NCBI RefSeq assembly: GCF_000024185.1
Contig: NC_013790.1
Coordinates: 2,803,613 to 2,867,612 of the forward strand
Direction of reading: 5' to 3'
Origin: Methanobrevibacter ruminantium M1
Lineage (GTDB): Archaea > Methanobacteriota > Methanobacteria > Methanobacteriales > Methanobacteriaceae
DNA: 64,000 bases
Shown here piece after piece: positions 1-64,000 of this stretch. Within the stretch, counting starts at the first letter, position 1. Each line of letters starts with the position of its first letter. Position numbers and translations under genes: made by a program. The notes below the pieces were generated by a model. It searched no databases. It was not told where the DNA came from and worked only from the letters and a program-made list of their open reading frames with translations.

Positions 1-615
1 GATTAATCTATTGTATTTATATCTAGTTTTAATTCTGGCTTAAAAATTATAGAATAAGAAAAAGCTTAAAAGATCATATGATGGAAAAATAGTGAGCATA
101 TCTGCAAAGTTACCCCTATAAATATGATAGATTAAGAATTTTCAAATAAAAAAAATTTAACTAAAACTTCCCAAAAATTAAATTTTTTTATATTTAAATT
201 AATATATTATATAATTAATATGCCATAAATTGAGCGTATATAATAGTTAAAATAATAAGATATTTAAATCTTTTTATATCTTTTTTATTTCAATTAATAC
301 GAATATTCAAAATGATTAAAAAAATTAAGAAATATTTAAACAATATCTAAAAAAATAAAAATTAATTATAACAACGAATAGGAAAAAATAATCTTTATTG
401 AATATTTTCAAATAGAACTTTTCTAAATCAATTTAATGGAAAAAATAAAAAAAACTTCTTTTAAAAAAGAATTTTAAAAAATTGTTAGAAAGAATAGATA
501 AGTAAAATAAGATAAAATAAAAAAATAAAAGTTATTAAGTTATAAAAATAAAAATATTTATTGCAATAGCAAATAGAATTAAAACAGTCATACGGGAATA
601 AGGATTAATGATAAA
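1..615. other. AT-rich upstream region, no gene seen
   Basis: This stretch is very AT-rich with stop codons in all frames. I see no coding region and no RNA gene. It presumably holds the promoter of the flavoprotein gene at 616, but I cannot point to one convincing TATA box among the many A/T runs. Confidence 0.5.
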
Positions 616-1212
616 ATGAAAATTTTAGGAATTTGCGGAAGTCCAAGAGATGGGGCTTCAAGTTTTCTGCTTAAAAGAGCATTGAATGAACTTGAAAAAG
701 AAGAAAACTTCGAAACAAAGTTTATAAGCGTGAAAGACAAGAATATATCCCCTTGCACACATTGCAATTTTTGCCTTGAATCAAAAGGAGAGTGTTCAAT
801 TGAGGATGATATGAATGAAATCTACGATTCACTTAAGCAAGCTGATGGAATAATATTTGCTAGCCCAGTGCATTTTGGAAGCATATCCGCCCAATTGAAG
901 GCTGTAATCGACAGATGCCAAGCTTTGATAATGGAGGACCTTGACATCTTCAAAAATAAAGTTGGAATTTCAATAGTTGTTGGAGGGGACAGATGTGGAG
1001 GACAAGAGTTGGCCATCCAACAGATCAATACTTTCTATCTTTTAAACAAAATAATCCCTCTAAGCGGAGGATCATTTGGAGCCAATTTGGGAGCTTGCCT
1101 ATGGTCGCAAGACGAAGGGACCGATGGAGTGAAGAATGATGAATATGGTTTAAAAACTTTGGACATGACCATAAACCATTTCAAGGAATTTTTATTAGAG
1201 TTTAAACAATGA
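616..1212 (+). CDS. Iron-sulfur flavoprotein (Isf-like), NADPH-dependent FMN reductase family
   Basis: This is a 198-residue flavodoxin-fold protein. The N-terminal beta strand and phosphate loop (MKILGICGSPRDGASS) is the FMN-binding signature of this family. Cysteines 47, 50, 53 and 60 form the compact CX2CX2CX6C motif that in methanogen Isf proteins binds a [4Fe-4S] cluster. A soluble electron-transfer role, possibly in oxygen or peroxide detoxification, follows from the family; the actual partner is unknown. An ATG at 608 runs straight into a stop, so 616 is the start. The last three codons and the stop (TTTAAACAATGA) are the first unit of the 20-21 bp tandem repeat that follows, so the C-terminus has been overrun by, or seeded, the repeat. 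Confidence 0.85.
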   Translation: MKILGICGSPRDGASSFLLKRALNELEKEENFETKFISVKDKNISPCTHCNFCLESKGECSIEDDMNEIYDSLKQADGIIFASPVHFGSISAQLKAVIDRCQALIMEDLDIFKNKVGISIVVGGDRCGGQELAIQQINTFYLLNKIIPLSGGSFGANLGACLWSQDEGTDGVKNDEYGLKTLDMTINHFKEFLLEFKQ

Positions 1213-1346
1213 ATTTGATGTTTAAACAAGACCATCTGATGTTCAAACAATGATATCTGGTGTTTAAACAAGAATATCTAATGTTTAAACAAGAATATCT
1301 AATGTTTAAACAAGAATATCTAATGTTTAAACAAGGATATATGTTC
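1201..1346. repeat. 20-21 bp tandem repeat, seven copies
   Basis: The core TTTAAACA (one copy TTCAAACA) recurs at 1201, 1221, 1242, 1263, 1284, 1305 and 1326. The first copy lies inside the end of the flavoprotein gene. The three central units, with core TTTAAACAAGAATATCTAA, are identical, which suggests recent slippage. On the minus strand the array gives a repetitive reading frame (CLNIRYS repeated) that I do not regard as a gene. Confidence 0.9.
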
Positions 1347-1566
1347 GTATATGATAAAACATATTTAACTAAAAATTTATATAATAATTCCAATTTATAT
1401 TAAATAAGATAATTAAGTTAATCATGCTTAATTAAAACATTAAAAAAAGAAATCTTATTAAATTGAAGAAATTTTAATCAAGCTTTTTCTAAAGTTAGAA
1501 TATAAGTATAATAGAAAAAAATTTTGATCAAACTTTTTCCAAAAGTTTGAAAGTTTGAGTGATAGA

Positions 1567-3135
1567 ATGAGCGAAGAGTCAAGCAGTTCCAAAGTTGCAA
1601 AAGGCAGCGCAATTATCCTAATAGGAAACGTTATCTTCCGTGTAGGAGGATATATCTACCGCTTTTTAATGGCTTCCCTTTTAGGACCTGCCGCATATGG
1701 AATTCTCGGACTTACAACTCCTTTCCAAGGGATCTTTCAGGTTCTCTCTGCTGCAGGGCTTCCACCTGCAATTGCAAAGTATGTATCTGAATACAATGCC
1801 CTTGATGAGAAGGACCTTGCTCGCCAAACTATTTTTACGTCCCTTAAGATTATGGTATTCCTAGGGCTTTTCTTCGGATTCATAATGGTATTCGTAGCCG
1901 CCCCAATAATTACAAACTACTATCACAAGCCTGAGGCTCTTCTTCCATTGCAGGCTGTAGGTCTCATCACTCCTTTCAGCGTTATCGTTGGAGGATTCCG
2001 TGGAGCCTTCCAGGGAGTATATAAAATGGAATACATCCTCTATACAAGAGCTATCGAACAGATATTCATGATTCTAATGGCTACAGCACTTGTTCTTCTT
2101 GGATTATCCACCCTTGGTGCAGTATTAGGTTCCGTTTTAGGTTTTGTAGCATCTGCAATCTCTGCAGTCTACATCTTCAAAAGATATATGGGCAAATACA
2201 TACCTCCGGCAAACCCAGACTTTAAGTTTCCATTGAAGGACGAGCTGAAGCTGGCTAAGACACTGATTTTCTTCTCAATTCCTGTAACCGTTGCAGCCCT
2301 TGCTGAAATGGGTATCTACAGTATCTGCACACTTCTTATGGGAGCCTTCCTCCCTGCAGCTGCAATCGGATACTTTACAGCAGCAGACCCTATCGCAAGG
2401 CTTCCTTTAGTCGTATCAAATTCCCTTGCTACAACAATACTGCCTGCAACATCTGAAGCATATGCCTTAAAGGACCAAGTGCTCCTTGAAAAATATGTGA
2501 CAGCACCATATAAGTATGGAATGTTCTTTGTTATTCCAATGTGTGTAGGAATAGCTATCTTCGCAAGAGGAATAATGGGACTTGTATACTTTACAAACGC
2601 TGCATATATGAACGGAGCAGTATCCTTAGCAATTCTAGTTGTCGGAATGACTTTCTACTCAGTATACACAATATCCGGAAGCATAGTTCAAGGAATTGGA
2701 AATCCAAGAATCCCTATGTATATCCTGATTATAGGATGTGTAATCACTTTAGGTCTTGGATGGTATTTAATCCCGCTTTTTGGAATAGAAGGAGGAGCTT
2801 TAGCAACAACAATATCCTCATTTATAATGATGGTGCCAATGTTCCTGATACAGTTTAGAATGACAAAAACACATGCTCCTTATTCATTCTTAATTAAGGT
2901 GACAGTTGCATCCTTGATAATGGCAATCGTATCCATAATCGTTCCGAATAATGTATATGGACTAATCACCGGCATTGTGGTCTGTCCGATTGTTTATGTG
3001 ATCATGGTAATTCTTCTTAAGACCCTATCCCATGAGGACGTTGCTGAATTTAGAAAATACGCAAATAAGCTAGGGCCAATAAGAAAATATGCCAACAAGT
3101 TATTGGACTTTATTGACAAGCATAGTTCCGACTAA
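1567..3135 (+). CDS. Polysaccharide/oligosaccharide flippase (PST/MATE-like, MurJ/Wzx superfamily)
   Basis: This integral membrane protein of 522 residues has about 14 hydrophobic segments and the pattern of the polysaccharide transporter family: an N-terminal GSAIILIGNVIFRVGGYIYR segment and glycine-rich helices throughout. It is expected to flip a lipid-linked glycan across the cytoplasmic membrane, which in a pseudomurein-walled methanogen could be a wall precursor or a surface glycan. The substrate cannot be told from sequence. The frame is open from a TTG at 1555, but the ATG at 1567 has GTGAT three bases upstream, the spacing used by many genes here, so I place the start there. No other glycan gene is adjacent; a glycosyltransferase and a polymerase lie about 8 kb downstream on the other strand. 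Confidence 0.85.
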   Translation: MSEESSSSKVAKGSAIILIGNVIFRVGGYIYRFLMASLLGPAAYGILGLTTPFQGIFQVLSAAGLPPAIAKYVSEYNALDEKDLARQTIFTSLKIMVFLGLFFGFIMVFVAAPIITNYYHKPEALLPLQAVGLITPFSVIVGGFRGAFQGVYKMEYILYTRAIEQIFMILMATALVLLGLSTLGAVLGSVLGFVASAISAVYIFKRYMGKYIPPANPDFKFPLKDELKLAKTLIFFSIPVTVAALAEMGIYSICTLLMGAFLPAAAIGYFTAADPIARLPLVVSNSLATTILPATSEAYALKDQVLLEKYVTAPYKYGMFFVIPMCVGIAIFARGIMGLVYFTNAAYMNGAVSLAILVVGMTFYSVYTISGSIVQGIGNPRIPMYILIIGCVITLGLGWYLIPLFGIEGGALATTISSFIMMVPMFLIQFRMTKTHAPYSFLIKVTVASLIMAIVSIIVPNNVYGLITGIVVCPIVYVIMVILLKTLSHEDVAEFRKYANKLGPIRKYANKLLDFIDKHSSD

Positions 3136-3552
3136 AAATAAAATAATCGAAAATCACTAAAAGAACATTGATTAAAATGAATCGATAGGTTATAATTAAA
3201 AAATCAAATTAAGCCCTAATTATAATCTGATTTAAATGAAAAATTCTATTCTTATTTAATTTAACAAATAACATCATCATATCAATAATAAGAAGATAAT
3301 TTATCTTCTAATACTTTTTTTTAAAATTGATTTTTATTACGATTTATAATATAAATTCATATCAAGTAATAATCTCACCTATGACTAAAAAAATAATTCC
3401 TTACGTAGCAAATCCAAATTAAATAATTTATTCCGATTAAAAATTTTATAGAACAAAATAAATAAGTTTAATAAAGAAAAAGAATATATGTATATATCAG
3501 TATAGTATAATTTTATAAGGTAATAGCTAATAAGGTAAAAAGGGACGATAAT
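3136..3552. other. Intergenic region with an inverted repeat
   Basis: No gene is seen. An inverted repeat TTATAATTA (about 3191) and TAATTATAA (about 3216) lies downstream of the flippase and could act as a weak terminator. The stretch before 3553 is TATA-like and probably holds the promoter of the ModE-like regulator, whose ATG is preceded by GGGACGAT. Confidence 0.4.
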
Positions 3553-4245
3553 ATGACAGATGTAAAAGCTGGAGTAGAATATAAAATCAACATAGATGGA
3601 AACTCCTTTCTATTAGATGAGAAGAAATTCAATCTTCTTTTATACATCAATGAAAGCGGATCCATCACAGAGGCAGCAAAAAGGACTAAAATATCCTATA
3701 GAACTGCTCTACACTATATTGAAAAAATAGAAACCACATTAAACATAGCCATTGTAAGCACTAAAAAAGGCGGAACCGGTGGTGGCGGAGGTACCAAACT
3801 CACCGAAGAAGGCTTGCAAATCGTTAAGGAATGTAAAAAAATCAATGCTATCATGGAGCTTCACAGAGATGTCAATGAGCTTGAAGCTGAAATCCTTGAA
3901 GTGGATGCAAGCAAAGGCATAATGAAAATCAAGATGGAAGACCTTACCATGACCATGCCTTTGAATAAGAAATATGTGGTTGGAGATAAGATACTTGCCT
4001 TAATCAGCTATGACAATATATTCATAATGCTAGAGCCTCAAGCATCCAGCATCAGAAACATCTTCAAGGGAATCGTTACTGAAATGAGACTTCAGGATGA
4101 GATGGTGAGAGTCAAGATAGACATTGGCGGAGTTGACATATTCTCAGACATAACTCTATCAGCAGGTAAAGACTTAGACTTAAACCTTGGAAAAGAAGTT
4201 TATATTGGCTTTAAAGCATTGTCAATAGCTACATTGAAATTATAA
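3553..4245 (+). CDS. ModE-like transcriptional regulator (winged HTH plus Mop domains)
   Basis: This is a 230-residue protein. Residues about 20-70 form a LysR/ModE-type winged helix-turn-helix (SGSITEAAKRTKISYRTALH), followed by the glycine-rich wing GGTGGGGGTKLTEEG typical of ModE. Residues about 110-160 and 165-230 look like two TOBE/Mop beta-barrel modules, the part of ModE that binds molybdate or tungstate. Full-length ModE has this order, so a role as an oxyanion-responsive regulator, for example of formylmethanofuran dehydrogenase or a modABC transporter, is likely. No molybdate transporter is next to it. The small ferredoxin gene follows after about 120 bp. Confidence 0.85.
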   Translation: MTDVKAGVEYKINIDGNSFLLDEKKFNLLLYINESGSITEAAKRTKISYRTALHYIEKIETTLNIAIVSTKKGGTGGGGGTKLTEEGLQIVKECKKINAIMELHRDVNELEAEILEVDASKGIMKIKMEDLTMTMPLNKKYVVGDKILALISYDNIFIMLEPQASSIRNIFKGIVTEMRLQDEMVRVKIDIGGVDIFSDITLSAGKDLDLNLGKEVYIGFKALSIATLKL

Positions 4246-4366
4246 TTGCAATAATTTTTATTTAATTTCTAAAAGATTTTAAACAACAATAATCTTTCAT
4301 ATTAATAGAATTAATTTAAATAGATATAATTTAATTTTTTACAGATTTTTATTCACAGGTGATATT

Positions 4367-4567
4367 ATTTTAAAAATAGAAGTTGCTGAGGACAAATGCA
4401 CAGCATGTGGAAACTGCAAGGAAATTTGTCCCAAAGGTGGATATATTTGGACCATTGATACTGTGGCACGTGTATCAAACTTGAGTTATTGTCATGTTTG
4501 TACGCTATGTGCAATGAAATGCGGTCCAGATGCAATTAAAATAATAAGAAATGCACCAGATGAATGA
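4367..4567 (+). CDS. Small 2[4Fe-4S] ferredoxin with apparent ATT start codon
   Basis: Translation gives about 66 residues with two clusters of the form CX2CX2CX3C: CTACGNCKEICPKGG near the N-terminus and CHVCTLCAMKCGPDA near the C-terminus, ending in APDE and a TGA stop at 4565. This is a bacterial-type dicluster ferredoxin that would carry electrons in the cytoplasm. The frame has no in-frame ATG, GTG or TTG upstream of the first cysteine. A perfect GGTGAT ribosome binding site lies at 4358-4363, and at the usual 3-nt spacing the codon is ATT (4367). Either ATT is the initiator or a base difference has removed an ATG. The gene is easy to miss because of this. hisB lies about 180 bp downstream. 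Confidence 0.8.
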   Translation: MLKIEVAEDKCTACGNCKEICPKGGYIWTIDTVARVSNLSYCHVCTLCAMKCGPDAIKIIRNAPDE

Positions 4568-4748
4568 ATAATTAATCGTGAAATTAATTAAATTATAGTT
4601 TAATTTTTTTGTGAAAATTGATTTTGATCTACTATTAAATATAGGTTAATTTTTTTAAAAAAATTAATCCCATTTGCTATTAAATTTTTAAAAAAAATTC
4701 GTCATAAATTTAATCTTTTTAGCTATGAATATAGAAAAACGTGATATC

Positions 4749-5327
4749 ATGGAAAGAACTGCAAAAGTTTCAAGAAAGACTTCCGAAACAGATATTGAAA
4801 TTGAAATGAACATTGATGGAAAAGGAAAATACGATATAGACACAGGGGTCAAGTTCTTTGACCACATGCTAGAATCATTTTCCCGCCACAGCTTTATTGA
4901 CTTGAACATCAAGGCAATAGGTGACATTGAAATAGATGATCACCATACTGTTGAAGATGTTGGCATCCTACTTGGAGAGGCTTTTGCTAAGGCTATAGGA
5001 GATAAGAAAGGAATTAGAAGAATGGGACATGCGATTGTACCTATGGATGATTCCGTTGCAACTGTAGCGATTGATATCAGCGGCCGCAGCTATTGCAATA
5101 TGAGTCTTGACTTTAGAAACGATAAGATTGGAGACCTTAGTTCTGATATTATTGTTCACTTTTTTGAATCCTTTGCATCTAGTGCCAAAATCAATATCTA
5201 TGGAACTTGTGAAGGCTTTAATGATCATCACAAGGCAGAAGCTGTTTTTAAGGCATTTGCAAAGTCAATCTATGATGCCTGTAAGATAGAGCATGATGAG
5301 ATTCTTAGTACTAAAGGCGTGCTTTAA
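4749..5327 (+). CDS. hisB: Imidazoleglycerol-phosphate dehydratase
   Basis: This enzyme dehydrates imidazole-glycerol phosphate to imidazole-acetol phosphate in histidine biosynthesis. The 192-residue protein has both metal-binding repeats of the family, [10 protein letters not shown] near residue 60 and [12 protein letters not shown] near residue 160, plus [13 protein letters not shown], and is of the normal monofunctional length. The frame opens at 4725, but the ATG at 4749 has CGTGAT three bases upstream and matches the usual HisB N-terminus (RTAKVSRKT), so I use it. No other his gene is adjacent, as is usual in methanogens with scattered his genes. A strong hairpin terminator follows the stop at once. 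Confidence 0.93.
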
Positions 5328-5328
5328 T

Positions 5329-5380
5329 CAAGCTTTTTGACCTTCGGTCAAAAACCTTGACCAAAAATTTTTTTTATTTT
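5329..5380 (+). terminator. Hairpin terminator of hisB, member of a dispersed cassette
   Basis: TTTTTGACC (5334-5342), loop TTC, then GGTCAAAAA (5346-5354) form a perfect 9-bp stem, followed by CCTTGACC and a long T-run. The same layout, with GGCC in place of GACC, occurs at the 3' ends of the PHP gene (43138-43180) and the HAD gene (50908-50950). Confidence 0.8.
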
Positions 5381-5613
5381 ACTCTCTTTTTACTCTTTAT
5401 TACTCTTTTTAATTTTATTTAATTCTTATTTTTTTTTAAATCTATTTTTCATAACACTTTATTTTATTAAGTTATTTAGCAAACTTATTGTAATTAAACG
5501 ATTTTTTACTTATTTTTTAAAGACAGGCCCTTTATAAAAATTTATAAAGTCTTAATGTAACACAAAACATTTACATAACACAAAAACTGTTAGACATTTT
5601 CATTAATTGAAAT

Positions 5614-6831
5614 TTAAGACTCAATTTTAGCGAATTCCTCGTGAAGGTTTAATGATTTCAACCAGAAATAAGTGAAATAAAACTGATTGGAAAAGCTGAA
5701 CTTCAAATTGCTTTTTCGATTGCTTGTCTTAATGACTCCCAATTTTATCATGCAATCTAAAAACTCATCCCATATATTGTACTCATCCCAATTCAATTTC
5801 TCCTTAAAGTCTGTTTCAATATAACTTTGCTGCTTTTGGCTTGCTATCTTAAGCAATAAATCTTCAAAGTCATCGCTTGAAATCTGATTTACGATATTTC
5901 TTATCTGCTTTGACTCAAGCTCTCCAATTGCCTCCATAATGCCGTTTAAGACATCCTCTTCATCAATTGTGGTCTTTTCTGATAACCAATAGATTGAATA
6001 ACCTATCTCCTGCATTATCAAAGGGATTCCTCCTGAGAAATATGACAATAATTCCAAGGAATTGTCATTGATTTGCTTATTTACACTTGAAAAGGTGTCT
6101 TTAAAGAATTCCTTTACCTCCAAATCGCTTAGCCTGTCAATTTCATCATAATGAAATATTCTGCCGAAGGATGGCTCTTCATATACTAGGCTGTCAAACT
6201 TATCGGGATAGGCTGCAAATAGGACATATAAGGGAAGATTGAAGTCCCCCCTATTTACTTCTATAGTGTCTGCAAAGCGCTTATACCAATCAACAAACTT
6301 TTTAGACTCGCTTAAACCATTAATGTCATCGATTATAAGGAAAACACCATTGTTGGTAGGGAGATCTTTAATGATCTGATTTAAGTAATAAGGAAAGTCC
6401 TTTTCAATATCAACAATAAGGCTTTTGCTGGGCTTAAAGCTTACCCTATTGCCTATGATTTCTACACTTTCAATGCTAGAAAATAGGGTTTTTATCTTTT
6501 CAAAAAGAACGTTGCGAGGAATTTTATTTAAAAAGGCTTGAATTATAGCTGTGATAAGGGAATTTAAAGAATTATTTCCCTTATTGGATACATATATTCC
6601 AATCATGCCATAGTTTATTTCGACATATTCCTTTACAAATTCAGCTAAGGAAGTCTTTCCCATGCCTTTATTGCCTGTTAAGAAAAAATGCTGTACATTT
6701 CCCTTTTGAACTTTACCCATATCCCTTAGAATCTTTTTAATGTTTTTCTCACGGCCTTTAAATCTGTCTGGAGATACTGATTTTCCAGGCTCAAATGGAT
6801 TTTCCATATCTATATCATAATTATAATTCAT
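5614..6831 (-). CDS. AAA-family ATPase (archaeal ATPase/ORC-like)
   Basis: This 405-residue cytoplasmic ATPase has a Walker A loop GNKGMGKTS near residue 54 and a Walker B strand VFLIIDDING near residue 165. After the ATPase core there is a helical lid region, and the last ~100 residues look like a winged-helix domain. The overall plan resembles archaeal ATPases of the AAA_16/ORC-like group, which often serve in DNA transactions or defence, but I cannot assign a role. Two ATGs occur in tandem; GTGAT three bases before the second favours 6831. A perfect 19-bp palindrome lies about 180 bp upstream (7009-7027). The zinc-ribbon gene upstream is on the same strand but 340 bp away. Confidence 0.75.
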   Translation of the reverse strand: MNYNYDIDMENPFEPGKSVSPDRFKGREKNIKKILRDMGKVQKGNVQHFFLTGNKGMGKTSLAEFVKEYVEINYGMIGIYVSNKGNNSLNSLITAIIQAFLNKIPRNVLFEKIKTLFSSIESVEIIGNRVSFKPSKSLIVDIEKDFPYYLNQIIKDLPTNNGVFLIIDDINGLSESKKFVDWYKRFADTIEVNRGDFNLPLYVLFAAYPDKFDSLVYEEPSFGRIFHYDEIDRLSDLEVKEFFKDTFSSVNKQINDNSLELLSYFSGGIPLIMQEIGYSIYWLSEKTTIDEEDVLNGIMEAIGELESKQIRNIVNQISSDDFEDLLLKIASQKQQSYIETDFKEKLNWDEYNIWDEFLDCMIKLGVIKTSNRKSNLKFSFSNQFYFTYFWLKSLNLHEEFAKIES

Positions 6832-7172
6832 CATATCACTCCCAATTAAAAATAAATATAAGTGTTGTTTAAAATGATTAATTTCTTAAATGAATATTTT
6901 AGTTAATAAAATATTTTAGTTAATGAAAAGTTTTGTGATGTAGACAATAAGTAGTAAACATATTTATTTTTATAGTATTTAAAGCTTTTTGGATAATTTT
7001 AAGGATTAACTATTTATTATAAATAGTAAACCTAAATGATATCTAATTAAAATTAAAAATAAGATTAAATAATAAGTGTTTTAAAAAAATAAGAAATTTA
7101 AAGAAAATAAAATCTAAGATTATAGACGAATATATGAATATAGAAAAAATATTTATAAAAAAAATAAAGCAA
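6832..7172. promoter_or_regulatory. Promoter region with 19-bp palindrome
   Basis: ACTATTTAT, a central T, then ATAAATAGT gives a perfect inverted repeat at 7009-7027, followed by AAACC. Nearly the same element occurs at 13120-13138 and, as GGTTTACTAT and ATAGTAAACC, at 37176-37204, each about 180-240 bp upstream of a minus-strand gene. A shared operator is plausible. No gene is seen here. Confidence 0.5.
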
Positions 7173-7673
7173 TTAAAATTTATCCAAACAGAGACCATCC
7201 ACTGAGCTTATCTCTCCACCGCACTTAGGACACTTGTTTTTTGATAAGATATACTTGGAAATTATACTATCACAATTAGGACAATGGTAGTCCTTATTTG
7301 AATAGAAGTTTCTATATAAATCCACGATGTAAAAGTTGTCCTTTAGGTCTGAAGATCTAATGAAAGGCTTAAGGGCCTTATTGTCTATCTGATTTTCATC
7401 TGCCAATTTTCTTATTGACTCTATAGCCGAATCCTCATCATATGGGCTTTTTATTGTAGAGATAATGTATATCTTTATCTTCTTATCGCAATTTGTGCAA
7501 TAGGTCTCTATGATATCACCTGAGATATTGGAATTTGAATCCAAGTTCATGTTTGAGATAAGGAGTATGTATTCTTCTATTTTATTGTTTTCGTTGAGAA
7601 AGAAGAGGAGTGGGCCTTGATCTTTCCATCTGAATCCACAGTCTTCACATTCAAAATAGTCTATTGATGCCAT
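7173..7673 (-). CDS. Zinc-ribbon protein of unknown function
   Basis: This 166-residue protein contains four CXXC knuckles: CEDC at residues 9-12, CTNC near 60, CPNC near 131 and CPKC near 149. They can make two zinc ribbons, one N-terminal with the middle knuckle and one at the C-terminus, separated by a helical linker. There is no signal peptide or membrane segment, so it is probably cytoplasmic. Zinc ribbons of this kind often bind nucleic acid or protein, but I do not recognise the family. Its 5' side carries the 34-bp palindromic repeat array, which could affect its expression. Confidence 0.7.
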   Translation of the reverse strand: MASIDYFECEDCGFRWKDQGPLLFFLNENNKIEEYILLISNMNLDSNSNISGDIIETYCTNCDKKIKIYIISTIKSPYDEDSAIESIRKLADENQIDNKALKPFIRSSDLKDNFYIVDLYRNFYSNKDYHCPNCDSIISKYILSKNKCPKCGGEISSVDGLCLDKF

Positions 7674-7780
7674 ATTAAAAACTTTGAGACTTTTAGTATT
7701 TATTTTTTAATTGTCTTTTCACTACTTTGAAAAATTATTCCATCACTTTTTATAAAATTAAAAAAATCATTTATATATTC

Positions 7781-7932
7781 ATTCAAAAAATTGAATGAAC
7801 CTTTATAAAAACTTATTCAAAAAATTGAATAAACCTTTATAAATACCTATTCAAATAATTGAATAAACCTTTATAAAAACTTATTCAAAAAATTGAATGA
7901 ACCTTTAAAAATACCTATTCAAATAATTGAAT
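7781..7932. repeat. Five 34-bp tandem repeats, each centred on a 16-bp palindrome
   Basis: The palindrome ATTCAAAAAATTGAAT or ATTCAAATAATTGAAT starts at 7781, 7815, 7849, 7883 and 7917, exactly every 34 bp. The spacer is close to GAACCTTTATAAAAACTT. The array lies upstream of the zinc-ribbon gene (start 7673) and downstream of mtd. Its regular period of palindromic sites suggests an array of protein-binding sites. Confidence 0.92.
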
Positions 7933-8097
7933 AAGATAAATAATTAAAAAAAGTTCGAAATAATACGAATAAAACTATGGGCTAAAAAATAGGATTATTG
8001 GGATAAAAAAATGAAAAAAAGTAAATTTTGATTTTTGATTTGAGATTTGATTTTTGATTTGATTTGAATTGTTTTTAAAAAAAGAAAAAAGAAAAAA

Positions 8098-8119
8098 TAA
8101 GTAGCTAAAAAGCTACTTA
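8098..8119 (-). terminator. Hairpin terminator of mtd
   Basis: TAAGTAGCT (8098-8106), AAAA, AGCTACTTA (8111-8119) is a perfect 9-bp stem just beyond the mtd stop at 8130. Read on the minus strand it is followed by a long T-rich run, as expected of an archaeal terminator. Confidence 0.75.
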
Positions 8120-8129
8120 ATCAAGACAC

Positions 8130-8966
8130 TTATTTGTCTACAGGTTTGCTGATTAAATCAACTTTGCAACCTAAGTTTCCTTCTTTCATGTGAGGAGTTC
8201 TTAAGACAGTGTCGTTGGATTTTTCAATTTCTCTAGCTTCTTGAGCTAATTTAGCAGCAGCAGATGCAATTTCGTGTGCAGCAGCAACTAATGGGATGAA
8301 GTTTTCGAAGCCTTTGGTCATGAAACAACCTTTCATGTCTAAGCCTGCGACAGCTCCAGCCATTTCGTATGCAGCGATAGCTTTTGCTTTTGCGTATGGG
8401 TTTGCAAATCCTGCAGCTTCAACAGCTTTTTCAGCAGTAACAATGAGTTTAGGTAATTCAATTTCTTCGCCAGCATCAGCAGCAGCAATAACAGCGTCGA
8501 GAGTTTTTTGTACTAATCTTAAAGCACCAGTTTCTGCTAATACTTTTAAGATGTCAGCGTTAAAGATAGCCATTTCAGTTGGGTCTAACCATTCTCTTTT
8601 TGCACCGATCATTGGGTCGGACATTACAATAATGTAACCTAAACCTTGTTCATCCATTTCATCTTTTTTACCTTTACCAGGTGCGTCACCAATGATAATA
8701 GCAGGAAGATCTTTTTCAGATAATAATTCTCTTGCTCTAGCTGGACCAGGTGCTCCTGGGTTTGGGCTAATGAAAATACAGAAGTCAGGGTCGAATTGGT
8801 CGAGTTTAGGTACGACGTCTTCAACTTGTTCAGGGTTCATTTTTGCTCCAGATCCAAATACTCTTACATCGATGTTTGGTCTGTCTGCTCTTTCGTCTAA
8901 TAATAAATCTAATACTGGTGAAGTACCAATATTACCACTTTTTACGATACCAATTTTAACTACCAT
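8130..8966 (-). CDS. mtd: F420-dependent methylenetetrahydromethanopterin dehydrogenase
   Basis: Mtd catalyses the reversible reduction of methenyl-H4MPT to methylene-H4MPT with reduced coenzyme F420, a core step of methanogenesis from CO2. The 278-residue protein has the family N-terminus MVVKIGIVKSGNIGTSP, the loop FISPNPGAPGPARA, and the conserved block DPMIGAKREWLDP. Length and composition (many Ala and Glu) match soluble methanogen Mtd. The frame opens at 8978, but the ATG at 8966 has GTGAT three bases upstream. Codon use is more GC-rich than the neighbours, as expected of a highly expressed gene. The leader holds an imperfect duplication of the ribosome binding region. It stands alone with its own promoter and terminator. 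Confidence 0.96.
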   Translation of the reverse strand: MVVKIGIVKSGNIGTSPVLDLLLDERADRPNIDVRVFGSGAKMNPEQVEDVVPKLDQFDPDFCIFISPNPGAPGPARARELLSEKDLPAIIIGDAPGKGKKDEMDEQGLGYIIVMSDPMIGAKREWLDPTEMAIFNADILKVLAETGALRLVQKTLDAVIAAADAGEEIELPKLIVTAEKAVEAAGFANPYAKAKAIAAYEMAGAVAGLDMKGCFMTKGFENFIPLVAAAHEIASAAAKLAQEAREIEKSNDTVLRTPHMKEGNLGCKVDLISKPVDK

Positions 8967-9083
8967 AATATCACACATATATGTTTAGTCTAGATATTAA
9001 TAGATAATATCACAATACTATGTTTAGTTTTTAGTTATTAAATAGTTTAGGGAAAAAATTAAATCAAAACTTTTATATAATAG
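8965..9083 (-). promoter_or_regulatory. mtd promoter and leader with duplicated ribosome-binding segment
   Basis: A TATA-like box, CTATTATATAAAAG on the minus strand, lies at about 9070-9083, giving an expected transcript start near 9045 and a leader of about 80 nt. In the leader a 25-bp segment is present twice (8965-8989 and 9004-9028, 39 bp apart). Both copies contain ACTAAACATA and GTGATATTAT, but only the gene-proximal copy has the ATG. Confidence 0.6.
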
Positions 9084-9288
9084 AAAAATTTTTTAAAATT
9101 TAATAAAAAAATAGAATAAGGTAATAATACTGTTTTATATGAATTAAACTAATTATACGGAGATATCTGTTAAAAAAAGCATATGATAAGAAGATATTAA
9201 TCAATCAAAAAAATAATAGCTCTGAAATGAAAAATATAAGGCCTAAACAAGCCCTGAAAACAAGAAAACAGCAAACAAAAAACATTGA

Positions 9289-9930
9289 CTAATCAGCCAA
9301 ATAAGCATCAATATTATATCCAAATATCCTGTCATAAAACTGGATGATTAATCCGACAACAATAGCTGCAAATATGGTTCCTTCACGGACCCCCTCAAGG
9401 TGGCCTAAAAATACCAATGCCAATATGGCTGCAATGGATACGATGGTAAGGTCAAAAAATGGCTTGATCTGTCCAAAGTCCCTATTTGTAACTTCAGCGA
9501 TGGCTACAACTGAACCGTCACCTGGAAGCATGGTGATATCTGACTTTACTTCAATAAGCAAGCCAAATGCAAGTACAAAGCAGCTTATGATACATAGAAT
9601 CCATTGGCTGATATAATCTGTAGGATTTGGAAAATTAAGTATTAGAAGACTGAAGTCAATCATATATCCAAAGAGGACGCATACAAGCATCTGAGCTATT
9701 TGGGAGATGGTGATCTTTCTAAGCAAAACCATCTGAAAAATAACAAGAAGTGCATTGAAAACTATTGTAAACTCTCCTACAGTCCAGGGAAAGGCAATTG
9801 ATAGGACAGCAGGAACAGATGAAATAGGGGATGTTCCTAAAGTTGCTTTGATAGATAATGCTATCCCCATAGACATTATGATTACACCTACAATGAGCAT
9901 TATATATCTGACTATTAATTTTTTGTCCAT
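9289..9930 (-). CDS. YczE/YitT-like multipass membrane protein
   Basis: This is a 213-residue protein with five to six hydrophobic segments and the motif pattern of the YczE/YyaS group: an N-terminal helix followed by SMGIALSIKATLGTSPISS, then VGEFTI, and later a loop MLPGDGSVVAIAE. These are conserved integral membrane proteins of bacteria and some methanogens with no firmly assigned substrate. The frame opens at 9957, but the ATG at 9930 is preceded by CTGAT at 3 nt and gives a more normal N-terminus (MDKKLIVRYIML). It stands alone between mtd and the divergent TIGR04076 gene. Confidence 0.7.
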   Translation of the reverse strand: MDKKLIVRYIMLIVGVIIMSMGIALSIKATLGTSPISSVPAVLSIAFPWTVGEFTIVFNALLVIFQMVLLRKITISQIAQMLVCVLFGYMIDFSLLILNFPNPTDYISQWILCIISCFVLAFGLLIEVKSDITMLPGDGSVVAIAEVTNRDFGQIKPFFDLTIVSIAAILALVFLGHLEGVREGTIFAAIVVGLIIQFYDRIFGYNIDAYLAD

Positions 9931-10103
9931 TTTATCAGCTGCCAATATTTTTAACATACTTTTCTATCGTTTAATACAACAATTAATTTTAAATTGATAA
10001 TAATATTTAAAATTTTTTAACAAAGGATAAGTATTATTAGGACAAATAAAATATAAGATATTAAAAGAACTGAATAAATTTAAACTTTTAAAACGTGATT
10101 AAA

Positions 10104-10418
10104 ATGAAAAAGGTAAAGATTACAGTTATGAAAAAGGCAAGATACGATGACCTCATTGAAAAATACGAAAATCCATTGGAGCATGAATGTGAGGTAGAGC
10201 TTGGAGATGTCTTCATTGCAAATGGTTGGGAAAAACCGGAGGACTTCTGCAGCAGCGCTTGGGATAGCATCTCTCCATTTGTATTGGCATTATCCAGCGG
10301 GGGAGAAGACTTATATGATGGATGGATGAAGGATAAAAAGTCAGCAATGATATCCTGCAATGATGGGTTTCGTCCTGTAAGTTTCTATCTTGAGGCAATG
10401 GACGAGGATGCTGATTAA
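10104..10418 (+). CDS. TIGR04076 family protein
   Basis: This 104-residue protein fits the small TIGR04076 family: KITVMKKARYDDLI at the N-terminus, a C..E.GD.FI segment, EDFCSSAWDSI in the middle, a GG before the C-terminal part, and the conserved end SCNDGFRPVSFYLEA. The three cysteines (in HEC, DFCSS and SCNDG) are typical of the family and suggest metal or redox chemistry, but no activity is established to my knowledge. The frame opens with GTG at 10095; the ATG at 10104 follows CGTGAT by 4 nt and is the likely start. It stands alone. Confidence 0.8.
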   Translation: MKKVKITVMKKARYDDLIEKYENPLEHECEVELGDVFIANGWEKPEDFCSSAWDSISPFVLALSSGGEDLYDGWMKDKKSAMISCNDGFRPVSFYLEAMDEDAD

Positions 10419-10521
10419 ATCTAAAAAGAAGAAAATTTAAAAAAGAATTAAAAATTTAAAAAAGAATTAAATATTTAAAAAGAAGAAAATCAATAAAAAA
10501 AATTAGAATTTAGAGGATAAG

Positions 10522-11646
10522 TTATCTAAACACCTTACGACTGTTCCAGATTTGCTTTGTTGACTTGAATCCGCTCTTTTGAAGACCATTCTCATCAAAT
10601 CCATTGATTAGATCCACCAACTTATCAATGGCGATTTCACTGTTTTTAACAAGATTATTATCCTGATGAGCGGATAGCTTCTCAAAGGCATCTGGAATCT
10701 CATCTATTTTTACAATAGGAATATTAAGTTCCCTTGCAAGGTCTACGCTTCCATGGGTTTTATGAAATCCTTCAATCTTTAGTGAAGGGATATTGAATAC
10801 ACCCGCCTCAATGGTGAGTCCCATTCCCGCAGCATAGATAAGGTGGGATGCTGCATTCATAAAGCTTAAAAGGTCAACATACTGTGGGAGAACCTTAATG
10901 TTTGGTGAAAGGACAAGGCTTTCAACAAGATTTCTATCAAACCTATAAGGAGCAATGAGAGTCTTTAGATTAAGCTGTTCCACTGATCTTATAAGAGGCT
11001 CAATCTCATCATCCTTTAAGTCCCCTCCAAGAACAACCAGCACAAATTCCTTAACTCCATATTCGCCATATATCTCTTCCTTATCAATCAGATTATTGTC
11101 TTTTATATGATTGTCCACATATTTAGCCATAGGATAGCCGTCAATAGATGCAACGTTTTTTAAATTATATTTTCTCTCAAGATAGTCCTTATAATCCTCT
11201 TTAGGAACAGTGACTAGATTGGCATGTGAAATTACTTCAATAGGGTTGTAGATGTCCTGCTCTATATGAAGAATAGGGATTTTTAAAAGGTTGGCTGCAA
11301 CAATGGACTTTCTTACATCACCTGCATTGCCTGCAGTGATTAGAAGGTCTATGTTATTTCCTTTTAGAGCATTGAATGCCTTTATTATGTCTCTTGAGAT
11401 AAGATAAGCCAATTTAGCAGTTGAGTTCTTCTTTTGGCCTCGTCTTCCTTGACCTATATCATAAAGCTCATCACAATACGGCTCAAGAAGCAATTTAGAT
11501 GACTCCCCATGATAAAGACCATATATCTTGTTTATTTTGAAGTTTAATTTATCTTCCTTATCTAATTCATTTAACCTTTGAATTAGAGGAATTATGGTCT
11601 TTGAAGGGGTGATCTCACCAGCAATAGCAATATTTTTAGAATTCAT
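10522..11646 (-). CDS. MurG-like GT-B glycosyltransferase
   Basis: This 374-residue cytoplasmic protein has a two-lobed GT-B layout. The N-terminal half contains DLLITAGNAGDVRKSIVAA and IPILHIEQDIYNPIE, resembling the acceptor-side part of MurG and UDP-GlcNAc 2-epimerase-like folds. The C-terminal half has AAGMGLTIEAGVFNIPSLKI, like the nucleotide-sugar site. Transfer of a sugar onto a lipid carrier for pseudomurein or another surface glycan is the likely role; WecB-type epimerase is the alternative. The start at 11646 has GGGAGG eight bases upstream; a TTG lies one codon earlier. It follows the Wzy-like gene by about 50 bp, so the two form an operon. Confidence 0.65.
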   Translation of the reverse strand: MNSKNIAIAGEITPSKTIIPLIQRLNELDKEDKLNFKINKIYGLYHGESSKLLLEPYCDELYDIGQGRRGQKKNSTAKLAYLISRDIIKAFNALKGNNIDLLITAGNAGDVRKSIVAANLLKIPILHIEQDIYNPIEVISHANLVTVPKEDYKDYLERKYNLKNVASIDGYPMAKYVDNHIKDNNLIDKEEIYGEYGVKEFVLVVLGGDLKDDEIEPLIRSVEQLNLKTLIAPYRFDRNLVESLVLSPNIKVLPQYVDLLSFMNAASHLIYAAGMGLTIEAGVFNIPSLKIEGFHKTHGSVDLARELNIPIVKIDEIPDAFEKLSAHQDNNLVKNSEIAIDKLVDLINGFDENGLQKSGFKSTKQIWNSRKVFR

Positions 11647-11699
11647 CAATCAAGCCTCCCAAAATAGACTTAACCCTAAGGAAAATAAAATCCATCAAA

Positions 11700-12881
11700 T
11701 CAAGCCTCCAAGTCCCTGCTGGAACCTTTTAAAAAGAAAAGCGCCATAAGAACAATTGCAATCAAATAGAATATCCACACCACCACATCAGTTGGACCTG
11801 TCTCTATCCAAATTATTGTCTGTGCAAGCAAGATTCCATAAAATGCTGAATAAACCTCTTTCTTATGCTTTTGAATGCTGTGCAATGTCTTTAAAATGAA
11901 TCCGATCAAGAGCATTTGAATGCACATTCCAATCAATCCAAAGTCAAGAAGAGCCGGTCCGAATATTGTAGATGTTATTGAATGGTTCCTTCCAAGAGTT
12001 GCTTGACCTACAAGAACCCTAGGGTCTGTGTGAGTGAAAAATCCTGTAAGGGTTGAGTAGAAAAGCTTTCCGGCAGTTGCAAACTGATTGCTGATTGCAT
12101 GGCCAAGAACATTCAATGTAAATGCCGCCCTATATGACACAAGTTCTATTGGATTAAGGCTCCAGTGCTGCCAGCTTATTGCCTGTACCGCTATGAACCC
12201 TATAGCAAGCAGAAGTGCCACTGCAATGACTAAAAAGAGTCCTAAAAATAGGACCTGATACTTGAATTTTATGTTTCTTGTATAATATAATGTAATTAAT
12301 ATAGATAACACGATTGCAATTGGTGTAGTTCGATAGCCAGTTAAAGTAAATAAAAGCAAGCCTAAAAATACTAAAAGATAATGTGAATCCCTATTGAATT
12401 CTGCAAGGAGTATGTTAATAAATGGCAAGAAGATTATATATGATGCGAGCCATATCTTTCCTGCAGCTTCAGCCTTTAGTGTTGCTGAGAATAATGGTAT
12501 TCCTCCAAGACGAACTATGTTGATTATCTGAAGGATGATTCCGATTAAAACCATGATGACCAGAATCATTTCCTTTCTTGAGTAGGATTCAAAGATTGAA
12601 AGCTTTTTTGGATTTTTGCTTATGCTAATTTTTATAGTGTCCTTAAGGGAATCTAAAGAGAGATCCTTTTTTAAAAATCTGTTTAGCAATAGATTGCTTA
12701 TCAAAATTCCAAATATGAAGAAAATAAGGCCTAATCCTATGTATAGAAATAAGTCCATGCTGGGACTTGGCAATTTTTGGTAAGCATACCACATAGGAAG
12801 GGCAATGATTATGAATACAATTACCATAGCGATTATGATAAATGGATTTAAAAGGTCAATGCTTTTGTTTTCTAAGTTCAT
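11700..12881 (-). CDS. Oligosaccharide repeat unit polymerase (Wzy-like)
   Basis: This is a 393-residue membrane protein with about ten to eleven hydrophobic helices and a larger extracytoplasmic loop in the C-terminal half (around TDPRVLVGQATLGRNHS), the plan of the oligosaccharide repeat unit polymerase family. A conserved GYRT segment (LFTLTGYRTTPIAI) sits in the middle. It would join lipid-linked oligosaccharide units on the outer face of the membrane. It is first in a two-gene unit with the MurG-like glycosyltransferase, and a flippase is encoded at 1567. A surface-glycan or wall-polymer pathway is therefore the likely context. The start has GTGGGAT just upstream. Confidence 0.75.
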   Translation of the reverse strand: MNLENKSIDLLNPFIIIAMVIVFIIIALPMWYAYQKLPSPSMDLFLYIGLGLIFFIFGILISNLLLNRFLKKDLSLDSLKDTIKISISKNPKKLSIFESYSRKEMILVIMVLIGIILQIINIVRLGGIPLFSATLKAEAAGKIWLASYIIFLPFINILLAEFNRDSHYLLVFLGLLLFTLTGYRTTPIAIVLSILITLYYTRNIKFKYQVLFLGLFLVIAVALLLAIGFIAVQAISWQHWSLNPIELVSYRAAFTLNVLGHAISNQFATAGKLFYSTLTGFFTHTDPRVLVGQATLGRNHSITSTIFGPALLDFGLIGMCIQMLLIGFILKTLHSIQKHKKEVYSAFYGILLAQTIIWIETGPTDVVVWIFYLIAIVLMALFFLKGSSRDLEA

Positions 12882-13454
12882 AAAATCCCACTTTATAAAA
12901 AAGATATTAATAATGAATTATGATTATTTTAAAAAATATTTCCTTGATTTAAAAAGATAAAAAGAAAATATACCTATTATAAAAAATATTTCCTTAATCT
13001 AAAAAGACTAAAAGAAATTATACTTATTATAAATGATAATTTGTTCTATCTATTATAATAATTATTCGTATAAAAGAAAAATTAATTAAAAAAAGATTTA
13101 TCCTAATTTTGCTTGATAAACTATTTACTATAAATAGTAATCCATTTTATATGAGAAATATGAAAAAAAACCGACCCATAATAATAAAAAGATCCATGAA
13201 ATAAAAAAATAGAGCAAAATATGAAAAAATGAAAAAAATAAAAAAATAAAAAAAGAAGAAAATGAAAAATAGGAATTTAATTAAAATTCCCAATACGTGT
13301 TTTACTTAAGTACGCGTTTATCCTTAAGTAGGCGTTATCTTAAAAAATTCGAAATCAAATGGTAAATAAAATAGGAATTGAATTATTCAATAAGAATTAA
13401 TAATCATATGATTGATTAAAACTTATTAAATATAAACAATTCCTAATAACGTGT
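12882..13454. other. Intergenic region with shared palindrome and short direct repeats
   Basis: No gene is seen. ACTATTTA, CTA, TAAATAGT (13120-13138) is a palindrome shared with 7009 and 37176, about 240 bp upstream of the polymerase start. At about 13311-13345 CTTAAGTA occurs twice, followed by CGCGTTTAT and then GGCGTTAT. These lie downstream of the giant adhesin gene and could belong to its 3' end. Confidence 0.5.
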
Positions 13455-16400
13455 TTATTCTCTTTTTCTTCTTACAGAACTTAATCCTACTGCTGCAAGA
13501 GCAATGAGTAAGACCATTAATGGATTACCAGTTCTTGGTAATTCATGTCTTGGAACTTTTTTATTTGGAATTACAGGCTCTGGAGGAGTTACAGGTTCAG
13601 GAGGAACCACTGGCTCTGGAGGAACAGGTACCGGAGGAGTGTCATTCTTAGGCACTTTAATAACCTCAGTCACATTGGATGAGTTCTTCTCTCCAGTCTC
13701 ATTGCTTGTAACACTTACATAGTTAGTGAAGTTGCCTGTAAGGTTTGTATCAAAGACAACTGTGAAGCTTGCATATTCTCCAAGAGCTAAAGTACCATTA
13801 TAAGCCCATGCATTTCCTTTTTCTTCGTCAAAGATCCATTTGCCAGTCTCATCAATGAAACTGTTATAGGTCAAGCCTTCAGGGAAAGTGTCAGTAACGA
13901 CAACATTAGTCAAGTTAGTTTCACCGACATTAGATACAATAATGTCAAATGAAGTTTGCTGGCCACTATAGACAGTTCTGTTAAGTGTGACCTTTATGAT
14001 AGCAATATCTGGAACGAGCTTGATTACTTCAGTAATATTTGAAGCGTTCTTATCCTCGGTCTCATTGCAGCTAACTGTAGCAAGGTTAGTGAAGTTGCCT
14101 GTAAGGTTTGTGTCAAAGACAACTGTAAATCCTGCAGACTCGCCAGGAGCTAAAATGCCATCATAAATCCAAGCATTGCCCTTAGTCTCATCAAAGATCC
14201 ACTTGCCGCTTTCATCAACGAAACTGCTGTAATCCAATCCTTCAGGGAAGCTGTCAGCAACGACAACATTAGTCAAGTTAGTCTCACCGACATTAGTTAC
14301 AACAATATCGAAGCAGGTTTGCTCTCCGCTATAGACAGTTCTGTTAAGGGTAATCTTTTGGATAGCAATGTCTGGAATGAGCTTGATTACTTCAGTAATA
14401 TTGGAAGCGTTTCTCTCGCTGGTTTGATTACTGCTTACAGTTGCAATGTTTGTGAAGTTACCTGTAATGTTTGTGTCAAAGACAACTGTAAATCCTGCAG
14501 ACTCGCCAGGAGCTAAAATGCCATCATAAATCCAAGCATTGCCCTTAGCATCATCAAAGATCCACTTGCCGCTTTCATCAACAAAGCTGCTGTAATCCAA
14601 TCCTTCAGGGAAGCTGTCAGCAACGACAACATTAGTCAAGTCAATTTCACCAACATTAGTTACAACAATATCGAAGCAGGTTTGCTCTCCGCTATAGACT
14701 GTTCTGTTAAGAGTGATCTTTTGGATAGCGACATCAGCAAATATTACTTCGGTAACATTGGATGAGTTTTTCTCTCCAGTCTCATTGCTTGTGACTTTTA
14801 CATGGTTAGTGAAGTTTCCAGACTTATTGGTATCAAAGACAATTCTGAAACCAGCAGACTCACCAGGAAGTAGAATTCCATTATAAATCCACTTATTGCC
14901 TATGTTAAACCATTTTCCAGTGTCGTCAATGAAATTGCTGTAGGTCAAGCCTTCAGGGAAGCTGTCGATTACAGTCACATTGCTTAAATTGACATTACCA
15001 TCATTGCTTACAACAATGTCAAATGAAGTTTGCTCACCGCTGTATACAGTTCTGTTGATTGTGATTTTTATAATCTCAATGCCTGGAACAGATTTAATGA
15101 TTACTTCAGTAATATTGGATGCATTTTTCTCTTTAGTTTGATTGCTGCTTACTGTTACAATGTTTGTAAAGTTGCCTGTTTGATTGGTGTCAAAGACAAC
15201 TGTAAAGCTTGCAGACTCACCAGGAGCCAAAATGCCATCATAAATCCAAGCATTGCCCTTAGCATCATCAAATATCCACTTGCCAGAAGCATCAACGAAG
15301 CCGCTGTAAGCCAAGCCTTCAGGGAAGGCGTCAGTAACTGTCACAGCAGTTAAATTCATTTCTCCATTATTTCTTACAATAATTTCGAAGCTGGTTTGCT
15401 CTCCGCTGTAGACTGTTCTGTTAAGAGTGACCTTTTGGATTGCGACATTTGGAATAAGCTTGATTACCTTGGTTATATTGGACGCGTTCTTATCTTGGGT
15501 TTGGTTAGTGCTTACCTTGACTATGTTAGTGAATTCACCTACTTCATCAGTGTCAAAGACAACTGTAAAGCTTGCAGACTCACCAGGAGCCAAAGTGCCA
15601 TTATAAATCCAAGCATTTCCTTTGGAATCATCAAAGATCCACTTGCCGGAAGCATCAACGAAGCCGCTGTAAGCCAAGCCTTCAGGGAAGGCGTCGGTAA
15701 CGACAACACCAGTCAAGTTATAGATTCCGTCGTTGGTGACAACAATGTCGAAGCTGGTTTGCTCTCCGCTCATGACAGTTTCATTTAATGTGATCTTCGC
15801 AACGGTAACATTTGCTACAACTACCTTAGTGGTATTTGAAGTGTTCTTAGGACCTGTTTCATTAGAGCTTACAATTATTGTATTGTTGAATGTGCCGCTC
15901 TTGGTTGTGTTGAATATAACAGTGAAGTTAGTGCTTTCTCCAACAGCTAAAACACCATTATAGATCCAATAATCACCTCTGTTAAACCATTTGCCTGAAT
16001 CATCTATGAAGCGTGAATATACTAAGCCATCTGGATAAATTTCCTTAAGGCGGACATCAGTCAAGTCCTTAAGTCCGGTATTGGAAACGACAATTACAAA
16101 TCCGGTTTCCTGACCAGTGAATACGGTTTCGTTTAAGGTGACCTTTTGAATGTCCATTCTTACATCCAATGCTTCAGTAGTGTTGTTTGCAACTGATTCG
16201 TTAGTCACGTTAGATCCTGCATGAACAACATTGGTAAAGTTGCCTGCTCTTGTTGCATTAAATACAACGACAAACTCAAGGGAATCATCACGTTCTAAAA
16301 TTCCATTGTAATAGAATGTTCTGCTTGATTCATTGTAAGTCCATAAACCACTTTCATCTTTAAATTCAACGAACTTTAAGCCATCTGGGATGTATTCAAC

Positions 16401-19400
16401 AACATATACGCCAGATAAATTACAGTCCCCATCATTAGAGACTTTAATTCTAAATTCAGTTAGCTCTCCAATATATACGGTCTTGTTTAAAGTGATTTTT
16501 CCAACAGAGATTATTGGACCCAAGACTTTGGTTGAATTCTCAGTGGACTTATTGGAAGTTTCATTAGAGCCTGCTACGACATTGTTGACAAAGATTCCAG
16601 GTACGGTTGTATTGAATCTTATAATGAATTCACCGAATGCTCCTGGAGCTAAAATGCCATCATAAAGCCATATAGGTCCGTCATCATCTTCCGTATAATT
16701 CCATTTGCCAGTCTTATTAATATAATCATAGTAAACAAGTCCGTTTGGAATGTTTTCTTTAACGAATACATTTGTGAGGTTATTGTCACCGGTGTTGTTC
16801 ACACGAACAAGGAATTCTGTGATATTTCCTGGGTAAACTGTTTCGTTTAAAGTGACCTTTTCCACTTGCAAGTTATGGTAAATACTGTTTGTAGTATTAT
16901 TTGCAGTTTTCACTGTACTGTTATTGACTCCGACAATTGCAACATTGGTTATGTTGGCTGCCTTGGTCACATTAAAGTACAATGTAAGGCTAATGGTTCT
17001 GCCTGCTGTCAAACCAGATCTATAGTACCATGTCTCATCGCTTTCATTATAAATCCAATAGTAACTGTTATCAGCATGGTCAAATACCAAGCCATCAGGA
17101 ACCAAATCTTTTACATGAATGCCATATAATGAGAAAGGACTTTCCCAAGAATAGCCATCCCGTGATATTTGGATAGTGAACGAAACTTGATCTCCAACCC
17201 TTGCTGTAGCATTATTGCTGATTTTTCTTACCTTAATATTATAGGCAGCTGTCTGATTGGAAACAGACCTGTTGGTAGTTTGGTTGGAAGAGACATAAGC
17301 GGTATTTGTTATGTTTCCATAATAATTAATATTAGTAACATTATAGAAAACATCAAATTCGCTTACAGCTCCTACTTCAAAAGTACCATTATAATTCCAG
17401 CTAGGCACGCCTGAAGTTGCATAAGATTCATTTAAAATCCACTTGCCTGAATTGTCAACAAAGTGATCGAATACCATATAGGAGTTCCTTGTTTCATTTA
17501 CATAGACATCAGTTAAGTTATATATTCCTGTGTTTCTTACCCTAATGGTAAATGAGACCTGATCTCCAACTTGTGATATTGGATTATTGCTGACTTTCTC
17601 AATTGATACACCAAATGGAATTATTGTAACATTTGCCTGAGAGGTACTCTTATTTGTCTGTTCTGTGTATCCTGTAGCAAGGTTGTACCAATTACCATAT
17701 TCTGTAGCATTGCAGACAATATAAAGTCGGGCAACATAATTCTGACTGTCTGAATAATAGGTAGGAAGAGTGTTTTGCAATAGGAATCTATGTTTTCCAT
17801 CTTCATCTACAAAATGAGTCCAGTTATGATTATCTGTATTGTAGAACCTAAGATATTTCAATCCTATTGGAAGAATGTCTTCTACATAAACACCAGTTAA
17901 ATTCACATAACCTGTATTCTGTACGTTGATTTGGAATACCACTTCCTCTCCTATGGTTGAAGTTTTTGAGCTAACCAAGGTTTTCCAAATTGAAAAGTAA
18001 GGACGTTGTATAATTGTGTAATTGCTTGAATAACCTTCAGATGTTCCGTTTCTATAAGCATTTACTGAATTATAAGCAGACCCTACTGTTACATTGTTAG
18101 GTACTTTGAAGTAGATAATCACTCCAGCCTCTTGACCCGGATAGAGGACTTGGTTCAAGTATAATGTGTCGACATGCCAAGAAGAGCTGCTTCCTCCCCA
18201 TCCGTGTCCTCCAGACCAATTACCTTTATATGAATCCCATCTATATTCGTACTCCAATTCATTTCTATTAAAATTGTCCACCAAAGTGATGTTGCTTGCT
18301 TCAAGGGTTCCTATATTTTTAACTAAAAGCAAGAATCTTACAGTTGATCCTGGAGTTACATTTTGGTCCAAAGTGATTTTTTGAACCTGTATGCGTGGCC
18401 ATTTGGTTTCGGTTCTGGTAAAAGCAGATTTGTTTGAAACCTCATCACAGCCTACATCAATATAGTTTGTGATATTAGTGAGATATGTGACATTATTTAC
18501 CCTAAAGTTTATATTGAATGTACCAGTTTCATGGACCTTCAGAGGCCTATTCAAGACCCAAGTCATCTCACCAGTTTGCACCCATCCTTGATTGCGGAAA
18601 TCAGTGAATGATAGATAGGTAAGCATGCTGTTAGGCCTTTCGGTTACAGTCACATTATGCAGTGACACAGTACCATTGTTGTAAACAGTGACTGTGTAGT
18701 TTACAATGTCTCCAGTGCCGACATTCTCCTTGTTGGCTATTTTCTGAGGATTGAAGTCTGGAGTCTGCATAGCCATACATGAATTAATGAGAATCAGGTT
18801 CTGTCTTGTGGTAGGCATGATAAAGCTATGGAATGAAAGACAGTTATAAACTCCGTTAATCCAGTTATTGCCGTTTACAAGAGATGTGTCCTCTCTTTCT
18901 GTAAGGTTAATAACTCTTCGAATTACCCTATCTGTATTAGCACGATAGTCAGTGTCTGTAAATACATATACATAATCTTTCAAGTTATAGACATCCTCGT
19001 CAAGGTTAAAGTAGAAGTAGGATACCAATACCTTAATGTAATCTCCAACATAAGAGCCGTCCAGGCTGTTTCTTACAAAGTACAAGTCATCTACAAGAAC
19101 ACCAGTAGTTCCGTTCCATTGCCATGGCTTAGAGTTGTTCTGTTCAATGCAGTATGCCCAGTAATGATATTCGCTGGCATTTGGAATGCTTGCGTTTTCA
19201 TATAGGAAGTACATATCATTATTGTTTAAAGCAACTCTAAGAATGGTGCTTTCATCGTAAACATAAACATCTTCATCAAGATTGAGACCTTCATTATTGT
19301 ACAATAGGCTAATATTATACAATGTTGCAACTGAATCTTCACAAATGCACTCAGGTACATCACCGTTAGAGCAGTTGATTACCTTGATTTCCGCTCCGGT

Positions 19401-22400
19401 TATAGGGTCGATGATTGTGCTTGTGCAGGATTCGCATGCAGTGCATCCGCTGCAATCTTCACTGCTACAGTAGTAAACGTAGTAAGAGGAAACAGTGTAG
19501 TTGTAATTGTCTATATAGCCAACACTAGGAGCTCTTGTAGCGTCATTTCCACTGAATGTGTTATTATGTATAGTGGAATTGATTGTTAAAATTGCTCCAG
19601 CCTGATAAGCGTTGTTGTTAGTGAAAGTGTTGTTTATGATCTTGCTGTTGTTTGTTCCGATGGCTCCTGCATATAGGAATGCGGTGTTGTTTTCAAATGT
19701 GTTGTTATAAATCAATCCATTTGCACCATCAGTCACAAGTGCACCACCACCATAGCGTGTAGCATTGTTTCCAACAAAGTTATTGCCTATAACATTGGTG
19801 TTGTTTCCATAAACCACTACAGCTCCAGCACTTTGTGCAGAGTTGTTTGTGAAATTGTTTAGAGTAATGTTTGTTCCAGTGTTAAAGGCAGAGGTATAAT
19901 TGTCTAAAAAGATAGCACCTCCAATTGTTGCACTGTTATTGACAAACTCGTTCTCTGAAATAGTGACATTCACTGTTTTATTTGAATAAATTGCACCACC
20001 ATATTCGGCTTTGTTATTGACAAATGTGTTGTTTGCCAAGTTATCAAGGCCATAAGCGCTATTATATTGTTCATAATAGATTGCACCACCCTTATTAGCA
20101 ATATTTCCATCGAAAATATTGTCAGTAATATTAGCAGAAATATTATAATAATTATTATAGCTATTATCATATGCTGCATAGATGGCTCCTCCATTTTCGC
20201 TTACATTATTGTCTATGAATCTGTTGTCATGAACTGTTGCATTTCCATTGACATAAAGGGTACCGCTAACACCTGTGTTGTTGACAAATGTGTTATTGTA
20301 AATGGTTTTATTACTACTAATGCTGGCAACATTCACAGCACCAACGCGAGCGGAATTGTTACAGAAAGTATTGTTAAATATATTCACTACTCCAGTAGAT
20401 TGAATGGCTCCTGCAGAGAAATTGCCCTTATTGTCAGTGAAATTGTTAAAGGAAATATTCAAATTACCCCACTCAGCTGAAACAGGCAATGCAGAGTTGT
20501 TAATGAAATTATTATATTCAATTGTACCATTGCATCTATCTGAATAAACATGGGTAGAGTTAGAATCTGTAAAGTTGTTATCTCTTATGTCAATGTTTGA
20601 ATAGCTGAAACGTAAAGTATTGGCCGGACTCATATGATCGAAGCTGTTATTTTCAACAGTGATATTTCCATAATATATATTAACTCCAACAGATACGTTT
20701 GATACATTGTTGTCTGTGAAGTTTACTTTGCACATTGGTTTGACTGAAGAGGATGCTGAACGATAAATCATATAAGCATCTGTTCCAGTGAAATTGGCAA
20801 AGGTGTTGTTTATGAAATTATAACTTATGCCAGCATTATCATCCCAGGCATAGAACACTCCAAAACGTTGAAAATTGGTTTTGTTTGGGAATGTCAAATT
20901 CTTGAATGTATTGTCCCTAATATCCAAATCAGTGTTTGCGAAATTAAAGATGTCGTCATCATTGAAATCTGTCACGGTGCTATTTACCATAGTGAATGTG
21001 GAATTTCTAATGTAGCTGGTAGAGAAGTTCTTCATGATAGAATCTTCAACAGTGACACTTGAATTGGTTATACTGAACATTCTAGAGCTTCCATTTGTGA
21101 AATTACAATTGCTGATTACAACATCAGTACTGTTTCCTGCAAGAATTCCATAGGATTTCAAATTGCTGAATGAACAATCTTCCACACGAGAATTGCTTGA
21201 GTTGATAAATTTCAATACAGCGTGATAATTGTTAAGGTTGTAAGATGTCATATTGGCATTCATAAAGTTAATGCCGCTTACAGTTACATTATCACCATAG
21301 AAAGTCCAATACAAACTGTTTTGATTCATTCCCCTTAAATCAACATTTACTTCAGCGCCGTCCTCAGCCTTTATAATCAAATTATTCAAACGAGTAGATA
21401 AATATCTATAATTGTTTCCTGAATAGTTTCCGCCTTTCAAAATTATGGTTTTTGTCTCAGTAGAACTGACAGTGGACAATTTAGTCAATGCTGCCCCAAT
21501 AGTGAGGAGCGGATCGTCATAGGTACCTTCAGCACCTGTTCTACCATCAAGGGAAACATAAACCACTACACCTTCCCCTTCAGCAAGTGAAGAAGATGTG
21601 TAAATTGATTTGACTTTATTATCGCCGTTTACGGTACAATCATTATATCTTACAATTGAAGATGCATCTTCGCGGGATGAATCATCATCATAGGAATATT
21701 CTTTGTAATTGTCATAGTTGTCATTGGAATCATAAGATTCATCATCAATGCTGTAAAGTTCCATATCAGAACCATCTTCAGCATATTGATTTGCTTGACC
21801 GTTAGCTGCATCAGCGCTGTTTCCATCAGCTGAATTTTCCATGCCATCTTCATAGACTGTTTCGTTGTTGTCAAGGATGTAATAGTCATTGTAAGTGTCA
21901 TAGCCATCATAATCGCCATAATCGCCATAATCGCCATAGCCACCATAATCATTATAATCGCCATAATCATAACTATCATATGCCATGTTTTCGCTAGTTG
22001 AATAGGAATATTGAGCCGGTTCGTGACTTACTGATTGTACAGCAACATCGCTGCCAGCATCATCATAGCCTAAATCACCAGTGTCAGCTGCTGAAATGGC
22101 TGAAACAGAAACCATCAATAAAAGACATCCGGATAAAATGATAATGCCTTTCTTCTTATCGATTTCCTTATGTTTCGCTGCTTTTCTCTCTTTGGTTTTT
22201 CTTCTTCTTCTAGTTCCACCGCTATCGCATGATGCAAATGGCACAGAACCAAGAACCACTAATACGATTAATAATAAAGCTATAGGGTTACCTGCTTTCA
22301 CATCAGATAACGGATTTTTATTGGATTTAACCAATTTAGGCTGGTTCGGATTAGTTGGAACTATAGGCTTATGCGGATGTGTAGGAACATGAGGCTTAGG

Positions 22401-25400
22401 AGGGTTAGGACCTGGAGGGTTAGGACCAGGTGGGCTAGGACCTGGAGGGTTAGGACCTGGAGGAGTTTCATTGGTATGGTTGGTCTTGTTTTCCTTAATA
22501 ATTACTTCAGTTATATTATAGGAATACTTAGGACCTACCTCAGTTGTGTTTACAGATACAACATTGGTAAAATTGCCTATATCTTTAGTGTCAAACACTA
22601 CAATGAATCCAGCAGACTTGCCAGGAGTCAAAATGCCATCATAAACCCATTTGTTGCCACTGTTGGACCATTTACCGCTTTCATCAATGAAGGTCTTGTA
22701 AGTCAAGCCTTCAGGGAAGGTGTCAGTCACAACAACATTAGTCAAGTCAATGATTCCTGTATTGGTGACAACAATTTCAAATTGAGTCTCCTCACCGCTA
22801 TAAACTGTTCTGTTAAGAGTTATCTTTTGAATGCCTACATCTGCAACGATAACCTCAGTAATGTTACGGGCAGACTTATTGCCTGTCTGATTGGATATTA
22901 CGCTAACAATATTTGTAAAGTTGCCTGGATCTTTAGTGTCAAATATAACAATGAATCCACTAGACTCGCCAGGAGCTAGAACACCATCATACGCCCAAGT
23001 GTTGCCGCTGTTAGACCATTTTCCGCTTTCATCAATGAAGGTCTTGTAAGTCAAGCCTTCAGGGAAGGTGTCAGTTACAACAACATTAGTCAAGTCAATG
23101 ATTCCTGTGTTGGTGACAACAATTTCAAACATGGTCTCTTGGCCACTTACAACTGTTCTGTTAAGAGTTATCTTTTGGATGGCAATATCCGCCAATAGGA
23201 CTTCTGTTATATTGGAAGCATTCTTGGTTTTGGTTTCGTTGCTGCTTACACTTACAAAGTTAGTGAAATTACCAGTTTGATTGGTATCAAACACAACAAT
23301 GAATCCAGCAGACTCACCAGGAGCTAGAACACCATTATAAAGCCATTTATTATTGTTGACAGCCCATTTTCCGCTTTCATCAATATAAGTCTTATAGGTC
23401 AAGCCTTCAGGGAAGCTGTCAGCTACAATGACATTGGACAAATCAACAAGTCCCTTGTTTGTGACAACAATTTCAAACATGGTCTCTTGACCACTGATGA
23501 CTGTTCTGTTAAGTGTGATCTTTTGAATTTCAATATCCGCCACTAGAACCTCGGTTTTGTTGGAGGCATTCTTGGATTTGGTTTCATTAGTCTTTACAGA
23601 AACAAAGTTGGTGAAATTGCCTGTTTGATTAGTATCAAACACAACAATGAATCCAGCAGACTCACCAGGAGCTAAAACTCCATCATAAGTCCAAATGTTG
23701 CCGCTGTTAGACCATTTTCCGCTTTCGTCAATATAAGTCTTGTAAGTCAAGCCTTCAGGGAAGCTGTCAGTTACAGTGATATCGGACAAATCAATAATGC
23801 CCTTGTTTGTGACAACTATTTCAAATAGAGTCTCCTCACCGCTTATAACAGTTTTATTGAGGGTGATCTTTTGAATTTCAACATCTGCCAAGACAACCTC
23901 TGTTTTGTTGGAAGCGTTCTTGGATTTGGTTTCATTGGTGCTTACACTTACAAAGTTAGTGAAATTACCTGTTTGATTGGTAGCAAATACAACAATGAAT
24001 TCGGCAGACTCACCAGGTTTCAAGACACCATCATAAATCCATTTATTGCCGTTTTTGGACCATTTTCCGCTATTGTCAATGAAGGTCTTGTAAGTCAAGC
24101 CTTCAGGGAAGCTGTCAGTTACGGTCACATCAGTTAAATTGCCTAATCCAATGTTTTTAACACGGATGGCAAATTGGGTGTCCTCTCCGCTTATAACTGT
24201 TTTGTTAAGTGTGAGCTTTTCAATGGAAATGTCGCAAATAAGCACTTCTGTAGTGTTGTTTGCAGTTTTATTTGGGATTCCATCGGCACCTGCAACGATG
24301 ATATTGGTAAAGTTGCCTGTCTCGTTTGTATTGAATACAACAGTGAACTTAACGCTTTCGCCAGGTTTCAGGACACCATCATAAATCCATTTATTGCCGT
24401 TTTTAAACCATTTGCCTGTTTCATCGATGTAGGCATAATAGGAAAGTCCCTCGAAGGATTCCTCATATACATATACATTTGTTAAATTGCATTCGCCTAC
24501 ATTAGTAATGTCAATTGTAAATTCTGTCTTGTCACCTTTGACGACGGTTTTATTGTTTGCAACCTTTGTGACATTTAAGTCCTTTTCCAATACTTGGGTA
24601 GTATTATTAGCATATTCCTTCTTGGTTTCGTTAGAGCCCACTTCAACCTTATTGGTGAAGTTGCCTACCTTTGTAGTGTTGAATATGACTGTGAATACCA
24701 AAGTTTCGCGAACTTTCAATGTTCCGTCAAAGCTGATTCTTTGAGTTTTCTCATCATAGGACAATGAACCTGTATCATCCACCAATCCATAATAGACAAG
24801 GCCGTCAGGGAATATCTCATCAATATAAAGGTCGTGTAAATCGCAATCACCAATGTTTACAATGAATATCTCGAATGCAGTCAAGTCACCGCGATATACT
24901 GTTTGATTCAATGTGACCTTATCTACATACAAGAGAGGATTTAAAACCTTTGTAGTGTTTTCTGCGACAAATTCCTCTGTTTCATTAGAGGTTCCATAAA
25001 CTATATTTAAAAATGTGCCTGTTTCAGTGGCATTGAATAGAATGATGAACTCTGCAGATTCTCCTGGAGCCAATATGCCTTGATAAGTCCACATTGGTTG
25101 ATCATCGCTTGAAGCTCCATTTCCTCCTTCATAAATCCATTTGCCGGTTTTATTAAGATATCCAACATAGACCAATCCATCAGGAATGACTTCGCGAATA
25201 GTGACATTAGTCAAGTTCAAGTCACCGTTATTAGTTACCTTGATTAGGAATTCTGTGATGTTTCCTTTAAAGACAGTCTCGTTCAAGCTTATCTTATCTA
25301 CAAGCATGCTGTAGTATCTGCTGTCGGAGCTGTTGTTGACGGTTACATTATTGCTTTGATTGGTACCGAGAATAACTACATTTGTTAAGTTCTCCATTTT

Positions 25401-28400
25401 GGTTACGTTAAAGAACAAGGTAAAGTTAGTTTCAGTATTAGGAACTAAAGTACCGCTATATACCCAATTGTCGGTATTGTAATCATAGGACCATTTGCCG
25501 CTTTCATCAACGTAATGGTCATAGGTCAAGCCGTCAGGAATCAGTTCCTTAACGAAGACGCCGTCAAGATATAAGTCCTTATCATAAGAATTTCCATTAT
25601 ATTCATGTTTGACAACAATGGTAAATGAAATTTGGTCTCCAAGTCTGGATACAGGATTGTTGCTTACTTTCCAAAGGGATAATTTATAGACTTTGGTTTC
25701 ATTGCTTGCATTTCTCTCTACAGTTTCATTTGAATATACCCTAACGGTGTTTTTGATTAATCCGTTTTCAGGTATTTTAGTGATGTTATAATATACAATG
25801 AAGTCGGAATAGGTATTATTCTCCAAGCTTCCATTGTAAACCCATCTTGGGCTATCGCCTGAATCGTTATAGATCCATTTATTGGAACTATCTTCGAAAT
25901 GGTCATAAACCATGTATTCATTTTGGCTTTCATTTACATAAACATCTGTCAAGTTATATATTCCTGTGTTTGTAACCCTGATTACGTATGAAACCTGATT
26001 GTCAGATTGTGAAATCGGGTTGTTGCTGAATTTCTCAACTTTCATTCCATAAGGACTGATAATGATTGTTTCATTATCAGTGACATTTTCAGTGTAGTCA
26101 CTTTTTACAATAGCTGTATTGGTTAAATCGCCTATTTCATTGGCTTTAAATACAACATAAATGATTGAGGATGAAAGTGTCCTGCTGGTTTGACTGTTAG
26201 GTAGGGTGTTTTGTAAAATGAACCTATGGGTGCCGTCAAGGGTTTCATAATGAGTCCAGTTGTGGGCATCGGTATTATAGAATCTAATGTATTCCAATCC
26301 GCTTGGGAAGAAGTCCTCTACATAGACTCCTGTCAGATTGGCCTCTCCAACATTGCTGACATTTATGGCGAAAGTTACTTCATCGCCGATTGTTGCAATA
26401 GGAAGAGGATCGACCCAAAGCTTTTCAACTTTCATTGCAGAAGAGACAACTCTTGTAAAATTGGAAGCGCTTCCATCCCAAGTATTGTTTAAATATACAT
26501 TGAATGAATTGGATACTGTTGTACCTTTAACACCTTCCTTCAATTTAAAGGAAACGTAAACCCCCGCCTCCTGGTTAGGAGCCAAATACCCATTAAGAGT
26601 GAAGCGTCCGGTTGATGTTGCGCTAGATCCGCTATTATACCAAGTTCCCTTATAGTTGGACCATGTCCCTTGATATAACAATTGACTTGAGCTAAAGCCA
26701 CTGTCTTCAATGGCTACATTATATGCATTGGCAGTACCTATGTTCTTAACGAGAAGTATGAATCTAATTGTGGATTCAGGATAGGCAACAGGGTCCACGC
26801 TGACCTTTCGGTAAACCAATTTAGGATATATGGTTTCAATATGTTCCTCTGCTATCTTTGTGTCACTTTCATCACTTCTTGCCTCAATGACATTTGTAAT
26901 GTTGGTATAGCTGGTTACCTTATTTGTCATGAAGTAGATGTGTAATTCCGCCGATTCGTTGACCTTCAAGGTTCTATTCAGCATCCATTCCATATCCCCT
27001 GTCTGGGTCCAATTATCGCTAACATCATCGAAGCCCATATATATCAACATGGAATTCATTCTTTCAGTCACTTTCAAACCATGCAAATTGCATGTTCCGT
27101 TGTTTGTAACAAGAATTGTATAGTTGATGTAATCGCCGGTTTTCACATGTGTAGCATTGGCTTTTTTAGTTATGTTAAAGTCAGGCTTGTCTAGAGGTTC
27201 GCATCCATTGATTAAAATCAGGTTCTGCCTTGTGGTAGGGTTTATGAATGTTGAGAATTCAAGGCAGTTGTAAACTCCGTTTATCCAGTTGTTACCATTC
27301 TCAAGAACTGTTGACTCATTATTGGCTAGCTTAATAATCTTTTGGATTATGCGGTCATTGTTGCTACGATAGTCGGTGTCTGTAAAGATATAGATATACT
27401 CCTTGACATTGATCTTATCCTCATCAAGATTATGATAGAAGTATGAAATCAATATCTTAAGGTAATCACCAACATAAGAGTCATCCAAACTGTTTCTGAC
27501 AAAGTATAGATCATCTACATGAACTCCAAGAGTTCCATTTCCTAGCCAAGGGTAGGAATTGTTCTGCTCTATGCAATACGCCCAATAAGTGTAATTTTCA
27601 GCGCTTGTAACATTAACATTGTCATAAAGGTAATACATTCCATTGTTTTCCTTGGCAACCCTTAAAAGCTGATTTTCATGATAGGCGTAAACGTCTTCGT
27701 CGATATCAATGCCGGTATTATTATATAATAATGTTATATTATGTTCAGTTACGGTTGAGTTTTCGCAAGTGCAATTGCAACCGTCACAGTTGCTGCAATT
27801 AATAATTTTTATCTCATCCCCAGTTTCAGGGTCTACTATAGTAGTTACACAGCATTCACAATCGCTGCATCCACTGCAATTGCTGCAGTTTTCGCAGCTG
27901 CAGTTATAAGTGTAGTAAGTGAGTGCAGTGTAATTAAAGTCGTCTATATATACTATTGCCGGACCTCTAGTTGCTTCATTTCCAACGAAATCATTGTTGT
28001 GAATTGTGGAATTGATTGTTAAGATAGCTCCAGCCTGATAAGCACTGTTGTTTTCAAACTTATTGTCAATTATCTTAGAGTCGTTGGTTCCAATAGCACC
28101 ACCATATAATTGAGCTGTGTTGTTTGCAAAGGTGTTGTTTACTATGATAGAGTTATTTCCGCTTGTAATCAATGCTCCTCCGCCATAGCGACTTGCATTG
28201 TTGGAAATGAATCTGTTTCCTTCCACGGTGCTGTTTTGTGAATATAATACAACTGCTCCACCACTTTGCGCATTATTTTCTGCAAACAAGTTGTTGCTAA
28301 TGGTGTTATTGGTGTTGTTGTATCTGAAATCGTTTATGTATAGATAATCAACAAAAATAGCTCCTCCAATTTGAGCGCTGTTGTTTATAAAGTCATTATC

Positions 28401-30410
28401 ATCGATAATGTTGTTGATTGATTTATTTGAGTAGATTGCTCCACCAAAGTCAGCGCTGTTGTTTATGAAGGTGTTGTTTACAATCTCCCTTTTATTATTA
28501 TAGCTAGGATAGTTTTCATAATAGATTGCACCACCAAAGCTAGCATTGTTTCCATCAAAGACATTTTCCTTAATTGTAGTATTAATATTATAAAAACTAT
28601 AGGAATAGATAGCTCCTCCGAGTCCGGTGACGCTGTTATTGGTGAAATTGTTATCATGTACATTAGATGATCCATATAGATATACAGTACCATTGTCGGC
28701 GCTGTTGTTTACAAAGTCATTTTTATAAATTTCAGAACCTGAAGTACTAGTAACATTGATAACATGACCACATCCATTCAAGGAATTGTTATAGAAATGA
28801 TTTCCATGAATTGTAGCATTGCCAGAGTAATGTTGAATAATTGAACAATTTCCTTTGTTGTTTGTGAAATTGTTTTCTTTAATGTCATGACTGTTACCCT
28901 CAGCTCGCAAAAGACCATAGTATGATGGAATATTGTCAGTAAAGTTATTGTTTTCAATTGTAGCATTGACTCCATAGCCTAAATAAATGTAAGAGTCAGA
29001 GTTGGTGAAATTATTGTTGGTGAATGATACATTTGAATAACTTGTACTTATTCCAGAATAAGAAGGCCGGGAACTAAGACTAAGATTGTCAAAGGAGTTG
29101 CCGTCCATAGTAAGATTGGAATATCTAATATTAAGACCTAAACTAACGTCTTTAAGGCTATTGTTGACAAATGACACAGTGGTATTATCGTTAACATAGT
29201 AGTTTACCTGAAGAAGGTAATCTGTGCCTGTAAGGTTTGTAAAATTATTTCCAGTGAAATTCGCATAGGTTTCATTATTGTTATAAATACGGAACACATA
29301 ATATGATGAATAATTGCTGTCTTTAAAAGTGTTGTTTATAATATCCAAACTTGAATTTTTTACTGTGAACAAATTTGAATTTACATTGTTACAGATGGTG
29401 TTGTTGATTAGCTTAAAACTTGAATTGGTAATATAGCTATCTCTAATCTTGGATAAATTTGAATCCTGAACAGTAAAGCTGGAATTCAAAACATTAAATA
29501 CATTTGAACGATTACTATTGGAAACATTACAATTTTTAATAACAACATCACTTGAATCAGTTGCATTGATAAGGTATCCGTCATTGTCAAATACACAGTT
29601 TTCAACCAAAACATTAGTGGAATTAATGAATCTCAATACTGTATGGTATTTGTATACCCCATCCTCATTAAAAGAGCCGTATTGTGAATCAGTAAACTTC
29701 AATCCATCTATAGTTATGTTTTCTCCTGTAAAGGCCCAATATAAAGACCTTCGATAATCTGAAGTGCTCAGGTTAAAATGTGGACTTGCCCCTTCATCGG
29801 ACTTTATAATCAAGTTGCTTAAGTTTGTGTCTACATCTGTATTGTTATAGTCATAGTATGTATCTTTATAAATCCCATCCATAACCACAATAGTGTGTGT
29901 TCCATCTGAAGTAAATAAATTCAAGGCGGAATTCATACTATCCAAAGGATCATCGCGAGTTCCTGTTGCTGTAGGGCTACCGGCAGGATGTATATAATAA
30001 ATCTGATCGCCGTCCGCTTTAAGCATGGAAGTTTTCACTTTAACATAAATGTTTCCATCTGAAGTGAAATAGGAATCCTCTTGATTACTATCAGCCTGAT
30101 ATGAATCTTCATGATCAGAACTGATTTCATTTGTAATCGATTCATTCAAATCAATGCTTAAAGTACTATTATTTGTTATTATTTCATTTTCATTAAGTAT
30201 CTCTGTAGTATTAGATTGTGTCGAATCTACATTCAGGGCAATCTTATCACTAGACGTACTCTCCATGGGCACATCATTGATTACCGTATCAGTAGATACA
30301 ACATTTCCATCATCAACTTCAAGATTATCCAGATCATTTGCTGAAACTGCAGCAAGCGATAATAGCATGACAATCATTAAAGTAAAAATGAAAATCTTTT
30401 TATTTCTCAT
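13455..30410 (-). CDS. Giant double adhesin-like protein (two fused beta-helix/DUF11 adhesins)
   Basis: One uninterrupted frame of 5,651 codons. The start at 30410 follows GGGTGAT by 3 nt. Residues 1-24 are a signal peptide (MRNKKIFIF... ending AAVSA). Next come a beta-helix of NosD/PbH1-type repeats (roughly nt 30000-27950), a cysteine cluster, a mixed globular region, and about 13 DUF11-like repeats (nt ~27190-22500). A Pro-Gly linker, a membrane helix (AGNPIALLLIVLVVLGSVPF) and an RRRRK tail end the first half near 22200. Without a stop the frame continues into a second signal peptide (KKKGIIILSGCLLLMVSVSA), a Tyr/Asp-rich linker, another beta-helix (nt ~21550-19500), a second cysteine cluster, about 14 DUF11-like repeats (nt ~18760-13660), and a C-terminus with LPRTG, a membrane helix and RRKRE. 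Sequons for N-glycosylation are dense. The role is cell-surface adhesion by family; the fusion is unusual. Confidence 0.88.
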   Translation of the reverse strand: MRNKKIFIFTLMIVMLLSLAAVSANDLDNLEVDDGNVVSTDTVINDVPMESTSSDKIALNVDSTQSNTTEILNENEIITNNSTLSIDLNESITNEISSDHEDSYQADSNQEDSYFTSDGNIYVKVKTSMLKADGDQIYYIHPAGSPTATGTRDDPLDSMNSALNLFTSDGTHTIVVMDGIYKDTYYDYNNTDVDTNLSNLIIKSDEGASPHFNLSTSDYRRSLYWAFTGENITIDGLKFTDSQYGSFNEDGVYKYHTVLRFINSTNVLVENCVFDNDGYLINATDSSDVVIKNCNVSNSNRSNVFNVLNSSFTVQDSNLSKIRDSYITNSSFKLINNTICNNVNSNLFTVKNSSLDIINNTFKDSNYSSYYVFRIYNNNETYANFTGNNFTNLTGTDYLLQVNYYVNDNTTVSFVNNSLKDVSLGLNIRYSNLTMDGNSFDNLSLSSRPSYSGISTSYSNVSFTNNNFTNSDSYIYLGYGVNATIENNNFTDNIPSYYGLLRAEGNSHDIKENNFTNNKGNCSIIQHYSGNATIHGNHFYNNSLNGCGHVINVTSTSGSEIYKNDFVNNSADNGTVYLYGSSNVHDNNFTNNSVTGLGGAIYSYSFYNINTTIKENVFDGNNASFGGAIYYENYPSYNNKREIVNNTFINNSADFGGAIYSNKSINNIIDDNDFINNSAQIGGAIFVDYLYINDFRYNNTNNTISNNLFAENNAQSGGAVVLYSQNSTVEGNRFISNNASRYGGGALITSGNNSIIVNNTFANNTAQLYGGAIGTNDSKIIDNKFENNSAYQAGAILTINSTIHNNDFVGNEATRGPAIVYIDDFNYTALTYYTYNCSCENCSNCSGCSDCECCVTTIVDPETGDEIKIINCSNCDGCNCTCENSTVTEHNITLLYNNTGIDIDEDVYAYHENQLLRVAKENNGMYYLYDNVNVTSAENYTYWAYCIEQNNSYPWLGNGTLGVHVDDLYFVRNSLDDSYVGDYLKILISYFYHNLDEDKINVKEYIYIFTDTDYRSNNDRIIQKIIKLANNESTVLENGNNWINGVYNCLEFSTFINPTTRQNLILINGCEPLDKPDFNITKKANATHVKTGDYINYTILVTNNGTCNLHGLKVTERMNSMLIYMGFDDVSDNWTQTGDMEWMLNRTLKVNESAELHIYFMTNKVTSYTNITNVIEARSDESDTKIAEEHIETIYPKLVYRKVSVDPVAYPESTIRFILLVKNIGTANAYNVAIEDSGFSSSQLLYQGTWSNYKGTWYNSGSSATSTGRFTLNGYLAPNQEAGVYVSFKLKEGVKGTTVSNSFNVYLNNTWDGSASNFTRVVSSAMKVEKLWVDPLPIATIGDEVTFAINVSNVGEANLTGVYVEDFFPSGLEYIRFYNTDAHNWTHYETLDGTHRFILQNTLPNSQTSRTLSSSIIYVVFKANEIGDLTNTAIVKSDYTENVTDNETIIISPYGMKVEKFSNNPISQSDNQVSYVIRVTNTGIYNLTDVYVNESQNEYMVYDHFEDSSNKWIYNDSGDSPRWVYNGSLENNTYSDFIVYYNITKIPENGLIKNTVRVYSNETVERNASNETKVYKLSLWKVSNNPVSRLGDQISFTIVVKHEYNGNSYDKDLYLDGVFVKELIPDGLTYDHYVDESGKWSYDYNTDNWVYSGTLVPNTETNFTLFFNVTKMENLTNVVILGTNQSNNVTVNNSSDSRYYSMLVDKISLNETVFKGNITEFLIKVTNNGDLNLTNVTIREVIPDGLVYVGYLNKTGKWIYEGGNGASSDDQPMWTYQGILAPGESAEFIILFNATETGTFLNIVYGTSNETEEFVAENTTKVLNPLLYVDKVTLNQTVYRGDLTAFEIFIVNIGDCDLHDLYIDEIFPDGLVYYGLVDDTGSLSYDEKTQRISFDGTLKVRETLVFTVIFNTTKVGNFTNKVEVGSNETKKEYANNTTQVLEKDLNVTKVANNKTVVKGDKTEFTIDITNVGECNLTNVYVYEESFEGLSYYAYIDETGKWFKNGNKWIYDGVLKPGESVKFTVVFNTNETGNFTNIIVAGADGIPNKTANNTTEVLICDISIEKLTLNKTVISGEDTQFAIRVKNIGLGNLTDVTVTDSFPEGLTYKTFIDNSGKWSKNGNKWIYDGVLKPGESAEFIVVFATNQTGNFTNFVSVSTNETKSKNASNKTEVVLADVEIQKITLNKTVISGEETLFEIVVTNKGIIDLSDITVTDSFPEGLTYKTYIDESGKWSNSGNIWTYDGVLAPGESAGFIVVFDTNQTGNFTNFVSVKTNETKSKNASNKTEVLVADIEIQKITLNRTVISGQETMFEIVVTNKGLVDLSNVIVADSFPEGLTYKTYIDESGKWAVNNNKWLYNGVLAPGESAGFIVVFDTNQTGNFTNFVSVSSNETKTKNASNITEVLLADIAIQKITLNRTVVSGQETMFEIVVTNTGIIDLTNVVVTDTFPEGLTYKTFIDESGKWSNSGNTWAYDGVLAPGESSGFIVIFDTKDPGNFTNIVSVISNQTGNKSARNITEVIVADVGIQKITLNRTVYSGEETQFEIVVTNTGIIDLTNVVVTDTFPEGLTYKTFIDESGKWSNSGNKWVYDGILTPGKSAGFIVVFDTKDIGNFTNVVSVNTTEVGPKYSYNITEVIIKENKTNHTNETPPGPNPPGPSPPGPNPPGPNPPKPHVPTHPHKPIVPTNPNQPKLVKSNKNPLSDVKAGNPIALLLIVLVVLGSVPFASCDSGGTRRRRKTKERKAAKHKEIDKKKGIIILSGCLLLMVSVSAISAADTGDLGYDDAGSDVAVQSVSHEPAQYSYSTSENMAYDSYDYGDYNDYGGYGDYGDYGDYDGYDTYNDYYILDNNETVYEDGMENSADGNSADAANGQANQYAEDGSDMELYSIDDESYDSNDNYDNYKEYSYDDDSSREDASSIVRYNDCTVNGDNKVKSIYTSSSLAEGEGVVVYVSLDGRTGAEGTYDDPLLTIGAALTKLSTVSSTETKTIILKGGNYSGNNYRYLSTRLNNLIIKAEDGAEVNVDLRGMNQNSLYWTFYGDNVTVSGINFMNANMTSYNLNNYHAVLKFINSSNSRVEDCSFSNLKSYGILAGNSTDVVISNCNFTNGSSRMFSITNSSVTVEDSIMKNFSTSYIRNSTFTMVNSTVTDFNDDDIFNFANTDLDIRDNTFKNLTFPNKTNFQRFGVFYAWDDNAGISYNFINNTFANFTGTDAYMIYRSASSSVKPMCKVNFTDNNVSNVSVGVNIYYGNITVENNSFDHMSPANTLRFSYSNIDIRDNNFTDSNSTHVYSDRCNGTIEYNNFINNSALPVSAEWGNLNISFNNFTDNKGNFSAGAIQSTGVVNIFNNTFCNNSARVGAVNVASISSNKTIYNNTFVNNTGVSGTLYVNGNATVHDNRFIDNNVSENGGAIYAAYDNSYNNYYNISANITDNIFDGNIANKGGAIYYEQYNSAYGLDNLANNTFVNNKAEYGGAIYSNKTVNVTISENEFVNNSATIGGAIFLDNYTSAFNTGTNITLNNFTNNSAQSAGAVVVYGNNTNVIGNNFVGNNATRYGGGALVTDGANGLIYNNTFENNTAFLYAGAIGTNNSKIINNTFTNNNAYQAGAILTINSTIHNNTFSGNDATRAPSVGYIDNYNYTVSSYYVYYCSSEDCSGCTACESCTSTIIDPITGAEIKVINCSNGDVPECICEDSVATLYNISLLYNNEGLNLDEDVYVYDESTILRVALNNNDMYFLYENASIPNASEYHYWAYCIEQNNSKPWQWNGTTGVLVDDLYFVRNSLDGSYVGDYIKVLVSYFYFNLDEDVYNLKDYVYVFTDTDYRANTDRVIRRVINLTEREDTSLVNGNNWINGVYNCLSFHSFIMPTTRQNLILINSCMAMQTPDFNPQKIANKENVGTGDIVNYTVTVYNNGTVSLHNVTVTERPNSMLTYLSFTDFRNQGWVQTGEMTWVLNRPLKVHETGTFNINFRVNNVTYLTNITNYIDVGCDEVSNKSAFTRTETKWPRIQVQKITLDQNVTPGSTVRFLLLVKNIGTLEASNITLVDNFNRNELEYEYRWDSYKGNWSGGHGWGGSSSSWHVDTLYLNQVLYPGQEAGVIIYFKVPNNVTVGSAYNSVNAYRNGTSEGYSSNYTIIQRPYFSIWKTLVSSKTSTIGEEVVFQINVQNTGYVNLTGVYVEDILPIGLKYLRFYNTDNHNWTHFVDEDGKHRFLLQNTLPTYYSDSQNYVARLYIVCNATEYGNWYNLATGYTEQTNKSTSQANVTIIPFGVSIEKVSNNPISQVGDQVSFTIRVRNTGIYNLTDVYVNETRNSYMVFDHFVDNSGKWILNESYATSGVPSWNYNGTFEVGAVSEFDVFYNVTNINYYGNITNTAYVSSNQTTNRSVSNQTAAYNIKVRKISNNATARVGDQVSFTIQISRDGYSWESPFSLYGIHVKDLVPDGLVFDHADNSYYWIYNESDETWYYRSGLTAGRTISLTLYFNVTKAANITNVAIVGVNNSTVKTANNTTNSIYHNLQVEKVTLNETVYPGNITEFLVRVNNTGDNNLTNVFVKENIPNGLVYYDYINKTGKWNYTEDDDGPIWLYDGILAPGAFGEFIIRFNTTVPGIFVNNVVAGSNETSNKSTENSTKVLGPIISVGKITLNKTVYIGELTEFRIKVSNDGDCNLSGVYVVEYIPDGLKFVEFKDESGLWTYNESSRTFYYNGILERDDSLEFVVVFNATRAGNFTNVVHAGSNVTNESVANNTTEALDVRMDIQKVTLNETVFTGQETGFVIVVSNTGLKDLTDVRLKEIYPDGLVYSRFIDDSGKWFNRGDYWIYNGVLAVGESTNFTVIFNTTKSGTFNNTIIVSSNETGPKNTSNTTKVVVANVTVAKITLNETVMSGEQTSFDIVVTNDGIYNLTGVVVTDAFPEGLAYSGFVDASGKWIFDDSKGNAWIYNGTLAPGESASFTVVFDTDEVGEFTNIVKVSTNQTQDKNASNITKVIKLIPNVAIQKVTLNRTVYSGEQTSFEIIVRNNGEMNLTAVTVTDAFPEGLAYSGFVDASGKWIFDDAKGNAWIYDGILAPGESASFTVVFDTNQTGNFTNIVTVSSNQTKEKNASNITEVIIKSVPGIEIIKITINRTVYSGEQTSFDIVVSNDGNVNLSNVTVIDSFPEGLTYSNFIDDTGKWFNIGNKWIYNGILLPGESAGFRIVFDTNKSGNFTNHVKVTSNETGEKNSSNVTEVIFADVAIQKITLNRTVYSGEQTCFDIVVTNVGEIDLTNVVVADSFPEGLDYSSFVDESGKWIFDDAKGNAWIYDGILAPGESAGFTVVFDTNITGNFTNIATVSSNQTSERNASNITEVIKLIPDIAIQKITLNRTVYSGEQTCFDIVVTNVGETNLTNVVVADSFPEGLDYSSFVDESGKWIFDETKGNAWIYDGILAPGESAGFTVVFDTNLTGNFTNLATVSCNETEDKNASNITEVIKLVPDIAIIKVTLNRTVYSGQQTSFDIIVSNVGETNLTNVVVTDTFPEGLTYNSFIDETGKWIFDEEKGNAWAYNGTLALGEYASFTVVFDTNLTGNFTNYVSVTSNETGEKNSSNVTEVIKVPKNDTPPVPVPPEPVVPPEPVTPPEPVIPNKKVPRHELPRTGNPLMVLLIALAAVGLSSVRRKRE
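13640..18765 (-). repeat. About 14 DUF11-type repeats in the second adhesin half
   Basis: Each unit of roughly 115-125 residues begins with a motif like IQKITLNRTVYSGEQT, contains TDSFPEGLTY or a variant, a GKW loop, LAPGESA, VVFDTN, and closes with NASNITEVI. The last six units are almost identical, also at DNA level, which points to recent duplication or gene conversion. DUF11 domains are Ig-like stalk modules in archaeal and bacterial surface proteins. Confidence 0.85.
21870..22000 (-). repeat. Tyr/Asp/Gly-rich linker repeats in the second adhesin half
   Basis: Just after the internal signal peptide the protein has a run of YGDYGDYGDYDGYD type, encoded by short repeats of the kind TAATCGCCA on the plus strand (about 21910-21990). 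The first half has no equivalent segment. Acidic tyrosine-rich linkers are extended and possibly adhesive; the function here is unknown. Confidence 0.7.
22085..22310 (-). other. Internal anchor/signal-peptide junction of the double adhesin
   Basis: Reading the coding strand: membrane helix (about 22305-22246), the polar stretch ASCDSGG, RRRRKTKERK, AAKHKEIDKKK, then a second hydrophobic core (IIILSGCLLLMVSVSAIS) ending at an Ala-X-Ala site before ADTGD near 22090. There is no stop codon after the first anchor and no ATG, GTG or TTG just before the second signal peptide. The region therefore behaves as one frame, with a strongly basic loop of about 20 residues that would stay in the cytoplasm. 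Confidence 0.85.
22500..27190 (-). repeat. About 13 DUF11-type repeats in the first adhesin half
   Basis: Same repeat type as in the second half, in the same order of sub-variants: the early units are divergent and the last five (with TDSFPEGLTYKTY and relatives) are near-identical. The match in order between the halves shows that the whole gene duplicated as a unit before local homogenisation. Confidence 0.85.
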
Positions 30411-30540
30411 ACAATCACCCTTGTTAAAATAGATATTCTGCAAAAAATTGAAATTTTTATAATCAATGGCTTCATATAACTAAACACAAAAATTCATATT
30501 TTGCAAATCAAAAAGACATCTGGGAAACAAATGTCCAAAA

Positions 30541-30705
30541 ACATGAAACACCAGAAAAAATCACAATGCCCCAAAAAACATGAAACACCAGAAAAAATCA
30601 CAATGCCCCAAAAAACATGAAACACCAGAAAAAATCACAATGCCCCAAAAAACATGAAACACCAGAAAAAATCACAATGCCCCAAAAAACATGAAACACC
30701 GAAAA
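30541..30705. repeat. 37-bp tandem repeats upstream of the double adhesin gene
   Basis: Units start at 30541, 30578, 30615, 30652 and 30689; four are complete and identical and the fifth is partial. Each begins ACATGAAACACCAG and ends ATGCCCCAAAAA. There are no unique spacers, so this is not a CRISPR array. It lies 130-300 bp upstream of the adhesin start, within or just above the promoter region. Confidence 0.93.
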
Positions 30706-31675
30706 ACAAATGTTCGAAAATTTGAAAATAAAAATATTCCTGAATTTTTTACATAAATATCCTCTTCCAAAAAAATAATTGTTATACTTGAATTCGTGTA
30801 TAATTTTCTTTATCAATAATTAAATAAATTAATTATAAGATAACTACATTAAACATTTTTATTTAAAGTTATATTTAAATCTTATGAAAATGCTTATTTT
30901 TGAAAATAAAGAAAAAATAAATCTAAAATGAAAAAAATAAAGGCTAAAACTAAAAAAAAATACAATATACAATAGAAAATATACATTAGATAATAAAAAG
31001 TATACAATAGAAAAAAGGCATGTGTAAATTTGTATGTAGATAATACTTTCTTGGAAAATTTAAAATTTTTAAGGGAAATCAGACTATTTTTATGAAAAAA
31101 ATTTTAGAAATTTTAAAACTTCTCCAGAAGATCTATGAAAAAACGCAGGAATAATACAAAAAATATATAAAAATGATGATAATATCATTTTTTATACAAA
31201 TATTTTTATCAATGAGATGGCTTTTTTGAGGAGTTGTAAAAAAGATGAAATGATAATGAAATGAAATTACCTGATTTGAAATGATATTATCATATAATTT
31301 TCAAAATTGAATTTAAAGTTATTTTTTACACTTGAAATATATGTCAAGTAAAATCAAAAAGTTAACGAATCATAGAATGACATTAACACAATAACTCTTT
31401 TTACAGTTGAAATATATGTCTAAGAGTTACAGAATAGATATTGAAAGACTCTAATATTGTATGATGTTAAAAATAATATGAAATGATTATGAAATGAGTT
31501 GTCTGGATTATAAATGACATTATCAATATATTTAAAAAAAAAAAAAAGTATTTCTAAAGTAAGATCATGAAAAAATTAAAAAAAGTAAAAAAATAAAAAA
31601 AATAAAAGAAGTTCCAAAAGAAAACCTTTCATTAATCTAAATGAAAAGTATCAAATGGAAATTCATTTATCTATA
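30706..31675. other. AT-rich intergenic region left of the insertion sequence
   Basis: No gene is seen in about 970 bp. The motif TTTTTACACTTGAAATATA at about 31326 has a near copy at about 31394 (with ACAGTT) and an inverted copy at about 34685 beyond the insertion sequence and the AbrB-like gene. Palindromic ATGATAATATCAT-type sites occur near 31185 and 31277 and again at 34300-34440. Confidence 0.5.
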
Positions 31676-33462
31676 GGGTGTCCGCCAAAATAAAATTTTG
31701 ACAACACCAGTTAAAATATGGTTGCTCTGACCTCTAATTTCTCTTGGACAGAAATTTTCTCACAGAAATCAACTATATCTTCTTTATCATTTTTTATTTC
31801 TTGTTCTAAGTTAAATAATCGTATTAAATTATAAGCCACGGCATCTAATAGTATTCTTTCTTCTGTCTTTGTTTTTCCTATCACTACTTCGCTTTCTATA
31901 TGGAATTGTTCCTTTAAAATGCCAAAAGGTCCTTCGACAGATGACCTTTTTGCATATTCTTCCATATATTCCTCTGTTTCCATTTTTTCCCACATTGCTT
32001 TCTTTAAACTTCCGCCATATTCGGTGATTGTTCTGTGGGTTTGGGTGGATGAAAGGCAGTTTTCACGGCAATTGCAAGCCTTACAAGCACCATAATTGGA
32101 ATATAAACGCTTAATTTTGTCTGGCTTGTCCAAATCATCATTTTTTTCAGTGTATTTGTTGAAAAAATACATTATTTGGCCTTCTGGACATTCAAATGCA
32201 TCAATTTCAGGGAAGTATTTGAAGTGATCCTTGTGATATGGGTTCTTGTTCAATCTTCCGATTTTTTCCTTGGATTGCTTTCTATCTGGTATAACTCCAT
32301 TTATTTGATTATCTGCAAGATATGATAAGCTTTCTTCATTCAGATAGATTGTATCTGCCAATACGAATCTTGGTATTACGTTTGTGTTGTTTATTGCCTT
32401 ATCTACGATTTTTGGCAATTGGTAATGGTCTGTAGGGGCTTGTACGACGTTTATTGCACAAATCATTTTTGTATCGTAATCGACTGCAGATTGGATATTA
32501 TAGCTTATTTGTGAGTTTCCTTTCTTGCTTTTCATCCAACGTGCTTCTATGTCGGTTACTGGCACTGATTTTTGACCAGACAGTGTGAATTGTGTTTTAA
32601 TGTCATCCAAGAGGTATAATTTTTCTTGGTTGCTGATTTTTTTATTTTCAAGAATCTCTCGGGCCGGTTTATGGAGTTTATCTAGCTCTTCCTGACTTAC
32701 ACGGCCTCCTTCGAAGTAACGGGTTAATATTTCAGTTTCTTTTTCTGTGATCACTTTATTTTTTGAATTGTATGCTTTTTTGATGGTTCCGTCAATGGAA
32801 ACTTCGTTGAAATCAGTGTAATCCACATCTGAAGCTTTTTTTAAGGTTGCTTTTAACAATTCATTGTAATATTTGCCGTATTTTTCTCTGTATCGTTGTA
32901 ATGATCGTTCTGAAGGACAAATTCCATTTCCAACGAATTTATATACGTCATGATATTTTACCATGTCTGCTAAGAATCTCATACTATCAATATGCTCGAT
33001 TTTAGCATAAATAAGCAATTTTAACATCTCTTTCACCGGAAAACTGTCACGCCCTTTCTTCTTTTTATTTTCTTTGATTCCTAAAAGAGGATAATATTCG
33101 TCAATGAAATCCCCAACAAAACGAGAAATATGATCCTCTGGAATGTTAAAATCTAAAGTTCTAATGCCTAATTTTATTTGTTTTTCATCCGGAATTCTTT
33201 TAACCCTAAATAACCCCAAAATATTAACCCTTTGTTGATATTATTTATGTTTAAAGTAGTATATAAAGTTTACTATAATATTATTGCTTTATTTCATATT
33301 TAAAGAATAATTAACAAGTAAAAAATTTTTTCAAGGTGCAAGCACCAAAATTAAAAGAAAACAATAGAAAAAACATCGAATTTTAAAAAAATAACTAAAA
33401 TAAATAACTTAAAAAATTGAAAATTTTAAACTTTTTTAAAAAAATAGCTTTTTGGCGGACCC
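31676..33462 (-). mobile_element. IS1182-like insertion sequence with terminal inverted repeats
   Basis: The left end reads GGGTGTCCGCCAAAA (31676-31690). The right end, reverse-complemented, reads GGGTCCGCCAAAA (33450-33462). They match in GGG and TCCGCCAAAA with a 2-nt difference in spacing. TCTATA flanks the element on both sides (31670-31675 and 33463-33468), a probable 6-bp target duplication. The 1,787-bp element carries one transposase gene on the minus strand. A 19-bp direct repeat (GAAATTCATTTATCTATAG) at 31658-31676 and 33492-33510 surrounds it and is not explained by the short duplication. Confidence 0.8.
31711..33219 (-). CDS. IS1182-family DDE transposase
   Basis: This 502-residue transposase has an N-terminal DUF772-type helical domain (FPVKEMLKLLIYAKIEH), then the catalytic domain. 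Candidate catalytic acids are Asp in EVSIDGTIKK, Asp in VLADTIYL and Glu in SSVEGPFGILKEQ. A cysteine-rich insert (CKACNCRENC) lies before the last acid, as in other IS1182 transposases. The protein looks full length, with no frameshift. It begins with TTG (33219), about 8 nt after an AGGG; there is no ATG nearby. The terminal repeats around it look usable, so the element may still be active. Confidence 0.88.
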   Translation of the reverse strand: MGLFRVKRIPDEKQIKLGIRTLDFNIPEDHISRFVGDFIDEYYPLLGIKENKKKKGRDSFPVKEMLKLLIYAKIEHIDSMRFLADMVKYHDVYKFVGNGICPSERSLQRYREKYGKYYNELLKATLKKASDVDYTDFNEVSIDGTIKKAYNSKNKVITEKETEILTRYFEGGRVSQEELDKLHKPAREILENKKISNQEKLYLLDDIKTQFTLSGQKSVPVTDIEARWMKSKKGNSQISYNIQSAVDYDTKMICAINVVQAPTDHYQLPKIVDKAINNTNVIPRFVLADTIYLNEESLSYLADNQINGVIPDRKQSKEKIGRLNKNPYHKDHFKYFPEIDAFECPEGQIMYFFNKYTEKNDDLDKPDKIKRLYSNYGACKACNCRENCLSSTQTHRTITEYGGSLKKAMWEKMETEEYMEEYAKRSSVEGPFGILKEQFHIESEVVIGKTKTEERILLDAVAYNLIRLFNLEQEIKNDKEDIVDFCEKISVQEKLEVRATIF

Positions 33463-33531
33463 TCTATAAAAAAAAAAAAAATTAAGAAATAGAAATTCAT
33501 TTATCTATAGAAGAATTATCAAATAGAAAAA

Positions 33532-34221
33532 CTATTCCTTCTTTTCAGCTTCTAAAACATAGGTTTCCTTGACGTCATCTATTTTTAAATCGCTGTCATC
33601 AGGCAATCTATTAAGTAAACGATCTACAAAACCTCTATTTTTATATCTTTCAATTAGAAGCCTATCTGCGGTAATGACTTTATCCTTATAAGCTATATCT
33701 TTTAGACTATCCTGAAGTTGTTCATTGACTAATTTCAATTGTTTATCCTTTTCAAGGGTTAATTCATCATGTCGTTTTCTCTCATTGAGAATATCTTCCT
33801 GGGCCTGTTTGCGAGTGGCATCGGTTTTTTCCCTTTCGATTCTAATCTCTTCATTAGCCTGTGTCAGGAGCTTGTCCTTTTCCTCAATAATATCATAACA
33901 TTTTTGGATAGCTGATTTGTTCTCTTCAATAAGATCCATAATTTCCTTATTTTTATCTGCTATTTCCTTATTATGATTGTCAACAACATTATTTATATTG
34001 GAATTAGCTTCGCTGCGACTTTCCCTAAGTTCAGAGATGGTTTTATTATTTTCTTCAATTTGACTCTTTAGATCTTCTATTTCATTTAGATAAGCTTCAT
34101 ATTCGCTCATCCTAAAAATCATTATTTTTTCTCCACCTTCAAAATTATCTTTCTTAGATAGATCAATACGATAAGTGAAACTATTTCCCCTTTTATATTG
34201 TTTTACTTCTTTCTCTAACAT
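33532..34221 (-). CDS. AbrB-like N-terminal domain fused to a long coiled coil
   Basis: This is a 229-residue protein. Residues about 1-40 (KQYKRGNSFTYRIDLSKK, then GGEKIMIF) resemble an AbrB/MazE swapped-hairpin DNA-binding domain. Residues about 45-190 are a continuous charged coiled coil with heptads such as EIEDLKSQIEENNKTISELR. The C-terminus (RGFVDRLLNRLPDDSDL) is short and polar. There is no signal peptide or membrane segment. The fusion suggests a DNA-bound oligomer rather than a simple antitoxin; function is unknown. The start has AAGGA eight bases upstream. Repeated ATGATATTATCAT-like sites lie just upstream at 34300-34440 and could be its own binding sites. The insertion sequence sits directly downstream. 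Confidence 0.6.
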   Translation of the reverse strand: MLEKEVKQYKRGNSFTYRIDLSKKDNFEGGEKIMIFRMSEYEAYLNEIEDLKSQIEENNKTISELRESRSEANSNINNVVDNHNKEIADKNKEIMDLIEENKSAIQKCYDIIEEKDKLLTQANEEIRIEREKTDATRKQAQEDILNERKRHDELTLEKDKQLKLVNEQLQDSLKDIAYKDKVITADRLLIERYKNRGFVDRLLNRLPDDSDLKIDDVKETYVLEAEKKE

Positions 34222-35543
34222 AATAATTCCTTCAGGATATAAAATATAATCTGGATAAATATAATGCTAATAATAAAATATCAAATATAATAAATTCAAT
34301 ATCCAATAGATGCAATGACAATATCATCAAAATCTATAAAAAATAAATTACAAATAGAATGCAATGACAATACAATATCATCAAAGTCTATAAAAAAGTA
34401 ACCATAGCAAAATAGATGCAATGATAATATCATTTTTCAATATTTAATATTTTATTGACTTAATAAACTCTATATAATATATATGATAACTCATTGCATA
34501 TAAACTTGCCTTAAAAATAAGATACAAAAGAAAAATTGAATGTAAATTGAAAAAAAGATAGATTTGGGAAAATAAAAAATATTTTTTGTGAAAAAAATTT
34601 GATAATATCATGGGAAATTTCCGTAGATTTTTTAGAGTTAACAAGAAAAAATTTGTTAATAACAAAACAAAAAATTAAAAAAAGTTATATTTCAAGTGTA
34701 AAAATTGTAGTTGAAAACTTTAAAAAAAATAACTCTCGAAAAATTATTGTAGAAAAATGATAATGTCAGTAGAAAAAATCTATAAGATAAGCCTAAAGAA
34801 TAAAAATTTGATGGGTAATACTTTTTAAGAAAGACCCTGATTTTAATCATAAAATTTTATACAATAATGCATAAAAATGTGCATGTAATATCAAAGAGTT
34901 GAATGATAATGCAGATTAGATGCAAAATAACATCATTGAGTTAGCATAGAAAAAAGAATATGCTAAATTAATATCACTGAATAAATTAAAATAAATCTTT
35001 ATTAAAAAAATAGCTAAAAAAACTCAATTTTAAGAAAAAAATAAAAAAATATAAAGATTTAAAAAAAATCAAAAATAAGGAATATGAAACTTAGAGATCT
35101 CAGTCATTATAAAATCTATGCTGAAGATATTATAAAATCATACAGAAATTTTTTAAAATCTGATGAAAAAGATAGGAATTAACCAGGAATATGCTAATTT
35201 TATAACAAAAATATACTGAAAAAGTATACAATAGACATAAAAAAGTAATACTTTTTGAGTAAAAAATATATTGTAAATTTTTTGAAAAAATAGTTAAAAA
35301 AAATTTTATAAAATCAAACCTATAAATATACGGGGAAAAATTTAAAAAAATGAAAAAATGAAAAAAAACAAAAATTTAAAAAAATAATAAAAAAAGATCT
35401 AGAAAAAATATGATGTAGAAAAAAATCTGTTGAAAAAAATATATTATAAAAATCTAATGAATAAAAATAGGATGTATAAAAAATCTAATGAATAAATATA
35501 AATCGAAAAAATATATTTAAAAAAAATTAATAAACGAAAAATA
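34222..35543. other. Long AT-rich intergenic region with degenerate direct repeats
   Basis: I see no gene in 1.3 kb. A segment of the form GCAATGACAATATCATCAAA with a following TCTATAAAAAA recurs about every 50-55 bp from 34307 to 34435. An inverted copy of TTTTTACACTTGAAATATA ends near 34700. The rest is low-complexity A/T sequence with scattered GTAATACTTTTT motifs (near 34815 and 35250). It could be the remains of an older mobile region. Confidence 0.5.
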
Positions 35544-36986
35544 CTAAATATCTAACTCTGAGATATTAATAGTAAAATTGTATCCAAAGTTAGGATGAGA
35601 ACATGCATGAATATGAATGTAATTAGCCAGAGTATTGTTAACACAGACACCATCCATATTGTTTAGGACTCCCCTTCCTCTTAAGACATCGAATACTAAA
35701 GAATCAGTTTTATCAATATTTAATTTAGTATAATGGAACTCATGAGCTCTGAATACATCGCCCTCATTTGATATGAGATTATCTTGATTGGCCCTTGCAA
35801 CAACATAATTAAGGCCTTGAACCTTATTAGTCATCTCAGATGAGTATGGAACTGCACCAACCATATCTAAGCCGTCAATTGATTTGGAAAGGTAGATCAA
35901 CCCTCCGCATTCACCATAGATAGGTCTATTTTCCTTATGGAATTTATTGATATCATTTAACATGGTTTTATTATCGGATAATTCTTTTTTAAACACTTCA
36001 GGATATCCTCCGCCGATGTATAATGCATCTACATCAGGAAGATGCTCATCCTTTAATGGACTGAATGGAACAATCTCTGCAGAATTTTCCTCCAATGATT
36101 CAAGGGTTTCCTTATAATAGAAAGTGAATATCTCGTCCTGGGCAACTCCAATCTTGACCTTATTCCTGTTGCCGGTTTTCCATAATTGCCCTGGCTTTGA
36201 GTCATTGGTAACCTCTAGGTCGATTGCTTCAGTATGCTCTCTATTAAAGTCATCTTCATGCTTTTCCATTGCAATATTCTTATTGTCCCTTGCAGTAGAC
36301 TTGGAGCTTGTCTTCATAATGTCCTTAAGTGCATCCAAATCTATATACTCCTCTGCAATCTCGCCCCAAAGATTAATGTTTCTTGTAATTCTTTCCTTCT
36401 CGAGAGCAGGGACAAGGCCGAGATGCCTTTCCTCTACAGTAATCTTATCGTCTCTTGGAATGCCTCCTATAACTGGAACATCAGCAAGCTTTTCTACAGA
36501 TTCTTTAGCCTTTTTATAGTGACGCTGACCTTTGACCTTATTTAAAATGACTCCTTCAATCCTGACATCTGGATCAAGTGCCTTAAATCCAAGAACAACT
36601 GCTGCAGCGCTTTTAACGAGACTTCTTGCATCCATCAAAAGCACAACAGGTGCGTCTATGGCCTTAGCAATTGAAGCAGTGTTTCCAACATCTCCTATAG
36701 GACTTATTCCTTCATAAAGACCTCTGACTCCTTCGATGATACCCATATTAGAATTGGATTTTTTTAAGGCTCTTTCAAATGAATTAATTATTTGAAAATC
36801 AGTCATGAAAAAGGAGTCTAGGTTACGGCTCACATTTCCTGTAGCTATTGTATGATAGGAAGGATCTATAAAATCAGGGCCAACCTTAAATGGTTGGACA
36901 TTTTCATCACTAAGCGCTTTCATAATTCCGGTTGAAATTGTAGTTTTTCCAACTGCGCTTCCAGTTCCAGCAAGTACGACTTTCAT
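35544..36986 (-). CDS. cfbB: Ni-sirohydrochlorin/cobyrinate a,c-diamide synthase (CfbB/CbiA family)
   Basis: This is an ATP- and glutamine-dependent amidase that converts the a- and c-acetate side chains of a tetrapyrrole to amides. In methanogens the CfbB form acts on Ni-sirohydrochlorin on the way to cofactor F430, the prosthetic group of methyl-coenzyme M reductase; CbiA acts in cobamide synthesis. The 480-residue protein has the P-loop [10 protein letters not shown] at 7-16, the substrate segment [16 protein letters not shown], and a C-terminal class I glutamine amidotransferase domain with nucleophile Cys in [10 protein letters not shown] near residue 350. A polar linker of about 50 residues (around residues 230-280) separates the halves. 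CfbB or CbiA cannot be separated with certainty by eye. No Shine-Dalgarno site precedes the ATG. Confidence 0.8.
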
Positions 36987-37276
36987 ATTATTAGATTATT
37001 TAAGATTTTATATAAAAGTTTCTTTTATATTGGGAGAAAATGATTAAAAAAGAATAGATAGGTAAAAATAAATAATACTTATTAGTTAAATCTGAAAAAA
37101 GAGTAATAATAAAGATTTTAACAATGATTGATATAAAAAAAATTATTATATGAAAGCAAAAAAGACTCTAAAGACGGTTTACTATATGAAATAAATAGTA
37201 AACCAAGTAAAAGTAAAAAATAAAAAATATAAAAAGTCAAAGTAAAAAAATACTTATCATATGCTCTCTAAATAGA
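36987..37276. promoter_or_regulatory. Upstream region of cfbB with shared inverted repeat
   Basis: GGTTTACTAT (37176-37185) and ATAGTAAACC (37195-37204) form a 10-bp inverted repeat with a 9-bp loop, related to the palindromes at 7009 and 13120. It lies 190 bp upstream of cfbB and 100 bp before the TATA box of the small transcript. No gene is seen. Confidence 0.45.
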
Positions 37277-37475
37277 TTTATAAGTATAAAAAACAAAATA
37301 AAATTGTAACAAGTTTAAAATAGATTTATCCTAAAACTTGTTATGGAGGTATGAATATATTTATAGAGATAGCGATACAAACCATTATATTTGTTTCTAT
37401 CCCATACCTAAATATAATTAGTTTGTATCTCAAAGCCAAGTTGAGAGTTTAACTCTCACTTGGTTTTGTATTTAT
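37277..37475 (+). ncRNA. Structured small transcript candidate, possibly encoding a 33-aa hydrophobic peptide
   Basis: A TATA-like stretch (TTTATAAGTATAAAAA, 37277-37292) would start a transcript near 37307-37315. Three hairpins follow. The first is TAACAAGTTT (37307) with AAACTTGTTA (37334). The second is GATACAAACCATTATATTT (37374) with AAATATAAT (37410) and GTTTGTATC (37421). The third is CCAAGTTGAGAGT with ACTCTCACTTGG (37436-37463), followed by TTTTGTATTT, a terminator. The loop of hairpin 2 contains CTATC and CATACCT, which can pair with upstream GATAG and AGGTATG in nested order, a possible pseudoknot or alternative fold. The region is clearly richer in G/C than its surroundings. An ATG at 37351 opens a 33-codon frame (MNIFIEIAIQ... 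to LYLKAKLRV, stop 37450) of membrane-peptide character, with GGAGGT directly against the ATG. Riboswitch, regulatory RNA or type I toxin mRNA are all possible. Confidence 0.5.
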
Positions 37476-37625
37476 CTTCTATAATATATAAATCATTCTC
37501 TAAAAATTAATAAATAGTTTAAAAAATAAAAAATAATATAAATAATTTTAGAAAAAAAGAAATGAGAACAATAAAGAAAATGAATGGAAATTAAATAAAA
37601 AAATAAATTATATTGGAGAACCACC

Positions 37626-38741
37626 ATGTCAACCTTAGAAAAGATGCAAGTATTAGCAGATTCAGCGCAATATGATTTGTGCGACTATGTTAGCCATAGC
37701 AAGAGCTCTCAAGTAAACCTGCCAGGAATATACCATGCAACAGGCCACAACGGATGCAAGATACCGCTCTTTAAAACACTGATGAGCAATAAGTGCAAAA
37801 ACGATTGCAAATACTGCATAAATCAAAGCAAACGTGATTTCACCCGTCTTGAACTTAGCCCGGAAGAGCTTGCAAAGGCATTTCTCCACTACTATAACAA
37901 CGGCTATGTAAACGGCCTATTCCTATCCTCTGGAATCTCTAATGAAATCGATGAAACAATGAACAAAACCATAGAGACCGCAAGGATATTGCGAAGGGAC
38001 TATGGATACCAGGACTACATCCATCTTAAGATAATTCCAGGCTCAAGCAAGGATTCAATAAAAAGGGCGATGAGCCTTGCAAATAGGGTAAGCCTAAACA
38101 TAGAAGCTGCAACAAAGGACGGCCTTAGCGAAATAACCTCAACAAAGGACTATAACAAGGACATCCTAAAGAGAATAGACTGGATGCATCAGATTGCAAA
38201 GAAAAATCCGGATTATGCAAAATCAGGCCACACCACTCAGCTCATTGTTGGAGCAAACGATGAAAGCGATTATGAAATACTAAAGCGAATGGACAGCCTA
38301 TATAGAAAGGCAGACCTTAGACGCAGCTATTTCAGCGCATTCTCCCCTGTAGAGGGAACAGACTTTGAAAAAAGAGAAGCATGCAGCAGTGATAGAACTG
38401 CACAGCTATACCATGCAGACGCCCTATTGAATGACTATAAGTTTAAGGTGAAGGAGCTTGTATTTGATGAAGATGATAAGTTGTTCCTTAATGAGGATCC
38501 TAAAATCCTAGCAGCTCGTGAAATGGATATCTTCCCAGTTGAAATAAATACAGCACCTTATAGGGAGCTTATAAGAGTCCCTGGAATCGGCCCGAAATCA
38601 GCAAGGAGAATAATGAGCATAAGAAAAAAGATGCCTTTTAAAAAACTGGAAGACCTTCAAAAATTAGGAGTCGTTATAAAAAGGGCAGAGCCTTATATTC
38701 AATTGGAAGGCGCTTATCAAAACTCTTTAGACAATTATTAA
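37626..38741 (+). CDS. Putative DNA modification/repair radical SAM protein (TIGR03916-like)
   Basis: This 371-residue protein has a radical SAM cluster motif CX3CX2C at Cys57, Cys61 and Cys64 (CKNDCKYC), preceded by the family N-terminus LADSAQYDLCD and GCKIPLFKTLMSN. The TIM-barrel-like core is followed by a C-terminal helix-hairpin-helix (VPGIGPKSARRIM, near residue 320), which normally binds DNA. This order fits the TIGR03916 family, predicted to act on DNA and usually paired with a uracil-DNA-glycosylase-like protein. No such partner is visible in this window. The ATG is preceded by GGAG at a normal distance. The structured small transcript ends about 150 bp upstream, so it is probably a separate unit. 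Confidence 0.85.
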   Translation: MSTLEKMQVLADSAQYDLCDYVSHSKSSQVNLPGIYHATGHNGCKIPLFKTLMSNKCKNDCKYCINQSKRDFTRLELSPEELAKAFLHYYNNGYVNGLFLSSGISNEIDETMNKTIETARILRRDYGYQDYIHLKIIPGSSKDSIKRAMSLANRVSLNIEAATKDGLSEITSTKDYNKDILKRIDWMHQIAKKNPDYAKSGHTTQLIVGANDESDYEILKRMDSLYRKADLRRSYFSAFSPVEGTDFEKREACSSDRTAQLYHADALLNDYKFKVKELVFDEDDKLFLNEDPKILAAREMDIFPVEINTAPYRELIRVPGIGPKSARRIMSIRKKMPFKKLEDLQKLGVVIKRAEPYIQLEGAYQNSLDNY

Positions 38742-38822
38742 ATTAAAATTAGAGAGTTAAAAATAGTAAATCGTTTAGAAATAAAAAAAAATAGATTAAA
38801 AAAAGAAAAGAAAAAGAAATTT

Positions 38823-39038
38823 TTAAACATTTTTGGTATGAGACTCTTGAATACTTAAGATGGTATCTAAAGGAAGATCTAAGCTCTCAGAAATTTCTTG
38901 AGGATTCATAGTTTCCAATAGTTTAATGATGATTATATTTCTACCTTTTTCTACACCTTTTAGTTCAGCACGTTCAATTTCTCCTTCTAGGATAACTCCA
39001 CGTAATTGCTCTTCAAAAGGAATCTCTTCTAAAGACAT
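38823..39038 (-). CDS. Stand-alone copy of the Rpn C-terminal segment (RpnS-like)
   Basis: The 71-residue product starts MSLEEIPFEEQLRGVILEGE and is a close copy of the last 70 residues of the nuclease gene next to it. A DNA stretch of about 50 bp (near 38970-39020 and 39270-39320) is almost unchanged between them, so the duplication is fairly recent or kept by conversion; the last 35 codons have diverged. The ATG is preceded by GAGGGAT, a good ribosome binding site, so it should be translated by itself. It may be a mere remnant. But Rpn genes in bacteria encode, from an internal start, a small C-terminal protein that inhibits the nuclease, and this gene has just that form. Confidence 0.65.
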   Translation of the reverse strand: MSLEEIPFEEQLRGVILEGEIERAELKGVEKGRNIIIIKLLETMNPQEISESLDLPLDTILSIQESHTKNV

Positions 39039-39121
39039 ATTTATCCCTCATCCAATCATTCGAATAATATACTTTAATGATAAAACTAGAACCAATTAGA
39101 TATCAGAAAAATGCAATAAAC

Positions 39122-39334
39122 TTATTTAGAATAAGAATTTGCAATTTCATCTACATATTCAATAGGAAGCTCAAACATATTAGAAACTTCTTTAGGACTC
39201 ATATGTTTCAAAGCTTTAGAAATAAAATCAATCCTATTTTTTTCTTCACCTTTTAGTTTAGCTCGTTCTAATTCTCCTTCTAGGATAACTCCACGTAATT
39301 GCTCTTCAAAAGGAATCTCTTCTAACTCAGACAT
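39122..39334 (-). CDS. Possible internal translation product of the Rpn gene (RpnS-like)
   Basis: An ATG inside the nuclease gene (39334) opens the last 70 codons, MSELEEIPFEEQLRG onward. AAGGAG lies about nine bases upstream, a better site than chance would usually place inside a coding region of this AT-rich genome. The separately encoded paralogue at 38823 begins at exactly the same residue. Together these suggest that the C-terminal part is made as its own protein, as known for intragenic Rpn antitoxins in bacteria. Translation itself is an inference. Confidence 0.5.
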   Translation of the reverse strand: MSELEEIPFEEQLRGVILEGELERAKLKGEEKNRIDFISKALKHMSPKEVSNMFELPIEYVDEIANSYSK

Positions 39335-40009
39335 ATTTAAACACTCCTTAACTTTATCTAATCTTTCTTTATCCTTTATATACTTACCTGTCCACAATTT
39401 TAGACTTTCTCTACAAAACTGCAAGAACTTATTGTCAGCAGGCATCATTTTATAGATTTCAGCAAGTTCAACTATACAATCTTCAATTGACATGTCAATA
39501 TCAAATTTAGGTATCCAAGCAAAATCTATAGCATCAAAAACATTCCAATCAATTTTATTAAATGTTTTATAATTAATGTTATTTAAGCTTTTCATTCCAT
39601 CTTTTTCCTTTAAAATAAACCACTGAGGCTGAAAAGTATTAAAATCATTCATACGGATTATTTTATTAACAGGCAAGTCTCCAGTATAAAAGATAAAAGG
39701 ATGAACAGTATATCCAGTCACATTATACAGATTTACAGCATATTCATAATTTCTTCTCATTAAATCTGGCCTTATAGAGCTATGATGCTCAATATCAATA
39801 AGACTCAAATCCTCTCTTTGCCGAACGCAATCAAGATTTAAACTAGAAAAATTAGAAGAAGAAGCAAAACGACTGTCAAATGAATTGCGAATATCCTTAA
39901 ATCCAGTAATATATTGGGGAAATTCTTCAAATTGAACTAGACACTTTACAAATAATAGATCCTCAAGATGATAAACTTTATCATCTTTAGAATCTTTCGC
40001 ATCCGCCAT
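39122..40009 (-). CDS. Rpn-family PD-(D/E)XK nuclease/putative transposase
   Basis: This 295-residue protein belongs to the recombination-promoting nuclease (Rpn, PDDEXK_2) group. The N-terminal half carries the nuclease fold (DIEHHSS near residue 75, then RRNYEYAVNLYN and YTVHPFIFYTGD). The second half is helical, with IEDCIVELAEIYKMM and a C-terminal EEQLRGVILEGELERAKLKG segment typical of these proteins. The start has GGAGG six bases upstream. An internal in-frame ATG at 39334 has AAGGAG about nine bases before it and would give a 70-residue C-terminal protein. Rpn proteins have been linked to recombination and phage defence with self-toxicity. A 19-bp repeat array lies directly upstream. 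Confidence 0.78.
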   Translation of the reverse strand: MADAKDSKDDKVYHLEDLLFVKCLVQFEEFPQYITGFKDIRNSFDSRFASSSNFSSLNLDCVRQREDLSLIDIEHHSSIRPDLMRRNYEYAVNLYNVTGYTVHPFIFYTGDLPVNKIIRMNDFNTFQPQWFILKEKDGMKSLNNINYKTFNKIDWNVFDAIDFAWIPKFDIDMSIEDCIVELAEIYKMMPADNKFLQFCRESLKLWTGKYIKDKERLDKVKECLNMSELEEIPFEEQLRGVILEGELERAKLKGEEKNRIDFISKALKHMSPKEVSNMFELPIEYVDEIANSYSK

Positions 40010-40114
40010 AATGTACCTCCTTTTACTTGCATTTGTACTTGATTAATTAAGTTTTATTTTAGATTTTAAAGTATATAAATCTTTCTTTTTTGATATAAAG
40101 ACAGTATTAGAGCA

Positions 40115-40305
40115 AAATTGACTTAATCTCTTAAAATTGATGTAATATCGTAAAATTGACTTCATTTCGTAAAATTGATGTCATCGTGTGAAAGTTGTAT
40201 GAAAATGTGAAATTGATGTCATCGTGTGAAATTGACTTGAAAGTGTAAAAGTTGTATGAAACTGTGAAATTGACTTGAGAATGTGAAAGTTGTATGAAAC
40301 TGGAA
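40115..40305. repeat. Ten 19-bp tandem repeats
   Basis: The core AAATTG or AAAGTTG recurs at 40115, 40134, 40153, 40172, 40191, 40210, 40229, 40248, 40267 and 40286, exactly every 19 bp. The units follow TGTGAAATTGACTTGAAAG or TGTGAAAGTTGTATGAAAC. The array lies between the divergent starts of the Rpn gene (40009) and the LeuA-family gene (40546). The remainder of 40010-40545 is AT-rich with no gene. Confidence 0.9.
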
Positions 40306-40545
40306 AACACAATTAGAACCAATGCAACAATAAAATAAAGGCTAAAAATCAATATAAAAAATTAATCTTCAAAAATGAATATAAAAAAAAGATATAAAAT
40401 ATAAAAAATAAAACTAAAAGCAAGCATAAAAACAATTAAAAATTAGAAAAACTAAAACATAAAGATTAAAAAAAATGAAGAAAAATAATTATCAGAATTA
40501 TCAAAACAAATCATATTTATCAATCATAATCAAGTTGGGGATAAG

Positions 40546-42081
40546 ATGTATGCAATAAACATGGAACAGAACAAGAAGGAATTAAATATCCCAGATGAAA
40601 TCAAGATATTTGACACCACCCTTCGTGACGGCGAACAGGCTCCAGGAATTGCCTTGACCGTGGATGAGAAAATCAAGATAGCTCAAAGGTTGGATGAGCT
40701 TGGAGTTAACGTTATCGAAATGGGATTTCCAACAGTTTCAAGCGGTGAGCGAAAGGCAGCTAGAGAGATGGTAAGCCTTGGGTTCAGCTCTGAGTTATGT
40801 GGCCTTGCAAGAGTGGTGCAAAAGGATATAGATGCATTGATTGACTCAGACCTTTCATATGCACACCTGTTTATCGGAACTTCTCCCCTTCACAGAGACT
40901 ATAAGCTAAAGAAATCAAAGACAGAGATTCTAAGCCAATCCATGGAAATGGTGGAATATGCAAAGGATCATGGCCTTAAAGTTGAATTTTCAGCTGAAGA
41001 TGCCACAAGAACCGAACTGAACTATCTTATCGAATTCTACAAGGGAGTGGAAAGCGCAGGTGCAGACATAATAAATGTGCCAGACACAGTTGGAATCCTT
41101 GTGCCATCAACCACAAGAACATTAATAAGAACCCTTAGAAAGAAAATTAACCTCCCAATAAGCCTTCATTTTCATAATGACTTTGGTTTAGCAGTATCAA
41201 ACTCCCTAATAGGCATAGAGGAAGGTGCAAACCAAGCCCACTGTACAATAAATGGAATAGGCGAAAGAGCAGGAAACACCTCTCTTGAAGAGCTTGTAGT
41301 AAGCCTTAAAATCGCTTATGGAGCAAACCTAACAGTAGATACAACCAAGCTATATGACACTTCCAATTTCATCGGATCAATTACAGGTATAAAGATGCCT
41401 CCTACAAAACCGATAGTGGGAGACAATGCATTTGCACATGAATCTGGCATACATGTAGATGGAATCTTAAAGAACAGCTCAACCTATGAGCCAATAGCCC
41501 CGGAGATAGTAGGGCATAAAAGAAGGATAGCCCTTGGAAAGCATACAGGCCATGCTGCAATCAAGTCAAAGCTTGAGGAGTTCAATATAGAAGTGACCCA
41601 AAAGCAGTTTGACAATATCTATAATCAGGTCAAGACCCTTGGAGACAAGGGAAAATGCCTTACAGATGATGACTTAAGATCCATTGCAATAACAGAAATA
41701 GGAACAAGTGGCAAGGAATACATAAAGCTCCTAGGTCTTAGCGTAATGACAGGAGAGTCAGTCTCAGCAACAGCAACAATTAAGCTTTCAATAGACGGAA
41801 AGATTATGGAAACATCCCAGATAGGAGTGGGTCCAGTGGATGCATCTGTCTTAGCACTTAAGACACTTGTGCAGGACAGAGTTAATATAAGCCTTGATGA
41901 ATACAGACTTGAAGCAATCACAGGTGGTACAGACGCATTAGCAGAAACCTTTGTAGTGATTTCAGACGACAAAGGAAACAAGGCCACAGGAAGGGCAACC
42001 AGAGAGGACGTTATTCTTTCAAGTGTAATTGCGGTCATAAACTCAATAAACAGGATACTTGACATCCAGGAGAACTGTTAA
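40546..42081 (+). CDS. leuA: 2-isopropylmalate synthase / citramalate synthase family (LeuA-like)
   Basis: This 511-residue enzyme condenses acetyl-CoA with a 2-oxo acid. Visible signatures are FDTTLRDGEQAPG near residue 22, the HxH metal site LHFHNDFGLAVSN near residue 208, and NGIGERAGNTSLEE. The linker GDNAFAHESGIHVDG leads to a C-terminal LeuA allosteric domain (about residues 385-500), which argues against AksA, a shorter enzyme lacking it. LeuA (leucine) and CimA (isoleucine via citramalate) are close relatives; I favour LeuA but cannot exclude CimA. GGGGAT lies three bases before the ATG. A second Met at residue 6 is less well placed. A DUF63 gene follows after about 110 bp. Confidence 0.75.
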   Translation: MYAINMEQNKKELNIPDEIKIFDTTLRDGEQAPGIALTVDEKIKIAQRLDELGVNVIEMGFPTVSSGERKAAREMVSLGFSSELCGLARVVQKDIDALIDSDLSYAHLFIGTSPLHRDYKLKKSKTEILSQSMEMVEYAKDHGLKVEFSAEDATRTELNYLIEFYKGVESAGADIINVPDTVGILVPSTTRTLIRTLRKKINLPISLHFHNDFGLAVSNSLIGIEEGANQAHCTINGIGERAGNTSLEELVVSLKIAYGANLTVDTTKLYDTSNFIGSITGIKMPPTKPIVGDNAFAHESGIHVDGILKNSSTYEPIAPEIVGHKRRIALGKHTGHAAIKSKLEEFNIEVTQKQFDNIYNQVKTLGDKGKCLTDDDLRSIAITEIGTSGKEYIKLLGLSVMTGESVSATATIKLSIDGKIMETSQIGVGPVDASVLALKTLVQDRVNISLDEYRLEAITGGTDALAETFVVISDDKGNKATGRATREDVILSSVIAVINSINRILDIQENC

Positions 42082-42189
42082 GTCTCAAATCCTATTTAAA
42101 AAAGAAAATTCAGTCAATTAGAAAAAGAAAAAGTTCAAATCTTAATTTAATAAGATTAATCCAAATCCAATTTTAGTAAAAGTGATTAG

Positions 42190-42981
42190 ATGGCTACCGT
42201 AGACAGTTTCCTACCGGATTTCATACAAACCACCTTCTTTTCAGGATACACTATATTCAATACAGTCATCTACACTCTAATTCTTCTTATTTTTATAATA
42301 GCAATCATAAAGATGTTTAAGAAGATAAAAATAGACCCTATCTCCATAATCTATCCTATCATCCCATATATCTTTCTTGGATCTCTCATACGTGCATTGG
42401 TTGACAATGGGGTCTATCCAAAAACAGTCTTCTTAATAACCCCTGGCCTTTACATACTTGTTGGCCTTATAACAATTGCATCACTGCTATTCAGTCTATT
42501 TCTATACAACAGAAAAAACATCGACTATAGATACACCCTTTCAATCATAGGAGTCATACTTCTCATACCAAACATAATCATGATTCCTAGACTAAACATT
42601 ATTCCAGTAATCTATGTGCTAATCACATGGATAATAGCAAGTTCAATATTTGTCTTGATTTCATACATTATCCCATTTTTCAAGGACAGGATAAACTTGT
42701 CAATAATTTCAGCACATATGTTCGATGCTTCAACAACATTTGTTGCTGTCGAGTTCTTCAACTACAGCGAACAGCATGTTTTAGCAAATACTCTATATCA
42801 ACTATTTGATACATCTATTACAATGTTTCCTATGAAAATTATAGTCATCGTTGCAGTATTATACATAATCGATCAATATTTCGATGACGAAACCATAAAA
42901 AGTCTATTAAAATTAACCGTATTTGTATTAGGATTGGCACCAGGTTTGAGAAACTTTTTGACTATGGCAATAGGTGTATAG
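42190..42981 (+). CDS. DUF63 family multipass membrane protein
   Basis: This 263-residue protein has about seven transmembrane helices and the features of archaeal DUF63: ALVDNGVYPKTVFLITPGLY in the first third and SAHMFDASTTFVAVEFFNY in the second. The family is confined to archaea and has no known function. GTGAT lies three bases before the ATG, and the gene follows the LeuA-family gene on the same strand. Co-transcription is possible but gives no functional hint. Confidence 0.8.
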   Translation: MATVDSFLPDFIQTTFFSGYTIFNTVIYTLILLIFIIAIIKMFKKIKIDPISIIYPIIPYIFLGSLIRALVDNGVYPKTVFLITPGLYILVGLITIASLLFSLFLYNRKNIDYRYTLSIIGVILLIPNIIMIPRLNIIPVIYVLITWIIASSIFVLISYIIPFFKDRINLSIISAHMFDASTTFVAVEFFNYSEQHVLANTLYQLFDTSITMFPMKIIVIVAVLYIIDQYFDDETIKSLLKLTVFVLGLAPGLRNFLTMAIGV

Positions 42982-43137
42982 TTGTAAAAAATAGTGACTT
43001 TTTTTCTATGAAATAAACAAGATTAAAAAAAATTCTAGTGATTGAAAATTATTAAATTAAAAATTAGTTTAAACTGAATAAATTGAGTTATGAAAATTCA
43101 AAAATTATAGATTAGTTCAAGCATAGATTAGATAAAA

Positions 43138-43180
43138 TTTTTGGTCAAGGTTTTTTGGCCGAAGGCCAAAAAAGCTTGAT
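43138..43180 (-). terminator. Hairpin terminator of the PHP gene, cassette copy
   Basis: TTTTTTGGCC (43151-43160), GAA, GGCCAAAAAA (43164-43173) form a 10-bp stem just after the stop of the minus-strand PHP gene. On that strand it is followed by CCTTGACCAAAAATTT. About 40 bp around the stem are nearly identical to the copy at 50908-50950. Confidence 0.8.
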
Positions 43181-43184
43181 TGAT

Positions 43185-43850
43185 TTATTCGTCCCTTTTC
43201 GGATACCTTCTAAGCACCTTCTTAACAAATACTTCTTTTGCAACCAAAAAGTTGCTTGTTCCATGACCCATGGCCCTGCAGCGTCTGTGTTTTATTGCCT
43301 TTAATATGCCATCTACAGAATCATATCCTTTAGTGTTTACCTCTGTATAGGCATCCCCGATTGATTCTAAAAAATGAGAATCGCTTGCTCCTAATCTGGC
43401 AAGCCTTTTTCGCTCAGCCAATGTTTGGGCCTGTTTGTTTGAGTATCCAAATATGTATCTTGCATTCTTGGTCTCAACACCATCCACTCCTAAGTTAGAA
43501 TCCACATTGCAGAATAGACCGTGTCTATAATAGGAAAAAGGATGAGGAACTATAGCTAATCCACCAGCATCATGAATTCTATCTACAGTCTCTACAGCTG
43601 ACAATCCTTTAGGAATAATCTCATCAACTCCCAATCCTAACATATGGCCTTTCTCTGTAGAAATCTCTATGGAGGGAACTACAATTATATCTCCAGGTAT
43701 GCTTCTTGCAAGTCGGGAGCCTTTTATTTCATTATGGTCGCTTATTGCAATTGCATCTAGCCCTATCTTTTGGGCCTGTATGAGAATGTCTATTGGTTCC
43801 GAACGTGAGTCCCCTGAAAAAACACTGTGAATATGTGGATCAAACTTCAT
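43185..43850 (-). CDS. PHP-domain metal-dependent phosphoesterase
   Basis: This 221-residue protein starts with the PHP signature DPHIHSVFSGDS (residues 4-15), followed by AIAISDHNEI and later IVPHPFSYY and a C-terminal GASDSHF. These His and Asp residues bind two or three metal ions in PHP phosphoesterases related to histidinol phosphatase and the polymerase PHP domain. The small stand-alone form is common in methanogens; the substrate is unknown. GAGG lies seven bases before the start. It ends at a terminator cassette shared with hisB and the HAD gene. Confidence 0.82.
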   Translation of the reverse strand: MKFDPHIHSVFSGDSRSEPIDILIQAQKIGLDAIAISDHNEIKGSRLARSIPGDIIVVPSIEISTEKGHMLGLGVDEIIPKGLSAVETVDRIHDAGGLAIVPHPFSYYRHGLFCNVDSNLGVDGVETKNARYIFGYSNKQAQTLAERKRLARLGASDSHFLESIGDAYTEVNTKGYDSVDGILKAIKHRRCRAMGHGTSNFLVAKEVFVKKVLRRYPKRDE

Positions 43851-44463
43851 ATAAAGTCCTCTTTTGATAATAAAAAATAAAAACTGATCTTTGAAAAAAA
43901 TATTCTACAATAAATATCTAAGTATGTAAAAATTTTATAAATATATTATTATTTTAATCCATTATAAATTTTATTTAATTTCAAGATTTTGAAAATAACT
44001 GATATTAATAACGAAGAGATTGTTTGAGTTATAAGTTATAAGTTATAAGTGAAAATATTTTAAAAATTTATGAAAAAAACAGGAAAATTAAAGATACAGA
44101 GATTTTTTGAAAATATACAACTATAAAAATTGAACTTATTTTGAAAAAATAAGAATTAAAAATGTCAAATTTAATTAGTCTCAAAGATGAAAAAAAAATT
44201 ATTTTGTAGAATAGAAAAAAAATCTAATGAAATTATTTTTTTATCTACTTAAAGAAAAAAATCATCAAAAAATATACAAAAAGTATATTATATTTTTAGA
44301 AAAAAGTGACATGGAATTAATGAAAAGTTACTGTAGAATTTAAAAAAATGATGAAAAAGTGAAAAAAATAATCTGAAAAAATAAGGCCAAATTATGGTTA
44401 AAATAAAAAAAATAAGAATGGAAAAATAGTTTTAATTGTATACTGTAAAACGGCTTTTAAAAA
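43851..44463. other. AT-rich intergenic region
   Basis: No gene is seen. TTATAAG is repeated in tandem near 44028-44050, a motif that returns near 45605 and densely at 47580-47720. The rest is low-complexity A/T sequence. Confidence 0.4.
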
Positions 44464-45540
44464 CTAATTTTTCCTTAGGTACTCCATTGATTTTACTAGA
44501 CCAACAGTTCCAGTCATCATCACATCTCCACCTGGAGCTGCATGATAATAGTCAAGATTTGTCTTTTCTACAAGGGCTCTTTTTGGACCTGCAACAACTA
44601 CCTTCTCTATCTTTGAGATAGGATTTAGTGCAAATGCGCCATGACCTCCCTCATCGTGGACATCCTCATGCTTAATTGTGCCGTCTGCAAGTGCAAGTAC
44701 AAGCTCTTCAAACCTCTCTGGACTAAGATCTCTAGTATGGTGCTCAAAAACACCTTGTATCTTGCCGTTTTCAATGGACGCAACAGTTGTATGACCGTTT
44801 CCAATGTCCATGACAATGAAACTGTTTAGCTTTAGAACTTCCTTGTCATAGCAGACCCCTGCTAAGGAAGCGAATTTGGTATCCATAAGAACTGGCTTGA
44901 ATTCTGGATTTGACTCCTCTAGGGATTGGATTACAGACTGCATCCTTGTGAAATACTCTGGAACTTCTTCCCTTTCCATTGCAAAAACTTCCGGAGGAAG
45001 AGGCTCTGGCAATTTTTCCTTGATCTTTTCAAATCTGAAGTCCCTATCTCCCATATCTTCACTGTATCCATGGTCTTGAACTGCAATGATAAGCTCATCA
45101 ACCTCAAGGTCTAGGTCAAATGACTTGAAAATGTCTATTAACTTATCTACATCCACATCCTTTAAGGATATCTTTTGATAATCTGCATACTTTAAGCTTG
45201 AATCTTCATTTAGCTCCTTGTCAAAGCTACCTTCTTTTACCACTTCAAAACCAAATGACTTGACTTGTTCAATGTTGTCACGAATGGTTTTGCCTGATAG
45301 TTCTTCAAATACTATCTTATATCCTTTTTCCATATGTTCAAGACATCTGTCCTTTATTTTTCCTCCACCCATGATTACTCCGTCAAAGTATAAATCAGAC
45401 TCTGATTCGCTTATCATTTGTCCGATTGTAAGGTGAGGAGAAGGAATAACCAATTTCATAGAGTTTTCTATTTCCTTTTCTGTATCGTATAATAAGATAT
45501 CTTCAGTACCAGTTCCTACATCAATAGCTAAAATCTTCAT
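44464..45540 (-). CDS. DUF1786 family protein (ASKHA-type ATPase fold)
   Basis: This 358-residue cytoplasmic protein has an N-terminal phosphate-type loop IDVGTGTEDIL (residues 5-15) and a second one VMDIGNGHTTVASIENG in the second half, a pattern of the sugar kinase/Hsp70/actin fold. A C-terminal AGPKRALV and APGGDVMMTGTVGLV complete the DUF1786 signature. The family was once described as putative pyruvate formate-lyase activating enzymes, but there is no radical SAM motif here, so that label is misleading. Function unknown. Its 5' side carries three 32-bp repeats. Confidence 0.78.
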   Translation of the reverse strand: MKILAIDVGTGTEDILLYDTEKEIENSMKLVIPSPHLTIGQMISESESDLYFDGVIMGGGKIKDRCLEHMEKGYKIVFEELSGKTIRDNIEQVKSFGFEVVKEGSFDKELNEDSSLKYADYQKISLKDVDVDKLIDIFKSFDLDLEVDELIIAVQDHGYSEDMGDRDFRFEKIKEKLPEPLPPEVFAMEREEVPEYFTRMQSVIQSLEESNPEFKPVLMDTKFASLAGVCYDKEVLKLNSFIVMDIGNGHTTVASIENGKIQGVFEHHTRDLSPERFEELVLALADGTIKHEDVHDEGGHGAFALNPISKIEKVVVAGPKRALVEKTNLDYYHAAPGGDVMMTGTVGLVKSMEYLRKN

Positions 45541-45620
45541 ATCAAGATATTTGTTAGTGAAAATATTTAAATTGATTGAAATAAGAAGGGATGTTTTATT
45601 GATATAAGTTATAAGTTATA

Positions 45621-45712
45621 AGTTTTAATCCATATTTAGACCTAAACTTATAAGTTTTAATCTATATTTAGACCAAAAGTTACAATTTTTAATCCATATT
45701 TAGACCAAAAAT
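45621..45712. repeat. Three 32-bp tandem repeats upstream of the DUF1786 gene
   Basis: TTTTAATCCATATTTAGACC (the second copy has TCTAT in place of TCCAT) occurs three times with a period of 32 bp, from 45621 to about 45712. It lies between the divergent DUF1786 and trpB2 genes, nearer to DUF1786, and is separate from the TGTACA boxes. Confidence 0.8.
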
Positions 45713-45849
45713 CTGCAATTTTAGGCATATTTTTGATAAAAATTCAGAATTTTGAATAATAAGTTATAAGTTATAATGTATAATTTATGATATTTTAATG
45801 ATTATTTTTGTAAAATCTGATAAAATAAATAAAATTGTATAAACAACAA

Positions 45850-45925
45850 TGTACAAAAATGTACTACAAAGCTTTAAATAGTACATTAAATATATTAATA
45901 GTACAGAATGTTTATAATTAAAAAA
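45850..45925 (+). promoter_or_regulatory. Four TRP-box-like operators and promoter of trpB2
   Basis: TGTACA (45850), TGTACT (45860), AGTACA (45880) and AGTACA (45900) begin exactly 10, 20 and 20 bp apart, so all lie on one face of the helix. TGTACA is the TRP box bound by the repressor TrpY in Methanothermobacter, where trpB2 is a known TrpY target. A TATA-like TTTATAATTA lies at about 45911, just after the last box. Confidence 0.7.
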
Positions 45926-46017
45926 TAATGTTTATTTAATTAATTTTCATTCGGATTTCGGACTTATAAAAATAACAACAAAGTAAAAAAAAAAAAAAAA
46001 AAAATTAAAGTGATAAA

Positions 46018-47319
46018 ATGCAATACAGAATTGATTTAACTAACGATGAAGTACCTACAAAATGGTACAATATTAACGCTGATTTACCTGTAGAGCTTCC
46101 TGCTCCTAAAAACAGTGAAGGAAAAGATCAAATATCAACCTTACCTCAAATATTTGTAAACGAGTGTCTAAACCAAGAGTTCTCCACAGAAAGATATATA
46201 AAAATTCCATCTGAAGTAAGAGAGCTCTACCAAAGATTGGGAAGGCCGACTCCTTTATGCAGAGCAAGAGGATTGGAAGAAAAGCTCAACACACCAGCAA
46301 AGATCTATTATAAGAGAGAAGACACCTCTCCAACTGGAAGTCACAAGTTAAACAGTGCAATTGCACAGGCATATTATGCAAAAAAAGAAGGAATCGAAAG
46401 AATAACAACCGAAACAGGAGCCGGACAATGGGGTACTGCATTATGTCTTGCAGCATCAATGATGGACATTGAATGTACAGTATATATGGTAAGGGTTTCA
46501 TACGACCAAAAGCCATTCAGAAAGACCATCATGCAATTATACGACGGAAACGTACACGCATCCCCTAGTGAAAACACTGAAGTGGGTAGAAAAGTCCTTG
46601 CAGAAACTCCGGACACTCCTGGTTCCCTTGGAATAGCAATTTCTGAAGCTGTAGAAGACGCTTTAAAATATGATGATGTAAAATACACCCTTGGAAGTGT
46701 TTTAAACCACGTTATCCTACACCAAACCACAATTGGTCAGGAAATCAAATTACAGCTTGAAAAAGCTGAAGAAGAGCCAGACACAATGATTGCATGTGTA
46801 GGTGGAGGAAGTAACTTCGGTGGATCATTATTCCCATTCATTAAAGACAAAATCCAAGGAAACAGCGACACTGAATTCATAGCAGTTGAACCTTCAGCTT
46901 GCCCAACCTTAACAGAAGGTGAATACAGATACGACTTTGGAGACAATATGGGATTCACTCCGCTTTTAAAGATGTTTACATTAGGACACAACTTCGTTGC
47001 TCCTTCTGTACACGCTGGAGGACTTAGATACCATGGTATGAACACTCAAATATCCTTGCTTAAAAACGAAGGTTACATTACCCCTGTTACAGCTCATCAA
47101 AGAGATGTATTTGCAGCAGGTAAGATGTTTGCAATGTGCGAAGGAGTCATTCCAGCACCTGAAACAAACCACGCAATTAAAGCAGCTATCGATGAAGCTA
47201 AAAAGTGCAAAGAAACTGGCGAAGAGAAAACTATTGTTGTTAACTTCTCAGGCCATGGTTTAATGGACTTTAAAGGATACGCAAGTTACATGGACGGATC
47301 CATGGAAAATTCCAAATAG
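46018..47319 (+). CDS. trpB2: Tryptophan synthase beta chain, TrpB2 type
   Basis: This PLP enzyme joins indole and serine (or phosphoserine) to make tryptophan. The 433-residue length and the N-terminal extension are typical of TrpB2 rather than TrpB1. The cofactor lysine is Lys110 in SPTGSHKLNSA, the catalytic-region motif is ETGAGQWGTAL, and the phosphate loop is CVGGGSNFGG near residue 262. TrpB2 lacks tight coupling to TrpA and often lies outside the trp operon, as here. GTGAT lies three bases before the ATG. Four TGTACA-type boxes upstream suggest control by a TrpY-like repressor. A hairpin with a long T-run follows the stop. Confidence 0.92.
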   Translation: MQYRIDLTNDEVPTKWYNINADLPVELPAPKNSEGKDQISTLPQIFVNECLNQEFSTERYIKIPSEVRELYQRLGRPTPLCRARGLEEKLNTPAKIYYKREDTSPTGSHKLNSAIAQAYYAKKEGIERITTETGAGQWGTALCLAASMMDIECTVYMVRVSYDQKPFRKTIMQLYDGNVHASPSENTEVGRKVLAETPDTPGSLGIAISEAVEDALKYDDVKYTLGSVLNHVILHQTTIGQEIKLQLEKAEEEPDTMIACVGGGSNFGGSLFPFIKDKIQGNSDTEFIAVEPSACPTLTEGEYRYDFGDNMGFTPLLKMFTLGHNFVAPSVHAGGLRYHGMNTQISLLKNEGYITPVTAHQRDVFAAGKMFAMCEGVIPAPETNHAIKAAIDEAKKCKETGEEKTIVVNFSGHGLMDFKGYASYMDGSMENSK

Positions 47320-47363
47320 ATTTTTGGCCAGGCCAAAAATCCACTTTTCTTTTTTTTTTTTTC
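47320..47363 (+). terminator. Hairpin terminator of trpB2
   Basis: TTTTTGG, loop CCAGG, CCAAAAA (47321-47339) follow the stop directly, then a run of about twelve T. The stem shares the TTTTTGGCC/GGCCAAAAA core with the cassette at 5329, 43138 and 50908, but not its flanks. Confidence 0.75.
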
Positions 47364-47971
47364 ATTTTAAAACCTTTTTCTCTTTATTTTATAACCTTTT
47401 TTTATCTATTTTTAATCTGTAAATCATTTTAATTTTTATCATTTTCAGCATCATTGAGTTAAAATATAATCCAATTGTTTAAAAAAATTTTACAAGATGA
47501 AGTAAAAATTGACCATAAAGTATAGCAATTTTAGGCTAATTTTCACAAATTTTTCAATAAAATTATTAGTTAAAGTGATAAGTTATGAGAAAATTTAGTT
47601 ATAAGTTATAACTAATAACTAATAAGTTAAAAAATTATAAGAAATAACTTAATATTTATAACAAAAAACTTATAAATTAAAAATTATAAATAATAAGTTG
47701 TAAGAAATAACTTAAAACTTATATAGTATAAGTTATAAATTATAATATATAAGTTAAAAATTATTCTTAATAAGTTATAAAAAATAAGTAAAAACTAAGA
47801 AGTTTTACCTTAAAAATTCAAAGAAATAAGTTAAAAAAAATAAGTAAAAAGTTACAACTTTTACCTTAAAAATTCAAAGAAATAACTTATAAATTATAAT
47901 AATAAACATTAGAGAAAATAAGTATTTTACACTAAACCACTTATTTTTAAAAAAAACGAAGGAGTACCAAC
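47364..47971. other. AT-rich region with TAAGTTATAA repeats and a 56-bp period direct repeat
   Basis: No gene is seen. TAAGTTATAA-like words are dense from 47575 to 47780. A 26-bp segment beginning TTTTACCTTAAAAATTC occurs at 47803 and 47859. The region leads into the ParA gene, whose ATG has AAGGAG upstream. Its A/T content and repeats close to a partition gene are worth noting. Confidence 0.5.
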
Positions 47972-48748
47972 ATGGGAGAAACAATAGCTGTAATGAATCA
48001 GAAAGGCGGATGCGGAAAGACAACAACTGTAGTAAACTTGGCAACTTCACTTGCTGCCATGGGAAAGGCAGTCCTTGTAGTGGACATGGATCCACAAGCA
48101 AACGCTACAACAAGCTTTGGAATTAACAAGACAGAAATCAAAAAGACAGTATACACAGCTTTAGTAAACGAATGCAGTGTTCAAAAGGCAACTATACCAA
48201 CAAGGATAGAAAACCTATTCCTCCTGCCAAGCAATATCGACTTAAGCGGTATCGAGGTAGAATTAAGCAAGGAAGACAACTACCACATTGCTTTAAAGAA
48301 ACTGCTTGAGCCAATAAAAGGCATATTCGACTATATAATCATAGACTTACCTCCATCCCTTGGTATAATTACAATCAACTCATTAATCGCTGCTGACAGC
48401 GTAATCATACCTATCCAAGCGGAATACTTTGCACTTGAGGGACTGGCTGATCTTATGAACACAATCAACCTTGTTGAAACAAGGCTAAGAAGCCCAACTC
48501 CAATAAAGGGAATTGTTCTCACCTTATACGATGCAAGAACAAGATTAGGCAGAGAAGTATATGGAGAGCTTAAAAACTACTTCAAAGGAAAGGAATACAT
48601 CTTTAAGACAGTGATTCCAAGAAACATACGTTTAGCAGAAGCTCCAAGTTACGGCAAGCCTTGCATAGCATACGACCCTGAAAGCAAAGGATCAATAGCT
48701 TACCTCAAAATGGCAAGAGAGCTCTTAAAGCTGGATGGTGAAATATAA
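47972..48748 (+). CDS. ParA/Soj-family ATPase
   Basis: This 258-residue ATPase has the deviant Walker A motif KGGCGKTT at residues 11-18, with the signature first lysine of the ParA/MinD group, then VVDMDPQANATTSFG and IIDLPPSLG as switch and Walker B regions. Length and motifs match chromosomal Soj-type ParA, which binds DNA as an ATP dimer and positions cargo. There is no N-terminal HTH as in plasmid type Ia ParA. The next gene, 91 bp downstream on the same strand, begins with the ParB N-terminal motif, so the two form a ParA-partner pair. A chromosome-segregation or positioning role is likely but unproven. Confidence 0.88.
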   Translation: MGETIAVMNQKGGCGKTTTVVNLATSLAAMGKAVLVVDMDPQANATTSFGINKTEIKKTVYTALVNECSVQKATIPTRIENLFLLPSNIDLSGIEVELSKEDNYHIALKKLLEPIKGIFDYIIIDLPPSLGIITINSLIAADSVIIPIQAEYFALEGLADLMNTINLVETRLRSPTPIKGIVLTLYDARTRLGREVYGELKNYFKGKEYIFKTVIPRNIRLAEAPSYGKPCIAYDPESKGSIAYLKMARELLKLDGEI

Positions 48749-48839
48749 ATAAAATAATGATGCTGAAAAGCATCAAAAAATCATAATCATTAATTTATTT
48801 AAAAACAAAAAAATCTTAAAAAAATCATAGGGGATAATT

Positions 48840-49586
48840 ATGGCAAAAAAACAAAATTCTGGATTAGGAAGAGGACTAGATTCATTGATTCCAAAAATTA
48901 AAGAAATAGAACAAGATGTAGAAGAAGGATTATCATTAGAAGACTTATTAAAAAAATCAGATGATGAAGAGGAAATAGAAGAAACAGTAGAAGAAACAGT
49001 TGAAGAAGAAGCAATTGAAGAACAAGAAGACATTTCAACTGAAGAAACTGAAACTGAAGAAGAACCTGATGAAGAAGAAGATGAACCTGTAGTAGAAAAA
49101 GATGAAACAGAAGAAGAAAAAATAGAAATTGAAGATGAACCTAAAGAAGAACTCGAAACCGAAGCTAAAGAAGAGGAAACCTCAAACTATACAAACATCT
49201 TCAGTAATGATGATGAAATAGTAACTGAAAACAGTACAAAAACCATAGAAATTTCTAGCTCAAAAAATAATGATAAAAATATTGAAAGTTCAGTTAATTT
49301 AAACAAAGAAACTGAAGAAAGTATCAAAATAAATGAAGATAAAACTAAGGAAAATGATTCTGATAGTGTTCTTAGTGAAAAAGAAGAAAAACTGGTATAT
49401 GAAGTTATCGAAACTGTTGAAAAGAATCCAAGAATCACATTATGGTCTGCAAGATCAGCTGCTGTATTAAGGTATCTTAGAAAGACCGAACCTGAATTCA
49501 GCATAAGCAATGAAGCATCAAATCTTATTGATGAGGCAATTGCTCAAAAGTATCCAGAAATCTGGACATTGTTTAATCATTTATGA
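48840..49586 (+). CDS. ParA partner with ParB-like N-terminal motif, acidic linker and novel C-terminal domain
   Basis: This is a 248-residue protein. Residues 8-17, GLGRGLDSLI, match the short motif at the start of bacterial ParB proteins that stimulates the ATPase of ParA. After it there is no ParB CTPase motif (GERR) and no central HTH. Instead, residues about 25-120 are extremely rich in Glu and Asp and probably disordered, and about 120-175 are polar. Residues about 180-248 form a compact domain (EKNPRITLWSARSAAVLRYL ... EIWTLFNHL) that may bind the cargo or DNA. Its position after a ParA gene makes it the likely ParA regulator. I do not recognise the C-terminal domain. GGGGAT lies four bases before the ATG. 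Confidence 0.75.
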   Translation: MAKKQNSGLGRGLDSLIPKIKEIEQDVEEGLSLEDLLKKSDDEEEIEETVEETVEEEAIEEQEDISTEETETEEEPDEEEDEPVVEKDETEEEKIEIEDEPKEELETEAKEEETSNYTNIFSNDDEIVTENSTKTIEISSSKNNDKNIESSVNLNKETEESIKINEDKTKENDSDSVLSEKEEKLVYEVIETVEKNPRITLWSARSAAVLRYLRKTEPEFSISNEASNLIDEAIAQKYPEIWTLFNHL

Positions 49587-49952
49587 TTATCCACTTAACA
49601 TCAATAAATCGTTGATAGGTATTGGGTTTATATTTTAAATATAAATTCTTTATCTATCAATAATTTAATATCTATTTTCTATCTATCTATCTTCTATCTA
49701 TCTTCAATCTATACATCATATATCTATCTATACCTATCCCTATGATAAGCACTATATAAAAACACCACTAAATAAACCATATCCCCCCCATCTATAATTA
49801 AAAATTCTAATTTTAAAGCAAAGCCCTAAAGAACTTAATATATTTTTATATATCTTGAAAAATAAAGTCTTAAATAATTATTGAGATTTCTTATTTTAAT
49901 AAAGATGAATATAGGAATCTTAAATAAAAAGATAGGAATAGGGGATTTTTAA
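49587..49952. other. Intergenic region with nested hairpin and CTAT-rich repeats
   Basis: TTGATAG (49612) and CTATCAA (49654) enclose a second inverted repeat TTTATATTT and AAATATAAA (49627-49645), a likely terminator for the ParA-partner unit. CTATCTAT-type repeats fill about 49670-49745. No gene is seen. Confidence 0.5.
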
Positions 49953-50711
49953 ATGAAATTAGGATTTTCACTGCTTTCACTGTTTATGAAAGAAGTTGAT
50001 GAGATGCTTGAGATAGCTGTAGAAAATGGATTTGACAGTGTTGAACTGCTTGCAGAGGGACCATACAGACAAGACATATTATTGGAAAGGAAAGAAATTA
50101 CAGAAACATTCCACTCATATGACCTTGACATATACATTCATGGTGTAAATGTGGACATAAACCTTGCAAGCCTAAACGAGGGAATTAGAAAAGAGTCTGT
50201 AAAGCAAACAAAGGAATGTCTTGACCTTGCAGATGAGATAGGTGCAATTGGGGTTACTGCACACCCTGGAAAAATAGGAAGGCCTGAAAAATACCTTAGA
50301 GAAATGGCATTAGGTTTTTTAACTGAATCAACCCATGAGCTTGTTGCATATGCTGAAGATAAGGAGGCGAAGATATCTATAGAAAACATGCCAGAACGCT
50401 TTTCTTATCTTGGAAATAGAGCATATGAGCTAGAGAATCTGACCAATGAGACTGGCTGCAATATTACAATAGACTTAGGCCATGTTAACACATGCAAAGA
50501 CCAATTAAGCTTCTTTGAAATTCCTAACATTCTTTATTATCATATTAATGATAATGATGGGATAAAAGACAAGCATCAGGCCATTGGAGATGGAACCCTT
50601 GACTTGAATCTTTTAAAATATGTGGACAATGGCATAATTGAATTGAATAATTTTGATAATGTCTTAAAAAGCAAGAAAGTTATTGAAGATTTCTTAGCAA
50701 AAAATCAATGA
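49953..50711 (+). CDS. Sugar phosphate isomerase/epimerase-like TIM barrel protein
   Basis: This 252-residue protein belongs to the xylose isomerase-like TIM barrel (AP endonuclease 2) superfamily. Metal-ligand-type segments are visible: VELLAEGP near residue 28, IGVTAHPGK near residue 90, SIENMPER near residue 147, TIDLGHVNTC near residue 176 and YYHINDNDG near residue 195. AP endonuclease IV proper has more conserved histidines and is longer, so sugar or sugar-phosphate isomerase/epimerase is the better label. The substrate is unknown. GGGGAT lies seven bases before the ATG. Confidence 0.75.
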   Translation: MKLGFSLLSLFMKEVDEMLEIAVENGFDSVELLAEGPYRQDILLERKEITETFHSYDLDIYIHGVNVDINLASLNEGIRKESVKQTKECLDLADEIGAIGVTAHPGKIGRPEKYLREMALGFLTESTHELVAYAEDKEAKISIENMPERFSYLGNRAYELENLTNETGCNITIDLGHVNTCKDQLSFFEIPNILYYHINDNDGIKDKHQAIGDGTLDLNLLKYVDNGIIELNNFDNVLKSKKVIEDFLAKNQ

Positions 50712-50907
50712 GTAATTTGATTGTTTTTGAAAATAAAAATAGGAGAGTACTATTTCAAGTGTAAAATTCTATAAAAAAGAACCAAGCATCCAAGTAAAAA
50801 TTTAATTATAAAAGAAGCATAATAACTAATATTCAGTAAAAACAAGCAAAATAAAAAGTAGAACAGCCCATGCTTTAATGTCAGGTTAAAGCATAGCCGA
50901 AATAAAA

Positions 50908-50950
50908 ATTTTGGTCAAGGTTTTTTGGCCGAAGGCCAAAAAAGCTTGAG
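50908..50950 (-). terminator. Hairpin terminator of the HAD gene, cassette copy
   Basis: TTTTTTGGCC (50921-50930), GAA, GGCCAAAAAA (50934-50943) form a 10-bp stem right after the stop of the minus-strand HAD gene. The copy is almost identical over 40 bp to that at 43138-43180 and shares the plan of the hisB terminator. Confidence 0.8.
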
Positions 50951-51748
50951 TTAGAAATCAATTTGCAGCACTTCACTAATATCCTCTATAACAAAATCAG
51001 CATAAGACTTTAACTTGTCTGGAAAATCTCCATCCTTCTGTTCTGTTGTGAGAACTGCTGCATCAGCCTTTTGAAATGCTAAAATGTCATTAGGCCCATC
51101 ACCAACCATCATTACCTTATAACCCTCATCCTGAAGATTAGCAACTATTTCTGCCTTTCTGTCTGTGCTTGCTGTAGCAAAGGCATGATCTTCTGGAACG
51201 CCAGTAATATTTGCAAGTTTCCTTATATCTCCTGACCTGTCTCCTGAAGCAATGAAAACATCTGTTCCGCTGTCTTGAAGCTTTGCTATTGTATCCTTTA
51301 CTCCGCTAAACAATTGACCAGCAGAGGTTATTGTATAGGAAATTCTCTCTTCCTCTATGTCTATGATGACTGCTGATCCATTGCAGAGCTCCATTCCAGG
51401 AACCCTTTCCTTTAAAAGAGGGAAAGTGTCTGTAATGTCTTTGATAATAGCTGTGTCCTTTTCTAAAATGGCCTTTATTTCTTCTTTGGAAACGTCTGTT
51501 GAATAATAGCTAATGTCAAAATCAATATTATTTTCCAATACAAAATCGCTTATTAAAGTATTTGGGTCTAAATCTTTTAATCGATTTGTATTGAATTGAA
51601 GAACAACTAAAGCTGCATTTAGACAACTGTCAATTAGGTCTAAAGAGTTTACATGAGTGATAAATTCACCTGTAGATAGGTCTTTAATGACTCTAAATCG
51701 CTCAAGCAATGTTCCAGAGTTATCAAATACAATAGCTTTTTTAGTCAT
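50951..51748 (-). CDS. HAD-superfamily phosphatase, soluble P-type ATPase-like
   Basis: This 265-residue soluble protein has HAD motif I as FDNSGTLLE (nucleophile Asp, with Ser-Gly-Thr as in P-type-ATPase-like HADs), motif II near IASGDRSG and motifs III and IV as KAEIVANL and MVGDGPNDILAF. The resemblance to the phosphorylation domain of P-type ATPases is clear, but there are no membrane helices. Such free-standing proteins in methanogens act as phosphatases of unknown substrate. The frame opens at 51757; the ATG at 51748 has GAGGATGAT just upstream and gives the normal start MTKKAIVFDNSG. Confidence 0.75.
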   Translation of the reverse strand: MTKKAIVFDNSGTLLERFRVIKDLSTGEFITHVNSLDLIDSCLNAALVVLQFNTNRLKDLDPNTLISDFVLENNIDFDISYYSTDVSKEEIKAILEKDTAIIKDITDTFPLLKERVPGMELCNGSAVIIDIEEERISYTITSAGQLFSGVKDTIAKLQDSGTDVFIASGDRSGDIRKLANITGVPEDHAFATASTDRKAEIVANLQDEGYKVMMVGDGPNDILAFQKADAAVLTTEQKDGDFPDKLKSYADFVIEDISEVLQIDF

Positions 51749-52599
51749 TTTTATCATCCTCGTTTTGAAATAGAAGTTGAATTTCTATTCGATTAAATCT
51801 CTAAATGTTTTTTATTCTTTTAGAAAAGAAAGTTTTATTCTAAAATATAATTTAAAGTTAGTAGTATATAAATTTTGAATAAAAGCAATTACAATATTAG
51901 AAAAGATAGGATATTGATTAAATTTGATATTATGAGTAAAATAAATAATTAAAAATAGTAAAATAAGCTTATAGATTATTTCATATTATATAAATAGTTT
52001 ATATTTCGGCGAATGATGAATTAGGTTTAACTTTTTAATCTAAGTCTTAAAACATTCCAGATTATGCTAAATAAAATCCAATTTTCTTATAAATTAAATT
52101 TCAAAGTTTAGAATAGTGTATTTATAAAATGATTAGCATAAAAATAATTAATAGACTAAAGTTTCACCTATGCTTTAATTTAAAAAATATAGAAAAATAT
52201 TTTGACATCTATTGAAAAAAGAAATAAAAAATATGCTTAAAAATAAAAATTAAAAATAAATAAGTGTCAGATAGTAAATTTCTTAAGTTAAAATCTTTCT
52301 ATAAGAATCCATGATAAAAATTAATTATTGAAAAGATAAAAATAAAAAATAAGAAAAAATAGATAAAAAAACATTAATTAAAAAGCCTAAAAAACATAAA
52401 AAATAAGAAAAAATAGATAAAAAAACATTAATTAAAAAGCCTAAAAAACATAAAAAATAAGAAAAAATAGATAAAAAAACATTTTTTAAGGCTTATAAAA
52501 AACAAATAAGAATTAAAGAGAAAAAAACATTATTGAATAATGCTTAATAAAAGACTTAATAAAAACAAAAACAATTAAATTACAGAAACAAGTGAAATT
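51749..52599. other. AT-rich intergenic region with 54-bp repeats
   Basis: No gene is seen in 850 bp. From about 52341 to 52490 a unit with ATAAGAAAAAATAGATAAAA and AAAAGCCTAAAAAACAT repeats with a period of 54 bp (52349, 52403, 52457), two copies complete. The rest has no clear structure. Confidence 0.6.
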
Positions 52600-53550
52600 A
52601 TGCATCTAGACAGCCCTTTAAAAATAAAAAACATCTGCTTATCCAATCGCATAGTCATGCCTCCTATGGCTAGGGAGGAGAGCATAGACGGAAAGGTCAC
52701 ATATCCTCTGATTGAATACTATAGGATGAGAGCCAAATCAACAGGACTGATTATAGTGGAACATGAATATGTGAGAGAGGAAGGAAAGTCAAGCCCTAAA
52801 CAGCTTTCAATGGCAGATGACAGCGTAATAGATGGCTATATAGAGCTTACCGAAAGCATACACAGAGAGGGATCCTTTGCAATAGCTCAAATAAACCATG
52901 GCAGATATGGGTCAATATCTTCAAATAATGTCAATTTAAATGGAATATCAATAGAGGAAATCGAAGATATAAAAAAGGCCTTTGTTGAAGCTGCAGTTCG
53001 AAGCCAGAAATCTGGATTTGACGGCGTTGAGATACATGCCGCCCACGAATATCTCTTGAACCAGTTCTATTCACCATATACAAACAAAAGAACTGATGAA
53101 TATGGAGGAAGCCTTGAAAATCGCATGCGACTTCATAATGAAATCATTAGAGAAATCAGAGAGGCTGTAGGTGATGATTATATAATAGCCATTAGATTTG
53201 GAGCATATGACTATTTGGAAGGTGGATCTAAGATGGAAGATATTCCAGCTGCAGTCAAATCTTTTGTAGAAAGCGGAGTTGACATGATTGACATATCAGG
53301 TGGACTTTGCAGATATCAGAACCCTTATTCAAGGGAGCCTGGATACTTTAAGGACTTGAGCAAAATAGCTAAGGAATCTTGTGATATCCCTGTTATTCTT
53401 ACTGGAGGGGTTAAGAAAGCAAAGGATGCTGAAAGGTTGATTAATGAGGGATATTGTGATTTGATTGGCATTGGTAGGGCTCTTTTGATGGATGGAGATT
53501 GGTCAAAGAAGGCTATAAGAAAAGTAAGAAAAATAAAATCAGACAAATAA
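52600..53550 (+). CDS. Old yellow enzyme family NADH:flavin oxidoreductase
   Basis: This 316-residue FMN-binding TIM barrel has the N-terminus LKIKNICLSNRIVMPPMA, AIAQINHGRYG, the substrate-binding segment EIHAAHEYLLNQFYSPYTNK, EYGGSLENRMRL and the C-terminal phosphate site IGIGRALLMDGDW. This is the OYE fold without the additional iron-sulfur and FAD domains of 2,4-dienoyl-CoA reductase-type enzymes, so it is the short form. It would reduce activated alkenes or act as a flavin reductase; the natural substrate is unknown. GTGA lies seven bases before the ATG. It stands alone. Confidence 0.85.
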   Translation: MHLDSPLKIKNICLSNRIVMPPMAREESIDGKVTYPLIEYYRMRAKSTGLIIVEHEYVREEGKSSPKQLSMADDSVIDGYIELTESIHREGSFAIAQINHGRYGSISSNNVNLNGISIEEIEDIKKAFVEAAVRSQKSGFDGVEIHAAHEYLLNQFYSPYTNKRTDEYGGSLENRMRLHNEIIREIREAVGDDYIIAIRFGAYDYLEGGSKMEDIPAAVKSFVESGVDMIDISGGLCRYQNPYSREPGYFKDLSKIAKESCDIPVILTGGVKKAKDAERLINEGYCDLIGIGRALLMDGDWSKKAIRKVRKIKSDK

Positions 53551-53654
53551 AAACCGCCCATATTAAACCACAAGAAAAAAATCATAAAATAATTTTAATG
53601 TATTATTACTATTCGGTTGTAATGTTCTGTTCATTTCCAATTCTATAGCATTAA

Positions 53655-53750
53655 AAGAGTTTATTCATTCATATAAACCCTTTTCCAAATATACAGCACC
53701 CCAAGAGTTTATTCATTCAATATAAATCCTTTTCCAAATCTAAAGCATTT
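53655..53750. repeat. 48-bp direct repeat covering the 3' end of the AbrB gene
   Basis: AAGAGTTTATTCATTC begins units at 53655 and 53703. The second unit contains the last codons of the AbrB-like gene (LEKDLY and stop) and the first is a diverged copy (LEKGLYE), so the gene end was duplicated in tandem. No other feature lies between 53551 and 53716. Confidence 0.7.
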
Positions 53751-53938
53751 GTTGTAGTTTTTATTGTGCCTTTTCCTATCATATCTCTGAAGGAAATTCT
53801 TTTTCTGAATGTGACTGTCAGTTCCCCATTTCTGTTTTCTTTCCATTCCACTATGTCATTAGGTTGAACATTGTATTTTTTACGGATTTTTGAAGGAATA
53901 GTTGTCTGATTCCTTGCAGATACTTTTGTTTGTATCAT
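53717..53938 (-). CDS. AbrB/MazE-family DNA-binding protein (orphan antitoxin-like)
   Basis: This 73-residue protein has the swapped-hairpin AbrB signature: QTKVSARNQTTIPSKIRKKY then VQPNDIVEWKEN. The C-terminal half (RISFRDMIGKGTIKTTTNAL) is the tail where antitoxins of this fold bind a toxin. No toxin gene is adjacent on either side, so it is an orphan antitoxin or a free regulator. The frame opens upstream at 53998 through an unusual GC-rich stretch, but GTGAT four bases before the ATG at 53938 marks the start. The 3' end has been duplicated just downstream. Confidence 0.75.
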   Translation of the reverse strand: MIQTKVSARNQTTIPSKIRKKYNVQPNDIVEWKENRNGELTVTFRKRISFRDMIGKGTIKTTTNALDLEKDLY

Positions 53939-53964
53939 GGTCATCACTATGTAAATATATAAAC

Positions 53965-54065
53965 TCATTAGTCGTGCTCGTCTTTCTCTCGCCCTCATAG
54001 CTACGGACGCAACAAATATGTTTAGGCTTTACTTTCATGCAAGCCACCTACCGTTGCCATTGATT
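53965..54065. other. GC-rich islet, possible remnant of an IS200/IS605-type right end
   Basis: 53971-54062 is about 49% G+C by my count, against far less in the surrounding intergenic DNA. On the minus strand a short open segment reads NESMATVGGLHESKA then stop (about 54067-54023), similar in style to the C-terminal tails of TnpB proteins, and upstream the frame is closed. GGCTT and AAGCC form a small hairpin (54034-54054). The islet directly abuts the AbrB promoter. Identification as a transposon end is tentative. The remainder up to 54234 is AT-rich without a gene. Confidence 0.4.
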
Positions 54066-54234
54066 CATTTTAAAGGGATTAAATCGCATATAAAATTAAA
54101 ACATTAGTTGTAGTACATAAACCTCTTTAAAGAAGGTACTATAACAAAATTTAAAAGACAATTACTTGTCCACTAAAAATTAAAGAAAAGATATTTTTTA
54201 AATAAATGCCTATATCAAAAGGGGAAATTAATGA

Positions 54235-55293
54235 TTAAAACTCCCCCAATTTTTCTTTAAGTTCAATTGCTTCACTGCAATCGGATTTTAAATCTAATGA
54301 TTTATTAACAAAACTCAAAGAAGTTCTATAGTCTTTCATTTCATATAGAATTCTCGCTTTTAAACAATAATTCTTAGCAGATTCCTCTTTTTCCATTAGA
54401 CAATCAATAATCTTATTTGATTTGTCTAATTCATTCAATTTTAATAAGATTAGTGATTTCATATAGTAATCATTTTCATATATTCCATCATCTTCTATCA
54501 AAACATTTGATTCTAGTAAATCTAAATGTTCCTTTTTAGAAAGTTGTATTGCATTGTTAATTAGTTTTAATGCACTTGTATAATTTTTTCTTTTGAATTC
54601 TATTTTTGAGAGAAAATTATATGCCCTACTATCATTTGTAAGTTGAATATATTTATTAAAAAATCCTTCTGACTCATTCAATCTATTTAAATAATATAAA
54701 GCTTTTGCTTTAAAACTATTTAAGCTTGGATCTTCACTCTTCAATTTTAATCCATTTGATGATGTTTCCAATAGATCTTCCCACCTATTCAAATTAGATA
54801 ATGGAAAACATTGGCCGATACATTGAAAAACATAAAGCTCTCCATCAGCAGGAGTTAAATCTAGAGAGATTGCATTTAATGATTCCTCAAATCTTCCTAA
54901 ATTATCTAAAGCTTGAGATTTATATATGCTAAAGAAAATATCTTTAGCATATTTCTCTAAACATATCTCACACAATTCCAAGGAAATTTCGTTTCGATTA
55001 GATAATTTATAATTTGTTGAAGAAATATCCCCATCCATATAATAAGAGACTTCATCAACCCATGTAGACATATCAAAGAAACCTGTTTGTAAAGCTTTTT
55101 TATAATAGGACATTGCTTCTAAGAGCTCTCCTTGAATAACTAAAATCTTTGCCTTATTAAATAAAGCATGAGGATTATTAGAATCAATATCAAGAATCAT
55201 ATCACAATAAGATAGCGCTGAAACATAATCTTCTGCATCATATGAATTATTTAAATGATTAGATAGTCTCTTAATTTTTCTTTTTTCAAACAT
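54235..55293 (-). CDS. TPR repeat protein
   Basis: This 352-residue protein is made of tetratricopeptide-like helical pairs; clear units are YVSALSYCDMILDIDSNNPHA near residue 20, then LLEAMSYYKKALQTG, YTSALKLINNAIQLS and YRTSLSFVNKSLDLKSDCSEA at the C-terminus. There is no signal peptide or membrane segment. It is a paralogue of the next gene upstream (shared EKEESAKNYCLK and SNKIIDCL/ANKICDCL segments). TPR proteins of this kind serve as protein-binding scaffolds. It is third in an operon behind a beta-helix/C39 gene and the first TPR gene, with a 23-bp gap, which suggests the three act together. Confidence 0.75.
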   Translation of the reverse strand: MFEKRKIKRLSNHLNNSYDAEDYVSALSYCDMILDIDSNNPHALFNKAKILVIQGELLEAMSYYKKALQTGFFDMSTWVDEVSYYMDGDISSTNYKLSNRNEISLELCEICLEKYAKDIFFSIYKSQALDNLGRFEESLNAISLDLTPADGELYVFQCIGQCFPLSNLNRWEDLLETSSNGLKLKSEDPSLNSFKAKALYYLNRLNESEGFFNKYIQLTNDSRAYNFLSKIEFKRKNYTSALKLINNAIQLSKKEHLDLLESNVLIEDDGIYENDYYMKSLILLKLNELDKSNKIIDCLMEKEESAKNYCLKARILYEMKDYRTSLSFVNKSLDLKSDCSEAIELKEKLGEF

Positions 55294-55316
55294 AAAATAA
55301 ACCTAAATTATAAAAA

Positions 55317-56435
55317 TTATGAAGATAATTTATCTTCAATATTGTTTTTAAGTTCTAATGCCTTATCACATTCACAATCTAATTCCAATGCCTTATCAAT
55401 GAAAATTAAAGCATCTGTATAATTTCCTTCTTTAAAAAGAATCATTGATTTAAGGCAATAGTTCTTAGCAGATTCCTCTTTTTCAATTAGGCAATCACAG
55501 ATTTTATTAGCTTCATCAAATCTATCCAATTTAGAAAGGATTAACGATTTATACCAATAATAAGCATGAGAAAATTCCTTTTTGTCATCAAAATTAGGAT
55601 TTTTAAAAAATTTATCTAATGCAATATCAATATTTTTCAAAGCCAATGAATAATCTCCTTTTTTATATTCTATTTTTGAAAGGAGATAATAATTTCCAAA
55701 ATCATCCATGGAATTATATTCTTTGCATATTTCTAGAGCCTCATCATAGTCAGACAAAGCATAATAAAGCCTAGCCTTTGTATCTATTAATTGAAGGTTG
55801 TTTGGATATAAATTTAAACCTTCATTAATTAATGCCAATGCTTCATCAAAATGATTAAGACTAATTAATATGGAAGATTTAAGAGAAATGGCTTTTTCAT
55901 TATTTGGATTATGTGCCAAAATATAATTCACATTATTTAAGGCATCTCTACTGCGACCGATTTCAGATAAAACATAAGATTTGAAAAGACGGACCTCAAT
56001 AATATCTGCATTATCCAATATGATATTGCATAAATCTATGAAAATTTTTGTATGAATTCCTTTATCAAATAAAGAAGGATGGCTTGCATAATATGTCATT
56101 TCATTATTCATTTTATCCAAATCGAAATTAATGGATGCCTCCTTATAAGAATTTAAAGAATTTTCATAATCATTTAAATTGCAATAAACCCTTCCTTTTA
56201 ACAGGAATGCATCAATGCAATAATCTATGCTGAGCAGATGATCCAATACAGATAAAGATTTCTCGTATTCACCTTTATTATATAAAATCAAGGCTTTTTT
56301 ATATAGTGCACCTAAATTATTTTCATCTAAAATTAAAATATTATTAAGAATAATCAAAGCTTTATCAAAATTTTGATTATTTAATGCAGAATCTAATTCT
56401 TTAAAAAGTTTATTAATTTTTATTTTTGTAAACAT
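55317..56435 (-). CDS. TPR repeat protein, paralogue of the following gene
   Basis: This 372-residue protein consists of TPR units throughout: FDKALIILNNILILDENNLGA near residue 20, YEKSLSVLDHLLSID, FDEALALINEGLNLYPNN, YSLALKNIDIALDKF and a C-terminal YTDALIFIDKALELDCECDKA. The frame opens with TTG at 56447, but GGAGGAT lies three bases before the ATG at 56435. That site begins directly behind the stop of the C39 gene, so the two are translationally coupled. It is probably cytoplasmic. Function unknown beyond a scaffold role. Confidence 0.75.
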   Translation of the reverse strand: MFTKIKINKLFKELDSALNNQNFDKALIILNNILILDENNLGALYKKALILYNKGEYEKSLSVLDHLLSIDYCIDAFLLKGRVYCNLNDYENSLNSYKEASINFDLDKMNNEMTYYASHPSLFDKGIHTKIFIDLCNIILDNADIIEVRLFKSYVLSEIGRSRDALNNVNYILAHNPNNEKAISLKSSILISLNHFDEALALINEGLNLYPNNLQLIDTKARLYYALSDYDEALEICKEYNSMDDFGNYYLLSKIEYKKGDYSLALKNIDIALDKFFKNPNFDDKKEFSHAYYWYKSLILSKLDRFDEANKICDCLIEKEESAKNYCLKSMILFKEGNYTDALIFIDKALELDCECDKALELKNNIEDKLSS

Positions 56436-56447
56436 AATATCCTCCAA

Positions 56448-58085
56448 TCAAGGATTCAATGATAATTGATTATATATAATAGCTGGAATAAACGATATTT
56501 CAAATGTAGCTAAAAATATGTAACAAATACCTCTAGATTTATTACCTGTATTGATTAGAAATTTCCCATAATTATAATTTCTAGTAGCATCCCTATATAA
56601 TGCTTTAACAATCTTTGCACTATCATACAAATCATCATCTGGCCCCTTAGGTCCTAAAGAAAATTTATATGAACCTTTTTCAAATGCTTTTACATCCTTT
56701 AAAAAATAATTATAACTTGTAATATTAGTAGGTTTTTCTACTTTAGCCCTTTCGTTATTCTTAGTACTTAGATAATAATTATAAGCTTCTTGATATGCAA
56801 TTATTGCAGCATTAGAAGAAGAAACTTTTCTATTACTGCTCTTATAATTATATGTATACACCTTATTATTAGTGTAGTACTTATTGCCGCTTATAGAACT
56901 GGTTACTGGATTGTAACTTACTTTAGGTCTATTTCCGTTATTTCCAGTGCTTGTAGGATATTTGACATTTCGTGGAAAATGAATTTTATTATTAGGCTTC
57001 CATGTATAATGTGGTTTTTGAATGCTTTTGGAATTGTAATGTGAGTTTGAATTCCAAACTATTGCTAAGGAGCCGGCAATTACAGTTACCCCTGCTAAAG
57101 CCAAATAACCTCCATAAGCAAGTGCTGGGAAAACAGTCCCAACTATAGTTTTCATTTTGGCTATGCTTACATTAGATACCCTATCTTTTATTGGTTCAAC
57201 ATCTAAAACATATCCGGAAAACATTTCGTCGAATGTTTCCCTACTTAGAACAAACAATCCTATTGAGGGATCATTTAATACAATGTCGGTGTCGTTTATG
57301 CTATAAATCACGGAGAAATGGTAGTCTTCATTTATTAAAAGCACAGCTAAGTCATTTGTCATTAGGTCTGAGCTATTTATCTTTAATACTGAGGGATTGA
57401 ATCCTTTTTTGATGCAGGCTTGGTATAGTCCGTAAAGGCTGGTTCCGTTTGTATTTGTTCCTGCAATTTTGGCTATGTCCTCTTGTGATAGGCTTAATCC
57501 GAGGCTTTCGAAGATGATTGAAAGGGCTGCAGGGCCGCAGTACCACATATTGTCTTGAATCACTATTTCCCCATCATTCAATGACTGAACATTTATTAAT
57601 GTATTGTTATAAACAGATGCGGATTTGTTTATGAATGAAGAGCTATACTTTAAAATGCCTAAATAGTTATTATAGACATTAGTGTTCTCTATCAATGCGC
57701 TATTGGATGCGATGAGTCGAATCCCTTGATAGTTATCGTGGATGTTATTGGATAGGAACTGATTGTATTTGGAAGAGTCCTCAATGGCAATCCAGTTATT
57801 GAATACACTATTATTTTTGAAAAGATTAATATTTGAATATTTGGCTAAGATGCCATAATCATTATTGAAAATCTTGTTTCCAATGAATGAGCCATTATCG
57901 CTTCCATCCAGATATAAGGCATAAGAACAACCAGAAATTTGATTGTTGCTCAAAGAAGCATTAATAACATCATAAAGATAAATTCCAGCAAATGAATTAA
58001 AGATCTTAGAATTGCTAATGCCAAATGCATTCCCTGTGGAAAATACTGCATTTGAAGATGCAGTTCCATATATGCTTAAATTTTT
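56448..58085 (-). pseudogene. Beta-helix/C39-like peptidase surface protein with damaged 5' end
   Basis: Codons up to 58085 read as beta-helix repeats (for example NAFGISNSKIFNSFAGIYLY and NQISGCSYALYLDG), then a C39-like cysteine peptidase domain: QDNMWYCGPAALSIIFE with the catalytic Cys, DYHFSVIYS with the His, and LNDPSIG with the Asp. A hydrophobic segment (VFPALAYGGYLALAGVTVIA) and a polar tail follow. No ATG, GTG or TTG occurs in the first 44 codons, and a TAA lies at 58086-58088. The only candidate start downstream is a TTG at 57951-57953 inside the repeats, which gives 501 residues without a signal peptide. Further up, in frame before that TAA, ATG codons at 58136 open a short hydrophobic stretch, so the original gene may have a nonsense mutation. 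The peptidase triad is intact. Confidence 0.65.
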
Positions 58086-58088
58086 TTA

Positions 58089-58370
58089 AGCAATTTCAGA
58101 ATAGAAAAAATTATAAAAATAGAAAAGTGCCATCATTGCAAAAATACCAAATATTATTTAAGCATGGAAAAATAAACTTAATATATTATAGAAAATATAA
58201 ACTTTTAGGCCAAGTCAGTGAAAACTTAAAGGATTAGTTTAAAAATAAAGAAAATTTATAATAAACTGAATCAATTAAGGCACGAAACCTTATTAAACTA
58301 CTAAATTTAGGTCTTAAAAGTTATTACACTTACTAAATTATTAATATTCTAAATGAAAAAAGGTGTTTTA
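58089..58370. other. Intergenic region upstream of gatA
   Basis: On the minus strand, a short frame from 58136 (MMALFYFYNFFYSEIA, then TAA) precedes the C39 gene in the same frame and may be its lost N-terminus. On the plus strand the region must hold the gatA promoter. No other gene is seen. Confidence 0.4.
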
Positions 58371-59756
58371 ATGAATATCCTTGAAAAATTAAATGCAATT
58401 AAAAATCAGGAAATAACTGCAAAGGAAAATGTTGAATCTTATATTAAAGTCATTGAAGAGAAAAACGATGAACTCAATGCTTTTCTCGAACTAAACAAAG
58501 AAGATGCAATAGCTAAGGCAGAGGAAATCGATGCTAAAATCAAGGCAGGAGAGGAAGTTGGAGCTCTTGCAGGATTGGTATTCGGTATCAAGGCTAACAT
58601 AAATGTGGAAGACCTTATCATCTCTGCAGCATCCAAGACCTTGGAAGACTACATTGGAAGCTATGACGCAACTGTAGTCAAGCTCATCAAGGCAGAGGAT
58701 GGAATCATTATCGGAATAAACAATATGGACGAGTTTGCAGCAGGAAGCTCTACTGAAACCTCATACTATGGAGCTGTAAACAACCCTGCAGCACCTGGAA
58801 GAATTCCTGGTGGTTCAAGCGGAGGAAGCGCAGCTGCAGCAGCTGCCGGCATGTGCGACATCGCAATAGGCTCTGACACTGGAGGATCAATTAGAAACCC
58901 ATCCTCCCACTGTGGAGTGTATGGTATGAAGCCTACCTATGGCGCAGTCTCAAGGCAAGGCCTTCTTGACCTTTCAATGAGTCTTGACCAGATAGGCCCT
59001 ATGGCACGTGATGTAACCGGTATCACCCTTGCATTGGATACAATCGTCAAATACGACCCTACAGAATGTACAACCTTAAAATGGGACGCTCCTAACTTTA
59101 CTGAAATAGCATTAAGCGTAAAGGATAAGGAAAAACCTCTTGAAGGAATGAAGATAGCAACTTGTAAGGAATTCAAGGAAGTCACAAATGACGAAATCAA
59201 TGAAATCATTGACGAATCAGTAGCTAAATTAGAATCCCTTGGAGCTGAAGTTGTTGAGCTCAGCTTTGACTATATTGACATCTGTCTTCCAACATACTAT
59301 CTTATCAACTATGTTGAATTCTTCTCTGCAACCAGAAAATACGACGGCAGAAAATACGGCTCAAGAATCGAAGAGGTCTGCGGTCCTGAAGTACTTAGAA
59401 GAATCCAAATGGGTTCATACATTTCACAAAAGGAATTCAGCGGAAAATATTACCAAAAAGCACTTCAAGCAAGATCCCTCATTAGAAATGCAATCAATGA
59501 CATGCTTGAAGGTGTTGACTTGATTGTAGGCCCTACTGTTCCAAAGCTTCCTCACAAACTTGGAGAGGAATTGGAGCCTATGGAAATGTATGCATACGAC
59601 GTTCTTACTGTAATAGCTAACCTTGCAGGAATACCTGCAGCAAGCCTTAAGGCAGGGGAAGTTGATGGCATACCTGTAGGATTGCAATTGCAGGCCAAGC
59701 CACAAGACGATGCAAAGATCGTTAAGGCAATGGCTGCATTTGAGTATGCCCAATAA
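58371..59756 (+). CDS. gatA: Asp/Glu-tRNA amidotransferase subunit A
   Basis: GatA is the amidase subunit of GatCAB, which converts Asp-tRNA(Asn) (and in many organisms Glu-tRNA(Gln)) to the amide. Archaea use GatDE for Gln-tRNA, so here Asn-tRNA is the likely product. The 461-residue protein has the amidase signature RIPGGSSGGSAAAAAAG followed by GSDTGGSIRNPSS, which supply the cis-Ser and Ser of the triad; the Lys is in VFGIKANINV. Length is normal. The frame opens at 58353, but GGTG five bases before the ATG at 58371 marks the start. gatB and gatC are not adjacent. A hairpin terminator follows. Confidence 0.92.
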   Translation: MNILEKLNAIKNQEITAKENVESYIKVIEEKNDELNAFLELNKEDAIAKAEEIDAKIKAGEEVGALAGLVFGIKANINVEDLIISAASKTLEDYIGSYDATVVKLIKAEDGIIIGINNMDEFAAGSSTETSYYGAVNNPAAPGRIPGGSSGGSAAAAAAGMCDIAIGSDTGGSIRNPSSHCGVYGMKPTYGAVSRQGLLDLSMSLDQIGPMARDVTGITLALDTIVKYDPTECTTLKWDAPNFTEIALSVKDKEKPLEGMKIATCKEFKEVTNDEINEIIDESVAKLESLGAEVVELSFDYIDICLPTYYLINYVEFFSATRKYDGRKYGSRIEEVCGPEVLRRIQMGSYISQKEFSGKYYQKALQARSLIRNAINDMLEGVDLIVGPTVPKLPHKLGEELEPMEMYAYDVLTVIANLAGIPAASLKAGEVDGIPVGLQLQAKPQDDAKIVKAMAAFEYAQ

Positions 59757-59768
59757 ATTAATTTAAAA

Positions 59769-59800
59769 AATAATAGCGAAAGCTATTATTCACCTTTCTT
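59769..59800 (+). terminator. Hairpin terminator of gatA
   Basis: AATAATAGC (59769-59777), tetraloop GAAA, GCTATTATT (59782-59790) is a perfect 9-bp stem capped by a GNRA loop, followed by a C/T-rich tract. Confidence 0.75.
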
Positions 59801-59866
59801 ATTTTCTTGACAAACGAAAAAATAATATTCATTTTACAAAATTGTTTCTTTTTTTTAGTGATTTAA

Positions 59867-60436
59867 ATGATGAGCGAACTTGAAAAACTAAAATCCGGCC
59901 TTGTATACTGCTATGACGATGAGGAAGTCTCAGCAATAAAGGACAATGCAATCTATCAAAGCTTTAGATACAACAATATCGACCCAAATGACAAGCAAAA
60001 GCAATATGATGCATTGGAAGAGATTTTAGGAAGCTGTGGAGATGATGTCTGGATAGGAAAAAGATTTAGCTTTGACAATGGAAAAAACATACACATAGGA
60101 AACAATTTTACAGGAAACTACAATCTAACCATTCTTGATATAAGGGAAGTCTACATTGGAGACAATGTAATGATAGGCCCACACACCCTTATAACCACTG
60201 TAGGCCATCCATTAGAGCCAAAGGGAAGAAGGAAGCATCTTGCAATGGCTGATTCTATACATATAGGTGATGATGTATGGATAGGAGGAAACGTTACAAT
60301 TCTCCCTGGAGTGAATATAGGAAACAATGTGGTTATAGGAGCAGGAGCGGTTGTTACAAAGGACATTCCAGACAATTCACTTGCAATTGGAGTTCCTGCA
60401 AAGGTGGTCCGCGAGATAGAAAACGATATAGAATGA
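59867..60436 (+). CDS. Maltose/galactoside O-acetyltransferase-like hexapeptide protein
   Basis: This 189-residue protein is a left-handed beta-helix acetyltransferase of the LacA/Maa type. The N-terminal helical cap (LKSGLVYCYDDEEV) is followed by hexapeptide turns such as IGKRFSFDNGKNIHIGNNF, then VMIGPHTLITTVGHPLEPKG, which includes the catalytic His of the family, and VTILPGVNIGNNVVIGAGAVV at the C-terminal end. It would transfer acetyl from acetyl-CoA to a sugar; in this setting a surface glycan is a candidate. GTGAT lies four bases before the ATG. The next gene starts 10 bp downstream with its ribosome binding site overlapping this stop. Confidence 0.85.
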   Translation: MMSELEKLKSGLVYCYDDEEVSAIKDNAIYQSFRYNNIDPNDKQKQYDALEEILGSCGDDVWIGKRFSFDNGKNIHIGNNFTGNYNLTILDIREVYIGDNVMIGPHTLITTVGHPLEPKGRRKHLAMADSIHIGDDVWIGGNVTILPGVNIGNNVVIGAGAVVTKDIPDNSLAIGVPAKVVREIENDIE

Positions 60437-60446
60437 GGGGAAAACT

Positions 60447-61310
60447 ATGACAGATAATTCATCAAACATGGGAAGCAATTCAGATAAAAAGGAGTTTGAT
60501 TCAGATAGAAAAGAGTTTAATTCTGATAAAGAGTTTAATTCTAAAAAGGAGTTTGATTCTAAAAAAGAATTTAATTCTAAAAAGGAGTTTGATTCTAAGA
60601 AAAAAGACTTTAATTCTAAAAAATTCAATTCCAATTATAAATCCAATAGAAGCAGAAATAACATAAACACAATCCAAGATTTAAAAAATTCTATCGAACT
60701 TAAGGAAAATAAGATTAATGACTTAAAAGAGCTTTTAGAAATCAAGGATGAAGAGAAGCAAGAAGTAGAATATGAGCTTTCCCTAAAGGACCAGGAATTG
60801 AATGACCTGCAAAGCAAGTTAGACATTTTAACAGTGGAAAATGAGGAATTGACCATAGAGTTAAATGAAAAGGAAAGCAAAATAAGCAAATTAAACAATG
60901 CTCTTGTAAAATGCAAATACGAAAAGGACAAAGTGGACTTGGTTTTAAAGAATGAAGTTAACATTGAAAAATCAAGGCTTAAGGAAATGGATAATCTAAA
61001 CAATACAATCAAGGAAAAAATAGCAATTATCCATGATAAGCAAGAGCAAATCAATTATCTAAGAACTCTCATTGATGACTATAAAGACCAAACCAAAAAC
61101 AATACAGACAATCTTGACTTGCAGCTTAAAAAGATTACAAAAACATATGAAGGACTGCTCAATCAAAAGGATTCAATTATAGAAAAGCAGGAACAAAATA
61201 TAAATGAATTGATTGAATCTCAAAAGCAAATAGCTAAAGACAATAAAGCAACTATTACACGTCTTGAATTGGAAATTGGTAAATATAGGGAAGAGTTGAA
61301 GAAAAGTTAA
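60447..61310 (+). CDS. Coiled-coil protein with N-terminal charged hexapeptide repeats
   Basis: This is a 287-residue protein. Residues about 10-55 are hexapeptide repeats of the kind FDSKKE/FNSKKE, encoded by 18-bp DNA repeats that alternate GATTCTAAA and AATTCTAAA. From about residue 70 to the end it is a nearly unbroken coiled coil (IELKENKINDLKELLEIKDE and similar). There is no signal peptide or membrane helix. The start follows GAGGGG and lies 10 bp after the acetyltransferase stop, so the two are coupled. Function unknown; the repeat tract looks disordered and may vary in length between strains. Confidence 0.65.
   Translation: MTDNSSNMGSNSDKKEFDSDRKEFNSDKEFNSKKEFDSKKEFNSKKEFDSKKKDFNSKKFNSNYKSNRSRNNINTIQDLKNSIELKENKINDLKELLEIKDEEKQEVEYELSLKDQELNDLQSKLDILTVENEELTIELNEKESKISKLNNALVKCKYEKDKVDLVLKNEVNIEKSRLKEMDNLNNTIKEKIAIIHDKQEQINYLRTLIDDYKDQTKNNTDNLDLQLKKITKTYEGLLNQKDSIIEKQEQNINELIESQKQIAKDNKATITRLELEIGKYREELKKS
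60487..60630 (+). repeat. 18-bp coding repeats in the coiled-coil gene
   Basis: Units of the form TTTGATTCTAAAAAAGAA or TTTAATTCTAAAAAGGAG repeat in frame and encode the FDSKKE/FNSKKE tract. Identical neighbouring units indicate slippage or recombination. Confidence 0.8.
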
Positions 61311-61435
61311 CTCTTAAAAAAAAAATTAAAATAAGATAAAAAAAGAAAAAAACTCATAAAATAAAAAAAGATTAAAAATCTCAATAATAAGATAAAAAAA
61401 GATTAAAGTCTATAATAAAAATAGTAAAAGGAAGG

Positions 61436-62230
61436 CTAATAATAGCCCTCATCATAATTTAAATCTAAATCATCTGGATTTGAAATAGTTCTACCACATT
61501 CGGCACATTTATACGAGTTTCCAGATTCATAAACAGCTTCACTACCGCAGAACGGACATGTTTCAGCTCCATCATCCGAGGAACCGCTTGTTGTAAATGG
61601 AGACTTGTATGAACTGGAACCTGAACTAGAGCTAGAACTAGAACTGGAACTACTTGTTTTTTCGTTTTTCTTTTTCTCCAAGTCTTTAAAATGCTCATTC
61701 ACATAATAGTTCAGCATATCATACTCAGCGCCTCTTATCAGATGATTACGATTCTTATCGGATTTTTTAAAGATATCACTCATCTTTGAACTTGAAATAT
61801 TAGAATATTCTATCTCAAGCTCTTCCAAGCATAATGCCCCATCATCATCTAAATCCAAACTTGAATAATTATGATAAGCGGTTTTATTTTCGCTATAAGG
61901 TTCCATATCAAATCCAAGTGCTTGAGCAGCTAAGGACAAAATGAATAAAACTATAAAAACAGCACAGCAAGCAAAAATGATCTTTTTAAAATTGCTCATA
62001 TTTCTAAAATTATCAATTCCTCCGGTGGAATCTGAACTGGAACCACCAGAATTAGCGCTATGGTCATAATAGGCGCTAGCAGAGCCAGCACTCTTGCCTG
62101 TTGTAGAACCATACTCTCTTGATTTGCCATCAAGATTATATGGGTCCTTTATATCTAATTTAGCACCGCAACTATGACAAAACTTTGCTTCAGACTTATT
62201 TTCACTCCCACATTTTGAACATTTAACCAT
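61436..62230 (-). CDS. Zinc-ribbon, single-TM, EF-hand protein (copy 2)
   Basis: This is a 264-residue protein. Residues 1-25 are a zinc ribbon (KCSKCGSENKSEAKFCHSCG). A Gly/Ser-rich linker leads to one membrane helix (IIFACCAVFIVLFILSLAAQ). Next is a calcium-binding EF-hand loop LDLDDDGALCLEELE and a second, poorer one SDKNRNHLIRGAEYD. A serine run and a C-terminal zinc ribbon (CPFCGSEAVYESG, then CAECGR) follow. It is a paralogue of the gene just upstream. The ribosome binding site GGGGGTG overlaps the last codons of that gene, so the pair is translationally coupled. Which side of the membrane the EF-hands face is unclear; function unknown. Confidence 0.7.
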   Translation of the reverse strand: MVKCSKCGSENKSEAKFCHSCGAKLDIKDPYNLDGKSREYGSTTGKSAGSASAYYDHSANSGGSSSDSTGGIDNFRNMSNFKKIIFACCAVFIVLFILSLAAQALGFDMEPYSENKTAYHNYSSLDLDDDGALCLEELEIEYSNISSSKMSDIFKKSDKNRNHLIRGAEYDMLNYYVNEHFKDLEKKKNEKTSSSSSSSSSSSGSSSYKSPFTTSGSSDDGAETCPFCGSEAVYESGNSYKCAECGRTISNPDDLDLNYDEGYY

Positions 62231-63457
62231 TTATACACCCCCTAGATTAATCTGGACTATAGGAGCCAAGAGATCCATATAACCTTCCTGATAGTTTAAT
62301 TCCAAGTCATCAGGATTATGAATAATGCTACCACAGTCTGCACACTTATAATAGCTTCCAGACTCATAAATAGCCTCGCTTCCACAGTATGGACAGGTTA
62401 ATACATAACCGTCACTGGAAGAGTCATAATCGCTAGAGCTGCTAGATGAGCTGGATGAGCTAGATGAGCTTGAACTGGAATACTTATGGGAATTTGATGA
62501 AGAAGAACTACTTGATGATGAGGAATAAGGTTTCACATCACTATAAAAGTCATCAAATTCATGGCCTATAAGATAACCATTGTTGTTCTTATCAGCTTCA
62601 TTGAAATATGAACTAATGCTTGAATCAGACATTCCAGGGTTTAACTGACTAGCCTCTGAAAGTGACAATCTTCCATCCCCATCAATGTCCAATTGGTAAA
62701 ATTCGTCATCATAAGTTGCTGAAAAGTTTTCAGGAAAAGCATTCAATAAAATTGCAAATATTATAAAAAGAACTAAAAGAATAACAGGAACATAGCAACA
62801 GCATATTTTCTTTAATCCAGGCCCTTCATTTCCTGTATTGGCAGTGGTAGAAGAGATTGTTGAATTAGATTGATTTTTGGTAGAGGCTGTTGAATTAGAT
62901 TGATTAGCAGAAGAAGCCGTAGAACCCTGATTATTGGAACTGGAATTAGAGTTAGAACTAGAATTAGAGTTAGAACTAGAATTAGAGTTAGAACTAGAAT
63001 TAGAGTTAGAACTAGAACTATAGTTAGAACTGGAATTAGAGTTAGAACTAGAATTAGAGTTAGAACTAGAACTAGATTTATCATTAGAACTAGGATCAAA
63101 AGCAAAAGAATCAGCTACACCATTGGCTCCAGCACCAAAAGGACCATTCATAACAGAACCAGGCTTATCATTAGCACCAGCACCAAAAGGACCATTCATA
63201 ACAGAACCAGGCTTATCATTAGCACCAGCACCAAAAGGACCGTTCATTCCAGTGGGATTATAAGAACTAGAACTGCCAGAAGAAGAATTAGAGCTTAAGC
63301 TAGCTCCACACTTATGACAGAATTTTGCTTCCTTCACATTGGATTCGCCACATTTAGGACAAATATTTTCATTTGTTCCAAAATCCTTTGAGCCGCAATT
63401 ATGACAAAATTTAGCATTATCTGGATTTTCTGAACCACATTTACTACATTTTTTCAT
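62231..63457 (-). CDS. Zinc-ribbon, single-TM, EF-hand protein with repeat linker (copy 1)
   Basis: This is a 408-residue protein. It has two N-terminal zinc ribbons (KCSKCGSENPDNAKFCHNCG and CPKCGESNVKEAKFCHKCG), then a 16-residue repeat GPFGAGANDKPGSVMN (about 2.5 units) and a long Ser/Asn tract. One membrane helix follows (ICCCYVPVILLVLFIIFAIL). An EF-hand pair comes next, LDIDGDGRLSLSEA with all ligand positions and ADKNNNGYLIGHEFDD, also good. A serine run, a C-terminal zinc ribbon and a short tail absent from its paralogue end the protein. GGGGGTGA lies three bases before the ATG. A calcium-responsive membrane protein is a reasonable guess; no family is recognised. Confidence 0.7.
   Translation of the reverse strand: MKKCSKCGSENPDNAKFCHNCGSKDFGTNENICPKCGESNVKEAKFCHKCGASLSSNSSSGSSSSYNPTGMNGPFGAGANDKPGSVMNGPFGAGANDKPGSVMNGPFGAGANGVADSFAFDPSSNDKSSSSSNSNSSSNSNSSSNYSSSSNSNSSSNSNSSSNSNSSSNSNSSSNNQGSTASSANQSNSTASTKNQSNSTISSTTANTGNEGPGLKKICCCYVPVILLVLFIIFAILLNAFPENFSATYDDEFYQLDIDGDGRLSLSEASQLNPGMSDSSISSYFNEADKNNNGYLIGHEFDDFYSDVKPYSSSSSSSSSSNSHKYSSSSSSSSSSSSSSSSDYDSSSDGYVLTCPYCGSEAIYESGSYYKCADCGSIIHNPDDLELNYQEGYMDLLAPIVQINLGGV
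62940..63075 (-). repeat. Ser/Asn coding microsatellite
   Basis: Repeats of GAACTAGAATTAGAGTTA (18 bp, plus strand) encode the SNSSSN tract. Most units are identical, so length variation by slippage is likely; the codon period keeps the frame. Confidence 0.85.
63141..63250 (-). repeat. 48-bp coding repeats
   Basis: GGACCATTCATAACAGAACC begins units at 63141 and 63189, and a partial one begins GGACCGTTCATTCC at 63237. They encode GPFGAGANDKPGSVMN and change the linker by 16 residues per unit. Confidence 0.88.
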
Positions 63458-63575
63458 GATTCACCCCCTAAATAAAAAGAACTATAATAAAATAAAAAAA
63501 TATATAAAAGACAATTAATTATAAAATATAAAAAAAATTAAAAGTACATTAATTATAATTTAATAATAAGAATAA

Positions 63576-63956
63576 TTAAATGTCTATTGTTATTACAACC
63601 TCATCTCCATCTTTAAAATTATATTTATCCCTCAATTTATCCTTTGAAATAAATTCCAAATAGTTTTCATCATGAGTGGTCTTGTCTGGAAATACAATTG
63701 CTCCAACAATATTCTCATTCAAATAAGCTCTGATGTGTTTGACTCCGCCAAATCCTTGATCTGGCTTTATAACATTTGTGCAACTGTTTTTCATAAGTCT
63801 GATGTCTTCGAGCTTATTCTCTTCTACAATAAGGTTTAAAGTACCTGGAAAAGGTGTAAAACCGCATTTTTCATTGAATTGACTTTTGTAGAAATCCTGA
63901 CCTAGAAAGTAAGCTGCTTTTCCTAAACCTGTTGTAACAATTCCTGTAATTTCCAT
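63576..63956 (-). CDS. ribK: CTP-dependent riboflavin kinase (archaeal RibK, DUF120)
   Basis: RibK makes FMN from riboflavin using CTP rather than ATP and is the archaeal replacement of the bacterial RibF kinase. The 126-residue protein matches the compact family: EITGIVTTGLGKAAYFLGQ at the N-terminus, FTPFPGTLNLIV in the first half, and the C-terminal part with VGAIVFPDKTTHDENYLEF, then FKDGDEVVITI. The frame opens at 63965; the ATG at 63956 has GATGAT four bases upstream. FMN is needed for the OYE-family and iron-sulfur flavoproteins encoded in this window, although the gene stands alone. Confidence 0.9.
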   Translation of the reverse strand: MEITGIVTTGLGKAAYFLGQDFYKSQFNEKCGFTPFPGTLNLIVEENKLEDIRLMKNSCTNVIKPDQGFGGVKHIRAYLNENIVGAIVFPDKTTHDENYLEFISKDKLRDKYNFKDGDEVVITIDI

Positions 63957-64000
63957 TTTAATCATCTAAATTGTAATCATAATTATTCTAAACTATAAGT

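Follow-up and report, generated by a model that had tools for sequence, protein, structure and literature searches.

Organization of the element in M. ruminantium M1

Positions 37251-37500 of the window, by which we mean the whole 64,000-nt stretch of Methanobrevibacter ruminantium M1 DNA that was analysed, appear from their sequence to form a structured transcription unit of about 175 nt. The unit is flanked by a cobB/cfbB-like gene and a radical SAM gene (Table 1). A TATA-like box, three hairpins, a T-rich 3' sequence, a GGAGGT motif and a 33-codon frame had been pointed out in an earlier sequence-only reading of this DNA, which took the locus for either a riboswitch or regulatory RNA, or a type I toxin-like mRNA. 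All of these features were present. Two further features, a TATA box on the reverse strand (TTTATATA) and an order-wide promoter box (WTASTTWTCAWATGCTCTY), were absent from that reading. The sense RNA is predicted to start at hairpin H1, while H3 has about 13 bp with one bulge and is directly followed by a T-rich tract. Elsewhere in the window, a 502-aa open reading frame on the minus strand (31711-33219) looked by eye like an IS1182-type transposase.

Table 1. Features of the element and its flanking genes (window positions)
Feature	Position	Strand	Basis or remarks
Upstream promoter box TACTTATCATATGCTCTC	37251-37268	+	Motif counts in own genome, genus and order; common to replication/repair genes
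Sense TATA box TTTATAAG	37277-37284	+	Sequence; 8 nt 3' of the upstream box
Hairpin H1, TAACAAGTTT/AAACTTGTTA, 10 bp	37307-37343 (37307-37316 with 37334-37343)	+	Fold
Shine-Dalgarno-like (SD) GGAGGT	37345-37350	+	Alignments; relatives have GGGGTGATG or GGAGGTGATG
Small open reading frame MNIFIEIAIQTIIFVSIPYLNIISLYLKAKLRV	37351-37452	+	33 codons from ATG 37351, or 31 from AUA 37357; TAA 37450-37452
Hairpin H2, GATACAAAC/GTTTGTATC	37374-37429 (37374-37382 with 37421-37429)	+	Within the coding region; plus inner A/T helix
Hairpin H3, terminator-like, CCAAGT+GAGAGTT / AACTCTC+ACTTGG	37436-37463	+	Fold, covariation
T-rich 3' tail, can pair with the SD/start region (clasp)	37464-37482	+	9-pair helix, covariation; energy control mostly negative
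Candidate antisense promoter, BRE-like GAGAATGA and TATA TTTATATA	37485-37500	-	Conservation across members
Predicted antisense RNA, from about the H3 base to near the T-rich stretch beyond H1	37290-37464	-	Inferred from promoter geometry
cobB/cfbB-like gene	35544-36986	-	Named by eye
Radical SAM gene	37626-38741	+	Best NCBIfam match TIGR03916, E 1.8e-92, below the curated cut-off

Homologues of the element

A DNA search revealed a second copy in the M1 genome (73% identity) and further copies in four more Methanobrevibacter genomes; the homologues found in this way had 70-73% identity. A covariance search, as proposed in the sequence-only reading, was made with models built from these homologues. 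It contributed or corroborated members in two further genomes, together with a third copy in genome G005. Relatives thus occurred in six other Methanobrevibacter genomes, and a hairpin equivalent to H1 was found in the members of this family (family 1). When the RNA model was searched against 139 genomes of the taxonomic family, just one weak match lay outside the genus. This match was judged spurious, since it apparently fell within coding sequence and the promoter box was absent. The viral contigs searched for the element gave no match, and a search of the window against Rfam returned no family at its gathering score.

A second family was found in four genomes (L132-L135). It encodes an unrelated peptide (MSNIITMFLQFINTIFVVLMYFRK) in the same layout, and shares with family 1 the promoter box, the SD, the terminator-like hairpin and the reverse TATA box. 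A gene for a 53-60 aa protein with two transmembrane (TM) segments (MLIKEIINIVLLILAAMMICINYKLNKD...) lies 3' of the element at L013, L072, L125, L132, L133 and L135, and is absent from the window.

Structure of the predicted RNA

The fold of the window element reached -52.0 kcal/mol, whereas shuffled sequences averaged -26.6 (z = -7.39), and none of 200 shuffles was as low. Values of z in the homologues ranged from -3.3 to -9.6, and the minus strand of the element gave -6.6. From an alignment of eight related members, built without fitting to any structure, RNAalifold recovered H2, H3 and a closing helix, or clasp, that joins the 3' tail to the stretch following the SD. In these helices 89% of the alignment cells were paired, compared with 40-49% when the partners were slid and with 0 of 500 shuffles doing as well, and 18 of the 39 pairs had changed on both sides. 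H2 alone gave 94% against 31-43% for slid partners, with both-side changes in 8 of 15 pairs. Among members that precede the same radical SAM gene, compensatory change had replaced its GATACAAAC/GTTTGTATC stem with one of the GATGTACAAG/CTTGTACATC type.

The clasp comprises nine pairs, five of them changed on both sides, and was 84.7% paired (slid partners, 40-67%) across the eight related sequences that provide its covariation support. In most family 1 members its stability did not exceed that obtained with shuffled U-rich tails. Since a tail rich in U will pair with the G-rich start region in any case, it is covariation that argues for the clasp in these members. As to the suggested sequestration of the start of the frame, pairing between start and 3' tail covaries, but its energy is mostly no better than that of the shuffled tails. 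The particular pairing put forward for it, in which the loop of hairpin 2 would bury the start, is not conserved in relatives. The nested complementarity concerned (AGGTATG with CATACCT, and GATAG with CTATC) does occur in the window; it was lost in the homologues, and is for that reason probably incidental.

A candidate promoter on the reverse strand

Beyond H3, TTTATATA was found on the reverse strand in all 14 members of both families, exactly in 13 and with one mismatch in the other. Its distance to the H3 base is 27-30 nt, and a BRE-like A-rich stretch precedes it. A single reverse TTTATATA is not rare in such A+T-rich flanks (shuffle P 0.02-0.11), so the weight of this feature rests on its constancy in diverged members. 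The box predicts an antisense RNA over the element. At the usual archaeal distance from TATA box to start, transcription would begin at H3 and cross the coding region, the SD and H1.

The upstream box and the replication and repair genes

In the M1 genome, 104 sites matched TACTTATCATATGCTCTC at three or fewer mismatches, while its reversed control matched 40. The box was found in all 19 genomes of the genus and in 64 of 80 genomes across the order; the reversed control scored 0 in both. A TATA box (up to two mismatches) lay 4-13 nt downstream of 25 of the 26 close M1 sites, where the null expectation was 27%. With at most one mismatch allowed, the frequency was 77%, compared with 5% at random places. 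Box-bearing promoters also served as our BRE/TATA yardstick, tRNA promoters being of little use, with many tRNA genes clustered.

The genes behind the box include those for Hef, RPA, Orc1/Cdc6, Hjc, the PolD large subunit, a UvrD-like protein, Hel308, NurA, a DUF763 protein, a ResIII-type helicase and a C5 DNA methylase. Members of the same families, named by eye, were found behind it in other genera (RPA, Orc1 and Top6B). There were also misfits, namely HemD-like, RhuM-family and ion-channel-like proteins and unknowns. By inspection, the set is visibly biased toward DNA replication and repair, and we infer that it responds to DNA damage. Our literature search found no description of a repair motif in Methanobacteriales or of the order-wide box WTASTTWTCAWATGCTCTY. 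The core of the box, TTTCAAATG, loosely resembles the Methanothermobacter origin repeat. An Orc1/Cdc6 gene carries box WTASTTWTCAWATGCTCTY, L037-L062 being the genome-wide instances in M1, and the paralogue that it encodes is a candidate regulator. In several genera, a single-TM protein of about 55-80 aa (...DLKSCVLIFLVMLLLLWGILTVAAGPNSNY) is also encoded behind the box (L045, L028, L138, L140, L144 and L157). The L028 protein had no Pfam match, and proteins of this kind are possibly damage-response membrane proteins.

A UV-inducible hexamer, 5'-A(N)TTTC-3', lies upstream of the BRE in the Orc1-2 regulon of Sulfolobus (PMC5817253, PMC9738581). Like the hexamer, the Methanobacteriales box stands just upstream of the BRE/TATA of a DNA damage and repair gene set. 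However, it is 17-18 nt long (TACTTTTCAAATGCTCT), any inducibility is putative, and the similarity is loose and confined to ACTTTTC.

Sharing a promoter with repair genes would also suit a non-toxic membrane peptide of the repair regulon, for instance a regulator of division or of a transporter, made from a structured mRNA with no functional antisense RNA. Conservation of the peptide (see below) is consistent with this, as is the occurrence across the order of another small single-TM protein behind the same box. However, strong RNA structure within the coding region, a fixed reverse TATA box and repeated copies at different sites all fit a type I system better, and we consider the non-toxic peptide unlikely, though worth bearing in mind.

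Reading frame and peptide

From a CAA codon to the stop, the frame is exactly 25 codons long in nine distinct members, with no indels and no internal stops, and none of the remaining forward frames is open across all nine. Codon-position entropies were 0.81, 0.61 and 0.91, the second position being the least variable. The comparison of synonymous and nonsynonymous changes, also proposed in the sequence-only reading, gave pN below pS in close pairs, a result based on a small number of changes. The frame encodes a hydrophobic peptide that ends in a basic tail (...ISLYLKIKWR[DE]), and members keep the Q, the LY and the basic end; MNIAVWMIQTIMTLIMMISSIISLYLKIKWRE, from L011/L012, is an example. 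With 31-33 aa in the window, it falls under the 60-aa size of type I toxins, which are hydrophobic and mostly have a single TM stretch, and its hydrophobic frame is conserved in the nine members. The window peptide and its homologues had no relevant match in Pfam or NCBIfam at E <= 10, in searches whose power is limited by the short queries. We are confident that the element is a conserved structured mRNA encoding a small membrane peptide.

Candidate start codons differ among the members. Four of them (L001, L011, L012 and L034) have an in-frame AUG that overlaps the SD, and L002 has GTG. The doubt raised earlier about the close spacing of GGAGGT and ATG was justified, as the SD-adjacent AUG lies outside the conserved reading frame in 5 of 10 members (L009, L010, L013, L072 and L125). 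There the peptide would have to start at AUA, AUU or another codon. An in-frame AUA or AUU occurs 7-8 nt past the G-run in all family 1 members (37345-37360 in the window), an observation whose weight is limited by how common these codons are in A+T-rich sequence. The sequences thus make a non-AUG start (AUA/AUU) possible in family 1.

The displaced AUG in half of the members, together with the high structural conservation, would suit an untranslated regulatory RNA, or an overlapping RNA pair, in which conservation of the helices keeps a frame open incidentally. Against this stand the constraint on codon position 2 and the fact that just one forward frame is open and indel-free throughout the nine members. 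The second family also keeps its frame in three of four copies, L135 having an in-frame stop. An untranslated RNA seems to us decidedly improbable.

Genomic context

The neighbours of the members vary. In the window, as in G002, G016 and G005, the element is followed by a co-directional radical SAM gene, as would be expected of a riboswitch or attenuator of that gene. Other members lie beside PAC2-like, queG-like or 2'-5' RNA ligase-like genes (all named by eye). At L009-L012, however, the nearest downstream gene is convergent with the element, and another member precedes a different gene. These tail-to-tail homologues leave no common downstream gene to control, and so the riboswitch alternative of the sequence-only reading is unsupported. 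The terminator-like H3 and the reverse promoter that intervene, and the Rfam result, also speak against it, and we give it very little credence. A short mobile repeat, a MITE or otherwise, is just as hard to credit, since the near-palindromic sequence and copies at different sites are set against only two copies in the M1 genome, the divergence of the homologues, codon-like conservation and terminal inverted repeats that were not noticed.

Interpretation and comparison with known systems

The type I toxin-like mRNA suggested earlier fits well. On the sequence evidence, the RNA structure with its covarying helices, the frame and the reverse TATA box of a candidate antisense promoter are conserved, the promoter box is shared, and the hydrophobic peptide has a basic end. 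The reading that we favour, with moderate confidence in its full mechanism, is a type I toxin-antitoxin-like module in an archaeon, under the control of a DNA replication and repair regulon and analogous to TisB. The promoter shared with replication and repair genes would yield a short mRNA that begins and ends in a hairpin and encodes a membrane peptide of 31-33 aa. The start region of this mRNA could be shut by pairing with its own 3' tail. On the opposite strand, a consensus promoter, presumably constitutive, would drive an antisense RNA across this region. Induction of the repair regulon would raise the sense RNA above the antisense RNA, allowing the peptide to be made. The peptide would probably depolarise the membrane, so that growth is slowed or stopped during repair. 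In such a module, both strands would be transcribed, and the peptide would be translated, toxic and induced by damage. A more specific proposal, in which the order-wide box TACTTTTCAAATGCTCT marks an archaeal SOS-like regulon that controls replication and repair genes together with the type I module, and in which a membrane peptide with a non-AUG (AUA/AUU) start halts growth while DNA is damaged, is put forward tentatively.

Toxins of the TxpA/BsrG/Fst type have one hydrophobic stretch, a basic C-terminus and a cis antisense arrangement. The element resembles them in layout only, with no Pfam or NCBIfam match. In hok/Sok and aapA/IsoA, the mRNA is kept inert via a long-distance interaction between its 5' and 3' ends (PMC6733600). 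The element has in common with these systems a short hydrophobic peptide, a highly structured mRNA and an overlapping candidate antisense promoter (PMC6733600), and its start region is possibly paired with the 3' tail. It differs in its archaeal host and archaeal BRE/TATA promoters; there is no sequence relation, and the antisense RNA and mRNA processing are putative here. Another parallel is tisB/IstR-1, an SOS-controlled type I toxin system of E. coli (PMC8309996), which shares with the element, on our reading, a membrane peptide of 29-33 aa, a promoter of the DNA repair response and, as proposed here, a constitutive antisense RNA. IstR-1, however, is encoded in trans, the regulator in an archaeon is something other than LexA, and the toxicity of our peptide is putative.

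According to a 2025 paper that adds a cyanobacterial case, type I systems had until then been known only in Proteobacteria, Firmicutes and Tenericutes (PMC12390103), and our literature search found no archaeal type I toxin-antitoxin system. If our reading is true, the element would be the first such system to be found beyond Bacteria, and TisB/IstR-1 would have an independent counterpart. Its confirmation would extend type I logic to a second domain of life, using archaeal promoters. The shared box, moreover, offers a testable hypothesis of an apparently undescribed repair regulon in Methanobacteriales, the order that includes the main rumen and gut methanogens.
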